Assembly: GCA_012519635.1 (NCBI GenBank)
Contig: JAAYPV010000119.1
Coordinates: 1 to 44,656, forward strand
Direction of reading: 5' to 3'
DNA length: 44,656 bases
Source: Clostridiales bacterium
GTDB taxonomy: Bacteria; Bacillota; Clostridia; Oscillospirales; Ruminococcaceae
The notes under the pieces are model-generated. The model was given only the letters and a program-made list of their open reading frames with translations, ran no database searches and was not told where the DNA came from. Position numbers and translations under genes: made by a program. Shown here piece by piece: positions 1-44,656 of this stretch. Position 1 is the first letter of the stretch. The number at the start of each line of letters is the position of its first letter.

Positions 1-127
1 ACAAGTCCCCAAATGCTCTTGCTTCCTTTAGTTTTTGAGCAACCTCCGCTCTTCTTACTGTTATTAAATGCTCTAATTGCTTTTCTAGCTTTTCATAGCC
101 TTCCCTAGAAATTTGCTTTTTTGCCAT
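1..127 (-). CDS. greA: Transcription elongation factor GreA, N-terminal part (cut by window edge)
   Basis: Reading the complement from 127 gives 42 codons beginning [18 protein letters not shown] and reaching EARAFGDL, the start of the GreA N-terminal coiled coil; the motif EARxxGDLSEN is typical of the family, and the window cuts it after GDL. GreA rescues backtracked RNA polymerase by stimulating transcript cleavage. A GGGGG-type ribosome binding site lies 8 bases before the ATG. The gene has its own consensus promoter about 100 bases upstream, so it is probably not only a tail of the ctp operon. The rest of the gene lies outside the window. Confidence 0.9.
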
Positions 128-229
128 ATTATTATCCCCCGTGTTTAATTATATACACTTACCATTAAAATAACCATATATAATCTTTCTATTCTTATAG
201 TTTTTTACAAAAGCTTATTCTAGTTCTAT

Positions 230-258
230 ATTATATATTATTTGATTCATTATGTCAA
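230..258 (-). promoter_or_regulatory. Consensus sigma-A promoter for greA
   Basis: On the minus strand TTGACA (253-258) and TATAAT (230-235) are separated by exactly 17 bases, a perfect housekeeping consensus. Transcription would begin near 223, leaving a leader of about 95 bases before the greA ATG at 127. No obvious terminator hairpin is seen in that leader. Confidence 0.75.
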
Positions 259-280
259 GGTAGAATTTATTTACAACCCA

Positions 281-1492
281 TTACTTTATTAACAATAATT
301 CGAGTGCTTTCTGTAATTGTACATCTTCTTCAGTTACACCCGGTTGAACGCTCACACCTGTATCAGATGGCAACGCAATCTCATAATCAGGGAACAATCC
401 TATTCCATGATAGCAATCAGATTTTGTAGTTTGATATGTTGCTACTGTAACTGTAATTGCTCCTCCACCATCAAGAGCCTTTGTTGATTGCATAATACCT
501 TTACCAAATGTTTTTACACCAACAAGTTTTGTACCATTAAAATCTCTCAACGATGCTGCAAAAAGTTCTCCTGCACTTGCAGTTTTTCCATTAACAAGTA
601 CAACTGCTGGAATATCCAGCTTCTTATCATCTTCAGCCGAATCAAATCTAGGATAGTCAATTACCTTTGTTTCACCATTACCATAAGTAGCGGACGCATA
701 ATCTCCATAAGGTAATACCAAATCAAGACATTGTAAGGTTATATCCACTAATCCTCCAGGATTATTTCTTACATCAAATACTATTCCCTTTGCTCCATCG
801 TCAAGCAATTTATTTAACGCATCCTTAAATTGCAATGATGTAGTTGAATTAAAGTTGGTTATCTCAATATAACCTATGTTATTATCAAGCATCTTACCGC
901 TCGCTGTAATCAAATTAATTGATTTCCTTGTAAATTCATATTCCTTATCCACACCATTTTTTCTTACAGTGAGCTTTAATGTTGTTCCCACTTTACCTCT
1001 TCTTATCATATCTATAGATTCACTATATCCTAAAGTCAATATATCATTCCCATTAACAGCAACTATTATATCACCAACATCAAGCTCTGATTCCTTAGCT
1101 GGAGAATCCTCCATTATTTCAACAATTTTCATGTACCCACTCTTATCATTTTCAACAGAAATACCAATGCCAACTAAAGTACCTGACTCATTTGCAAGTG
1201 TATCCTGATATTCCTCTGGATTTAAATATTTAGCATAGTCATCTTCAAGACCTTCTACATAACCTTTCAATATTGAATCCATTAGCTTTACTTCATCAAT
1301 ATCTGAATAAAAATTCTGCCTAACCCATCTGTCAAGTTCATCAAGTCGCTCATATCTGTTCTTCATTGCAACAACATCTTTTACTTTTTCATTATAAGTC
1401 TGCAATGAAAATCTTGATGTAAGGATAAATGTTATTGCCGCAGTAATTGCAAGCAAACTCATTGTAACACCCAAGCTAATTTTTTTATTCAT
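281..1492 (-). CDS. S41 family carboxy-terminal processing protease (CtpA-like)
   Basis: The 403-residue protein has an N-terminal membrane segment (about residues 7-26), a PDZ domain around residues 105-180 (motif GIGISV, then DIIVAVNG) and an S41 catalytic domain. The expected Ser-Lys dyad is visible: Ser306 in TASAGE and Lys331 in TFGKG, with the usual spacing of 25. It should be a membrane-tethered protease acting outside the cytoplasmic membrane. It lies directly downstream of ftsE, ftsX and an M23 hydrolase gene, so a role in processing or turnover of the cell-wall hydrolase is a reasonable inference. Length is normal for the family. The exact subfamily (CtpA or CtpB-like) cannot be decided from sequence alone. 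Confidence 0.92.
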   Translation of the reverse strand: MNKKISLGVTMSLLAITAAITFILTSRFSLQTYNEKVKDVVAMKNRYERLDELDRWVRQNFYSDIDEVKLMDSILKGYVEGLEDDYAKYLNPEEYQDTLANESGTLVGIGISVENDKSGYMKIVEIMEDSPAKESELDVGDIIVAVNGNDILTLGYSESIDMIRRGKVGTTLKLTVRKNGVDKEYEFTRKSINLITASGKMLDNNIGYIEITNFNSTTSLQFKDALNKLLDDGAKGIVFDVRNNPGGLVDITLQCLDLVLPYGDYASATYGNGETKVIDYPRFDSAEDDKKLDIPAVVLVNGKTASAGELFAASLRDFNGTKLVGVKTFGKGIMQSTKALDGGGAITVTVATYQTTKSDCYHGIGLFPDYEIALPSDTGVSVQPGVTEEDVQLQKALELLLIK

Positions 1493-1567
1493 ATTTATCT
1501 ACTTTCTTTCTATATAATATTTTTCTTATAAACTAAGAAATTATTTCTCTCTATATTCATATTAATG

Positions 1568-1598
1568 CATACGGGCAACCAAAATGGCTGCCCTACAA
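1568..1598. repeat. Short GC-rich palindrome, REP-like
   Basis: A GGGCA (1573-1577) and TGCCC (1589-1593) pair with an inner CCA/TGG forms a hairpin in the otherwise AT-rich gap between the M23 and ctp genes. It has no following T run, so it does not look like an intrinsic terminator. Its form recalls small dispersed intergenic palindromes of Clostridia; no second copy was found in this window. Confidence 0.4.
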
Positions 1599-1644
1599 TA
1601 TATGTCGCAATTAAACACCTTATGACCTATGTCACTATGTATAA

Positions 1645-2973
1645 TTAGTAAAGATAATTTCTTGGGTTTTTCTTAGAACCATTTTCAATTACCTCAAAAT
1701 GAAGGTGGAAACCTGTTGAAAATCCAGTTGAGCCAACATATCCAATAACCTGTCCCCTCTCAACATATTCTCCAGGTGATACTATTATAGATGAACAGTG
1801 TCCATACAATGTTGATAAACCATTTCCATGATTTATTGTTACATAATTTCCGTATGAACCACCACAACCACAGCTATAGCTCTTACCATAATTATGTGTG
1901 CAGGTTTGAGAAACTATACCTACAGTTCCGCTTTCAGCAGCAACTATAGATGCTCCACTTATTCCTCCACCAGCAATATCTATTCCTGCATGCAATCTTC
2001 CCCAACGCTGTCCATACTCACTGCTTACACCGTAAAATCCAGGTACCGGCCATTTTAAAGGACCACCTGTATATTTACTTCCTCCTGAATTACCTGATGT
2101 GTTCGATGAATTATTCTGCTTTTGCTGAGCTGCTTTTCTTGCTTCCTCCTGCTGTCTTGCTATTTCAGCAAGTATTGCCTCTCGTTCAGCTTCTATTGCT
2201 TCATTCTCTTTCTCCATCTCTTCTTTGCTTTTTTGTGCAATTTCTTTTTCTAGCTGTATCCTGTCAATTTCTTCTTGAGTCTTCTGCATATCAGCATTAA
2301 GTGCATCTAACGCAGCCTGAACCTCATCTTTCTTTACATTCAACTCTGCCATCGACACTTCTAGCTCAGCTTTTTGTGAATTCAAAATTTCAATATTCTG
2401 ATTATATTCATTAAGCTCTGCAACAAGTCCTTCAATAAGCTCATCATCATATTTTGCAACCCTTGACATTAACTCAATCTTAGCGAGCATATCATAAAAA
2501 TCTGTTGCTCCTACCAAAGCTGCTGCTAAACTGTCATTACCGGATATATACATTGCCCTTATACGCAATTTAAACTTCTCCAAGCCATCAGCAATCTCTA
2601 CCTCCTGACGACTTATCTCTTCTTCCAAATTAGTAATCTCATCTTGCTTTTGTAAAATCTGATTGTTAATATCTTCAATCTGATTCATAAGAATTTCAAT
2701 ATTTTCATTCTGTAACTTTATCTTCTCAGCAAGCTGTTGTTGATATGCCTCTTGCTCTTCTTTATTACCCTCAAGAGCAGCTATCTTTTCTTCCAACTCC
2801 TTAATTGCTGCATTGTTTTGACTTTTTTGCTTATCAAGCTCATTTATCGATTTTGTTGCAGACGCCTTATAAGCGTGTTGCTTGCTATATGTAAAAGCAC
2901 CCATTGAAACTACTACACATATGATCAATGCCATCATCTTCAAAAGATTTGTCTTAACTTTGATAATACTCAT
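1645..2973 (-). CDS. Coiled-coil M23 (LytM/EnvC-like) murein hydrolase or activator
   Basis: The 442-residue protein has an N-terminal hydrophobic export signal (about 10-30), a long coiled coil (about 35-280, rich in Glu, Lys, Gln and Leu heptads), a Ser/Gly/Asn linker, and a C-terminal M23 peptidase domain from about 304. The zinc and catalytic residues look intact: His328 and Asp332 in HAGID, His392 in YGH, and His423/His425 in HLHFEV. It therefore reads as an active endopeptidase rather than a degenerate EnvC activator. An insertion carrying Cys358, Cys368 and Cys370 interrupts the core. It follows ftsX by 36 bases, matching the known theme of FtsEX controlling a coiled-coil peptidoglycan hydrolase (EnvC, CwlO, PcsB or RipC in other bacteria). 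Confidence 0.9.
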   Translation of the reverse strand: MSIIKVKTNLLKMMALIICVVVSMGAFTYSKQHAYKASATKSINELDKQKSQNNAAIKELEEKIAALEGNKEEQEAYQQQLAEKIKLQNENIEILMNQIEDINNQILQKQDEITNLEEEISRQEVEIADGLEKFKLRIRAMYISGNDSLAAALVGATDFYDMLAKIELMSRVAKYDDELIEGLVAELNEYNQNIEILNSQKAELEVSMAELNVKKDEVQAALDALNADMQKTQEEIDRIQLEKEIAQKSKEEMEKENEAIEAEREAILAEIARQQEEARKAAQQKQNNSSNTSGNSGGSKYTGGPLKWPVPGFYGVSSEYGQRWGRLHAGIDIAGGGISGASIVAAESGTVGIVSQTCTHNYGKSYSCGCGGSYGNYVTINHGNGLSTLYGHCSSIIVSPGEYVERGQVIGYVGSTGFSTGFHLHFEVIENGSKKNPRNYLY

Positions 2974-3009
2974 TATAAAGCCCCTCTTTGCAATTCATTA
3001 AGTAAATAA

Positions 3010-3915
3010 CTATACTTTTAAATGCTTCCTTGTACTAATTACACATCCAATAGCACCAAGAACTGCTCCTGCAACCATATATGATACCGCTACTGATAAA
3101 GCTAGGTCTTTAAAAGGAACAAGTGAACCTGTTCCAAATATTTTTAAAATATCATTGTCCTGTGTTAACACTCTTACCAATGCATCATATCCAAACCATG
3201 TTGTTAAGGTTGCTGCTACACCCGACAAAATCCCTGTAAGCATACCCTCCACAAAGAAAGGTATTCTTATAAAAGCATTTGTAGCTCCGACATATTTCAT
3301 TATGCTGATTTCCTTACGCCTTGCAAAAACGCTCGCTTTTGTGGTATTCGATATTATTACCATCGATACAATTATCAAGGCTATTATTATTGAAACTGAT
3401 ATTATCGAAATTACTCTTTTAAGACCTGTAAGAATATCAACAAACTCAAGCGGCGCTCTTATAGATAATATATTATCAAGCTTTTCAATCTCGCTAACAG
3501 TTTCATCTGTGAAATTAATATCCTTAATTCTTATTTTAAATGAATCAACAAGAGGATTATCATCACCCATTGAATCAAAAAGCACCTCAGAATCCGCCAT
3601 GCTCGCCTTCAAATGAGCAAAAGCCTCTTCCTTTGAGTAAAATACAACAGTATCTATATTTTCCATTGCCTTCAAACTTTTGTTAATACTATTAATCCTC
3701 TCATCACTTGTATCCTCATCCAAAAAAACTATAACCTCGTTTTTCGCCTCAATATCAGCCACTAATAAATTTATATTCACATAAAACAACAGCGAAAAAC
3801 CTACAAGTAATAGTGAAACTAAAAGAACACAAAAAGATGCAAAAGCCATTAATTTATTATATGCTATATTTCTTGTGCCCTGTTTAAAAAGGTATTTTAC
3901 ACTATTTAATCTCAT
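3010..3915 (-). CDS. ftsX: Cell division protein FtsX, permease-like subunit
   Basis: The 301-residue protein begins MRLNSVKYLFKQG and has one N-terminal transmembrane helix (about 22-48), a large extracellular loop (about 49-165), and three C-terminal helices, the FtsX layout. The conserved stretch ISIMKYVGATNAFIRIPF marks the cytoplasmic coupling helix that contacts FtsE. FtsX passes ATP-driven conformational change across the membrane to a peptidoglycan hydrolase. Its start overlaps the end of ftsE by 14 bases, suggesting translational coupling, and the coiled-coil M23 gene downstream is the likely partner. Confidence 0.95.
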   Translation of the reverse strand: MRLNSVKYLFKQGTRNIAYNKLMAFASFCVLLVSLLLVGFSLLFYVNINLLVADIEAKNEVIVFLDEDTSDERINSINKSLKAMENIDTVVFYSKEEAFAHLKASMADSEVLFDSMGDDNPLVDSFKIRIKDINFTDETVSEIEKLDNILSIRAPLEFVDILTGLKRVISIISVSIIIALIIVSMVIISNTTKASVFARRKEISIMKYVGATNAFIRIPFFVEGMLTGILSGVAATLTTWFGYDALVRVLTQDNDILKIFGTGSLVPFKDLALSVAVSYMVAGAVLGAIGCVISTRKHLKV

Positions 3916-4588
3916 CGTTGCCTCCTATAATTTCATCAAAGACAACTGAACCAGAATTAATACTAATTATTCTTCCGCCAAAATGTCTTACCAGATCATG
4001 TTCATGTGTAACCATCAGAATGGTTGTGCCGCAATTATTAATCCCCTTTAATAATTCAACTATTTCATATGATAGCTCCGGGTCTATATTTCCCGTCGGC
4101 TCATCGGCAATAATTAGCTGTGGGTCATTCACCAACGCTCTTGCTAATGCAACTCTTTGCTGCTCGCCACCAGATAATTCATCCGGATACGAATGTACTT
4201 TGTGTTGCAAGCCAACTAGACTTATTACATATGGAACACGCTTTCTTATGTATTTAAGCGGTGCATCTATAACCCTTAATACAAACGCAATGTTCTCATA
4301 TACAGTCATATTTGGAATCAACCTGAAATCCTGAAAAACTACCCCAATCGTACGCCTTAACTTAGGAATCTTATCCCTCTTAAGCTTACTCAAGTTAAAT
4401 CCATTGACTATTACTGTACCCTTTGTTGCTTCTATTTCCCTTAATATAAGTTTAATTAATGTACTTTTTCCTGCACCTGAAGAACCTACAACAAATGCAA
4501 AATCCCCATCATTAATCGTTAGGTTAACATTTTTTAATGCTTCAACACCACTTGGATATTTTACTGAAACATTTTTCAGCTCAACCAA
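3902..4588 (-). CDS. ftsE: Cell division ATP-binding protein FtsE
   Basis: ABC ATPase with Walker A (GSSGAGKST), Q-loop (VFQDFRL), signature LSGGEQQR, Walker B (LIIADEPTG) and the switch His in VTHEHD. The start was set at the TTG at 4588, giving 228 residues beginning with VELKNVSVKYPSG, the standard FtsE length. A longer in-frame reading exists up to 4660, but that region contains the predicted promoter -35 and -10 boxes. An AAAGGA sequence lies upstream of the TTG at a slightly long spacing. It should work with FtsX as the ATP-driven motor. Confidence 0.94.
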   Translation of the reverse strand: MVELKNVSVKYPSGVEALKNVNLTINDGDFAFVVGSSGAGKSTLIKLILREIEATKGTVIVNGFNLSKLKRDKIPKLRRTIGVVFQDFRLIPNMTVYENIAFVLRVIDAPLKYIRKRVPYVISLVGLQHKVHSYPDELSGGEQQRVALARALVNDPQLIIADEPTGNIDPELSYEIVELLKGINNCGTTILMVTHEHDLVRHFGGRIISINSGSVVFDEIIGGNDEIK

Positions 4589-4630
4589 AGTATAAGCACA
4601 TCCTTTCAGTGAGTTCGCGATTAAACATCG

Positions 4631-4660
4631 ATAATGCATATTTTTTAAACTTGTTGTCAA
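4631..4660 (-). promoter_or_regulatory. Promoter of the ftsE-ftsX-M23-ctp operon
   Basis: On the minus strand TTGACA (4655-4660) is followed after 18 bases by CATTAT (4631-4636). Transcription would start near 4624, about 36 bases before the TTG start of ftsE, which supports that start over longer alternatives. Confidence 0.55.
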
Positions 4661-4761
4661 AATATGCGACCACGAATTGAATAAGTTTGCCTAACACCGT
4701 AAAGTATCAGGCAATTATTGTGGGCATTTGCTGTTCAAACGTCCTTTTTTATTCACAAATT

Positions 4762-5847
4762 CTAGAATTTAACAGGATTGGATGATAAATATCTTTTTAC
4801 CATTAATGCAATCTTGAAAATTATTGCATGATCAAATTCTCTCAAATCAAGTCCTGTAAGCTTTTTAATCTTCTCAAGCCTATATACTAATGTATTTCTA
4901 TGTACAAACAGTTTTCTTGAGGTCTCAGATACATTTAGATTGTTTTCAAAAAATTTCTGTATAGTAAATAGTGTTTCATGGTCCAATGACTCAATACTAC
5001 CCCTCTTAAAAACCTCTTGTAAAAATGTTTCACATAATGTTGTTGGAAGATGATATATAAGCCTTGCAATACCGAGATTATCGTAACTGATAATTACCTT
5101 GTCAGTATCAAAAACCTTACCCACTTCAAGTGCAACCTGTGCTTCCTTAAATGAGCGTGCTAAATCCTTAACCCCAACAACAACGGTTCCTATTCCAACA
5201 TTTACTCTTGTGTAGAATTCACTGCTCAATGTATCAGAGATTGAACGAGCCAATTTCTCTAAATCCTTTGATTCTACATCATTTTTTATTTCCTTAACTA
5301 AAACAATGTCAGACTCTGTTATATTGAACACAAAGTCCTTGTTTTTATCTGGGAAAAGATTTTGTATTACATCAAATGCTGAAATATCATTTGCAGATAC
5401 TATTCTGATTAACAGAACAACCCTGCTAATTTCTGCGTTAAACTGAAGTTCTCTTGCCTTTATAACTATATCACCAGGCAGAATGTTATCTAGTACAACA
5501 TTCTTTATAAAATTATTCCTGTCATATTTTTCATCATAATATTGCTTCAGATTTGATAGTGTTATTGACATAATATTGGCATATTTCGCCGACATTTCGT
5601 CAACACCCTCAACAAAAACAGCATATTCAGGCTTCGGCTTCGAGCCGAACGGCTTATATGTATGTCCATCTCTGATAAAAATATCATGCGAATCACTTAA
5701 ATCCATTGACACAAATTCATTTGTAGTACCTATCTTTGATGGGTCACTGCAAGCAATAACATTAGCCGTTTCATCAACAACGCCTATCGTTGTTTCAATA
5801 GTATCCTTCATTTGCTGAATAAAACCCTGAAATAGTCTATTAGACAT
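4762..5847 (-). CDS. CdaR/PucR-family transcriptional regulator
   Basis: The protein has an N-terminal sugar-diacid-recognition-like sensor region (MSNRLFQGFIQQMKD, then IGVVDETANVIACSD), a middle PucR-type domain, and a C-terminal helix-turn-helix of the PucR/CdaR type (NNLNVSETSRKLFVHRNTL followed by KIKKLTGLDL). The start was set at the ATG at 5847 because the conserved domain begins there and GGAG lies six bases upstream; in-frame starts up to 5940 are possible. In related systems this family activates organic-acid or purine catabolism genes in response to a ligand, but no such target lies beside it here, so the ligand is unknown. A region rich in palindromes lies upstream and may be its own operator. 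Confidence 0.85.
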   Translation of the reverse strand: MSNRLFQGFIQQMKDTIETTIGVVDETANVIACSDPSKIGTTNEFVSMDLSDSHDIFIRDGHTYKPFGSKPKPEYAVFVEGVDEMSAKYANIMSITLSNLKQYYDEKYDRNNFIKNVVLDNILPGDIVIKARELQFNAEISRVVLLIRIVSANDISAFDVIQNLFPDKNKDFVFNITESDIVLVKEIKNDVESKDLEKLARSISDTLSSEFYTRVNVGIGTVVVGVKDLARSFKEAQVALEVGKVFDTDKVIISYDNLGIARLIYHLPTTLCETFLQEVFKRGSIESLDHETLFTIQKFFENNLNVSETSRKLFVHRNTLVYRLEKIKKLTGLDLREFDHAIIFKIALMVKRYLSSNPVKF

Positions 5848-6180
5848 ATCATACTCCATTTCTCCGCCGAATACATCCATAAAAATCCCAATCCTAACCT
5901 CCTCGACGGAAGGATAGTTAAGATTATATATACAAACCATAAATAATGATAAATTATTATATCAGTCTCTCCACAATTACTTTAATTGGGAACTAGACCT
6001 ACATAAACATAACGCCTCATATATTACAGATTGTAACATAATAATTCATTCAATTTGTTAACAAATTGTTAAATCTGCGTGATAGATTAGAAAAAATAAG
6101 TGATTTACTTAATTTAGTTGTCTAAAATGTACAAGTTTTTTTGCAATCTGTAACTGTTTTGTAATTTTAAACATATTAAA
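5848..6180. other. 333-base gene-free region with nested palindromes upstream of the CdaR-type regulator
   Basis: The region is AT-rich. It holds an 18-base perfect palindrome, CAATTTGTTAACAAATTG, at 6051-6068, flanked by two 10-base inverted-repeat arms: TTACAGATTG at 6024-6033 and CAATCTGTAA at 6144-6153. No convincing gene is seen. TATAAT-like boxes occur nearer the regulator, but none has a strong -35. No clear terminator follows the homocysteine-methyltransferase-like gene ending at 6181. Confidence 0.55.
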
Positions 6181-7383
6181 TTAGTAAACTATTGCACCAT
6201 ATTTCCCCGCCAGTTTCTCCAGTTCTTCCCTGTCTAAACTGCAATCACTATCTATCATCGCTCTACCGCTAAATAGCAGTAAGCCCGATTCAAGTGCTAT
6301 CTTGCTTTCTGATTTAAATATTACTGGCAAAGTAAGCATGTGTGCATTACGGCAAAAAAACATCGCATCATCATAGTTCAATAATTCCACCGTAACAACT
6401 CCTGTAAAAGACTCGTTCATTTCAAATATTTCACTTGACATATCCACTGAACATCTTATTGGCTCACTCAATTCAATGCTTTCAGAAGAGAGGAGATATG
6501 CATTATTATCATTTGCAAGTACAATTTGGCCATTATATTTTTCTAAATTAACCATATGTAAATCAAATTTATCGATGCACCTTCTTATCTCTTTGATTTG
6601 ATTTAATTCAATGCCTTTGCCGCACTCTATAATTTCAACTCCGTTTTTTAAAAGCAATTCAGTAAATTCTGAAATATCAGATTCACTACCCTCCAAACTA
6701 CTGTTTATTTTTGCAATTAGAGGGACTTTTGAATAATGCGATAAATTTTCAAATAATTCTATATATCTTAAATCTGGTTCACAGTTAAAACCAAAGCCAG
6801 ATATCCCTAATTCCTGTAAACAAATTAAGCTCGGTAATAATTCACTACCCAAAGAAGTTACACCATGCTCATTTGCTGACATCGTTACAAAAACAGGAAT
6901 TCCAAATCTTTTGCAAGCAAAAACTGCCGCTCTTGCCTCAAATAATGAAATCATATTTTCAATTAAAAAGAAATCTATTCCTGCATTAGCTAAAGCTGTT
7001 GCCTGGTCCAAAAAAATATAAAACATTTCAAAAAATTCTGTTTTGCAAAACTTAATATCATCCTTGTTAAGTGATGACAAGCACCCAGCTACCAACACTC
7101 CATTAGGTAGGCTATCCTTTGTAAGCATGATTAAATCATAATTTAATCTTTTTACATGATTTTCAAGATTAAAATGTTTTAAATTTTCACTATTTGAACG
7201 CTCAGTTGGAACACAGATTCCATCAACTCCTGTGTCCATATATTCGTTCAAAATTTCCTCATATACCAAAGAATTTCTTAATACCCACTCCTCAGTACAT
7301 TCTTCCTGTGGCATTCCTTTTAATTTTAAACCTTCCTCCAAAGCTCCTCCAAGGAGCATAGGCAATCGTTCCGGAATATCCAT
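6181..7383 (-). CDS. Homocysteine S-methyltransferase-like protein, divergent (MetH N-terminal type)
   Basis: The first 270 or so residues follow the homocysteine-binding TIM barrel of MetH/BHMT: PMLLGGALEEGLKLKG corresponds to the usual DGAMGTxLQ opening and GFGFNCEPDL to the strand carrying the first zinc cysteine (Cys201). The usual GGCCG zinc pair appears as IIECGKG, so one cysteine is replaced by Glu253 while Cys254 remains. Residues about 330-400 (SGRAMIDS, KYGAIVY) resemble part of a MetH pterin-binding barrel, after which the protein stops; no cobalamin domain follows. It may be a conserved short paralogue or a decayed methionine synthase. It is the last gene of the ddl-argS cluster, 45 bases after argS. 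Activity cannot be assumed. Confidence 0.75.
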   Translation of the reverse strand: MDIPERLPMLLGGALEEGLKLKGMPQEECTEEWVLRNSLVYEEILNEYMDTGVDGICVPTERSNSENLKHFNLENHVKRLNYDLIMLTKDSLPNGVLVAGCLSSLNKDDIKFCKTEFFEMFYIFLDQATALANAGIDFFLIENMISLFEARAAVFACKRFGIPVFVTMSANEHGVTSLGSELLPSLICLQELGISGFGFNCEPDLRYIELFENLSHYSKVPLIAKINSSLEGSESDISEFTELLLKNGVEIIECGKGIELNQIKEIRRCIDKFDLHMVNLEKYNGQIVLANDNNAYLLSSESIELSEPIRCSVDMSSEIFEMNESFTGVVTVELLNYDDAMFFCRNAHMLTLPVIFKSESKIALESGLLLFSGRAMIDSDCSLDREELEKLAGKYGAIVY

Positions 7384-7428
7384 TATGTTACATTATCCTT
7401 TCTTTCCTTTATTTTATAATATTTCTTC

Positions 7429-9120
7429 CTACATTTTTTCAGGACACTCAATTTTCAGCATAGTAAGTGAGTTTCTAAGTACCTGTCTAACTGCTTCACA
7501 CAAAGCAAGTCTTGCCTTCTTTAATTCTTCTGTTTCAGCGTTTTTAACACTGCAGGCATCATAAAATTTATGGAAAAGTGTTGCAAGCTCAATAGTGTAT
7601 TTTGTTATTCTTGATGGGTCATATGATTTTGCAGCAAAATCCACTTCATTCGGTAAATTTGCCATATGTCGGATAAGCTCAATCTCCTGTGGCTTGTCCA
7701 ATATATCAAGCTGAGCTAAACTAACATCACTAATATCAACTCCCTCAGCTGACAGATTGGAAATCAAGCTGCAAATTCTCGCATGTGCGTACTGAACATA
7801 GTATACTGGATTTTGTGATGACTTTTCAACTGCCAAATCCAAGTCAAATTCAAAATGTGAGTTTGCCTCTCTTAAATTAAAATAGAATCTAGCTGCATCA
7901 ATTGAAATCTCTTCAAGCAATGTTACAAGAGTAATTGCTTTTCCAGAACGCTTTGAAAGCTTAGCAACCTCACCATTACGCATTAGACGAACCATTTGCA
8001 TAATGATAACATCTAGCTTATTTGCATCAACTCCAAGTGCTGTAAGAGCTGCTTTCAGTCTTGGAACATAGCCATGATGGTCTGCTCCCAGAACATCGAT
8101 AGCCTTATCAAAGCCCCTTGTAACCAGCTTGTTATAATGATATGCTATGTCTGGTACTACATAGGTTGGAATTCCATTTGAACGAACAAGTACAAAATCC
8201 TTGTCCGCACCGAAGTCCGTTGCCCTAAACCATATAGCACCATCTAATTCATAGGTACAACCCTTTTCCTTCAACAGCTCAACTATCTTGTCCACATCAC
8301 CATTTTCATGCAAGGTGCTTTCCCTAAACCAGTTGTCATATACAATTCTATATTTTTTTAAATCATCCTCAAGAGCCTGAATATTTTTTGGTAACGCATA
8401 ATCAACAAGTGCATTTCTGCGTTCCTCTGAGGAAACTTCTACATATTTATCACCATAAATTTCTGCAAATCCCTTAGCATGTGCAATAATGTCCTCTCCC
8501 TGATATGCATCCTCTGGCATTTCAATTCCAGCTTTATAAATCTGCAAATATCTTACTTCAAGTGATGTCGCAAACTTTTCAATCTGGTTTCCTGCGTCGT
8601 TTACATAAAATTCTCTCTCAACATTATAGCCTGCAGATTGCAAAATACTTGCAAGGCAATCGCCAATAGCTCCGCCTCGTGCATTTCCTATATGCATAGG
8701 ACCTGTTGGATTAGCTGATACAAATTCCAGTAAAATCCTTTTATTTTCTCCAGTATCTGTTTTGCCATAATTCCCCTTTTCGTCTAAAACAGCCTGTAAA
8801 GCCAATGAGAACCAGCGTCTGCCTAGAAAAAAATTGATAAATCCAGGACCAGCGATTTCTACATGTTCAAACATCGTGCCGTCCAAAACAAGCTGCTCAG
8901 AAATAAGCTCTGCTATCTTTCTTGGTGGCATTTTAAATGGCTTAGCACAAACCATTGCAACATTTGTAGCAAAATCGCCGTGAGATTTATCAGCTGGTAT
9001 TTCTATATTGAAAGGAGATATTGGCTCAAGAGAAATACTTCCATCCGAAACCAATCTGCCTAAAGCATTTAAAATTATTTCATTTAGCTCATCTGACGCA
9101 AGCTTAATTAAATTAGACAT
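7429..9120 (-). CDS. argS: Arginyl-tRNA synthetase
   Basis: The 563-residue class I synthetase has an N-terminal Add-1-like domain, the HIGH-type motif in ANPTGPMHIGNARG (about residues 135-148), a KMSKS-equivalent KLSKRSGKAI, and a C-terminal DALR anticodon-binding domain ending with LRNSLTMLKIECPEKM. It charges tRNA-Arg in the cytoplasm. Length and motif order are normal. It sits 40 bases downstream of a DUF1934 gene, a pairing found in many Firmicutes. Confidence 0.97.
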   Translation of the reverse strand: MSNLIKLASDELNEIILNALGRLVSDGSISLEPISPFNIEIPADKSHGDFATNVAMVCAKPFKMPPRKIAELISEQLVLDGTMFEHVEIAGPGFINFFLGRRWFSLALQAVLDEKGNYGKTDTGENKRILLEFVSANPTGPMHIGNARGGAIGDCLASILQSAGYNVEREFYVNDAGNQIEKFATSLEVRYLQIYKAGIEMPEDAYQGEDIIAHAKGFAEIYGDKYVEVSSEERRNALVDYALPKNIQALEDDLKKYRIVYDNWFRESTLHENGDVDKIVELLKEKGCTYELDGAIWFRATDFGADKDFVLVRSNGIPTYVVPDIAYHYNKLVTRGFDKAIDVLGADHHGYVPRLKAALTALGVDANKLDVIIMQMVRLMRNGEVAKLSKRSGKAITLVTLLEEISIDAARFYFNLREANSHFEFDLDLAVEKSSQNPVYYVQYAHARICSLISNLSAEGVDISDVSLAQLDILDKPQEIELIRHMANLPNEVDFAAKSYDPSRITKYTIELATLFHKFYDACSVKNAETEELKKARLALCEAVRQVLRNSLTMLKIECPEKM

Positions 9121-9160
9121 CTCAACATTTTCCCCTTTAAACTATATATTTGCTTTTAAC

Positions 9161-9589
9161 TTAATTCAAGCTTTTTATATTGAAATAAATCTCATTATCT
9201 GACATATAAGTTGAGTTTAAATCAATCGTATACTTCATATAAAGATTTCCACCTTCGCTTGTTAAATTGTTTTCAATCTTCTTTGTATTGATTCCTACAA
9301 TAAACTCACCAAATGGCGTTGCATAGTGGCAAAAATGCTTTTTACCATGTTCAATTACCAGATTTGAAGTTGTTGCTCCACTCCTAATAATTGAAGCTAA
9401 CTCATTTTTCGTTACAGTTATATCAGTAACTGAACCCTCAAAGCCTGTCGCCTCCGAATCCTCATATGAAATCAAAAATGTGCCATCCTTTTCATCAAAG
9501 GTCCCTGTTGTCGTTAATTCCATCTCTGACCTTTCGTTATTCGCAACAGTCTGTATACTTTTCATCTCTATTAATACTTTTTTTTTCAA
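9161..9589 (-). CDS. DUF1934 family beta-barrel protein (YwiB-like)
   Basis: A small protein of about 142 residues with alternating beta strands, and the conserved pieces GTFDEKDGTFLISYEDSEATG and HFCHYATPFGEF, typical of DUF1934 (lipocalin-like fold, function unknown). The start was set at the TTG at 9589, seven bases after an AAGGTG ribosome binding site; a TTG two codons upstream is too close to that site. It is adjacent to argS, as in Bacillus ywiB-argS. No enzymatic motif is visible and no function is assigned. Confidence 0.85.
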   Translation of the reverse strand: MKKKVLIEMKSIQTVANNERSEMELTTTGTFDEKDGTFLISYEDSEATGFEGSVTDITVTKNELASIIRSGATTSNLVIEHGKKHFCHYATPFGEFIVGINTKKIENNLTSEGGNLYMKYTIDLNSTYMSDNEIYFNIKSLN

Positions 9590-9647
9590 ATCCAATCACC
9601 TTTTACAGAAATGATATAGAAAGATATATCGTCCCTATATATTCCTT

Positions 9648-10463
9648 CTAATTAATATCAACCTTAAAAACATTGCCATGAACATCATGACCTAAAAATT
9701 GCTTTGCATTCTCTTCGAACATCTCAACACTATCACTTACATAAAATGTATTCTTACCAATTTTATTGCTGGTATTTAAAAGATTTTGCTCTAAAAGACA
9801 GAGATTTGCAAATTTTGCTGCCTCCTCACCCGGAGAAATAAGCGTAACTTCCTCACCCATTATATCAGCAATTATATCCTTAAGCAGAGGATAATGCGTA
9901 CAACCCAAAATAAGAGTATCAACTCCCTCATTTTTTATTGGCTCAAGATATTCTTCAGCAACTATCCTTGCAACCTTGTTACCCCTGTCTGTATAACCAT
10001 TCTCAACAAGCGGAACAAAAAGTGGACATGCCTTCCCCACTACAAAAGTATTTGGTCTTATGGTTTTAATCGCCCTTCCATAGCTGCCGCTTTTTATTGT
10101 TGCTTGAGTACCGATAACACCAATTTTCCCATTAACTGTTGCACTGCATGCTGCTTGAACAGCTGGCAATAAAACACCAGTAAATGGAATATCATCAACA
10201 AGCTTTTTCGTGTTAATAACGGAGCTTACAGTGCCACAGGCTGCAATAATCATTTTTATCCCATGCTGCCTCAGAAAATTTATATCCTCATTTGCATATT
10301 TAAGAATTGTTTCCTTACTCCTGCTCCCATAAGGAATCCTCGCTGTATCTCCAAAATAAATTATATCTTCATTCGGAAGTATTCTATTCAGCTCTTTAAC
10401 AGTAGTTAATCCACCAACTCCTGAATCAAAAACACCAATTGCAAAGTCACTCATTTTCTCCAT
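9648..10463 (-). CDS. murI: Glutamate racemase
   Basis: The protein has the family opening FDSGVGGLTTVKELNRILP, the substrate loop YFGDTARIPYGSRS, a first catalytic cysteine in AACGTVSS and the second in LGCTHYPLL. It interconverts L- and D-glutamate, supplying D-Glu for peptidoglycan (used by MurD, also encoded in this window). The residue after the first catalytic Cys is Gly where Asn is most common. The start is uncertain among GTG 10472, ATG 10463 and ATG 10454; ATG 10463 was chosen. The gene follows ddl by about 30 bases in a wall-precursor operon. Confidence 0.94.
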   Translation of the reverse strand: MEKMSDFAIGVFDSGVGGLTTVKELNRILPNEDIIYFGDTARIPYGSRSKETILKYANEDINFLRQHGIKMIIAACGTVSSVINTKKLVDDIPFTGVLLPAVQAACSATVNGKIGVIGTQATIKSGSYGRAIKTIRPNTFVVGKACPLFVPLVENGYTDRGNKVARIVAEEYLEPIKNEGVDTLILGCTHYPLLKDIIADIMGEEVTLISPGEEAAKFANLCLLEQNLLNTSNKIGKNTFYVSDSVEMFEENAKQFLGHDVHGNVFKVDIN

Positions 10464-10493
10464 GTCATTCACAAACCCCTTTATTAAGCCGAT

Positions 10494-11561
10494 TTACCTG
10501 TCTGAATTGTCAATCGCCTGTTCAATAAGCTTATCAAGAAGATAAGAATACCCCATTCCAACATCATTCATAAGCTTTGGATACATACTAATAGGCGTAA
10601 AACCTGGCATTGTGTTTATCTCATTTAAAATTATTTCTCCACTTTCAGCAAGGAAAAAGTCAACCCTCGCCAGACCTTTACAGCCCATTATCTTATACGC
10701 CTCAACAGCAATTTCCCTGATTTTTTTAGCCTTATCATCATCAATCCTTGCTGGAATATGCAATTTTGATGAGTTAGCAATATATTTAGCATTAAAATCA
10801 TAAAACTCATTACAAGGCTCTATCTCACCTACAAACGATGCAAACGGGCTGTCATAACCGAATACAGCGACCTCCAACTCCCTGCCCTTGATAAATTCCT
10901 CAACGATTACCTTATTATCATGAGAAAATGCTAGCTTAACTGCCTCCTTAAGCGAATCAATATTTTTAGCTTTGTTTATTCCAATTGAAGAACCGCAATT
11001 CGCTGGTTTGACAAACAACGGAAAACCTAATTCATCACCTATTTTTGAACAGACTTCATCAAGATTACTTATCTCTCTGAAGGTAACCGCTCTCCACTTA
11101 GCAGTTTTTATACCATTATAATCAAGTAGGGTGTGAGTATGAGCCTTATCCATGCACGATGCTGACGCAAGAAGTCCACACCCTACATACGGAATTTTCG
11201 CCATATCAAGCAAGCCCTGTATTGTGCCGTCCTCCCCATTCTTTCCATGCAAAACTGGGAACACTACATCAATCTTTCTTATTGTTGCCTCCCCATTTTC
11301 AATGGTAATAATCCCCTTATGAAGAGTGTCGGGAGATATAACAGCCATTGCACAATCAGGATTCTTTTCCCACTCGCCAGATTCTATGCATGAAACAGGT
11401 CCTGGATAATAAAGCCATCTGCCTTTTTTTGTTATCCCAATACACATTACATCATATTTATCTTTAGGTATATTTTCAATCACATTTGTTGCTGAAACAA
11501 GCGATATATCATGTTCATTCGAAACTCCGCCAAAAATTACTGCAACTTTAATTTTAGACAT
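10494..11561 (-). CDS. ddl: D-alanine--D-alanine ligase
   Basis: ATP-grasp enzyme of 355 residues with the N-terminal signature VAVIFGGVSNEHDISLVSA, the HGKNGEDGTIQGLLD segment, the VKPANCGSSIGI ATP-grasp loop, and the metal-binding end LNEINTMPGFTPISMYP. It makes the D-Ala-D-Ala dipeptide for peptidoglycan precursors. The segment VEEFIKGRELEVAVFG is also typical. It leads the operon ddl-murI-DUF1934-argS-methyltransferase-like gene, with an AAAGGAGC ribosome binding site. Confidence 0.96.
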   Translation of the reverse strand: MSKIKVAVIFGGVSNEHDISLVSATNVIENIPKDKYDVMCIGITKKGRWLYYPGPVSCIESGEWEKNPDCAMAVISPDTLHKGIITIENGEATIRKIDVVFPVLHGKNGEDGTIQGLLDMAKIPYVGCGLLASASCMDKAHTHTLLDYNGIKTAKWRAVTFREISNLDEVCSKIGDELGFPLFVKPANCGSSIGINKAKNIDSLKEAVKLAFSHDNKVIVEEFIKGRELEVAVFGYDSPFASFVGEIEPCNEFYDFNAKYIANSSKLHIPARIDDDKAKKIREIAVEAYKIMGCKGLARVDFFLAESGEIILNEINTMPGFTPISMYPKLMNDVGMGYSYLLDKLIEQAIDNSDR

Positions 11562-11616
11562 AGAAAAAGCTCCTTTAAAACTATAAAATTAATAATATAC
11601 CGTTACTAATCAATAC

Positions 11617-11645
11617 ATTATATCACATTCCAAAATATTCTGCAA
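11617..11645 (-). promoter_or_regulatory. Promoter of the ddl operon
   Basis: On the minus strand TTGCAG (11640-11645) and a perfect TATAAT (11617-11622) are 17 bases apart, about 55 bases upstream of the ddl ATG. Confidence 0.55.
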
Positions 11646-11736
11646 GTATTTTTATTGAATTTATCTAAAAATTAATATAAAAAATTTAACACAGAATATA
11701 AAAAATATTGATTAGTTAATAGTATATATTTCAAAC

Positions 11737-11782
11737 TTGACCTTTTTTATACTATATGACATTATCATTTAGTAAATGATAA
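11737..11782 (+). promoter_or_regulatory. Candidate promoter with an overlapping palindromic operator
   Basis: TTGACC (11737-11742) and CATTAT (11760-11765) are 17 bases apart. A palindrome with perfect 10-base arms, TTATCATTTA and TAAATGATAA (11762-11782, one central base), overlaps the -10 box. It would serve as a second, possibly regulated promoter for the rpmG operon. This is inference from pattern only. Confidence 0.35.
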
Positions 11783-11845
11783 ATTTAATAAAATCATACC
11801 TTACTTATTATATTAGTCTATAAATAAAAATTATTTGAAAAATAC

Positions 11846-11875
11846 TTGACATTTTGGAATAAAGTATGATATACT
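11846..11875 (+). promoter_or_regulatory. Main promoter of the rpmG-secE-nusG-rplK-rplA operon
   Basis: TTGACA (11846-11851) and TATACT (11870-11875) are 18 bases apart. Transcription would begin near 11882 and give a leader of about 154 bases before rpmG. Confidence 0.65.
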
Positions 11876-11881
11876 TGAATT

Positions 11882-12035
11882 ACCTCTTTTGGAGGTCTAT
11901 TTTTTTGCTTGTTTTTAGTAGATTATGGCTATCACTACTCTGCTGAAAACTGCAAGACCTCTTAGCTTTTCGAGGGAGGCAAACAGCTCTAGCTTTCGGG
12001 GTGTCCGAAAGAATTTTTCATCAGGAGGTGCCGAT
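11882..12035 (+). promoter_or_regulatory. Structured 5' leader of rpmG with terminator-like hairpins
   Basis: The leader contains a hairpin ACCTC/GAGGT (11882-11886 with 11892-11896) followed by a run of seven T, and a second perfect 7-base-pair hairpin, CTTTCGG with CCGAAAG (11993-11999 with 12005-12011), followed by AATTTTT just before the ribosome binding site. GAGGTCT (11892-11898) can instead pair with AGACCTC (11955-11961), which would break the first hairpin. This looks like an attenuation or ribosomal-protein leader, but it matches no class I can name. Confidence 0.4.
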
Positions 12036-12185
12036 ATGAGAGTTAAAATCACTATGGCTTGTACAGAATGCAAGCAGCGTAACTACAACACGAAGAAAAA
12101 CAAGAAAAATGACCCTGACAGACTTGAAATGCGTAAGCACTGTAAATTCTGTAGAAAGCATACTTTGCACAGGGAAACAAAATAA
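12036..12185 (+). CDS. rpmG: 50S ribosomal protein L33
   Basis: The 49-residue protein begins [17 protein letters not shown] and has two CxxC knuckles (CTEC and CKFC), so it is the zinc-binding form of L33. The start is set by an AGGAGGTG ribosome binding site seven bases upstream; an in-frame extension back to 11925 has no binding site and lies in the leader. It is followed by secE after 15 bases. The order rpmG-secE-nusG is widespread in bacteria. Confidence 0.96.
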
Positions 12186-12200
12186 GCGGAGGTAAATGTT

Positions 12201-12470
12201 ATGTCTAAAGATAATGTAAACGAAAAAAAAGATAGCAAGAAAGCCTCTGCTAAATCATCAAAAACCAAAAGAAATTCGTTTGGAATGAAGGTCGCTAAAT
12301 ATTTTAAAGACCTTAAAAGCGAATTCAGTAAGGTTGTTTGGCCATCAAAAAAACAAGTATTTAATAACACCCTAGTTGTTTTGTCCTTTACTGGGGTTAT
12401 TATGCTGTTTATCTTCGGCTTGGATACTGGTCTTACAGCTCTCCTTAGATTAATACTTAAGCAAGGCTAA
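12201..12470 (+). CDS. secE: Preprotein translocase subunit SecE
   Basis: The 89-residue protein has a basic, Lys/Ser-rich N terminus, the conserved amphipathic motif KYFKDLKSEFSKVVWPSKKQ, and one transmembrane helix (about residues 60-85). SecE clamps SecY in the Sec translocon. The N-terminal extension is typical of Clostridia. GGAGG lies before the ATG, and the gene is co-directional with rpmG and nusG. Confidence 0.96.
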   Translation: MSKDNVNEKKDSKKASAKSSKTKRNSFGMKVAKYFKDLKSEFSKVVWPSKKQVFNNTLVVLSFTGVIMLFIFGLDTGLTALLRLILKQG

Positions 12471-12499
12471 TTTGTTAATTAATATAAGGAGGAAAATAG

Positions 12500-13027
12500 A
12501 TGTCAGATGCAGCAAAATGGTATGTTATCCACACATATTCAGGCTACGAAAATAAAGTAGCTCAAAATATCGAAAAAGTAGTCGAAAACAGAAAATTGCA
12601 GGATTTAATTCAGGAGGTTCGAGTTCCTACAGAAAAGGTTACCGAAATTACTGATAATAAGGTTAAAGAAGTAGAGAGGAAAATCTTCCCTAGCTATGTT
12701 CTTATTAAAATGGTCTATACTGATGACTCCTGGTATATTGTCAGAAATACTAGAGGCGTTACTGGTTTCGTGGGTCCTGCTTCTGAACCGACTCCTTTAA
12801 CCGAAAAAGAAGTAGAAGCTCTTGGCGTTGAGTTGTCAAGAGTTGAAGTAAACTTTAATGTTGGTGATCGTATACAGGTTTCTGGCACTGCTATGGATGG
12901 CTTGGAGGGTATTGTTCAAAAAATTAATCTTGATGAAGGTACTGTTGATGTGCTCATTTCTATGTTTGGTCGTGACACTCCTGCTACCCTTGCTCTTAAT
13001 CAAGTCATCAAAAAGGACGATTTTTAA
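12500..13027 (+). CDS. nusG: Transcription termination/antitermination protein NusG
   Basis: The 175-residue protein has the NGN domain (WYVIHTYSGYENKVAQNIEK, FPSYVLIKM, VRNTRGVTGFVG) and a C-terminal KOW domain (VGDRIQVSGTAMDGLEGIVQ). It binds RNA polymerase and couples elongation to translation or termination. AAGGAGG lies upstream of the ATG. Length and domain order are normal. Confidence 0.97.
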   Translation: MSDAAKWYVIHTYSGYENKVAQNIEKVVENRKLQDLIQEVRVPTEKVTEITDNKVKEVERKIFPSYVLIKMVYTDDSWYIVRNTRGVTGFVGPASEPTPLTEKEVEALGVELSRVEVNFNVGDRIQVSGTAMDGLEGIVQKINLDEGTVDVLISMFGRDTPATLALNQVIKKDDF

Positions 13028-13057
13028 TTTTTTAAACGCTTGCAAAATTTTTGCTTG

Positions 13058-13097
13058 CGGTGGGAGAGATATTTACCTTATCTCGCCATTTACCACA
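13058..13097 (+). promoter_or_regulatory. rplK leader hairpin, candidate r-protein autoregulatory site
   Basis: Between nusG and rplK, GTGG (13060-13063) can pair with CCAC (13093-13096) around an inner perfect stem GAGATA/TATCTC (13066-13071 with 13079-13084), followed by a T run. The GGTGGGAG opening and TTACCAC closing recur before rplA. L1 and L11 feedback control of this operon is known in other bacteria; assignment here is inference. Confidence 0.5.
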
Positions 13098-13119
13098 TTT
13101 TTTATGGAGGTGCAAAAGC

Positions 13120-13545
13120 ATGGCACAAAAAGTAGTAGGTTATATTAAACTACAAATCCCTGCAGGTAAAGCAACACCTGCTCCACCAGTTGGTCCTGCT
13201 CTAGGTCAGCATGGTGTTAATATCATGGCTTTTACTAAGGAATTTAACGAAAGAACAAAGAACGATATTGGTTTGATTATTCCAGTTGTAATCACTGTTT
13301 ATGCAGACCGTTCATTCTCTTTCATCACTAAAACTCCACCTGCTTCAGTTCTTATTAAAAAGGCTTGTGGCATTGAAAAGGGTTCAGGAGTTCCTAATAA
13401 AACTAAGGTTGCAAAAATCACTAAAGAACAAGTTAGAAAAATTGCAGAAACAAAGATGCAAGACCTTAATGCTAGTAGTATAGAGTCAGCTATGAGCATG
13501 ATTGAGGGTTCTGCTCGTTCTATGGGTGTTGAAGTCGTTGACTAA
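13120..13545 (+). CDS. rplK: 50S ribosomal protein L11
   Basis: The 141-residue protein begins [20 protein letters not shown] and contains [20 protein letters not shown], the strongly conserved L11 N-terminal segment, and the C-terminal rRNA-binding [19 protein letters not shown]. The start at 13120 is fixed by homology and by the GGAGGTG eight bases upstream; a longer in-frame reading from 13051 runs through the leader hairpin. L11 forms the GTPase-associated centre. Confidence 0.97.
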
Positions 13546-13609
13546 GCTTAATATAAAAATATAATGCCTATTTATTTACTTTGCTAATCACTACGATTAT
13601 GCATTGTCT

Positions 13610-13680
13610 AAATGGTGGGAGGATGTTTCCGTTAACTGTTATGCGTTTTTAAATTTAGCATTTCAGTATTACCACTTAAG
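13610..13680 (+). promoter_or_regulatory. rplA leader, probable L1-binding autoregulatory RNA
   Basis: GGTGGGAGGATG begins at 13614 and the matching TACCAC ends at 13675, just before the AGAGGAGG ribosome binding site of rplA. GTGG (13615-13618) pairs with CCAC (13672-13675). The GGGAG-GATG core resembles the L1-binding element known from rRNA and L1 operon leaders. This follows from family knowledge and was not tested by folding. Confidence 0.55.
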
Positions 13681-13693
13681 AGGAGGATAATTA

Positions 13694-14389
13694 ATGAAAC
13701 GTGGCAAAAAATATGTTGACAGTTTAAAAACTGTTGACCGTTCAAAACAATATGATTCTGCTGAGGCTTTTGATTTAGTTTGTAAAAATGCTAAGGCTAA
13801 ATTTGACGAAACTGTTGAGGTTCATGTTCGTTTGGGTGTTGACTCAAGACATGCTGATCAACAGGTTCGTGGTGCTGTTGTATTGCCTAATGGTACAGGT
13901 AAAAATGTTAGAATTTGTGTGTTCTGTAAAGAAGATAAATATGAGGAAGCTAAGGCTGCTGGTGCTGAATATGTTGGCGGTCAAGATTTAGTTGATAAAA
14001 TCATGAAGGAAAATTGGATGGATTTTGACCTTGTTATAGCTTCCCCTGATATGATGGGACTTGTTGGTCGTCTTGGTAAGGTTCTTGGTCCTCGTGGATT
14101 AATGCCAAACCCAAAAGCTGGTACTGTTTCTCCTGATGTAGCTAAGGCTGTTGCTGAGGCAAAGGCTGGTAAGATTGAGTACCGTCTTGATAAGACAAAT
14201 ATTATCCACTGCCCTATCGGCAAGGCTTCCTTCGGTGCAGAAAAGCTTGATGAAAACTTTAAAACACTTATTGATGCTATTGTTAAGGCTAAGCCAGCTG
14301 CTGCTAAAGGAACTTATATCAGATCATGTGTTGTTACATCAACTATGGGTGTTGGAGTTCCAGTATCAACAGCTAAAATAGGAGTTTAA
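13694..14389 (+). CDS. rplA: 50S ribosomal protein L1
   Basis: The 231-residue protein begins [20 protein letters not shown] and has the L1 signatures [40 protein letters not shown] and the C-terminal [11 protein letters not shown]1 binds the 23S rRNA stalk and represses its own operon in several bacteria. The start follows GAGGAGG. The gene is followed by a strong terminator, so rplJ and rplL, often next, are not part of this locus. Confidence 0.97.
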
Positions 14390-14399
14390 TTATATCGAT

Positions 14400-14437
14400 A
14401 AAAAAAGTGTTCTGTAATAATACAGAACACTTTTTTT
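14400..14437 (+). terminator. Strong intrinsic terminator after rplA
   Basis: A near-perfect inverted repeat: GTGTTCTGTA and TACAGAACAC around an ATAA loop, flanked by a run of A on one side and seven T on the other. The symmetry means it could work in both directions. Confidence 0.9.
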
Positions 14438-14447
14438 AGTTTATTAT

Positions 14448-14476
14448 AAAAGGGATGCATCTAACGCATCCCTTTT
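14448..14476 (-). terminator. Intrinsic terminator after the glycoside-hydrolase-like gene
   Basis: AAAAGGGATGC (14448-14458) and GCATCCCTTTT (14466-14476) form an 11-base-pair stem with a 7-base loop, directly after the stop of the minus-strand gene ending at 14478. It may act in both directions. Confidence 0.85.
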
Positions 14477-14477
14477 C

Positions 14478-15701
14478 TTATCTTATAATATATGAATTAT
14501 ACCCACTGTCTGATAATTCCGATAATAATTGATTAAACTCATCCTCTGTATATTCATCCGACAGTAATGATGGCACCACTTTGCTTTTCCCAAAAACCTT
14601 CTCCAATTCCTGAATAATTATTTTAACCTTATCTGTATTTCCTACCTCTGTTAATGAAATTTCACCACTTGTCGAAGTTATGGTGTCACCCGCTTCATCC
14701 AGACTGATTTTTGCTATAAAAACTGCATTGTCTATTTCATCTGGCTTGTAAATTTCACTGGTTCCATTAATAATCTTAACTGCTGACTCTTCAATTATAA
14801 TATTTGAATTGTTTTGCTGTGCTGTGCTGATAATCTGATTTGCTACCTCGACCAATGCAAGATATCTTGTTTCACTTTTAACTATGCTGCCTATATAACT
14901 TAAATCAGAATTTCTAAAATAAGGGAATGATATATCCGTGCATATAATCTCATCAAAGCCTGCTTGAGATATTTCAGCTGTAATCCTAGATAAATATGAC
15001 TTTGTTCCTGCACTAAATGGCGACATCCATGGCTTTCCACCATTGCTTGGACTATTGTCCAACCATAAAATATCCTGATTTTCAAACCTGAATGCTGTAT
15101 CTCCATACATTTTAGGATAAATATTATCCGCTAATGTGCTTATTTCCGCAACTGGTTTTAATCCATTAGCTTTTACCTCTGAAATTATTTCATCTAATGT
15201 AAGCGTAGATTTAACTGCACCTGCTGTTCCAGCATCCTCAATACCTGTTGCATAATTTATATAGCCTCCGCTAGATTTCAATGGAACAACAACTGATGTC
15301 GCACTGGTATTTGATTTGATTTCTAGCAAGGCATTGCTAAGTTTGGATTTACTGCTTAAATCATCTACACTTAATACATATCCAAAGAAATTTCCCTTTT
15401 TATTGACAATGGATTGCTTGCTTTCATCAGATGAACTATCAGACATATCTGAATTTTCACTATTATTAGATTCCGATGTTTCAGCTATTGGTGGAATAAA
15501 CTCACTTGTACCTGATGAGTACTTATCTTTATTTTTAATATATTTTAAAATCGGCTCACCAACACTGTATCCTAAAAATCCTAATCCAAATGCAATGACA
15601 ATCGTAAGAACAGCAGATAAAATACGCCTGAACTTACTGCGACTCCTTCCTCTTCTTTTAGGCTTTGATTTATATATCTTTATTCCTTTGTCCCTTCTCA
15701 T
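14478..15701 (-). CDS. Membrane-anchored putative glycoside hydrolase (DUF4015-like)
   Basis: About 407 residues. A basic N terminus (KSKPKRRGRSRSKFRR) precedes one transmembrane helix, then a Ser/Asn/Asp-rich linker, then a TIM-barrel-like domain (FFGYVLSVDDLS, SATSVVVPLKSSGGYINY, LKPVAEISTLADNIYP, FDEIICTDISFPYF) like the putative glycosyl hydrolase family DUF4015. The start at 15701 follows GGGAG at eight bases. It should face the outside of the membrane and act on, or bind, cell-wall or surface glycans; substrate unknown. It lies 51 bases downstream of the Rnf-like genes and may be co-transcribed with them. Confidence 0.7.
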   Translation of the reverse strand: MRRDKGIKIYKSKPKRRGRSRSKFRRILSAVLTIVIAFGLGFLGYSVGEPILKYIKNKDKYSSGTSEFIPPIAETSESNNSENSDMSDSSSDESKQSIVNKKGNFFGYVLSVDDLSSKSKLSNALLEIKSNTSATSVVVPLKSSGGYINYATGIEDAGTAGAVKSTLTLDEIISEVKANGLKPVAEISTLADNIYPKMYGDTAFRFENQDILWLDNSPSNGGKPWMSPFSAGTKSYLSRITAEISQAGFDEIICTDISFPYFRNSDLSYIGSIVKSETRYLALVEVANQIISTAQQNNSNIIIEESAVKIINGTSEIYKPDEIDNAVFIAKISLDEAGDTITSTSGEISLTEVGNTDKVKIIIQELEKVFGKSKVVPSLLSDEYTEDEFNQLLSELSDSGYNSYIIR

Positions 15702-15752
15702 TTTTATTGCTCCCTTTTGCACATTTTCTTTCTTTGTAATAGTATCTCTTTT

Positions 15753-16340
15753 TTAAAGGACACTAACCCCATAGAGTGCCATCGAAATTATTCCTATATA
15801 AATCATCAGTATCGGATAACCCCTAAAGCTTTTCGGCACCTCTTCTGAATCCAGCTTCACATGAGCTATTTTTAAAATATATGATGCAACCAAAAACCCT
15901 ATCCCTAACTTAAACCCCATCATAACATAGTCTGAAAACAATAGTTCTGTGCTAGAATTAACCTTACTTAAGTTTGAAGTAATCATCAATGCACCAAGTA
16001 CAATGCAATTAAATGCTGAAATATGAATGTATTTCTTTAGCTTTCCAAATAAATTTTCACTTATTGCCCTTAATAATAAAAGGCTTGATATATATATAAT
16101 CGATATTATGATTATGTAAATCATCGGCTGAAACATTAATTCAATATTATTTTTTATTATAATCTTATCAGCAAAATAAGCCAACATTGAGCCTACTGTT
16201 GTAAAGAAAGTTATCACAAAACTTAAACTTATCAAATTAGTTTTGTTCTTTGAGGCAATTAGAATTGTACTAATTCCCAATGCCCTTGAGAAAATTAAAT
16301 TTGATAGTAGTGACGCAAATAATATATTAACTATTGTCAT
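15753..16340 (-). CDS. RnfA/NqrE-like membrane protein, divergent
   Basis: About 195 residues with six predicted membrane helices. It aligns by eye over its length with RnfA: SNLIFSRALGIST matches the usual NNFVLSRFLGICP, SAFNCIVLG matches TTNCAVLG, and EEVPKSFRGYPILMI matches DVPKSFKGFPIALI. The first iron-sulfur cysteine is replaced by Ser (26 in the numbering of the longer reading from 16346); the second, Cys114, remains. The start at 16340 is six bases after AAGGGTGG. It is third in the trio and ends the Rnf-like part. The family identity is strong; redox function is doubtful. Confidence 0.82.
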   Translation of the reverse strand: MTIVNILFASLLSNLIFSRALGISTILIASKNKTNLISLSFVITFFTTVGSMLAYFADKIIIKNNIELMFQPMIYIIIISIIYISSLLLLRAISENLFGKLKKYIHISAFNCIVLGALMITSNLSKVNSSTELLFSDYVMMGFKLGIGFLVASYILKIAHVKLDSEEVPKSFRGYPILMIYIGIISMALYGVSVL

Positions 16341-16355
16341 TTTCATCCACCCTTA

Positions 16356-16967
16356 TTATTCGCTTTTAGCCTTCCAGCTCTTTACTATATTCATTATAAA
16401 TCTAAACGCAGCCATAGATAAGCCTAAAAGTATAAATCCACCAAATGGCTTAGATAAGCTCTCTGCTGATAAGGTAACCCCTACAATATTTTCATTAACT
16501 GTTCCAAATGAAATCATTTCTCTTATAAATGAAAAAATAAATACAACAATATCGAAGCCCAATATATAAAATATAACTGAAAATAACATTTTCCCTTTTG
16601 GCATTTTAAAGTAATCCACTTCTGTTTGCGAAACTAACATTGCATTTACTGTCAAAAGCGGAAAATATATACCAAATTCAACAACTTCCTTACTGAAAAT
16701 ATGTTGTGCAAGCATTGCAACTGGTACATACACTAAGGACGCAATTAAGGTATATAATATAATACGCAAGGTAAATACGATTTTTCGTGGTAAAAACGAT
16801 GCAATCATTATTGATAAAAATGTAATTGTCGAAAAAGCATAAATTAGAAAAAGTCCTGACTTAATTGTATTTACACACATAATAACCGTTGTAACAATTA
16901 AACCGCTGACCAAGACTATATTTCTTTCAAATAGTCCCTGTAAAACAATTTTATCCTTTAATTTCAT
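16356..16967 (-). CDS. RnfE/NqrD-like membrane protein, divergent
   Basis: About 203 residues, six predicted helices. Its likeness to RnfE is weaker than that of its neighbours but runs throughout: FERNIVLVSGLIVTT sits where RnfE has ENPTFVQVLGMCPT, and FPLLTVNAMLVSQTE where RnfE has IPLIVVNCIILGRAE. Both membrane cysteines that would hold the [2Fe-2S] centre are replaced (Thr and Ala). Several starts lie close together (GTG 16979, ATG 16970, ATG 16967); 16967 has the best spacing to GGTGAG. It overlaps the end of the RnfD-like gene, suggesting coupled translation. Confidence 0.75.
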   Translation of the reverse strand: MKLKDKIVLQGLFERNIVLVSGLIVTTVIMCVNTIKSGLFLIYAFSTITFLSIMIASFLPRKIVFTLRIILYTLIASLVYVPVAMLAQHIFSKEVVEFGIYFPLLTVNAMLVSQTEVDYFKMPKGKMLFSVIFYILGFDIVVFIFSFIREMISFGTVNENIVGVTLSAESLSKPFGGFILLGLSMAAFRFIMNIVKSWKAKSE

Positions 16968-17976
16968 CATTCTCACCACTATTCCTTAACTTATCTGATA
17001 ACTTTTGCCTTGCCTTTTGTATCTCCGGCTGAATCTTTTCTATATAAAACTTATTTAACCTTGCCTTAACCCTTGCAGTATAATCATCCATTGCCATAGC
17101 TAAAGGGCAAGCTATTATTGTAGCATAAATTATTGCATTTTCTACCTTCAGTTCCCTTGTTAAATAACAAGTGAAAAATCCAATGATTATTCCATAAATA
17201 AGTCTTGGTATTTTGGAATTGGGTGTTATTCTTAAATCAGCCGATATATATATTGTTCCAAAAACAACCATATTACCTATAAGTTGATATAGCGTATATT
17301 TTATCGGAGAATTACCTACTGGAAACAAAAAAGAGTAAGTCGTAATCGTTCCTATCGTACCTAATGCAGTCATTGTTGAAATGCTCTTCCTGAACATAAG
17401 TACAGCTCCGCAAACCAACAACACTATTATGCTTGTTGCACCCATTGGCCCCATAAAATTCCCTAACATTAAATCAGTATCCGATACATTTACAGTTTCC
17501 GTAGTATTTATTATACTCGATAATGAAGGATATAATGTGTTCGATACAGTAGATGTAATCTCTAATTCCGAATATGGCCTTGGATATAACATAACATGAT
17601 TTTTCCACGAAATAGACGAAAATATAAAACCTACTGCAGCAGGCGAAAATACCAGATTCCTCCTACCCCCAAAAGCCTGTTTTCCAATAATAATTGACAC
17701 AAAGCAGGTTAACATAAGTATATTGTATGAAATCGAAGCAGGCATCATTAATGCAATTATCATACCCGTAACTACAGAATCTAAATCCTCAACTTTAAAC
17801 TTTTTACCTCCCAATAATATGCATATGTAATCGGTTATAAGACAAGTAACCATTGCAATTATACACAATATAAGAGTTCTAATTCCATAATATGAATACG
17901 ACATAAAAGCTATTGGTACTAAAGTTAGCATTAAGTCGAAGTATATAGTTTTTTCAGCTTTCATTTTAGTATTCAA
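16951..17976 (-). CDS. RnfD/NqrB-like membrane protein, divergent
   Basis: The 341-residue protein has about nine to ten hydrophobic segments and the RnfD landmarks KVEDLDSVVTGMIIALMMPA, IIGKQAFGGRRNLVFSPAA and a late LMLGNFMGPMGATS, which aligns with the family's LGNxxGSIGETS. The expected upstream flavinylation motif (D-G-x-T-x-A-T in clostridial RnfD) is not recognisable; that stretch reads EITSTVSNTLYPS. A charged C-terminal tail of about 35 residues faces the cytoplasm. The start is a TTG with GGAGG seven bases upstream. No RnfC, RnfG or RnfB gene is adjacent. Confidence 0.82.
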   Translation of the reverse strand: MNTKMKAEKTIYFDLMLTLVPIAFMSYSYYGIRTLILCIIAMVTCLITDYICILLGGKKFKVEDLDSVVTGMIIALMMPASISYNILMLTCFVSIIIGKQAFGGRRNLVFSPAAVGFIFSSISWKNHVMLYPRPYSELEITSTVSNTLYPSLSSIINTTETVNVSDTDLMLGNFMGPMGATSIIVLLVCGAVLMFRKSISTMTALGTIGTITTYSFLFPVGNSPIKYTLYQLIGNMVVFGTIYISADLRITPNSKIPRLIYGIIIGFFTCYLTRELKVENAIIYATIIACPLAMAMDDYTARVKARLNKFYIEKIQPEIQKARQKLSDKLRNSGENDEIKG

Positions 17977-18012
17977 AATTGTTCCTCCGTTTTTATCTTT
18001 ATTAAAATATTT

Positions 18013-18035
18013 GTAAGTAGCTGAATATTACTTAC
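18013..18035. promoter_or_regulatory. Inverted repeat in the divergent gap, candidate operator
   Basis: GTAAGTA (18013-18019) and TACTTAC (18029-18035) are perfect 7-base arms with a 9-base spacer, midway between the Rnf-like operon and the MecA-like gene. It could control either side. Confidence 0.35.
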
Positions 18036-18058
18036 TGTATATAAATCGAGGTGAAGTA

Positions 18059-18634
18059 ATGATCATCGAACGAATCAGCAAATCAACTGTGAAAGTAATA
18101 CTATCATTTAATGATATGTGTGACTATCAAATGGATTTTAGCAGGCTTGAAAGCAATAGTCTTGAAACAAAAAACATGATTATATCCCTGCTTAAAAAAA
18201 TCCAGCAAAAAGTTGATATTGATTTTAGTTCTGACAACCTGTTTATTGAGGCATTTTCATCAAACGATGGCGGTTGTCTCATGTATATTTCTGTTATTGA
18301 AGATAGTGATAATGTGCATGAAAAAGCAAATAAACCTAATCTAATTGCCCTTACAACAGAATTTGATGATTTTAACACTATGATTATCCTCTGCCGTCAA
18401 CTCCTCAATAATGATATAGAAATAATCCGTAGTCAACTTTATTATAAGGATGATATGTTTCGCTTAATTATTGAAACAAGTTTTGAATCTGAGAAAAAAA
18501 TCTACAACTTTCTTTTAGAATATGGTAAGATTATTGGTAAAGGTGATTTTCCATATTCAATTACAAAAGAATATTACCAATGTGTTGAAAATGATAAAGC
18601 AATTGAAAAGCTTGCTGTTTTGCAAACTATCTGA
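18059..18634 (+). CDS. MecA-like adaptor protein
   Basis: The 191-residue protein begins MIIERISKSTVKVILSFNDM, matching the MecA N-terminal substrate-binding domain (MxIERLSxxxIKVxLSxxDL); an acidic middle part (about residues 85-100) links to a C-terminal domain (FDDFNTMIILCRQLL, then YKDDMFRLIIE) like the ClpC-binding half. In Bacillus MecA presents substrates to ClpC-ClpP. GAGGTGAAG lies before the ATG. The gene stands alone, divergent from the Rnf-like operon, and its end overlaps rpe by eight bases on the opposite strand. Its substrates are unknown. Confidence 0.8.
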   Translation: MIIERISKSTVKVILSFNDMCDYQMDFSRLESNSLETKNMIISLLKKIQQKVDIDFSSDNLFIEAFSSNDGGCLMYISVIEDSDNVHEKANKPNLIALTTEFDDFNTMIILCRQLLNNDIEIIRSQLYYKDDMFRLIIETSFESEKKIYNFLLEYGKIIGKGDFPYSITKEYYQCVENDKAIEKLAVLQTI

Positions 18635-19280
18635 TATTTTTAAGAACCATTATTGCCTCTTTCATATTATCGCTTTTAAATAGATAACTACCCGATACAA
18701 GCACATTAACTCCTGCTTCAACAGCAAGCTTTGCTGTATCATCATTGATTCCCCCATCAATTTGTATATCAATCTTCCTTCCACTATCATCAATCAGCTT
18801 TTTTAACTCTCTTACCTTCTGCAACGAATCAACTATAAATTCCTGTCCGCCAAAGCCAGGCTCTACGGACATAATAAGCACCATATCCAATATATTCAGA
18901 TATGGAATTAACACATCAACAGGAGTTTTGGGTCTGATAGATAAGCCAGCCTTTTTTCCCATACTATGAATTTTATCTATTGTTTTCCTAACATCGGATT
19001 CGCTTTCAATGTGAAAGGTTATCATATCTGCACCAGCATTGACAAATTGCTCTATATATTTATAAGGATTAATTATCATCAAGTGTACATCCATAAACAT
19101 TTCAGTGCATTTATTTGCTGCGTCTAAAAGCGGCACTCCAAAGGAGATATTATCAACAAAAACACCATCCATAACATCAAAATGCAACATATCAGCCTCT
19201 GCATTTTCAAGTTCCTTAATAACCTCCGCAAGTCTTGTCATATCTGCACTTAAAATTGATACTGATACTTTATTTCCCAA
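18627..19280 (-). CDS. rpe: Ribulose-phosphate 3-epimerase
   Basis: TIM-barrel enzyme of about 217 residues with SVSILSADMTRLAEV, the metal-binding LHFDVMDGVFVDN, MDVHLMI, the VEPGFGGQEF loop and IQIDGGIN. It interconverts ribulose 5-phosphate and xylulose 5-phosphate in the pentose phosphate pathway. The start was set at the TTG at 19280, eight bases after AGGAGG, giving the usual length; upstream in-frame ATGs lack a binding site. It overlaps the convergent MecA-like gene by eight bases. Confidence 0.95.
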   Translation of the reverse strand: MGNKVSVSILSADMTRLAEVIKELENAEADMLHFDVMDGVFVDNISFGVPLLDAANKCTEMFMDVHLMIINPYKYIEQFVNAGADMITFHIESESDVRKTIDKIHSMGKKAGLSIRPKTPVDVLIPYLNILDMVLIMSVEPGFGGQEFIVDSLQKVRELKKLIDDSGRKIDIQIDGGINDDTAKLAVEAGVNVLVSGSYLFKSDNMKEAIMVLKNIR

Positions 19281-19441
19281 TAAAATTTCCTCCTGAGTTA
19301 ACATATTCTCAAACATATTTATACAATTAATTATATAATATTTAAAATTAATCGTCAATACAAATGTAAAAAATCCTTAGTATTATTGTATTCTTTGCTG
19401 TATAACCTTAATTTCCCATATTATTATTTTAATGTATTATT

Positions 19442-19469
19442 TTGAAGTGATTTTAATAAAATATATAAT
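19442..19469 (+). promoter_or_regulatory. Promoter of the SpoVB-like flippase gene
   Basis: TTGAAG (19442-19447) and a perfect TATAAT (19464-19469) are 16 bases apart, about 40 bases before the ATG. Confidence 0.5.
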
Positions 19470-19507
19470 GATAGAAAAGTAAACTACAAATACTATGGAG
19501 GAATAAA

Positions 19508-21046
19508 ATGAATAAAAACAGCATTGCAAAAGACACAATTATTCTAACTGCAATCCAGATTGCTCTACAAGCCCTATCATTACTCCTTAATATTTTCATA
19601 ACACGAAATCTAGGTACATCTGCAGTTGGAATTGCATCTCTCATATATACTTTCTTTGGATTTGCTACTGTAATTTCCACCGGAAATATATTTGTCTCAA
19701 CCAGCCGTTTTGTTTCTGAAGAAATCAGTAAGCCAAGTGGTTCTCCAAATAAAATATTTCTATACGCAATCTTTTTCTGTCTTTCACTTAGTATTTTCGT
19801 AAGCACAATCATATTTATATTTTCAGATTTTTTAGGTTTAAAAATACTGAAAAATCCTGATACCGTCATTTCTATAAAAATCATTTCCTTTTGCCTGCCT
19901 TTATCAGCACTTTCTGCATGTATAAAGGGATATTTTCATGCTTACAGAAAAATTCTCATCCCCTCTGCTGCTGAAGCACTGGAGTTTTTTATCCGCTCTG
20001 GTATAATAGCCTTTTTAACTGTATTCATGGTAAAATCAAATAAAATGACCATATTTTCCTCTATTGCGATAAGCATTTTAATTTCAGAAATCTTAAGCTG
20101 TTTATTTCTTATAATCTCATTTCTTCGTATAAAGTCAAGCGAAAATACATCAAATAAAGCAAGCATGGGTTTCATTAAATTTATTAGTCTTACTATTCCA
20201 ATTATTCTTAACAGCTACATAATCTCAATTTTAAGCAGTACAAATGAAGCATTACTTCCTCTTACCCTAAAGCAATTCGGAAATTCAACAGACCTTGCAT
20301 TAAGCCAATATGGAATTTTTGAGGCTATAATTCTACCTACAATCTTCTTTCCATCAGTAGTTTTATGTTGTCTATCATGTATATTAGTACCAGAAATATC
20401 TCGTGAAAGAATTGCTAATAATCATTTAAAGGTATCCTCCCTGATAGAAAAATCACTAAAACAAACCTTTGTTTTTTCAATATTTGTTGTAATCATTATG
20501 TTTACATATGGAAAAGAAATTGGTATAATGCTTAGCGAAGATACCTTAAGTGGTAATGCAATCGTAGTGCTTGCACCTGTTATTCCCTTTATCTACCTTG
20601 AAATTATCCTAGAAGGCATTTTAAAAGGGCTTGGAAAACACAGTTTTTCAACACTAAACTACCTTGTTGAATATATAATACGCATATCCGTTCTACTCAT
20701 TTGTGTACCTTTAATCGGTTTTTACGGTATTATTATTTCATACTTCGCAAGTAATATCATATGCAATATCAGCCGCATCATTATTATTACAAAAACAACC
20801 AATTATATCTTTAACTCAGTTGACCTAATATTAGTACCTGCCTTTTCAGCTGTTTTATCATGGCAGTTAGGAGCCGTTTTCCAAAAAATTATACCAATAT
20901 ATGTCCTTCCCACAGTCATTGAAATTGCCGTATACTCAGCATTCACAGGGATCATTTATATCTTTATAAATAAGGTGATATCATCAATGAATCAACACCA
21001 GCCTAAGATTAAAGAAAAGAATCTTCAACCTTCAAAACAATCATAA
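19508..21046 (+). CDS. SpoVB/MurJ-type polysaccharide or lipid-linked sugar flippase
   Basis: The 512-residue protein has about 12-14 membrane helices and the MOP-superfamily N terminus (NKNSIAKDTIILTAIQIALQ, then ITRNLGTSAVGIASLIYTF). The order of helices and the motif GILKGLGKHSFSTLNYLVEY are typical of SpoVB-like putative flippases of Clostridia. It probably moves a lipid-linked wall or spore-cortex precursor across the membrane; the exact cargo is not known. GGAGG lies before the ATG. It stands alone with its own promoter and terminator. Confidence 0.88.
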   Translation: MNKNSIAKDTIILTAIQIALQALSLLLNIFITRNLGTSAVGIASLIYTFFGFATVISTGNIFVSTSRFVSEEISKPSGSPNKIFLYAIFFCLSLSIFVSTIIFIFSDFLGLKILKNPDTVISIKIISFCLPLSALSACIKGYFHAYRKILIPSAAEALEFFIRSGIIAFLTVFMVKSNKMTIFSSIAISILISEILSCLFLIISFLRIKSSENTSNKASMGFIKFISLTIPIILNSYIISILSSTNEALLPLTLKQFGNSTDLALSQYGIFEAIILPTIFFPSVVLCCLSCILVPEISRERIANNHLKVSSLIEKSLKQTFVFSIFVVIIMFTYGKEIGIMLSEDTLSGNAIVVLAPVIPFIYLEIILEGILKGLGKHSFSTLNYLVEYIIRISVLLICVPLIGFYGIIISYFASNIICNISRIIIITKTTNYIFNSVDLILVPAFSAVLSWQLGAVFQKIIPIYVLPTVIEIAVYSAFTGIIYIFINKVISSMNQHQPKIKEKNLQPSKQS

Positions 21047-21053
21047 AAACCAA

Positions 21054-21095
21054 AATGGAAAAGATCTCATGCACATTACACAGATCTTTTCCATT
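21054..21095. terminator. Bidirectional terminator between the flippase and kinase-like genes
   Basis: AATGGAAAAGATCT (21054-21067) and AGATCTTTTCCATT (21082-21095) form a perfect 14-base-pair stem with T-rich sequence on both outer sides. It serves the convergent genes ending at 21046 and 21220. Confidence 0.8.
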
Positions 21096-21219
21096 ATATT
21101 TTGTTTATTTTATTATCAGACTTTTATAAAAATTAAGACATCGTTTTGACAATCTGTTTTATTTATTCAATAACAAAAATAAATAGAAATCTCCTGTTAT
21201 AATGCAGCAAAGCTTTGTT

Positions 21220-23052
21220 TTAATCAACAACAATTACTGTATCCGCTTGCTGATTGCCATTTGCGTTATTGTCAGTTGAAGAATTCGTTGCATCAGTAGT
21301 TATATCAGGATTCTCTGCATAGTATACAACCAATATATCTCCATTCTTTACATTAATTGTATTGCCAGGCTCTTTACTTGTTCTTGTAACATATCCGTTC
21401 TGATAATTAAAATTCTCCTCTGCCTTTTGCTCATATCTAATTCCTAAAGCAGCTAATTTTTGTAGATAATCATCAAGTTTTAATCCAGCAAAGCTAGGTA
21501 TAACAACATTTTCAGAACCCTTGCTTACCCATACCTTTACTGTGCTACCACTCGCAAATTTTTCGCCTTCCTGAATCTCCTGGTCAAAAATCAAGCCACT
21601 TTCATACTCATTATTATACTCATAAACAGGCTCAAGAGTAATCCAACCAGCATGAGCTGATTTTTGAATTTCAAAGGATTTTCCTATTAAATTAGGCATT
21701 ATACTATCTTTTTCTTCCATAGTAGTTGTAATTTCAGTACTTTCAGTAGTAATATCCTCAGTATTTGTTGTAACCATCACTACATTATCAAGTGAAGAAA
21801 AACTATCAACGCCTGATTTGATTTTTTCTGTATCATCTCCATTAAATACACTTAATAATATTGTTACTATAACCATAAGAATAGCCAAAAGTAATACTCC
21901 TATGATAACAGCAACCTTAATCCTCTCCAAAGAGCTTTGCTGTGTAACCTCTGTGCCCTCTACCTCATCCACATACATATCATCATAGTTAACTTCCGGA
22001 GCAATATACCTATTATTTTGCTTTTCTTCCTTCAATACTGCATCTAGCTTGCTTTTAGGTATTGTTATCGTTGCAGTATAGCCCTTTGCTTGATTATCAA
22101 CCTGCTCAAACAATCTTGTCACAAGCTCAGTTATGGTTTGTATTCTTTCTCTTCCAGCCAGCTTTAACCCATCCATTATTACCATTGATATATTCTTTGG
22201 AACATTTGTATTAATTTCATGAGGTGGGCATAAATTATCATTATCCATTCTGCTTAAGGCATCAGTTGGCATACAACCTGTCAGAATTCTATACAATACT
22301 GCACATATACTATATACATCAGTCCATGTTCCCTGTCTGCTGCTCAATGAATATTGCTCAGGTGCAGCATAGCCTTGAAATATTTCTGAAACCAATTCTG
22401 TATTTGCAGTTCTGACTGCTGAAACACAAAAATCCATAAGCTTTAATTCGCCCTTTGGTGTATAGTAAATTGTATTAGGGCTGATTCCCCTGTGAATAAT
22501 TCCAGTATTATGAATTATACCTAGAGTCGTAAACAGAGGTGGAAATAGCTTCGATACCTGTTCCCAGCTTAATTCCCCTGCATTTTCCTTTAGATAGTCA
22601 ATCAGGCTGATGGATTCTATATACTCATATATTGCATATGTTGTATTGTTTTCAGCAAAAAGGTCAAGTGCTGGCACAATATGACTTAATGTTCTCATCT
22701 TTGCCAATGACTTGTTAAGTTCAGTAAATTCAGCCATCAATGCCTTATATTGTGCCAAATGATTATAATTGACGCTTATTATGGGCTTGCCTTTTACCCT
22801 TGTGCAAAGGTTCTCGGGCATATATTCTCTTATAACTACTTTACAAGTAATGACAGTATCATACCCGATATAAGTAGCTCCTTCACCATTACTAATTAAC
22901 AATTTACCTACTAGATATCTATTATTTAGCATTGTTCCGGGTTTTATATAAGACGGTAAATAGGAAGTTCCCTCTTCATATCCACAATGAGGGCAAATTA
23001 AAGCTGTACCTTTTTTTTCCATGCAACCTAAGCATAGCTTATTTTCTCCCAT
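21220..23052 (-). CDS. Receptor-like protein kinase homologue with zinc ribbon and two PASTA domains, probable pseudokinase
   Basis: The 610-residue protein has an N-terminal zinc ribbon (Cys7, Cys10, Cys20, Cys23), a Ser/Thr-kinase-like domain (about 42-315), one transmembrane helix (about 380-405), a Thr-rich linker and two extracellular PASTA repeats starting at MPNLIGKSF and IPSFAGLKL. Three catalytic signatures are altered: the VAIK lysine position reads VIREY (Arg75), HRD reads HRG (Gly189 in place of the catalytic Asp), and DFG reads DFC. The glycine loop is also unusual (NGEGATY). It likely senses peptidoglycan but may signal by binding, not by phosphorylation. It has its own strong promoter. 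Confidence 0.9.
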   Translation of the reverse strand: MGENKLCLGCMEKKGTALICPHCGYEEGTSYLPSYIKPGTMLNNRYLVGKLLISNGEGATYIGYDTVITCKVVIREYMPENLCTRVKGKPIISVNYNHLAQYKALMAEFTELNKSLAKMRTLSHIVPALDLFAENNTTYAIYEYIESISLIDYLKENAGELSWEQVSKLFPPLFTTLGIIHNTGIIHRGISPNTIYYTPKGELKLMDFCVSAVRTANTELVSEIFQGYAAPEQYSLSSRQGTWTDVYSICAVLYRILTGCMPTDALSRMDNDNLCPPHEINTNVPKNISMVIMDGLKLAGRERIQTITELVTRLFEQVDNQAKGYTATITIPKSKLDAVLKEEKQNNRYIAPEVNYDDMYVDEVEGTEVTQQSSLERIKVAVIIGVLLLAILMVIVTILLSVFNGDDTEKIKSGVDSFSSLDNVVMVTTNTEDITTESTEITTTMEEKDSIMPNLIGKSFEIQKSAHAGWITLEPVYEYNNEYESGLIFDQEIQEGEKFASGSTVKVWVSKGSENVVIPSFAGLKLDDYLQKLAALGIRYEQKAEENFNYQNGYVTRTSKEPGNTINVKNGDILVVYYAENPDITTDATNSSTDNNANGNQQADTVIVVD

Positions 23053-23316
23053 TCATAACCCTCCTATTCATTGATTTATACTATATATTTCATCAATCCT
23101 TTTATGACTCAAATTATTTTATCAGTATTAAGCAAACTTGTCAACCTTTTAGCCCATTAACAAGCCCTATCTAAAATTTTTGTATTAATATTGTAATAAT
23201 TTTAAACGATTTTAAACAATAAATTGACGATAAACAACCTTTTTGTTTTATTCGTGTAACCTATGCTAAAATTCCATCTAATATCGTTCTATATATTATT
23301 CCATAATTTTACCTAA
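23053..23316. other. 264-base gap upstream of the kinase-like gene
   Basis: AT-rich, gene-free. It contains the promoter described separately and a tandem pair of 10-base units (TTTAAACGAT and TTTAAACAAT, 23201-23220). No clear terminator for the membrane protein gene ending at 23317 is seen. Confidence 0.5.
23116..23144 (-). promoter_or_regulatory. Promoter of the PASTA kinase-like gene
   Basis: On the minus strand TTGACA (23139-23144) and TAAAAT (23116-23121) are 17 bases apart, about 64 bases upstream of the ATG. Confidence 0.7.
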
Positions 23317-24084
23317 TCATTCCAAGGAAAGAACCTTTGTTATATAGTCATCCTCAATTTCCTGTACTGCCATAACCTTGTCATCAAAATTCAACATAAT
23401 TGTTATATAATATGATTTTTCATCCTTTGATTTACTATCCTCATAATAATACTTATACTTGTAAATCTTTTTATCATCATTACTTCTTATGACCTGTATC
23501 GGTTTTAAATTAAGTATTTTCTCGACCTCTTCAATTGTAGCACCATCTTCAATTTTACTTACATCAATCTTCTTTTTAACTTTCATTCCGTTAACATTAT
23601 CCTTGAGTATTTTATAATTATAATATACCACTTCTTCCAGCTTTCCACTTTTATCCGAATAGCAAAGAATTACCCACTCCGGAACATTTACTCCATTAAC
23701 TTTTATAGTAGACTTGCTCTCATAAATATCGCTAAAATCTCCTAAATCATTAATAAAATCATAATCTGATAATTTCTTAAGCTTAATATCAGCGTTTTTT
23801 GCCGCCTTCTCAGCAGTTGAGCCTAGCTTTTCCGATAAGCTTATTGCTATTTTTTCACCATCATTTTTATTCAGTATTACAAAAATTACAAATACTGTTA
23901 TTATTATAAGTATTATTAATACCAAAGAAATTATGACTTTCAGCTTTTTCTTTGGTTTTTTCTCAACAGCAACAACCTCAATATTTCCGTTATTTACAGT
24001 CTCATCAGCTGTTAAATTTTTTTTAGATAATTTTAATTCAGACTTATTATTTTTTTCTCTTTCCTCTTTAACTTTCTTTCCCAT
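23317..24084 (-). CDS. Hypothetical single-pass membrane protein with a possible BamE/SmpA-like fold
   Basis: About 255 residues: a highly charged, Lys-rich cytoplasmic N terminus (1-45), one transmembrane helix (LKVIISLVLIILIIITVFVI), and an extracytoplasmic part ending with a segment GATIEEVEKILNLKP that recalls the SmpA/BamE-like repeats found in Gram-positive lipoproteins. This resemblance is weak. The start was set at the ATG at 24084 because its spacing to AAGGA is better than that of the GTG at 24093. It is the last of a six-gene run from murD and starts 14 bases after the PLP-enzyme gene. No function is assigned. Confidence 0.65.
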   Translation of the reverse strand: MGKKVKEEREKNNKSELKLSKKNLTADETVNNGNIEVVAVEKKPKKKLKVIISLVLIILIIITVFVIFVILNKNDGEKIAISLSEKLGSTAEKAAKNADIKLKKLSDYDFINDLGDFSDIYESKSTIKVNGVNVPEWVILCYSDKSGKLEEVVYYNYKILKDNVNGMKVKKKIDVSKIEDGATIEEVEKILNLKPIQVIRSNDDKKIYKYKYYYEDSKSKDEKSYYITIMLNFDDKVMAVQEIEDDYITKVLSLE

Positions 24085-24097
24085 TTTCCTCACATCC

Positions 24098-25372
24098 TTA
24101 TAATTTTATTAATTCCCTGTTTAACATTTCCTGTACCGCAAGCATAATCCCTATCTTTCCACTTGTGTATGTAATGCCACCCTGCAACCAAGCTGCATAT
24201 GGCTCCCTTATTGGTGCATCAGCTGATAGCTCTATTGATGCTCCCATATTAAATGCTCCAGCAGCCATTATAACCTTGCTCTCATATCCTGGCATATCCC
24301 ATGCCTCTGGAGTTACAAACGAATCTATTGGTGCCCCCTTTTGTATTCCTTGACAAAATGCTGTGAGTAAGTCCTCATTGCCAAGCCTAATTGCAGTAAT
24401 TATATCCCCTCTTTTTTCATCTTGTTTAGGAAAACACTCAAAGCCCAGCATTGTAAAAAGTCTCATGGCAAATGTAGCTGTCTTAACTGCATTAGCCACA
24501 ACATCAGGTGCAAAAAACAGACCCATAAACATTTCTTTGTTTTGATTAAGCGTACAACCTACTTCCTTGCCCATTCCAACACAGGTCAAGCGGTATGAAC
24601 AAAGCTCTACCAAATCCTTTCTACCTGCAATATAACCACCTGTTTGGGCTATTCCTCCACCAGGATTTTTGATAAGCGAACCGATAATCAAATCAGCACC
24701 GACATCAGTCGGCTCACGCTTTTCTACAAACTCACCATAGCAATTATCCACTATTACTATAGTATCAGGGCTTACTTCCCTTACTGCCTTTACCATCTCT
24801 GCTATGTCGTCGGTTGTAAATGAGGGGCGCAATGAATAACCTCTGGATTTTTGTATATATGCAACCTTTGCTCCCTTAACCACCTTTTTTATACTATCAA
24901 TATCAGCCTGTCCATTCTCAAGTAAATCCATCTGACTATAAATAATACCAAAATCCTTTAATGAGCCATTGCCGTCATATCCGCTTATACCAATAACCTC
25001 TTCAAGTGTATCATATGGCTTACCTGTTATTGAAACAAACCTGTCACCTGACCTTAGCACACCGAATAAGGCAACGGATAGTGCATGGGTTCCCGACACG
25101 AAATTATGCCTTACAAGTGCATCCTCAGCTCCTAAAACCTCTGAATAAACTCTATCAAGCGTATCCCTGCCAACATCACCATATCCATATCCACTACTTC
25201 CATAAAAGCAGGACTCGCTTACCTTATTATTTATAAATGCTGAAAGAACCTTTGCTCCATTATATTCAGCTATTTCATCAATATTAGCAAACTCCTCCTT
25301 ACACTCCTGCTCTGCCTTAGCTGCCAACTCCAATAATTTGAAATCAAATTTAAAATAATTATTAACTATCAT
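24098..25372 (-). CDS. Methionine gamma-lyase-like PLP protein (aluminium-resistance family, YnbB-like)
   Basis: The 424-residue fold-type I PLP enzyme has GYGYGDVGRDTLDRVY, ALVRHNFVSGTHALSVALFG, the Asp-containing TIVIVDNCYGEFVE and the probable PLP lysine in GSLIKNPGGGIAQTGGY. These features match the family named after aluminium resistance and later annotated as methionine-gamma-lyase-like. The exact substrate is not known from sequence. It starts five bases after the GNAT gene, within a tight minus-strand operon. Confidence 0.88.
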   Translation of the reverse strand: MIVNNYFKFDFKLLELAAKAEQECKEEFANIDEIAEYNGAKVLSAFINNKVSESCFYGSSGYGYGDVGRDTLDRVYSEVLGAEDALVRHNFVSGTHALSVALFGVLRSGDRFVSITGKPYDTLEEVIGISGYDGNGSLKDFGIIYSQMDLLENGQADIDSIKKVVKGAKVAYIQKSRGYSLRPSFTTDDIAEMVKAVREVSPDTIVIVDNCYGEFVEKREPTDVGADLIIGSLIKNPGGGIAQTGGYIAGRKDLVELCSYRLTCVGMGKEVGCTLNQNKEMFMGLFFAPDVVANAVKTATFAMRLFTMLGFECFPKQDEKRGDIITAIRLGNEDLLTAFCQGIQKGAPIDSFVTPEAWDMPGYESKVIMAAGAFNMGASIELSADAPIREPYAAWLQGGITYTSGKIGIMLAVQEMLNRELIKL

Positions 25373-25377
25373 TTTAC

Positions 25378-26163
25378 TTATTTTAACGCACCTTTCTGCT
25401 GACTTTCCTTTTCAATATCCTTTCTCTCAAAAACATATTCCGTCATAATTGCCTTAAAGCCTATCTCTTCATAAAAGCTTTTGCGTATATCCAAAGCAAA
25501 AAGTATCGCAGTCTTACCTTGTTTCTTCAGTTCACTTCCAATCCAATACAAAAACTCTCTTGCATGTCCACTTCCTCTTGCCTTAACCCTTGTTGCAACC
25601 TGTCCTACTAAAACAGTATCATTAATGTCATACATCAGAGTTGCTGTAGTAAATCTCTTGTAAATATAAACCTTGCTTATTCCTCTTCTCACCCTGTGGG
25701 ATGTATCTGTCAACCAAAGTCCATAGTCAATCAGATTAGGAAAGCCCTCCTTTAAGATTGAATACACATCATCTAGCTTAGGGTTATCATCTATATCATT
25801 TTCACTAACATTGCTTTGTCTTTCCTGTGAAAACTCAAACATAGTTCGTCTTAACTGCTGATAATTACTCAATTTATTAAGCTTTGGCAAGAGATGCTGC
25901 GAAACCTCAACCCTAAATGGCATATTCATCTCAATAAAATCACAAAGCTCATCCGTTGGAATATCGTCCTCCGTACACACAACTATTGTTGAGTTCATAT
26001 GGAACAAATAGCCATACATATCATCATACTCAAGCAAATAAAATTTACAAAAGTCATATTTAACTCCATATGCCATCAGATATGAAAGTACTTTCCTTCC
26101 ATAATAGCTTTTGCTTAACATTTCCTTATCAATTATATTTTCATCAGTAATTATTCTTATCAT
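25378..26163 (-). CDS. GNAT family N-acetyltransferase
   Basis: The 261-residue protein has a C-terminal GNAT domain with the acetyl-CoA loop in QVATRVKARGSGHAREFL and the last motif SFYEEIGFKAI. The first 130 residues are a less conserved N-terminal part. The start overlaps the end of the upstream M42 peptidase gene by four bases, so translation is probably coupled. The substrate cannot be told; an amino-acid or peptide amine would fit the neighbours but this is only a guess. Confidence 0.8.
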   Translation of the reverse strand: MIRIITDENIIDKEMLSKSYYGRKVLSYLMAYGVKYDFCKFYLLEYDDMYGYLFHMNSTIVVCTEDDIPTDELCDFIEMNMPFRVEVSQHLLPKLNKLSNYQQLRRTMFEFSQERQSNVSENDIDDNPKLDDVYSILKEGFPNLIDYGLWLTDTSHRVRRGISKVYIYKRFTTATLMYDINDTVLVGQVATRVKARGSGHAREFLYWIGSELKKQGKTAILFALDIRKSFYEEIGFKAIMTEYVFERKDIEKESQQKGALK

Positions 26164-27179
26164 ATATTAAATATCCTTACTATAAGTTTCTCAGTAAGAA
26201 TCTCACAAGCCTCCAAATCAGATTTTTGTACAACACATGATGGTGAATGTAAATATCTACATGGTGCTGAAATCGCAATAGTTCTTACCCCTTTTCCACT
26301 TACATGAATTGCACCGCTGTCATTTCCACCCGCAATCATTGTTTTTGTCTGACATGGTATTTTATTTTCCTCTGCAATTTCAAAGGCTATTTTATATAGT
26401 TCTTTGTCATACATTGTACTTCTATCCATGAATGAAACAACTGCTCCCTTGCCCAATTCGCACACTCTTTTCTCTCCAGCTACATCTGGAATATCCGCAG
26501 CAGTAGTTGTTTCAAGTACTATTGAAAAATCAGGCTCAATGGCAAATGCTGCAGTTTTAGCGCCTCTTAAGCCCAATTCCTCCTGTACTGTGAATGCAAA
26601 ATAGATATCATACTCAAAATCCCTGTTTATTAAATCAAGCATTATTGCACAGCCAACCCTGTCATCCAATGCTTTGCTTACTATCTTTCCATTCCCAAAA
26701 TCCTCATAATCGGGACAAAAATGAACATAATCACCCAGTGAGACATATTTTTCAGCCTCCGATTTATCCGTAGCTCCAATGTCTACATATAGCTTATCAA
26801 TGCTTACTGCCTTTTTCTTTTCCTCTGCAGTCAGATTATGAACGGCTTTTGCACCAATAACACCGTTTATATTATTTTCCCCGACAAGCACCTGTCTGCC
26901 TATTAATACACTCGCATCTATTCCTCCAACAGCTGATATGGTTAATGCTCCATCAGATTTTACAGAGGTGATTATCAACCCAACTTCGTCCATATGAGCT
27001 GCAATCATCAGTTTTTTCTCACTTGCCTTCTGCCCTTTTTTAAACGCAATAATATTTCCCAAATTATCCACATGGCAGCTGCATTTTCCCTTTATTTCAT
27101 CAAGTATATAATCCCTTACCATATGTTCATTCCCAGAGGCACCATTCAGCTCACATAAATTCTTTAAATGCTCTAGCAT
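26160..27179 (-). CDS. M42 family metallopeptidase (second of a tandem pair)
   Basis: The 339-residue protein shows all expected two-zinc ligands and the base: AAHMDEVG, ALDDRVG, QEELGLRGA, the acidic residue in VLETTTAADIP, and YLHSPSC. M42 enzymes are cytoplasmic, self-compartmentalised aminopeptidases that trim short peptides. It follows its paralogue after a single base and overlaps the GNAT gene, so the three are probably translated together. Its difference from the neighbour (ETTTAAD in place of DVSFAYTAD) suggests different specificity. Confidence 0.92.
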   Translation of the reverse strand: MLEHLKNLCELNGASGNEHMVRDYILDEIKGKCSCHVDNLGNIIAFKKGQKASEKKLMIAAHMDEVGLIITSVKSDGALTISAVGGIDASVLIGRQVLVGENNINGVIGAKAVHNLTAEEKKKAVSIDKLYVDIGATDKSEAEKYVSLGDYVHFCPDYEDFGNGKIVSKALDDRVGCAIMLDLINRDFEYDIYFAFTVQEELGLRGAKTAAFAIEPDFSIVLETTTAADIPDVAGEKRVCELGKGAVVSFMDRSTMYDKELYKIAFEIAEENKIPCQTKTMIAGGNDSGAIHVSGKGVRTIAISAPCRYLHSPSCVVQKSDLEACEILTEKLIVRIFNI

Positions 27180-27180
27180 A

Positions 27181-28206
27181 TTAACTGCACCTCCTTATAA
27201 ATTCTGCAATAAGCCTTGCTGTATTCTCGATATCTGAAATCTGCATTACCTCAACAGGTGTGTGCATATATTTCAAAGGTATAGATACTGTGCAAGCCTT
27301 CACCCCACATCGTGTTACACTGAATTGGTCGGCATTCGTCGATGTTAAGCCACTCATAACCTCTATCTGATATGGTATATTATACATTTTAGCAGTTTCA
27401 ATAAGCTTTTCGGAAATAATTCTGCTAAGAGATGGTGAAATTCCAATCATCGCACCCTCTCCCATTTTACCACATTTATACTCAATATCATCTGCTGTAT
27501 AAGCAAAGCTTACATCAACTGCTATTGCTATATCAGGATTAATCTCATATGCAGCAATTTTTGCACCTCGTTCGCCAACTTCCTCCTGTGCCGAAAAAAC
27601 AACCGATAAGCTGCAAGGCAGTTCTTCACCCTGAAGCTGCTCTAATGCACATAAAATAGCAACTACTCCACATCTGTCATCTAAGGATTTACCTGTGACT
27701 CTACCACCAATTAATTCCTTACACTCAGTTGCAAAGGTGATACTATCTCCTAAGCTAACTATTTCCTCCAATTCAGCCTTTGTATAACCTGTATCAATAC
27801 AGATATCTTCTATTTCAGGCACTTTAGACGCTTTTTTTTCATCACTGCTTACAAGATGTGGAGGAGTTGAAACAATAATGCCTGTAATATCTCTTTTGCC
27901 ATGAATAATTACACGCTGTGCCATCAGTAATCGCCTGTCAAGCCCACCTACATTTCCAACCTTGATAAACCCATCATCTGTAATGTATGTGCATATCATA
28001 CCTATCTGGTCAATATGTGCATCAAGCAGAACATGGGGCTTATCATTACTTCTCTCACCTATATTGGCAATTACATTCCTATTTTTTATCTTTACATCAC
28101 TGCTATATTTCTTTAAATATTCCATAGCCAATTCGGATGCTCTGTCCTCATTACCAGATACGCCCGATATATCAGCTAATTTAAACAATATTTCCTTTAT
28201 ATCCAT
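27181..28206 (-). CDS. M42 family metallopeptidase (first of a tandem pair)
   Basis: The 341-residue protein has DAHIDQIG, KSLDDRCG, QEEVGERGA, AVDVSFAYTAD and YMHTPVEV, the complete M42 metal-binding and catalytic set. It is a probable cytoplasmic aminopeptidase that can form tetrahedral dodecamers with its kind; mixed complexes with the adjacent paralogue are conceivable, as described for some archaeal TETs, but not shown here. It lies 33 bases downstream of murD in the same direction. Confidence 0.92.
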   Translation of the reverse strand: MDIKEILFKLADISGVSGNEDRASELAMEYLKKYSSDVKIKNRNVIANIGERSNDKPHVLLDAHIDQIGMICTYITDDGFIKVGNVGGLDRRLLMAQRVIIHGKRDITGIIVSTPPHLVSSDEKKASKVPEIEDICIDTGYTKAELEEIVSLGDSITFATECKELIGGRVTGKSLDDRCGVVAILCALEQLQGEELPCSLSVVFSAQEEVGERGAKIAAYEINPDIAIAVDVSFAYTADDIEYKCGKMGEGAMIGISPSLSRIISEKLIETAKMYNIPYQIEVMSGLTSTNADQFSVTRCGVKACTVSIPLKYMHTPVEVMQISDIENTARLIAEFIRRCS

Positions 28207-28239
28207 TCCTTTTACAAGACCTCTTTCTATTTTTAAATC

Positions 28240-29628
28240 CTACAAGCTGTTTACCAACTTCTTAAAGTGCAGTCCCCTTGCCTCAAAATTAGGATACATA
28301 TCAAAGCTTGCACAAGCAGGAGATAAACTAACAATATCACCAGGCTTAGCAATTTCCTTTGCCTTTTGCACTGCCTCCTCCATTGAATTAACCCTGTATA
28401 TTTTTATTTTTTCACTATTATAATTATCACTTTCAGTAATAGCCTTCTCAATCTTATCAGCAGTAACTCCAAGCAAAATCAAAGTTTTTACCTTTTCATT
28501 CACAGTTCCTGACATAGGCTTAAATGAAATCTTCTTGTCATAACCACCTGCAATAACTATCAGCTTTTGCTCGAAAGAATTAAGTCCTGCTAAAACCCTT
28601 GTCGGACTAGTTGCAATACTATCGTTATACCACTTGACACCATCGACTTCCCTTACAAATTCTATTCTATGCTCAACACCGCTAAACTCCCTTGCAACCT
28701 TAACTATTACTTCGTTGGAAACCTCACCCCAGACTGCACTGATTGCTGCGAGGTAATTTTCAACATTATGTACTCCTGGAAGTCTTATATCGCTTGCTAA
28801 CATTATTTGTGTCGTAAAACCATACTCATTATAGCAGATAAATCCATTTGCATCTACAAATGCTCCTATCTCTGGCATTGTCCTTCTTGAAAACTTAACA
28901 AGTCTGCCTCTAACTAAATCCGATAATTCATTTGTCGGCTTGTTATCTAGATTTAGAATAGTCTTTGAAAACGCATTTTGATGCAAAATTATATTCTTCT
29001 TAGCATCAACATATTCCTCCATAGTGCCATGAACATCAAGATGATTAGGAGAAATATTTGTAATCACTGCAGTATACGGTGACTTCCTCATTGAGATTAA
29101 CTGAAAGCTTGAAAGCTCAACCACTGCTGCATCATCTTCATTGATGCTTTCTATAATTGGTAATAATGCACGACCGATATTGCCACCCTTATGCACAACT
29201 CTACCAGACTTATCCAGTAATTCAGATATAAGTGTAGTAGTCGTAGTCTTTCCATCTGACCCGGTAACTGCATAGATTTTACACGGACATAGTTCAAAAA
29301 ACACTTCCATTTCAGATGTAACAACTATCCCCAATGCTCTTGCTTTTACTAATTCTGAATGGTTGTAATACATTCCCGGAGTTCTGAAAACTATATCACA
29401 CTTGAATATTTCATCAAGATAATTTTCACCTAGAGAAAAGTAAGCACCCTTTTCCTTTAATTTGTCATATGCTTCTCCCATTTGCTCAGAAGTTTTTTTA
29501 TCACATACTACTACCTGTAAGCCCTTATCAAGGAACATATTTATTAAGTCAAAATGACTTACTCCAATACCGATAAATGCAATCCTTTTATCTTTTAAGC
29601 TCTCAAAAAATCTATCAGCTTTACTCAT
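28240..29628 (-). CDS. murD: UDP-N-acetylmuramoyl-L-alanine--D-glutamate ligase
   Basis: The 462-residue Mur ligase has the N-terminal Rossmann part (IAFIGIGVSHFDLINMFL), the ATP loop AVTGSDGKTTTTTLI, the central NISPNHLDVHGTMEEY, the VEHRIEFVREVDGVKWYNDS segment and the C-terminal VSLSPACASFDMYPNFEARG. It adds D-glutamate, which MurI in this window supplies, to UDP-MurNAc-L-Ala. It leads a minus-strand run of six closely spaced genes. Length is normal. Confidence 0.96.
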   Translation of the reverse strand: MSKADRFFESLKDKRIAFIGIGVSHFDLINMFLDKGLQVVVCDKKTSEQMGEAYDKLKEKGAYFSLGENYLDEIFKCDIVFRTPGMYYNHSELVKARALGIVVTSEMEVFFELCPCKIYAVTGSDGKTTTTTLISELLDKSGRVVHKGGNIGRALLPIIESINEDDAAVVELSSFQLISMRKSPYTAVITNISPNHLDVHGTMEEYVDAKKNIILHQNAFSKTILNLDNKPTNELSDLVRGRLVKFSRRTMPEIGAFVDANGFICYNEYGFTTQIMLASDIRLPGVHNVENYLAAISAVWGEVSNEVIVKVAREFSGVEHRIEFVREVDGVKWYNDSIATSPTRVLAGLNSFEQKLIVIAGGYDKKISFKPMSGTVNEKVKTLILLGVTADKIEKAITESDNYNSEKIKIYRVNSMEEAVQKAKEIAKPGDIVSLSPACASFDMYPNFEARGLHFKKLVNSL

Positions 29629-29731
29629 ACTCCTAATCCTCCGATTTAAATTTGTACTTTATTATTATATACATTTTTTTCACAAATAGCAACCGATATT
29701 ATATACTAATTTATATTAATAGACATTTTCA

Positions 29732-29760
29732 TTGACAATTTTAATAAGCTATGTTAAATT
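29732..29760 (+). promoter_or_regulatory. Promoter of the surface transglutaminase gene
   Basis: TTGACA (29732-29737) and TAAATT (29755-29760) are 17 bases apart, about 44 bases upstream of the ATG. Confidence 0.55.
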
Positions 29761-29804
29761 TAAAATATAGTCTAAATACTTAAAAGAAAGTGCTGTGATA
29801 TATA

Positions 29805-30986
29805 ATGAAAAAGCGTGTGAAATTATCTTTAATCTGGATTTTAGTTTTTATACTGACTTGCGTAAACTCAAATATTATATTTGCTTTTTCTGGCATGACT
29901 GCTGAAGAATATTATAAAAACTCAACAATTATCCCTGAAATTTTAGAAAATAATATTAAAAAGATGGAAAAGATAAACTCCTATGGTCCCGAATTTGTTA
30001 TTGATTACATAACCATTACTGGAGAAAAAAAAGATGTTATAAATACTCTTGCAGAGGTTAAAACGCTATCCGATACTCTATGTGTAGGCTTAACCGATGA
30101 CTATGATAAAATAAAAGCATTTTCCTTATATGTAAGTGAAAATATTTATTATGATTTTGATGCAGCACATAATTCCGTTACATTTGATGTAATCTGCTTG
30201 CAGAATGTTTTAGAACGAAAACGCACTACCTGTGCAGGGTACTCAAATCTGTTTTCCGCATTATGTAATGCTCAAGGAATTTATTGTGTGAATATCAGAG
30301 GTGCTGCTCCCGGTGATGGCATAACTCGTAAAACTCTTAACAGCGAATCTGCTCCTACAAACCACGAATGGGTGGCTGCTTATTATGAAAAAGAAAACAG
30401 ATGGGTTTATGTTGACCCTACCTGGAATTCTAATAATGCATACAGGAACGGCAAATTTAATTATTATGCAAGCACAACAAGATATTTCGATATTTCATTG
30501 GAATTGCTCTCTATTGAGCATAAAGCTAGAATTGTGGATTATAGAAACTTTTTTGAAGCTTTAACTATTTATGAGGATAAAACCACAACAAACTCAAAGG
30601 TAAATACAACTACCACTAATGCGTCAACTGTTACAACGAAAAAATTCGAAAACTCCTCCAATCAACCCATTCAAAGCCAATCAGTCACTAATGAATCTAA
30701 ACCGAACGAAACTAACCACGAATCTGAAATTGAAGCAGATGAAACGAAAACTTTAGATAAAACCTCAACTGAAAACAATAAAAATACATCAAAAACCACA
30801 AAGAAAACTGATAAAAACTCGTCAAGACTTGACAATATTGAAAGCCTTAACACTGAAGCCAATACTAACGAAAAATCTAATTTCGATGATGCAAAACCAT
30901 ATGGATTGATTGTTACTCTTATAATTATCGGTATTTCATGCTTATCCGTCGGTGGATACTTTGTGTTCAAAAAATTTAAGAAGTAA
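29805..30986 (+). CDS. Membrane-anchored surface protein with transglutaminase-like domain
   Basis: The 393-residue protein has an N-terminal signal segment, a transglutaminase-like cysteine-protease-fold domain with the triad visible (Cys in RTTCAGYSNLF, His in TNHEWVAAYY, Asp in VYVDPTWNS), a long Thr/Ser/Asn/Lys-rich linker (about 260-360), and a C-terminal hydrophobic helix followed by the basic tail FKKFKK. That end is a stop-transfer anchor; no LPxTG motif is seen before it. Such proteins in Clostridia may crosslink or process surface or wall peptides; the substrate is unknown. It is monocistronic. Confidence 0.85.
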   Translation: MKKRVKLSLIWILVFILTCVNSNIIFAFSGMTAEEYYKNSTIIPEILENNIKKMEKINSYGPEFVIDYITITGEKKDVINTLAEVKTLSDTLCVGLTDDYDKIKAFSLYVSENIYYDFDAAHNSVTFDVICLQNVLERKRTTCAGYSNLFSALCNAQGIYCVNIRGAAPGDGITRKTLNSESAPTNHEWVAAYYEKENRWVYVDPTWNSNNAYRNGKFNYYASTTRYFDISLELLSIEHKARIVDYRNFFEALTIYEDKTTTNSKVNTTTTNASTVTTKKFENSSNQPIQSQSVTNESKPNETNHESEIEADETKTLDKTSTENNKNTSKTTKKTDKNSSRLDNIESLNTEANTNEKSNFDDAKPYGLIVTLIIIGISCLSVGGYFVFKKFKK

Positions 30987-30992
30987 ATTTTA

Positions 30993-31028
30993 AAAACCAT
31001 CATAGCAATATATTGCTATGATGGTTTT
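30993..31028. terminator. Bidirectional terminator after the transglutaminase gene
   Basis: AAAACCATCATAGCAATA (30993-31010) and its exact complement (31011-31028) form a long perfect hairpin ending in TTTT on both strands. It separates the convergent gene ending at 31056. Confidence 0.88.
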
Positions 31029-31055
31029 ATTTATTATTTTGTTTCACCTTTGGTT

Positions 31056-31874
31056 TTAACCTTTTTCTCTCTCTACCTTTGCTTCATGTGCACCCATGTC
31101 CTTAAATAACACCTCATCACTATTACTTTGACTATATAACCTGTCCTCAGGGTTTTCCTCACCCATCTGTTCATAATATGGAGCTATAACATATTTTTTT
31201 ATAACTGGATAGCAATTATAACAAATTAAAAGCCATAGGGTCGTAAGTGGACCGAATAAAGTAAATGGAAGAAGATTGTTATAGAAAATCACAAGAACAG
31301 TTGTAGCAATTAATGTTACAATTACTATAACCGCTGTCGACAAATTTCTTTTAAATTCCATAAATGTCAGTACAAATGAATTTTTTATGATATCAGTCAG
31401 CTTAATATTGGTTGTTACTATCATCAGGTAAATATAAAATTTCATTATAAAAAGCAATATAAAGATACTTGCCACTATTATAAAAAATATATACCATATA
31501 ATGTTCCCACTTTGCACCGCAAGCGAAGGATATACTATAAATCCTGATAAGATACATAAAACTATAAGTATCTCTGCTATCCCGACTATAAAGGATTGCT
31601 TGAAGTTTTTCTTAAACGAACTCCAAAAATCTGAAAAAACATACGAGTGCGTTTCCTGTGAAAAATTCTTCAGAACTTTTACTATACCCGCAGTTGCAGG
31701 TCCTATTGTTATAATTGGTATACAAAAAAGAATATACAATAGATTCAAAAGAGCTAACTTCCAAAACTTTCTAAAATAAATTTGAAAGAAATTCCTTACC
31801 CTTCCCCTTTTTTGTGAATCTTCAGGTACTCCACCAGCGCTTTTATGGTCAAATAATCCAAAAAAATCCGCCAA
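31056..31874 (-). CDS. DUF624 (YesL-like) membrane protein
   Basis: The 272-residue protein has five hydrophobic segments and the DUF624 opening with RNFFQIYFRKFWKLALLNLL followed by IPIITIGPATAGIVKVLKNF. YesL-like proteins often lie by sugar-uptake genes, but none is present here, and function is unknown. The start is a TTG with AGGAG nine bases upstream. It lies 18 bases downstream of the SpoIIM-like gene. Confidence 0.8.
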   Translation of the reverse strand: MADFFGLFDHKSAGGVPEDSQKRGRVRNFFQIYFRKFWKLALLNLLYILFCIPIITIGPATAGIVKVLKNFSQETHSYVFSDFWSSFKKNFKQSFIVGIAEILIVLCILSGFIVYPSLAVQSGNIIWYIFFIIVASIFILLFIMKFYIYLMIVTTNIKLTDIIKNSFVLTFMEFKRNLSTAVIVIVTLIATTVLVIFYNNLLPFTLFGPLTTLWLLICYNCYPVIKKYVIAPYYEQMGEENPEDRLYSQSNSDEVLFKDMGAHEAKVEREKG

Positions 31875-31892
31875 ACCTTTACACTCCTTAAC

Positions 31893-32522
31893 TTATTTAA
31901 AACTAATCCTTTGAAAAGCTCCAGATAACAAGCTGTCGAGAATTGATGAAATTACAAGCAGCACTAATAAAACTATGAATTTTATAAAATACATTCGAAC
32001 TTGGGAATTTGCCTTATCGTTACCCTTCCCAGCAAACGCAAACCCAGCAAACATATTTGATGACCTGATTGATTCCCTAGTTGCTAATATAAGTATTATC
32101 GAGCTTCCTACTGCATGAGGCAAAATAACAAGTAATGCAATTAAAAAACCCTTAAATCCATAGTGAAAATAAGTATATGATACAGAGATACCCAATGCAA
32201 CCCCTCTGTAAAATAATATAAAAGCCTCAATTGGTTGCGAAACTGCTCCAAAGCCTAATATAAACAATATAATAATCAAAAAGCCTGTGTTTCTGAATGA
32301 ATTGATAAAATTATCAGCTACGCTATGTCCTGAATTAATTTTAATAAAACCATGATTAAGCAATTTGCTCATCAAAAGCCTGTTATCAGGAATAGTGCAG
32401 AATGTAATTGTGCCAACAACAATTCCCAACACAATCAGGCCAAATAACAGCAATACACTGATTTTTTTATCACTCGGCTGCTCAATCGTCTCAATATGAC
32501 TTGTCCTTTTAAATCTTTTCAT
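31893..32522 (-). CDS. SpoIIM-like integral membrane protein
   Basis: The 209-residue protein has about five transmembrane helices and the family motifs FRGVALGISVSY, GFKGFLIALLVILPHAVG and a long central hydrophobic core. In Bacillus SpoIIM works with SpoIID and SpoIIP in engulfment of the forespore; homologues also occur in non-sporulating bacteria. With the SpoVB-like gene this hints at, but does not prove, a sporulating lifestyle. It is followed by the DUF624 gene after 18 bases. Confidence 0.82.
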   Translation of the reverse strand: MKRFKRTSHIETIEQPSDKKISVLLLFGLIVLGIVVGTITFCTIPDNRLLMSKLLNHGFIKINSGHSVADNFINSFRNTGFLIIILFILGFGAVSQPIEAFILFYRGVALGISVSYTYFHYGFKGFLIALLVILPHAVGSSIILILATRESIRSSNMFAGFAFAGKGNDKANSQVRMYFIKFIVLLVLLVISSILDSLLSGAFQRISFK

Positions 32523-32602
32523 ATTCTATCATCCTTTACTTTTGCGTTTCTTTTCACACGCTTTTTTATAAAGGATATGCTGATTTTTTATTTTTTAGAC
32601 TA

Positions 32603-33403
32603 TCATTTTGATAACTCATATGCACGCTTTGTGCAGCTTTTGCATGCATTTTTAACAGTATCCACCAACTTACCTTCATAAAGCCTGTCGAGTCCTGCAA
32701 GTGTTGTTCCACCCGGTGATGAAACCTTTCTTATAAGCTCATCAATTTCGTCTCCGCTTTCCATAATCATTCTAGCAGAACCAATAAGTGACTGTGTGAA
32801 CAACGCCTTAGCAGACTCTTCAGAAATTCCTGCCTCTTCAGCATACTCTATAAAACCCTTTGCAAATAGATATATAAAAGCAGGACTGCTTCCGTTTATC
32901 GCAATAACTTCCTTCATTTTGTCCTCAGGAAGTATAGCGATTTTACCACATGCCTTAAAAATACTGCATACAAACTCGAACTCCTCTTTGGTCGTTGGCT
33001 CAATTTCTGCAAGCGCAGTTGCTCCCTCACCTAATAAAAGAGGGGTGTTCGGCATTACTAATACAACTCTTACATCAGGCTTTGTTTTTAATTTTATATA
33101 CTCACCTGTAATACCTGCAGCAATAGAAACAAGTACTGTGTTTTCGTTAATTTCATCAGATATATCCTCAAGTACTATATCAAAAACCTGTGGTTTTACT
33201 GCAAGAATAACATATTTACATGATTTTACAAGCTCCTTTGCATTTGCGCATGTTGTTACACCCAACTGCTTAACTGACTCCATCTTTTCTACATCTGTGT
33301 CAGTTGCTAAGAGCTTTACATTATCAGAAATTTCGCTGTTTTTTATCCCCTTAATTATTGCCATTCCCATATTGCCAATGCCAATAAATCCTACATTAAC
33401 CAT
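32603..33403 (-). CDS. proC: Pyrroline-5-carboxylate reductase
   Basis: The 266-residue protein has the NAD(P)-binding GFIGIGNMGMAIIKGI, the VKPQVFD segment, VVLVMPNTPLLLGEGATAL and the C-terminal signature KVSSPGGTTLAGLDRLYEG. It makes proline from pyrroline-5-carboxylate. Length is normal. It is between folT and the SpoIIM-like gene, with its own likely promoter, and the terminator of folT overlaps that promoter. Confidence 0.96.
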   Translation of the reverse strand: MVNVGFIGIGNMGMAIIKGIKNSEISDNVKLLATDTDVEKMESVKQLGVTTCANAKELVKSCKYVILAVKPQVFDIVLEDISDEINENTVLVSIAAGITGEYIKLKTKPDVRVVLVMPNTPLLLGEGATALAEIEPTTKEEFEFVCSIFKACGKIAILPEDKMKEVIAINGSSPAFIYLFAKGFIEYAEEAGISEESAKALFTQSLIGSARMIMESGDEIDELIRKVSSPGGTTLAGLDRLYEGKLVDTVKNACKSCTKRAYELSK

Positions 33404-33425
33404 TTAATCAGACCTTTCAAAAAAT

Positions 33426-33471
33426 ATTGCTCACTATATTATACAGCAATCTGCACAATATAGCAAGCAAT
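33426..33471. terminator. Terminator hairpin between folT and proC, overlapping the proC promoter
   Basis: Arms of 15 bases (33426-33440 and 33457-33471) pair at 13 positions with T runs on the outer side of each strand, suiting a terminator after folT. Within it, on the minus strand, TTGCTA (33461-33466) and TATAAT (33438-33443) form a promoter with a 17-base spacer for proC. Confidence 0.6.
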
Positions 33472-33483
33472 TTTTCAATTATT

Positions 33484-34083
33484 TTATCCTATATAATGTT
33501 TCGCAACCCGTTTATATGCTTGTATTGCGCTTGGAACCACTATACAAGAAAGAATTAAATCAAAAGGTAGCTGCAATAAGGATTTTGTAAGTCTTGGAGT
33601 TAACCATATACCAAAGTCTTGTAAATGAGAAACATTTCTAAAACTAAAGTCCTTATTAACATATGATATGTAAATAATTACAGATGTTAAAATCATATCA
33701 CATATTAAAACAACAGCAACTCTTGAAAAAATAATTCTTATGAACTCCAATTCCTTACGGTATAACAATATACCATAAATTATTCCGGCAATAATCTGAA
33801 CACTAGCAAGTAACAAGGAGTAATCCCTTATCTTTGCATCACTGATTATATAACCCAGAAAATCAACCATAACACTTGACATTGCCCCAACAACCGGTCC
33901 ATAAAGCATTGCAATAACAATAATCGGCAAGAATGCAAATGAAATTCTTACATCAGGTGTTACCTGAATTGCAAGATGCCTTAAAACTAACGCTAACGCC
34001 ATCATCATACCTGTTATTGTCAGTGTTCTTACGCTTTTTAACTCCTTTGTTGAATCTGAAAATAGACTAAAAAAGCCTTTCAT
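33484..34083 (-). CDS. folT: Folate-family ECF transporter S component
   Basis: About 199 residues, six predicted helices. The segment KSVRTLTITGMMMALALVL and the loop VTPDVRISFAFLPIIVIAML match FolT-type S components (the Ala-rich helix that docks to EcfT). It should bind folates and share EcfA/EcfT, which are not encoded here. A tetrahydrofolate riboswitch lies upstream, supporting folate as the cargo. The start at ATG 34083 is eight bases after AAGGAG; a GTG at 34092 is too close. Confidence 0.9.
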   Translation of the reverse strand: MKGFFSLFSDSTKELKSVRTLTITGMMMALALVLRHLAIQVTPDVRISFAFLPIIVIAMLYGPVVGAMSSVMVDFLGYIISDAKIRDYSLLLASVQIIAGIIYGILLYRKELEFIRIIFSRVAVVLICDMILTSVIIYISYVNKDFSFRNVSHLQDFGIWLTPRLTKSLLQLPFDLILSCIVVPSAIQAYKRVAKHYIG

Positions 34084-34177
34084 ATTAACCACTCCTTTTA
34101 AAATTTGTGTCTGTCAATACATAAATGCACGCTGTTGCACAAATGGAGTTTGATTTGAAAGGCTCCTTTTATGCATT

Positions 34178-34274
34178 CAGCGGGATGCGAGAATTGTACC
34201 GCAAGCCTTTACGCTTTTCGTTCAGACAGCAACTCCCCGTCTGTCTGACACTTTACGCACAATTCCCTACTCTG
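34178..34274 (-). ncRNA. Tetrahydrofolate (THF) riboswitch upstream of folT
   Basis: Read on the minus strand, the element opens with AGAGTAGGGAATTGTGCGT, continues AAGTGTC, carries a central hairpin (GACAGACG with CTGTCTGAACGAA), the GCGGTACAATTC closing strand and ends TCGCATCCCGCTG. The conserved GAGTAG opening, GCGT-AAGTGTC joint, GCGGT and GCATCCCGCT closing segments agree with the known THF (folT) class. Between it and the folT ribosome binding site lie alternatives: GGAG pairing with CTCC, and AATGCATAAA pairing with TTTATGTATT, which could switch translation. Confidence 0.88.
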
Positions 34275-34316
34275 ATTGCAAATATTCAATTTTTGGATAG
34301 TTGCAATTGTTTTATA

Positions 34317-35279
34317 TTAGAAAGCAAGTTCCCTTGCTATTTTATAAAGCTCATCTTCAAAAGGCTTTTTCATAGAAAGTGCTTCCTTAATATCAAAGTC
34401 TACAATTTTATTATCCTTCATACCGACTACCTTATTGCCAATTCCCTTGTCTAAAAGCTCAACAGCATAGTATCCAAACTGGCTTGCAACAACTCTGTCC
34501 CTTACTGTTGGTGCACCACCACGCTGCACATGGCCTAAGATAGTTGCTCTTGACTCAATTCCAGTCTTTTCCTCAAGTATTGATGCTATTTCATCAGAAT
34601 GTCCAACACCTTCAGCAACAATTATAATAAAATGCTGTTTACCTGTTTTTCTTGACTCAAGCATTTTCTTTGCAATATCATCTAAACAATAGCCAGTCTC
34701 CTGTGTGATAATCTCAGTTGCACCGCAAGCAATTCCAGTGTTTACTGCTATATATCCAGCATTTCTACCCATAACCTCAACTACGCTGCAACGGTCATGT
34801 GATTGTGCTGTATCCCTGATTTTATCAACCATCTCAACAACTGTATTCATTGCTGTGTCATAGCCTATTGTATATTCAGTACAAGCTATATCGTTATCAA
34901 TTGTTCCAGGTAATGCAACGCATGGTATGCCTCTTTCAGATAAATCAGCAGCACCCCTAAACGAGCCGTCACCGCCAATAACAACGATGCCATCAAGCCC
35001 TAATTCCTCACATTTTTGCTTTGCAGTCTGCATTCCCTCTTCAGTTCTGAATTCAGGACATCTTGCTGTATAAAGAACAGTGCCTCCTCTTTGAATAATA
35101 TCGGATACACTGCGTTCATTCATCTCAAACACATCACCATTGATAAGACCATTATAACCCCTGCGGATTCCATAAACCTTCATGCCCTTCCTGATTGCTG
35201 CTCTTGTTACTGCTCTTACAGCAGCATTCATTCCTGGTGCATCTCCGCCACTTGTTAATATTCCTATTTTTTTCGCCAT
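34317..35279 (-). CDS. pfkA: ATP-dependent 6-phosphofructokinase
   Basis: The 320-residue protein begins MAKKIGILTSGGDAPGMNAA and has IGGDGSFRGA, PGTIDNDI, the catalytic TIDND Asp and GHVQRGGAPTVRDRV. It phosphorylates fructose 6-phosphate in glycolysis. The residue after the GGDGS motif agrees with ATP-type rather than PPi-type enzymes. It has its own promoter and follows dnaE; the pairing with dnaE is common in Clostridia. Confidence 0.96.
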   Translation of the reverse strand: MAKKIGILTSGGDAPGMNAAVRAVTRAAIRKGMKVYGIRRGYNGLINGDVFEMNERSVSDIIQRGGTVLYTARCPEFRTEEGMQTAKQKCEELGLDGIVVIGGDGSFRGAADLSERGIPCVALPGTIDNDIACTEYTIGYDTAMNTVVEMVDKIRDTAQSHDRCSVVEVMGRNAGYIAVNTGIACGATEIITQETGYCLDDIAKKMLESRKTGKQHFIIIVAEGVGHSDEIASILEEKTGIESRATILGHVQRGGAPTVRDRVVASQFGYYAVELLDKGIGNKVVGMKDNKIVDFDIKEALSMKKPFEDELYKIARELAF

Positions 35280-35336
35280 TACTTCTCCTGCCCTTCCAAC
35301 CTAATATATAAATAATTTAACCTTTTTTCTTATTAT

Positions 35337-35364
35337 ATTTTACTACATTTAAGAATTTTGTCAA
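35337..35364 (-). promoter_or_regulatory. Promoter of pfkA
   Basis: On the minus strand TTGACA (35359-35364) and TAAAAT (35337-35342) are 16 bases apart, about 60 bases before the ATG. Confidence 0.6.
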
Positions 35365-35392
35365 GTAGATATTAGTTAATTATATATTTTTC

Positions 35393-38300
35393 TTAATTAA
35401 TCAAACCAATATCCTCAGCTTTCACAATTTCCGTAAGTCTTGTATAATATTCATAATTGATATCTACAAAGAATTTATTTTTAGGAACACAATACTTTTT
35501 TAAATCAATAAGGTAAAAGCATAAAAGATTTGACCCTGAATAAGCTTTGGAAAGCTCCATTATATTCTGTATAGTATTTTCTTCTGAGCTTTGCAATTTT
35601 ATACACAACCTTTTTCTTGAAACCATATCAGTAAATTCTTTTTCATCAAAAACATTATCTGCTATTACACTTACCGAATCCTCTTTTATCGATATTTTCC
35701 CGGAAATATAAAGCACCGTATCCTTTTCCAGTTTATTCTTACATTCCTCAAATAAATTCGGAAAAATAATACAATCAAGCGTTCCTGCCATATCCTCAAC
35801 TGTCATAAAACACATTTTAGAGCCACTCTTTGTAATATGAGTCTTTATGCCAGCAATTGTACATAACAAAGAGACGGGAGTGTTATCTTCATACTTTTTG
35901 CCTGTAAAACCCTCGCTGACTATGTTTTGTATTGCATCCAATCTCAACAGCTTACTATACAGACTATATTGTGAAAGAGGATGGCCTGAAACATACATTC
36001 CAATTGTATCCCTTTCCATCTTCAGCAATTGCTTGAGAGGAAACTCCTCAACATCTGCAAATTTTATGCTGAATTTTTCCTTTTCAACCTCACTCCCAAA
36101 TAAGTCCATCTGCCCCTCAACCTGTTGTTTTAACTGGTCATGAATACCATCAAGTATTTCCTCATAGTTTTCAAGCATCTGCCTACGGTTTAAATCCAAG
36201 CTATCAAAGGCACCTGCTTTTATAAGACTCTCAATAGAACGTTTATTTATATCAGTATCTGACATTCTCTCGCAAAAATTTTCAAGCGAAGTAAATTTAC
36301 CGTTCCTTTCGCGTTCAGCTATTATGTTCTGTATAGTAGCTTTACCCATATTTTTTATCGCAAGCAATCCAAAATGTATTCCCTTCTCAGAAATTGTAAA
36401 TCCATCGCAGCTTTCATTAATATCAGGTCTTAACACCTTAATACCATTACTTTCACATTCCTCAATATATTCCATAAGCTTTGAGGTATTTGATAACACG
36501 CTTGTCATCAATGCTGCCATGTACTTACTAAAATAATGGCATTTTAGATAAGCTGTCTGATATGCAAGATAGGCATAAGCAGCCGCATGGGATTTGTTAA
36601 ACGCATATGACGCAAAGCTTGACATTTCATCAAATATATCATTTGCCACATCCTCAGGGACCCCGTTTTTTACTGCGCCAACACAGTTAACTGTACCATC
36701 AGCATTTACATCTCCATAAATAAAACTGTTTCTCTCCTTGTCCATAACATCATGCTTTTTCTTGGACATTGCTCTACGAACCAAATCTGCTCTGCCATAT
36801 GAATAGCCAGCTAGTTTTCGGCATATTTCCATAACCTGCTCCTGATAGACAATACAGCCATATGTCACTTCTAGAATATCCTTTAAAAGAGGGTGCTTAT
36901 ATGTCACCTTTAATGGATTGTGTTTGTTTCTAATGTACTTTGGTATCGACTCCATAGGACCCGGTCGATAAAGTGATATTACTGCAATTAAATCTTCAAT
37001 GCTTTCTGGAACCAGCTTTGTCAAAACCTGTCGCATTCCTGCACTTTCAAACTGGAAAACACCTGATGTTCTGCCCTTTGCAAGCATCTCAAATACTTCC
37101 TTGTCATCAATCGGAATGCTTTTTATGTCAAAATCAGGCTGTTTATCCCTTATGCTTTCCTCACAATCACGAATCACTGTAAGGTTTCTGAGCCCCAAAA
37201 AGTCCATCTTCAACATACCTAAGCTCTCAAGAACGGTCATCTCATACTGAGTTACAATTGAGTCATCATTGCGTGACAAAGGTACAAAATCGCTTACAGA
37301 AGAGCTTGCTATCACGACTCCAGCAGCATGAACAGATGTATGTCTTGGCATTCCTTCAACCTTTTTCGCCATATCAACCAGTTCATGAACAACCTTATCA
37401 GAATTATATAAACTAAGTAAATCGTCACTTCTTTTAAGTGCCTTTTCAATTGTTATATTAATTTCGTTAGGTATCATCTTGGCGATTTTATCACATAGCT
37501 GATATGGAACACCCATAGCACGCCCGACATCCCTTATTGCACCCCTTGCAGCCATAGTACCGAATGTCACAATCTGAGCCACCTTATCATTACCATAACG
37601 CTTAACAACATAATCAATTACATGCTGTCTGCCCTCAATGCAAAAGTCAATATCAAAGTCGGGCATACTGATTCGCTCAGGATTTAAAAACCTCTCAAAA
37701 ATCAGATTATATTTTATCGGGTCTATTCCAGTTATTCCAATACAATATGCACATAGACTGCCTGCACCCGAACCTCTTCCAGGTCCCACAGGAATATTAT
37801 TATCCTTTGCATATTTAACAAAATCCCATACAATAAGAAAATAATCCACATATCCCATCTGGATAATAGTAGATAGCTCATATTCCATTCTTTTAATTAT
37901 CTCTTGTGACGGCTCTTTTCCATAACGATTATAAAGCCCCTCATAGCATAGCTTTCGAAAATATTCCACATTGTCGTCTACACCCTCAATTTCAAACTTA
38001 GGTAGCTTAATTACCCCAAATTCAAACTCAACATTGCACCTTTCCGCTATCTTTACAGTGTTCTCTAATGCAGATAGCATATTTCCAAAAAGCTCACACA
38101 TTTCATCATAACTTTTAATATAAAATTCATCTGTTTCAAAGCCCATGCCATTAGGCTCTAAAATAGTTGTGTTCGTCTGTATCGAAAGCAAAACATTTTG
38201 CATTTTTGAGTCTTCTTTTGTAATATAATGTGCATCATTCGTCGCTACAAGTGGTATACCCGTTTCATTCGATAACATATAAAGCATCGGTAAAATCTTT

Positions 38301-38851
38301 ATCTGCTCTTTTATCCCATGATTTTGCACTTCAAGAAAATAATTGCCATCCCCAAAAATTTCATTATAAAGCAATGCTGTATTTTTTGCACCATCATAGT
38401 CATTATTAACAAGATTTCGGGCAACCTCTCCAGCAAGACAAGCAGACAGACAAATTAAGCCTTTGCTGTGTTTTCGCAAAAGCTCAATATCAACTCTAGG
38501 TTTATTATAAAATCCCTCTACATATCCAATAGAAACCAGCTTGATAAGATTCTGATATCCCTCATTATTTTCACAAAGCAATATTAAATGATAGGGATTG
38601 TTATCAATCTTATGAACCTTATCATGTCTTGTTCTCGGTGCAACATATACCTCACAACCTATAATGGGCTTTATTCCCTCTTTTTTTGCCTCATTGTAAA
38701 AATCAATTGTACCATACATACAACCATGATCCGTCACAGCAACTGATTTTTGCCCTAAATCCTTCACACGCTTAACAAGCTGTTTTATCCGACACGCACC
38801 ATCAAGCAAGCTGTATTCACTATGAACATGCAAATGCACAAATTCATTCAT
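35393..38851 (-). CDS. dnaE: DNA polymerase III subunit alpha
   Basis: The 1152-residue C-family polymerase has an N-terminal PHP domain with its metal motifs present (HVHSEYSLLDG and TDHGCMYG), the polymerase core including PGRGSGAGSLCAY and the aspartates in MPDFDIDF, a helix-hairpin region and a C-terminal OB fold (ISIKEDSVSVIAD). It is the main replication polymerase or the lagging-strand partner to PolC, as in other Firmicutes. It starts ten bases after whiA. Confidence 0.97.
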   Translation of the reverse strand: MNEFVHLHVHSEYSLLDGACRIKQLVKRVKDLGQKSVAVTDHGCMYGTIDFYNEAKKEGIKPIIGCEVYVAPRTRHDKVHKIDNNPYHLILLCENNEGYQNLIKLVSIGYVEGFYNKPRVDIELLRKHSKGLICLSACLAGEVARNLVNNDYDGAKNTALLYNEIFGDGNYFLEVQNHGIKEQIKILPMLYMLSNETGIPLVATNDAHYITKEDSKMQNVLLSIQTNTTILEPNGMGFETDEFYIKSYDEMCELFGNMLSALENTVKIAERCNVEFEFGVIKLPKFEIEGVDDNVEYFRKLCYEGLYNRYGKEPSQEIIKRMEYELSTIIQMGYVDYFLIVWDFVKYAKDNNIPVGPGRGSGAGSLCAYCIGITGIDPIKYNLIFERFLNPERISMPDFDIDFCIEGRQHVIDYVVKRYGNDKVAQIVTFGTMAARGAIRDVGRAMGVPYQLCDKIAKMIPNEINITIEKALKRSDDLLSLYNSDKVVHELVDMAKKVEGMPRHTSVHAAGVVIASSSVSDFVPLSRNDDSIVTQYEMTVLESLGMLKMDFLGLRNLTVIRDCEESIRDKQPDFDIKSIPIDDKEVFEMLAKGRTSGVFQFESAGMRQVLTKLVPESIEDLIAVISLYRPGPMESIPKYIRNKHNPLKVTYKHPLLKDILEVTYGCIVYQEQVMEICRKLAGYSYGRADLVRRAMSKKKHDVMDKERNSFIYGDVNADGTVNCVGAVKNGVPEDVANDIFDEMSSFASYAFNKSHAAAYAYLAYQTAYLKCHYFSKYMAALMTSVLSNTSKLMEYIEECESNGIKVLRPDINESCDGFTISEKGIHFGLLAIKNMGKATIQNIIAERERNGKFTSLENFCERMSDTDINKRSIESLIKAGAFDSLDLNRRQMLENYEEILDGIHDQLKQQVEGQMDLFGSEVEKEKFSIKFADVEEFPLKQLLKMERDTIGMYVSGHPLSQYSLYSKLLRLDAIQNIVSEGFTGKKYEDNTPVSLLCTIAGIKTHITKSGSKMCFMTVEDMAGTLDCIIFPNLFEECKNKLEKDTVLYISGKISIKEDSVSVIADNVFDEKEFTDMVSRKRLCIKLQSSEENTIQNIMELSKAYSGSNLLCFYLIDLKKYCVPKNKFFVDINYEYYTRLTEIVKAEDIGLIN

Positions 38852-38860
38852 ACCCTATTT

Positions 38861-39793
38861 TCAATCCTCTGTTTTATTATCTTTCATATTCTTACTTCTT
38901 ATCTTTTCCGCAATTTTTGCTATTTTCTGAAATCTGCGATTAACTCCTGAACGCTGCAGCGGCTTTGCCATTAACTCTCCAATCTCCTTTAAGCTAAGCT
39001 CAGGATTATCAAGCCTCAATTCTGCAACCTCTCTTAAATCAGGAGAAATATTGCTCAAGCCTATATTTTCCTCAATTAGCATAATATCATCAATTTGTCT
39101 TGTCGAGGCTGCTATCACCTTATCAATATTTGCAGCATCACAATTAGCAATTCTGTTGGCTCTATTTCGCACATCCTTTAAAATTTTTATGTTCATTATA
39201 TCCAATGTGGACTGCTGAGCTCCCATGAAGGTGAGAATATCCTCAATAGCCTCACTATCCTTTATATATAAAACATAATCCTTTTTTCGTCTTACCATCT
39301 TTAACGCAAAGCCAAAGGAATTCAGAATCTTACTAAAATCCTGATATAGCTGTTCGGTAGGAATTACAAATTCAAGGTGATACTCCTTATTTGGATTATT
39401 AATGCTGCCACATGATAAAAAAACACCTGCTGTAAACAATCCTACACTATTATGAGCTATATTTGTAGGATTTACCTCCCGCTTATCAGGATTAATCTTA
39501 TACAATTTCATTATTTTATCCATGCTTTTTTCATCGTCTATCAAAAAGCTATAAAGCTTCTTACCTTTATTTTTTTGTATTTCGTCATATTTTATTTTAA
39601 CCTTGCCGTTAAATACCTCTTTAACCAGCTTAGGATATAGTTCTGCTAAACCAGCACTCTCCGTCTGTAAATTTATCATATCTTTGCTAAATTGCTTGCA
39701 AAAAAGCAATATTCCATAAAGACAGGTATATCTCTTATCTCTGTCAGTTGCAGTCAGGCTCAGTTCTTTCTTTACAGCATTAGAGAAAGACAT
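38861..39793 (-). CDS. whiA: DNA-binding protein WhiA
   Basis: The 310-residue protein has the N-terminal LAGLIDADG-like fold (MSFSNAVKKELS, LFTAGVFLSCGSINNPNKEYHLE) and a C-terminal helix-turn-helix (LSLKEIGELMAKPLQRSGVNRRFQKI). WhiA regulates division and chromosome segregation in Gram-positives. It follows rapZ by 24 bases; the yvcK gene often found between them in Bacillus is absent. Confidence 0.96.
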   Translation of the reverse strand: MSFSNAVKKELSLTATDRDKRYTCLYGILLFCKQFSKDMINLQTESAGLAELYPKLVKEVFNGKVKIKYDEIQKNKGKKLYSFLIDDEKSMDKIMKLYKINPDKREVNPTNIAHNSVGLFTAGVFLSCGSINNPNKEYHLEFVIPTEQLYQDFSKILNSFGFALKMVRRKKDYVLYIKDSEAIEDILTFMGAQQSTLDIMNIKILKDVRNRANRIANCDAANIDKVIAASTRQIDDIMLIEENIGLSNISPDLREVAELRLDNPELSLKEIGELMAKPLQRSGVNRRFQKIAKIAEKIRSKNMKDNKTED

Positions 39794-39817
39794 ACCCTCA
39801 CCATCCTCTCATTTTTG

Positions 39818-40681
39818 CTACCTATCTTTTGTAATATCCCTATGACTTTTATGCACCCGCAAGCCCTTGCTTGTTAAATAATCGGCCAAATATTCTGCAA
39901 AAGTCACAGACCTATGCTTTCCTCCAGTACATCCAAATGCAATCACAAGCTGACTTTTTCCTTCATGCACATATAGTGGAATTAAAAAATCCAGCAAATC
40001 CTTCAACTTTTCTAAAAGCTCCTGTGACTGCTCAAATCCCATAACATAATTACGAACACTTGTATCACAGCCTGTTAGCTTTTTAAGCTCATTCACATAA
40101 AATGGATTCGGCAAGCACCTTACATCAAATATCAAGTCCGCTTCCGTTGCTGAGCCATATTTAAATCCAAATGAAATGACCTGTATCATCATGGAGTCGC
40201 TTGCTTTTTCCAAAAAAATATTAATTATCTGCTCCTTTAGCTTGCCATTCGATAAATACGAGGTATCAATGTAATAGCTTGCAATTTCCCTTAGCGCACT
40301 TAACTGCTCTCGTTCATAGACAATCGCATTGTGCAGACTCCCATGAAATTTTGAATCAAGTGGGTGCTTTCTCCTTGTTTCTTTATATCGTTTTAACAAA
40401 ACCTCATTATTAGCCTCAAGATATAAGACCTTGACATCCATTCCGGTTTTCTTAATGCTTTCTATGCTATTGATTATATCGTCAAACCTGTCACCCGAAC
40501 GAATATCAACTGCAATTGCAACTCTTTCCAGCTTCCCTTCAGAATGTAAACAGATATCAGCAAATTTTTCTATCAATTGAGGTGGCATATTATCTATACA
40601 GTAAAACCCGATATCCTCTAAGACACTCATGGCAACTGATTTTCCCGAACCTGATAAGCCTGTTACTAATACAAACTGCAT
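39818..40681 (-). CDS. rapZ: RapZ/YvcJ-type nucleotide-binding protein
   Basis: The 287-residue protein has an N-terminal Walker A motif (VTGLSGSGKS), IGFYCIDNMPPQLI, AVDIRSGDRFDD and the C-terminal GCTGGKHRSVTFAEYLADYL. In E. coli RapZ guides RNase E cleavage of a small RNA; in Bacillus YvcJ binds GTP and affects competence. The role here is not known. It sits between murB and whiA. Confidence 0.95.
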   Translation of the reverse strand: MQFVLVTGLSGSGKSVAMSVLEDIGFYCIDNMPPQLIEKFADICLHSEGKLERVAIAVDIRSGDRFDDIINSIESIKKTGMDVKVLYLEANNEVLLKRYKETRRKHPLDSKFHGSLHNAIVYEREQLSALREIASYYIDTSYLSNGKLKEQIINIFLEKASDSMMIQVISFGFKYGSATEADLIFDVRCLPNPFYVNELKKLTGCDTSVRNYVMGFEQSQELLEKLKDLLDFLIPLYVHEGKSQLVIAFGCTGGKHRSVTFAEYLADYLTSKGLRVHKSHRDITKDR

Positions 40682-40705
40682 AATGCTACCTCCCCTTAAA
40701 TACTT

Positions 40706-41617
40706 TTATTTTATTATTCTTGGTTCAAGCTCAAGCTCATATCCAGTATCGTCCTTTACCTTTTCCTGAACTAAGGATACCAGTTTCATTATATCCTCAC
40801 AGGTTGCGTTTCCTTTGTTGATTATAAAGCCACTATGCTTCTCACTAACCTGTGCGTCACCCACACTCAAGCCCTTTAGGCCACATTTTTCTATTAAATA
40901 AGAAGCATAATTACCCTCAGGGCGTTTAAAAGTACTTCCCGCACTTGGAAAATTCAGAGGCTGCTTGTCAATACGCTTTTGTAATAATTCATCCATCTTA
41001 AGCTTGATTTTATTATAATCATTCTTAACAAGTTGCAATACTACCTTAACAATCAGCATATTTCTGTTATCAGAAAAAATACTATGCCTATACGCAAGGT
41101 CCATGTCCTTTTTATCTACCCTTACAAGCTCTCCCTTTTCATTCACATACTCTGCGTACAACACAACATCCTTCATCTCTCCACCATATGCACCAGCATT
41201 CATATAGAGTGCTCCACCAATTGTTCCAGGTATTCCCCACGCAAACTCTAACCCACTCATATTGTTTTCAAGTGCAACACAACATACCTTTTTAAGTGCT
41301 GCTCCCGATTGACATTCTAAAATATTATCGCTAACTACCTTAATTTCTGAAAAATCCTTGCCAAATAAAATTATTACACCATCAAAACCATTATCTGAAA
41401 CAATAATATTACTGCCCTTGCCAATCACCTCAAAATTCACTTTATTGTCTACTAAATATTTTATTACTTCCTGTAATGCTTCTACACAATTTATAGAAAT
41501 CAGTAGCTTGCAATTTCCTCCCACCTTAAAGGTAGTGTAATTTTTCAGTGATACATTCAAAAAAGTACAGCACCCATACTTATTACAGATAGCTGTTAGT
41601 TCGCTAATATAAGTCAT
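40706..41617 (-). CDS. murB: UDP-N-acetylenolpyruvoylglucosamine reductase
   Basis: The 303-residue FAD enzyme has NYTTFKVGGNCKLLI, IGKGSNIIVSDNGFDGVII, IPGTIGGALYMNAGAYGGEM, the catalytic serine in FPSAGSTFKRPEG and the C-terminal Glu in LELEPRIIK. It makes UDP-MurNAc in peptidoglycan synthesis. It is of the Gram-positive type with the short substrate loop. The gene lies between a PHP-family enzyme gene and rapZ. Confidence 0.96.
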   Translation of the reverse strand: MTYISELTAICNKYGCCTFLNVSLKNYTTFKVGGNCKLLISINCVEALQEVIKYLVDNKVNFEVIGKGSNIIVSDNGFDGVIILFGKDFSEIKVVSDNILECQSGAALKKVCCVALENNMSGLEFAWGIPGTIGGALYMNAGAYGGEMKDVVLYAEYVNEKGELVRVDKKDMDLAYRHSIFSDNRNMLIVKVVLQLVKNDYNKIKLKMDELLQKRIDKQPLNFPSAGSTFKRPEGNYASYLIEKCGLKGLSVGDAQVSEKHSGFIINKGNATCEDIMKLVSLVQEKVKDDTGYELELEPRIIK

Positions 41618-41655
41618 TTCTCTTCAACCCTTAAAAATTATTATATGTGTAATAC

Positions 41656-42369
41656 TTAACCTCTTTTTCTATTTATATATTCCATAAGCCTGTCATAATC
41701 GCTATTAAGTATTAACTCTCTAGGGAATTCCAGACTATTTATCATCTCCTCAGATACCGGAACCTTTCCTATTGAATCACAGTAATGACAATCTGTATTA
41801 ACTACTATTGGAATATCATACTTTTTGCATATCTTTAAAATAGTATAGCAATTATCTCTTGAACCTTTTCTGTTCCTTATCGAGCTCTCATTTATCTCCA
41901 CAAGCTTTTCATATTCCTTGAAATGCTTCAGCACCAACTCATAATCAAACGGAAAATTAATAGTTTCACAATGACCTATAACATCAACAAGCTCATATTT
42001 TTTAGCTAAATTGATATATGCCCTAGTATAGTCATCATAGGTACCATTGCTTACAACAGGTGTATGAAATGATGCAATTACCCATTTAAGATTACGAAGC
42101 TCATAATTGCCTAAATCAATATTGCCCTCTAAATCAATTATATTAGCCTCTGCTCCAGGCAATACCCTTACACCATGAATTTCTTCAGGTAGGCATTTCA
42201 AATTATGAAAATGCCATATATGTGGTGAATCAGGTGAATAAGGTGCATGGTCAGTTAACGCAAAACCCTTCAGACCATTTTCCTTTGCTGATTGTGCCAA
42301 CTCCTTTACAGTCGAATATGCATGTGTTGATGCAACTGAATGACAATGTGTATCTACTTCTATAAGCAT
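41656..42369 (-). CDS. PHP-domain phosphoesterase, YcdX-like
   Basis: The 237-residue protein begins with DTHCHSVASTHAYST, then ALTDHAPYSPDSP, LPGAEANII, SFHTPV, VIGHCETINFPFDYE and VVNTDCHYCDSIG, the full set of His and Asp metal ligands of the YcdX-like PHP family, which binds three metals. It is a cytoplasmic phosphoesterase; the substrate is not known. Its place between hprK and murB suggests a housekeeping phosphatase role. It lies 12 bases after hprK. Confidence 0.88.
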   Translation of the reverse strand: MLIEVDTHCHSVASTHAYSTVKELAQSAKENGLKGFALTDHAPYSPDSPHIWHFHNLKCLPEEIHGVRVLPGAEANIIDLEGNIDLGNYELRNLKWVIASFHTPVVSNGTYDDYTRAYINLAKKYELVDVIGHCETINFPFDYELVLKHFKEYEKLVEINESSIRNRKGSRDNCYTILKICKKYDIPIVVNTDCHYCDSIGKVPVSEEMINSLEFPRELILNSDYDRLMEYINRKRG

Positions 42370-42380
42370 ATCCTTAACTC

Positions 42381-43337
42381 CTAAAAATCCATATTCTTTA
42401 CTACTTCTTTTCCTTTCATGTTTAATCCTAAATTTTCAAGCAACTCCTGAGCAGCATTATAACCCATCTTCTTTTGTCTGTTATTCATCGCTGCTACCTC
42501 AAGTATTACTGCTAGATTTCTACCAGGTTTAACAGGTATTGTAAGTGATGGAACCTTCACTCCTAATATTGAAATTACCTCATTGTCAACACCCATTCTG
42601 TCATAGGTCTTTTCAGGATTCCAAGGCTCCATCTCGACTATTAAGTCTATCTTTTCTGTCATCTTGACAGCACCCATACCAAACAATCTTCTTGCATTGA
42701 TAATGCCGATACCCCTTAACTCAAGAAAATGCCTTATATTTTCAGGCGAACTGCCTACAAGACTGATATTAGATACCTTTCGGATTTCAACTGCGTCATC
42801 TGCTACAATTCTATGTCCCCTCTTTATAAGCTCTATGGCAGTTTCACTTTTACCAACTCCACTTTCACCTAATATTAAAACACCCTCACCATATATTTCA
42901 ATTAAAACCCCATGTCTGGTGATTCTTGGTGCAAGATTCAAATTTAAAAACGCAATTAAACCTGATATAAAATTTGATGTGCTTTCCTTACTCCTTAACA
43001 ACGGTAACCCATATTTTTTTGCCAATTCCAGCATCTCATCAAAATATGGCAATTCCCTTGTAATAACCAATGCCGGAAGATTTTGTGAAAACAATGCCTC
43101 AAGACGCTGATACCTTGTTTTCTCATCTATTGTTGAAAGGTATGCAAACTCCATCTTTCCAATAATTTGAATCCTTTCAGGGTCAAAGTATTCATAAAAC
43201 CCCATTAATTGCAATCCAGGACGATTAACATCATTCTCATCAATCATAATTTCTTCAGCCTTTTTAGGCAAATATATTGTCTCTAAATTAAACTCCCTAA
43301 TGATTTTAACGAGTGATACATTAAACCTTTCTGCCAT
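42381..43337 (-). CDS. hprK: HPr kinase/phosphorylase
   Basis: About 318 residues: an N-terminal domain (MAERFNVSLVKIIREFNLE) and a C-terminal catalytic domain with Walker A (LGESGVGKSETAIELI), the DDAVEI loop, the LRGIGIINA strand and the family signature DLIVEMEPWNPEKTYDRMG. It phosphorylates HPr at Ser46, the signal for carbon catabolite repression by CcpA. The start at 43337 follows GGGGAAG; the upstream in-frame start at 43364 lacks such a site. It leads the operon toward pfkA. Confidence 0.96.
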   Translation of the reverse strand: MAERFNVSLVKIIREFNLETIYLPKKAEEIMIDENDVNRPGLQLMGFYEYFDPERIQIIGKMEFAYLSTIDEKTRYQRLEALFSQNLPALVITRELPYFDEMLELAKKYGLPLLRSKESTSNFISGLIAFLNLNLAPRITRHGVLIEIYGEGVLILGESGVGKSETAIELIKRGHRIVADDAVEIRKVSNISLVGSSPENIRHFLELRGIGIINARRLFGMGAVKMTEKIDLIVEMEPWNPEKTYDRMGVDNEVISILGVKVPSLTIPVKPGRNLAVILEVAAMNNRQKKMGYNAAQELLENLGLNMKGKEVVKNMDF

Positions 43338-43649
43338 TTTTCTTCCCCTTTTCCCGTTGACCAATTTAAATAATGTCTATTATATGCTCTTATTCCCTGT
43401 CAACGATTTAATAATAAGAGCAAACTACCCTTTTATATACATATCTATAACTTATGAATACACATTATATAGTATATACTATTTATTATACAGTACGCCT
43501 ATTTTTTTTTCAAGAGATATTTGTTCATTCTAACAATATTATTGTAAATTTTATGTTAAGCTATTGTAAATCTACAAATTGTATAGTAAGATAATTATAA
43601 GTATATGTATATTTATTTCTTTAAATAAGTGAGGGAGTAGTACATTATA
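43338..43649. other. 312-base divergent control region between hprK and the cardiolipin synthase gene
   Basis: AT-rich and gene-free. It holds an inverted repeat around a -35 box facing hprK (described separately). Facing right, TTGTAA near 43562 followed by TAAGAT suggests a weak promoter for the cardiolipin synthase gene. No small gene is convincing. Confidence 0.5.
43385..43422 (-). promoter_or_regulatory. Inverted repeat flanking the hprK -35 box, candidate operator
   Basis: TGCTCTTATT (43385-43394) and AATAAGAGCA (43413-43422) are perfect 10-base arms 18 bases apart. On the minus strand TTGACA (43398-43403) lies between them and a perfect TATAAT (43379-43384) abuts the inner arm, but the TTGACA-TATAAT spacing is only 13, so which boxes are used is unclear. 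Confidence 0.5.
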
Positions 43650-44656
43650 ATGAAAAAATTATTAAAATTCCTGACCAGCAGACTTTTTATACGATGTTTA
43701 ATAATACTTCTTCAACTTGTTGTGTTATTTGTTTTAGTATACTCTTTGAGTACCTATTCTATTTATATACAGGGTGTAATGACATTAATGAGCTTAATCT
43801 TTGCACTTGCCCTCGTTAACAATGATTCAAATCCTATGTTTAAAATCTCCTGGCTCATACCAATTCTCACATTTCCTGTGGCGGGGTGGACTTTTTACTT
43901 TATATTTGAGCGAAGAAAAGTATCACATAAAACTGAGGTTAAATACCTCGAAATCCTAGAATCTAGCAAAAACACTATTAAGCAAAACCCGGATGTTCTA
44001 CATGAAATTGAAGAAGAGCACCGCTCTGCCGCCAAGATTTTTAGATATATTCAAAATACTTCAAATACCTGTGTGTATAATAATACTGAAACTCAATTCT
44101 TTCCAACTGGTGAGCTTTTCTTTAGAAGCTATATCGAGGAGCTTAAAAAAGCTGAAAAATTTATCTTTATAGAGTATTTTATAATCGCTAAGGGCAAAAT
44201 GTGGAACTCAATACTCGATATTTTAAAGGAAAAAGCTGAGAATGGTGTTGAAGTTCGTGTTATGTATGATGATGTGGGAACGATAAATCTTCTTGATAAG
44301 AATTACCATAAAACGCTGAATAGCTACGGCATTAAAACCGCTATCTTCAATCCGTTCAGAGCCTCACTCGATACATTTTTAAACTATCGTGACCATAGAA
44401 AAATTACTGTAATCGATGGCAATGTCGCTTTTACTGGTGGCCTAAATCTGGCTGATGAGTATATAAATAAAAAGGTTCGTTTCGGATACTGGAAGGACTG
44501 TGCTTTAATGCTCAAAGGTGACGCTGTTTCAAGTATGTCTTTACTATTCCTTCAGCTTTGGGACCTTGCAACCGATGGCCCTGAAATTGATTTTAGTGAG
44601 TATTTCAGTACAAAAAATTATGAGCCCGACGGCTATGTTCAACCGTTCGGAGATGG
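43650..44656 (+). CDS. cls: Cardiolipin synthase, 5' part (cut by window edge)
   Basis: The open reading frame starts MKKLLKFLTSRLFIRC and runs off the window after 335 codons. It has two N-terminal membrane helices, the ILTFPVAGWTFYFIF segment, and a first phospholipase D motif with HRKITVIDG (H-x-K-x4-D) and FIEYFIIAKGKMW, typical of bacterial ClsA. The second HKD motif would lie beyond the window. It condenses phosphatidylglycerol to cardiolipin at the membrane. GAGGGAG lies upstream of the ATG. It is divergent from hprK. Confidence 0.93.
   Translation, partial: MKKLLKFLTSRLFIRCLIILLQLVVLFVLVYSLSTYSIYIQGVMTLMSLIFALALVNNDSNPMFKISWLIPILTFPVAGWTFYFIFERRKVSHKTEVKYLEILESSKNTIKQNPDVLHEIEEEHRSAAKIFRYIQNTSNTCVYNNTETQFFPTGELFFRSYIEELKKAEKFIFIEYFIIAKGKMWNSILDILKEKAENGVEVRVMYDDVGTINLLDKNYHKTLNSYGIKTAIFNPFRASLDTFLNYRDHRKITVIDGNVAFTGGLNLADEYINKKVRFGYWKDCALMLKGDAVSSMSLLFLQLWDLATDGPEIDFSEYFSTKNYEPDGYVQPFGD

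Follow-up and report, generated by a model that had tools for sequence, protein, structure and literature searches.

PASTA kinases are one of the main routes by which Gram-positive bacteria sense their cell wall, and the receptor kinases PrkC, StkP and Mycobacterium tuberculosis PknB share a cytoplasmic kinase fold, a single transmembrane helix and external PASTA repeats. Clostridia also encode zinc-ribbon Hanks-type kinases, an unnamed group with the catalytic loop HRDISPDN, whose catalytic motifs are intact in sequence and whose C-terminal domains vary. Seven bacterial pseudokinase families are set out in a 2025 review (PMC12599244). The pseudokinase domain of MviN/MurJ in M. tuberculosis (ActPs3) is membrane-linked and tied to wall synthesis, with a tail phosphorylated by the PASTA kinase PknB and read by the FHA protein FhaA (PMC12599244, PMC6180346), EssB/YukC, from Firmicutes, is a membrane pseudokinase with a scaffolding role in type VIIb secretion (PMC12599244), and the DYD family of actinobacteria and firmicutes carries DYD for DFG and Arg for the beta3 Lys, lacks the alphaC Glu and retains HRD and/or DFG (PMC12599244). 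In Clostridioides difficile, CD2148 is a second Hanks-type protein beside PrkC and modulates PrkC-dependent phosphorylation of CwlA; it is described as keeping the Hanks signature motifs, although its authors allowed that it might be a pseudokinase (PMC9674922).

The window, meaning the whole 44,656-nucleotide stretch of DNA that was analysed, encodes a protein with the kinase fold, transmembrane helix and PASTA layout of PrkC, StkP and PknB, but without catalytic residues, with an N-terminal zinc ribbon and with a kinase domain of another lineage. Zinc ribbon and kinase lineage are held in common with the HRDISPDN kinases, which differ in their intact motifs. MviN/MurJ is by contrast a flippase fusion that has no PASTA and signals through FhaA; a search of the window's genome (84% complete) turned up no FHA domain, and FHA-mediated readout is therefore unlikely. 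EssB/YukC, as described, has another architecture, lacking PASTA and zinc ribbon (PMC12599244), and CD2148 is also without PASTA (PMC9674922). With the DYD family the protein shares Arg at beta3 and the absence of the alphaC Glu, but DFC and HRG place it outside that family as there described. Compared by description, the published motif and taxon signatures of ActPs1-3, GLW and CP1 show no match in the accessible part of the review (PMC12599244). A clostridial zinc-ribbon PASTA protein was not found among the seven families in that part of the review, the primary 42-family atlas lying outside the comparison; in the review's full text 'HRG' and 'zinc' are absent and PASTA occurs in the reference list only (PMC12599244). 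No description of PASTA pseudokinases in Clostridia or Ruminococcaceae was found in the open-access literature. The features of the gene are as follows.

21220-23052, minus strand: whole gene, zinc-ribbon, pseudokinase, transmembrane and PASTA protein of 610 aa (ORF translation, Pfam, orthologues)
22981-23034, minus strand: N-terminal zinc ribbon CxxC-x9-CxxC (C7, C10, C20, C23), its four Cys residues kept in all or almost all of 80 homologues
22087-22935, minus strand: pseudokinase domain, residues ~40-322 (Pfam, motif tallies, tree)
22870-22896, minus strand: altered glycine loop ISNGEGATY, residues 53-61; N55 and E57 conserved in the pseudokinase clade, G and F in motif-intact zinc-ribbon kinases
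22828-22830, minus strand: Arg75 at the beta3 (VAIK) Lys position
22717-22719, minus strand: Leu112 at the alphaC Glu position
22471-22494, minus strand: catalytic loop HRGISPNT, residues 187-194, with Gly189 for the catalytic Asp and Thr194 for Asn (translation, alignment)
22426-22434, minus strand: DFC for DFG, residues 207-209 (translation, alignment)
21919-22086, minus strand: cytoplasmic linker with the short Thr-rich motif TATITIP (motif search; putative function)
21847-21918, minus strand: transmembrane helix, residues ~379-402 (hydrophobic run; helix 374-403 in a low-confidence model)
21322-21702, minus strand: two PASTA repeats, 21520-21702 and 21322-21507 (Pfam)

The first-pass annotation of this DNA had described an open frame with an intact zinc ribbon, a membrane helix and two PASTA repeats, and this anatomy holds: the reading frame starts with ATG and runs uninterrupted for 610 aa with zero internal stops on the minus strand (a strand not given in that annotation), the C7-C10 and C20-C23 pairs and the hydrophobic run at ~379-402 are in place, and two stretches match PASTA in Pfam with 61.7 bits. 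The Pkinase match covers residues ~40-320 and scores 68 bits, above the cut-off of 31.7. Structure prediction with AlphaFold2 from a six-sequence input gave a mean pLDDT of ~38 both for the full length and for the kinase domain alone, and promoter and terminator scans around the gene yielded nothing to speak of beyond chance.

Translation and alignment recovered every motif change that had been called, namely HRG, Arg at the VAIK Lys (VVIR, R75), DFC and a changed glycine loop, and added two further losses that had been missed, alphaC Glu to L112 and catalytic-loop Asn to T194, along with the change of the VAIK Ala to V73. The DFC motif keeps its Asp (D207) and has lost the Gly. Pseudokinases are generally recognised by loss of at least one of the beta3 Lys, HRD Asp and DFG Asp, and here the HRD Asp and the beta3 Lys are both gone; of the properties of a PASTA Ser/Thr kinase, the transmembrane helix and external PASTA repeats are present, and HRG, VVIR and DFC stand in place of the catalytic Asp, beta3 Lys and DFG. 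Residues of the kinase fold are retained (H187, APE Glu232, F-helix D245 and R303), as are H164, E208, D220 and R280 (PKA numbering) in the aligned pseudokinases. Another Asp aligning at the catalytic position, which the annotation had named as evidence against its own reading, was looked for in the alignment and is absent.

Homologues were compared in f1, the window's own family, and in f23 and f24, further families of the same order; the named relatives are Clostridiales and Ruminococcus, from metagenome-assembled genomes. The catalytic Asp is absent in 124 of 125 aligned homologues and present in all 27 motif-intact zinc-ribbon kinases. A first set of 96 f1 proteins carries Gly (84), Ala (10), Ser (1) or His (1) at this position, but these proteins were labelled as pseudokinases by the HRD residue itself and their 96/96 is description only. 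Independently of that residue, 19 further f1 proteins were selected, and the Asp is missing in 18; it is also replaced in 9/9 f24 proteins and in the single f23 protein. Apart from PrkC and five zinc-ribbon paralogues (L118, L120), all listed homologues belong to the pseudokinase class and form one clade, which supports the class independently. The loss of the catalytic Asp is family-wide and not due to chance.

That the protein is an active kinase with an unusual active site is very improbable. One divergent member, L191 (G125:C1, 1134-2345, minus strand, from a 1.1 Mb genome), does have Asp at the HRD position (HTD), and the DFG Asp is kept in 14 of the 96 f1 proteins, the window's among them. 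However, L191 lacks the beta3 Lys and DFG as well as PASTA, and the alignment shows no catalytic base in any other member and no neighbouring residue that has replaced it. The DFG Asp is lost in the other 82, and the nearest relative of the window's protein has Glu there.

An atypical enzyme, in which the pocket binds a nucleotide or other ligand for a different chemistry or as a ligand switch, is doubtful. SelO and SidJ are precedents for such different chemistry, and in f1 a basic beta3 residue is left in 88/96 (R 59/96, K 29/96; K 27/27 in motif-intact zinc-ribbon kinases) together with a conserved glycine loop of its own, NGEGxxY. Against this, the alphaC Glu (L in 82/96; E in 27/27 motif-intact kinases) and the catalytic Asp have been lost, as has the DFG Asp in most members and the catalytic-loop Asn in many, and nearly all of the 96 carry some other residue in place of the VAIK Ala. 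The substitutes differ from protein to protein and are often bulky or charged, which is not the pattern of a new active site under conservation.

Conservation of N55, E57, K103 and R214 in f1 pseudokinases and not in motif-intact zinc-ribbon relatives suggests a new constrained role in binding or folding. Positions equivalent to R10 and D76 in the back-to-back dimer interface of PknB are mostly kept in f1 (R45 in 88/96, D130 in 67/96); they are not pseudokinase-specific, since many motif-intact zinc-ribbon kinases keep them too.

A maximum likelihood tree of 75 kinase domains, with PrkC as the outgroup, places the f1, f23 and f24 pseudokinases in one clade (100/98) that is sister to the motif-intact zinc-ribbon kinases, and the pseudokinase domain groups with the latter on a 100/100 branch and not with PrkC. 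L161, from another family and with HGN, forms a long branch at the base of the clade, and its placement is unsure. Alignment with PrkC/StkP and the clostridial zinc-ribbon kinases had been proposed with the first-pass annotation, and its idea of a PASTA kinase homologue stands for the transmembrane and PASTA layout, whereas the kinase domain comes from the zinc-ribbon (HRDISPDN) lineage rather than from PrkC/StkP. The sister position indicates that the zinc ribbon was inherited with this lineage. PASTA was matched in 80/80 full-length homologues scanned and in 2 of 10 motif-intact zinc-ribbon kinases, both from one genome. Given this distribution, the tree position and the zinc ribbon, the protein is not a decayed PrkC. 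Wider samples gave close homologues in f23 and f24; outside f1, f23 and f24 the matches examined were zinc-ribbon kinases of the HRDISPDN type, bar one PrkC. As a separate observation, L120 (G063:C18, 2693-12529) comprises three tandem zinc-ribbon kinase genes with HRD and DFG intact, two of them with 6 and 4 PASTA repeats plus List_Bact_rpt and RCC1 repeat domains.

A protein search of 148 f1 genomes gave matches in 144, some of them PrkC-type. Using a profile from 80 homologues at E <= 1e-105, exactly one pseudokinase match was found in 130/148 genomes and in 104/110 good genomes; six good genomes gave no match at this threshold, and inspection of three of them (G053, G081, G125) showed that these do carry the gene. 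It is present even in genomes of 0.7-1.0 Mb. The muropeptide or lipid II sensing put forward in the annotation is a putative function: PASTA repeats are general among the full-length homologues scanned, but two members from reduced genomes, L115 and L191, lack them and keep the pseudokinase and membrane helix, indicating that the cytoplasmic domain can persist without PASTA. Ka/Ks against a same-genus homologue (Nei-Gojobori) was 0.02 for the kinase domain and 0.06 both for PASTA and for the gene as a whole, values that are rough as Ks is near saturation, yet far below 1, and that point to strong purifying selection. A decaying gene or a recent lineage-specific loss would fit the lesions in several catalytic motifs, but is contradicted by the open frame, the Ka/Ks of 0.06, the retention in a single copy and the one ancient origin, and is hardly credible. 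The earlier view of a selected pseudokinase is upheld by this near-universal presence, the single clade and the loss of the Asp, and the best reading is that the gene would be an ancient, near-core one, a kept part of signalling and not a broken gene.

The window's genome also encodes a canonical PrkC with HRDIKPQN, DFG, VAIK and three PASTA repeats, behind a PP2C phosphatase gene, as found by the genome search for an active PASTA kinase and its phosphatase that the annotation had suggested. The NCBIfam model NF033483 scores above its cut-off in 93/100 f1 genomes; the pseudokinase itself reaches 157.4 bits against a cut-off of 450 and falls outside that family. The presence of PrkC in the same genomes implies that the dead receptor works in cells that also hold a live one. 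The neighbourhood analysis of homologues showed no gene-neighbour link to prkC or a phosphatase. Elsewhere in the window's genome, L005 (G000:C121, 937-2418) encodes a 493-aa protein that matches PASTA but not a kinase and carries a CxxC pair resembling a zinc ribbon at its N terminus.

In the cytoplasmic linker, a Thr motif (T-x-T-[IV] or NTAV[YF]) occurs in 53/125 homologues against 7.7 expected from shuffles, and in 0/26 motif-intact zinc-ribbon kinases. It may be a phosphorylation site, here and in the homologues, and is treated only as a lead because the pattern was picked after inspection and the sequences are related.

The same neighbourhood analysis found no universally conserved neighbour of the pseudokinase gene, its context varying widely. 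The gene upstream is the best candidate for a partner.

23317-24093, minus strand: candidate partner, a single-transmembrane protein with an extracytoplasmic domain

A homologue of this gene occurs in 24/148 f1 genomes. In 13 of these, from many genera, comparison of its match positions with those of the pseudokinase put it immediately upstream and in the same orientation (G000, G085, G096, G117, G106, G071, G108, G049, G113, G065, G063, G035, G143). The product matches zero Pfam families above cut-off; most of its relatives start with a zinc ribbon, which the window's copy lacks. A SpoVB/MATE-like flippase gene in convergent orientation (19508-21046) offered another possible partner, on the model of MviN/MurJ, but was rejected: in the neighbourhood analysis it is adjacent only within the same genus, and elsewhere one homologue lies three genes off. 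The adjacency of 23317-24093, the layout of zinc ribbon, membrane helix and outside domain common to the pseudokinase and most relatives of that protein, and the precedent of EssB/YukC as a pseudokinase scaffold in type VIIb secretion (accessible part of PMC12599244) would fit a PrkC-independent receptor scaffold, forming an envelope complex with the 23317-24093 protein or other zinc-ribbon membrane proteins. This is rather unlikely: at the threshold used, a partner homologue in 24/148 genomes beside a near-universal pseudokinase would not be obligate unless it has diverged past detection.

We favour, with slightly better than even confidence, a receptor pseudokinase of single origin that works without catalysis, most likely in the PrkC/PP2C wall circuit and coupled to its PASTA part. 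The protein is bitopic: the zinc ribbon and the dead kinase fold face the cytoplasm, a single helix crosses the membrane, and the two PASTA repeats lie outside. It arose once from a motif-intact zinc-ribbon kinase before f1, f23 and f24 split. Signalling would proceed by binding, without phosphotransfer; the PASTA repeats would convey the condition of the wall or of wall precursors, and the pseudokinase domain would act as scaffold or allosteric partner. More tentatively, the protein could, in place of the live PrkC, carry one wall-sensing input and allosterically tune PrkC at the membrane, the two forming a live-plus-dead pair of receptors.

For genes of this kind an active kinase product should not be taken for granted, and the family provides a defined set for testing bacterial pseudokinase function. 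The retention of a single-copy dead relative beside a live kinase across nearly a whole clostridial family suggests that part of this signalling is non-catalytic.
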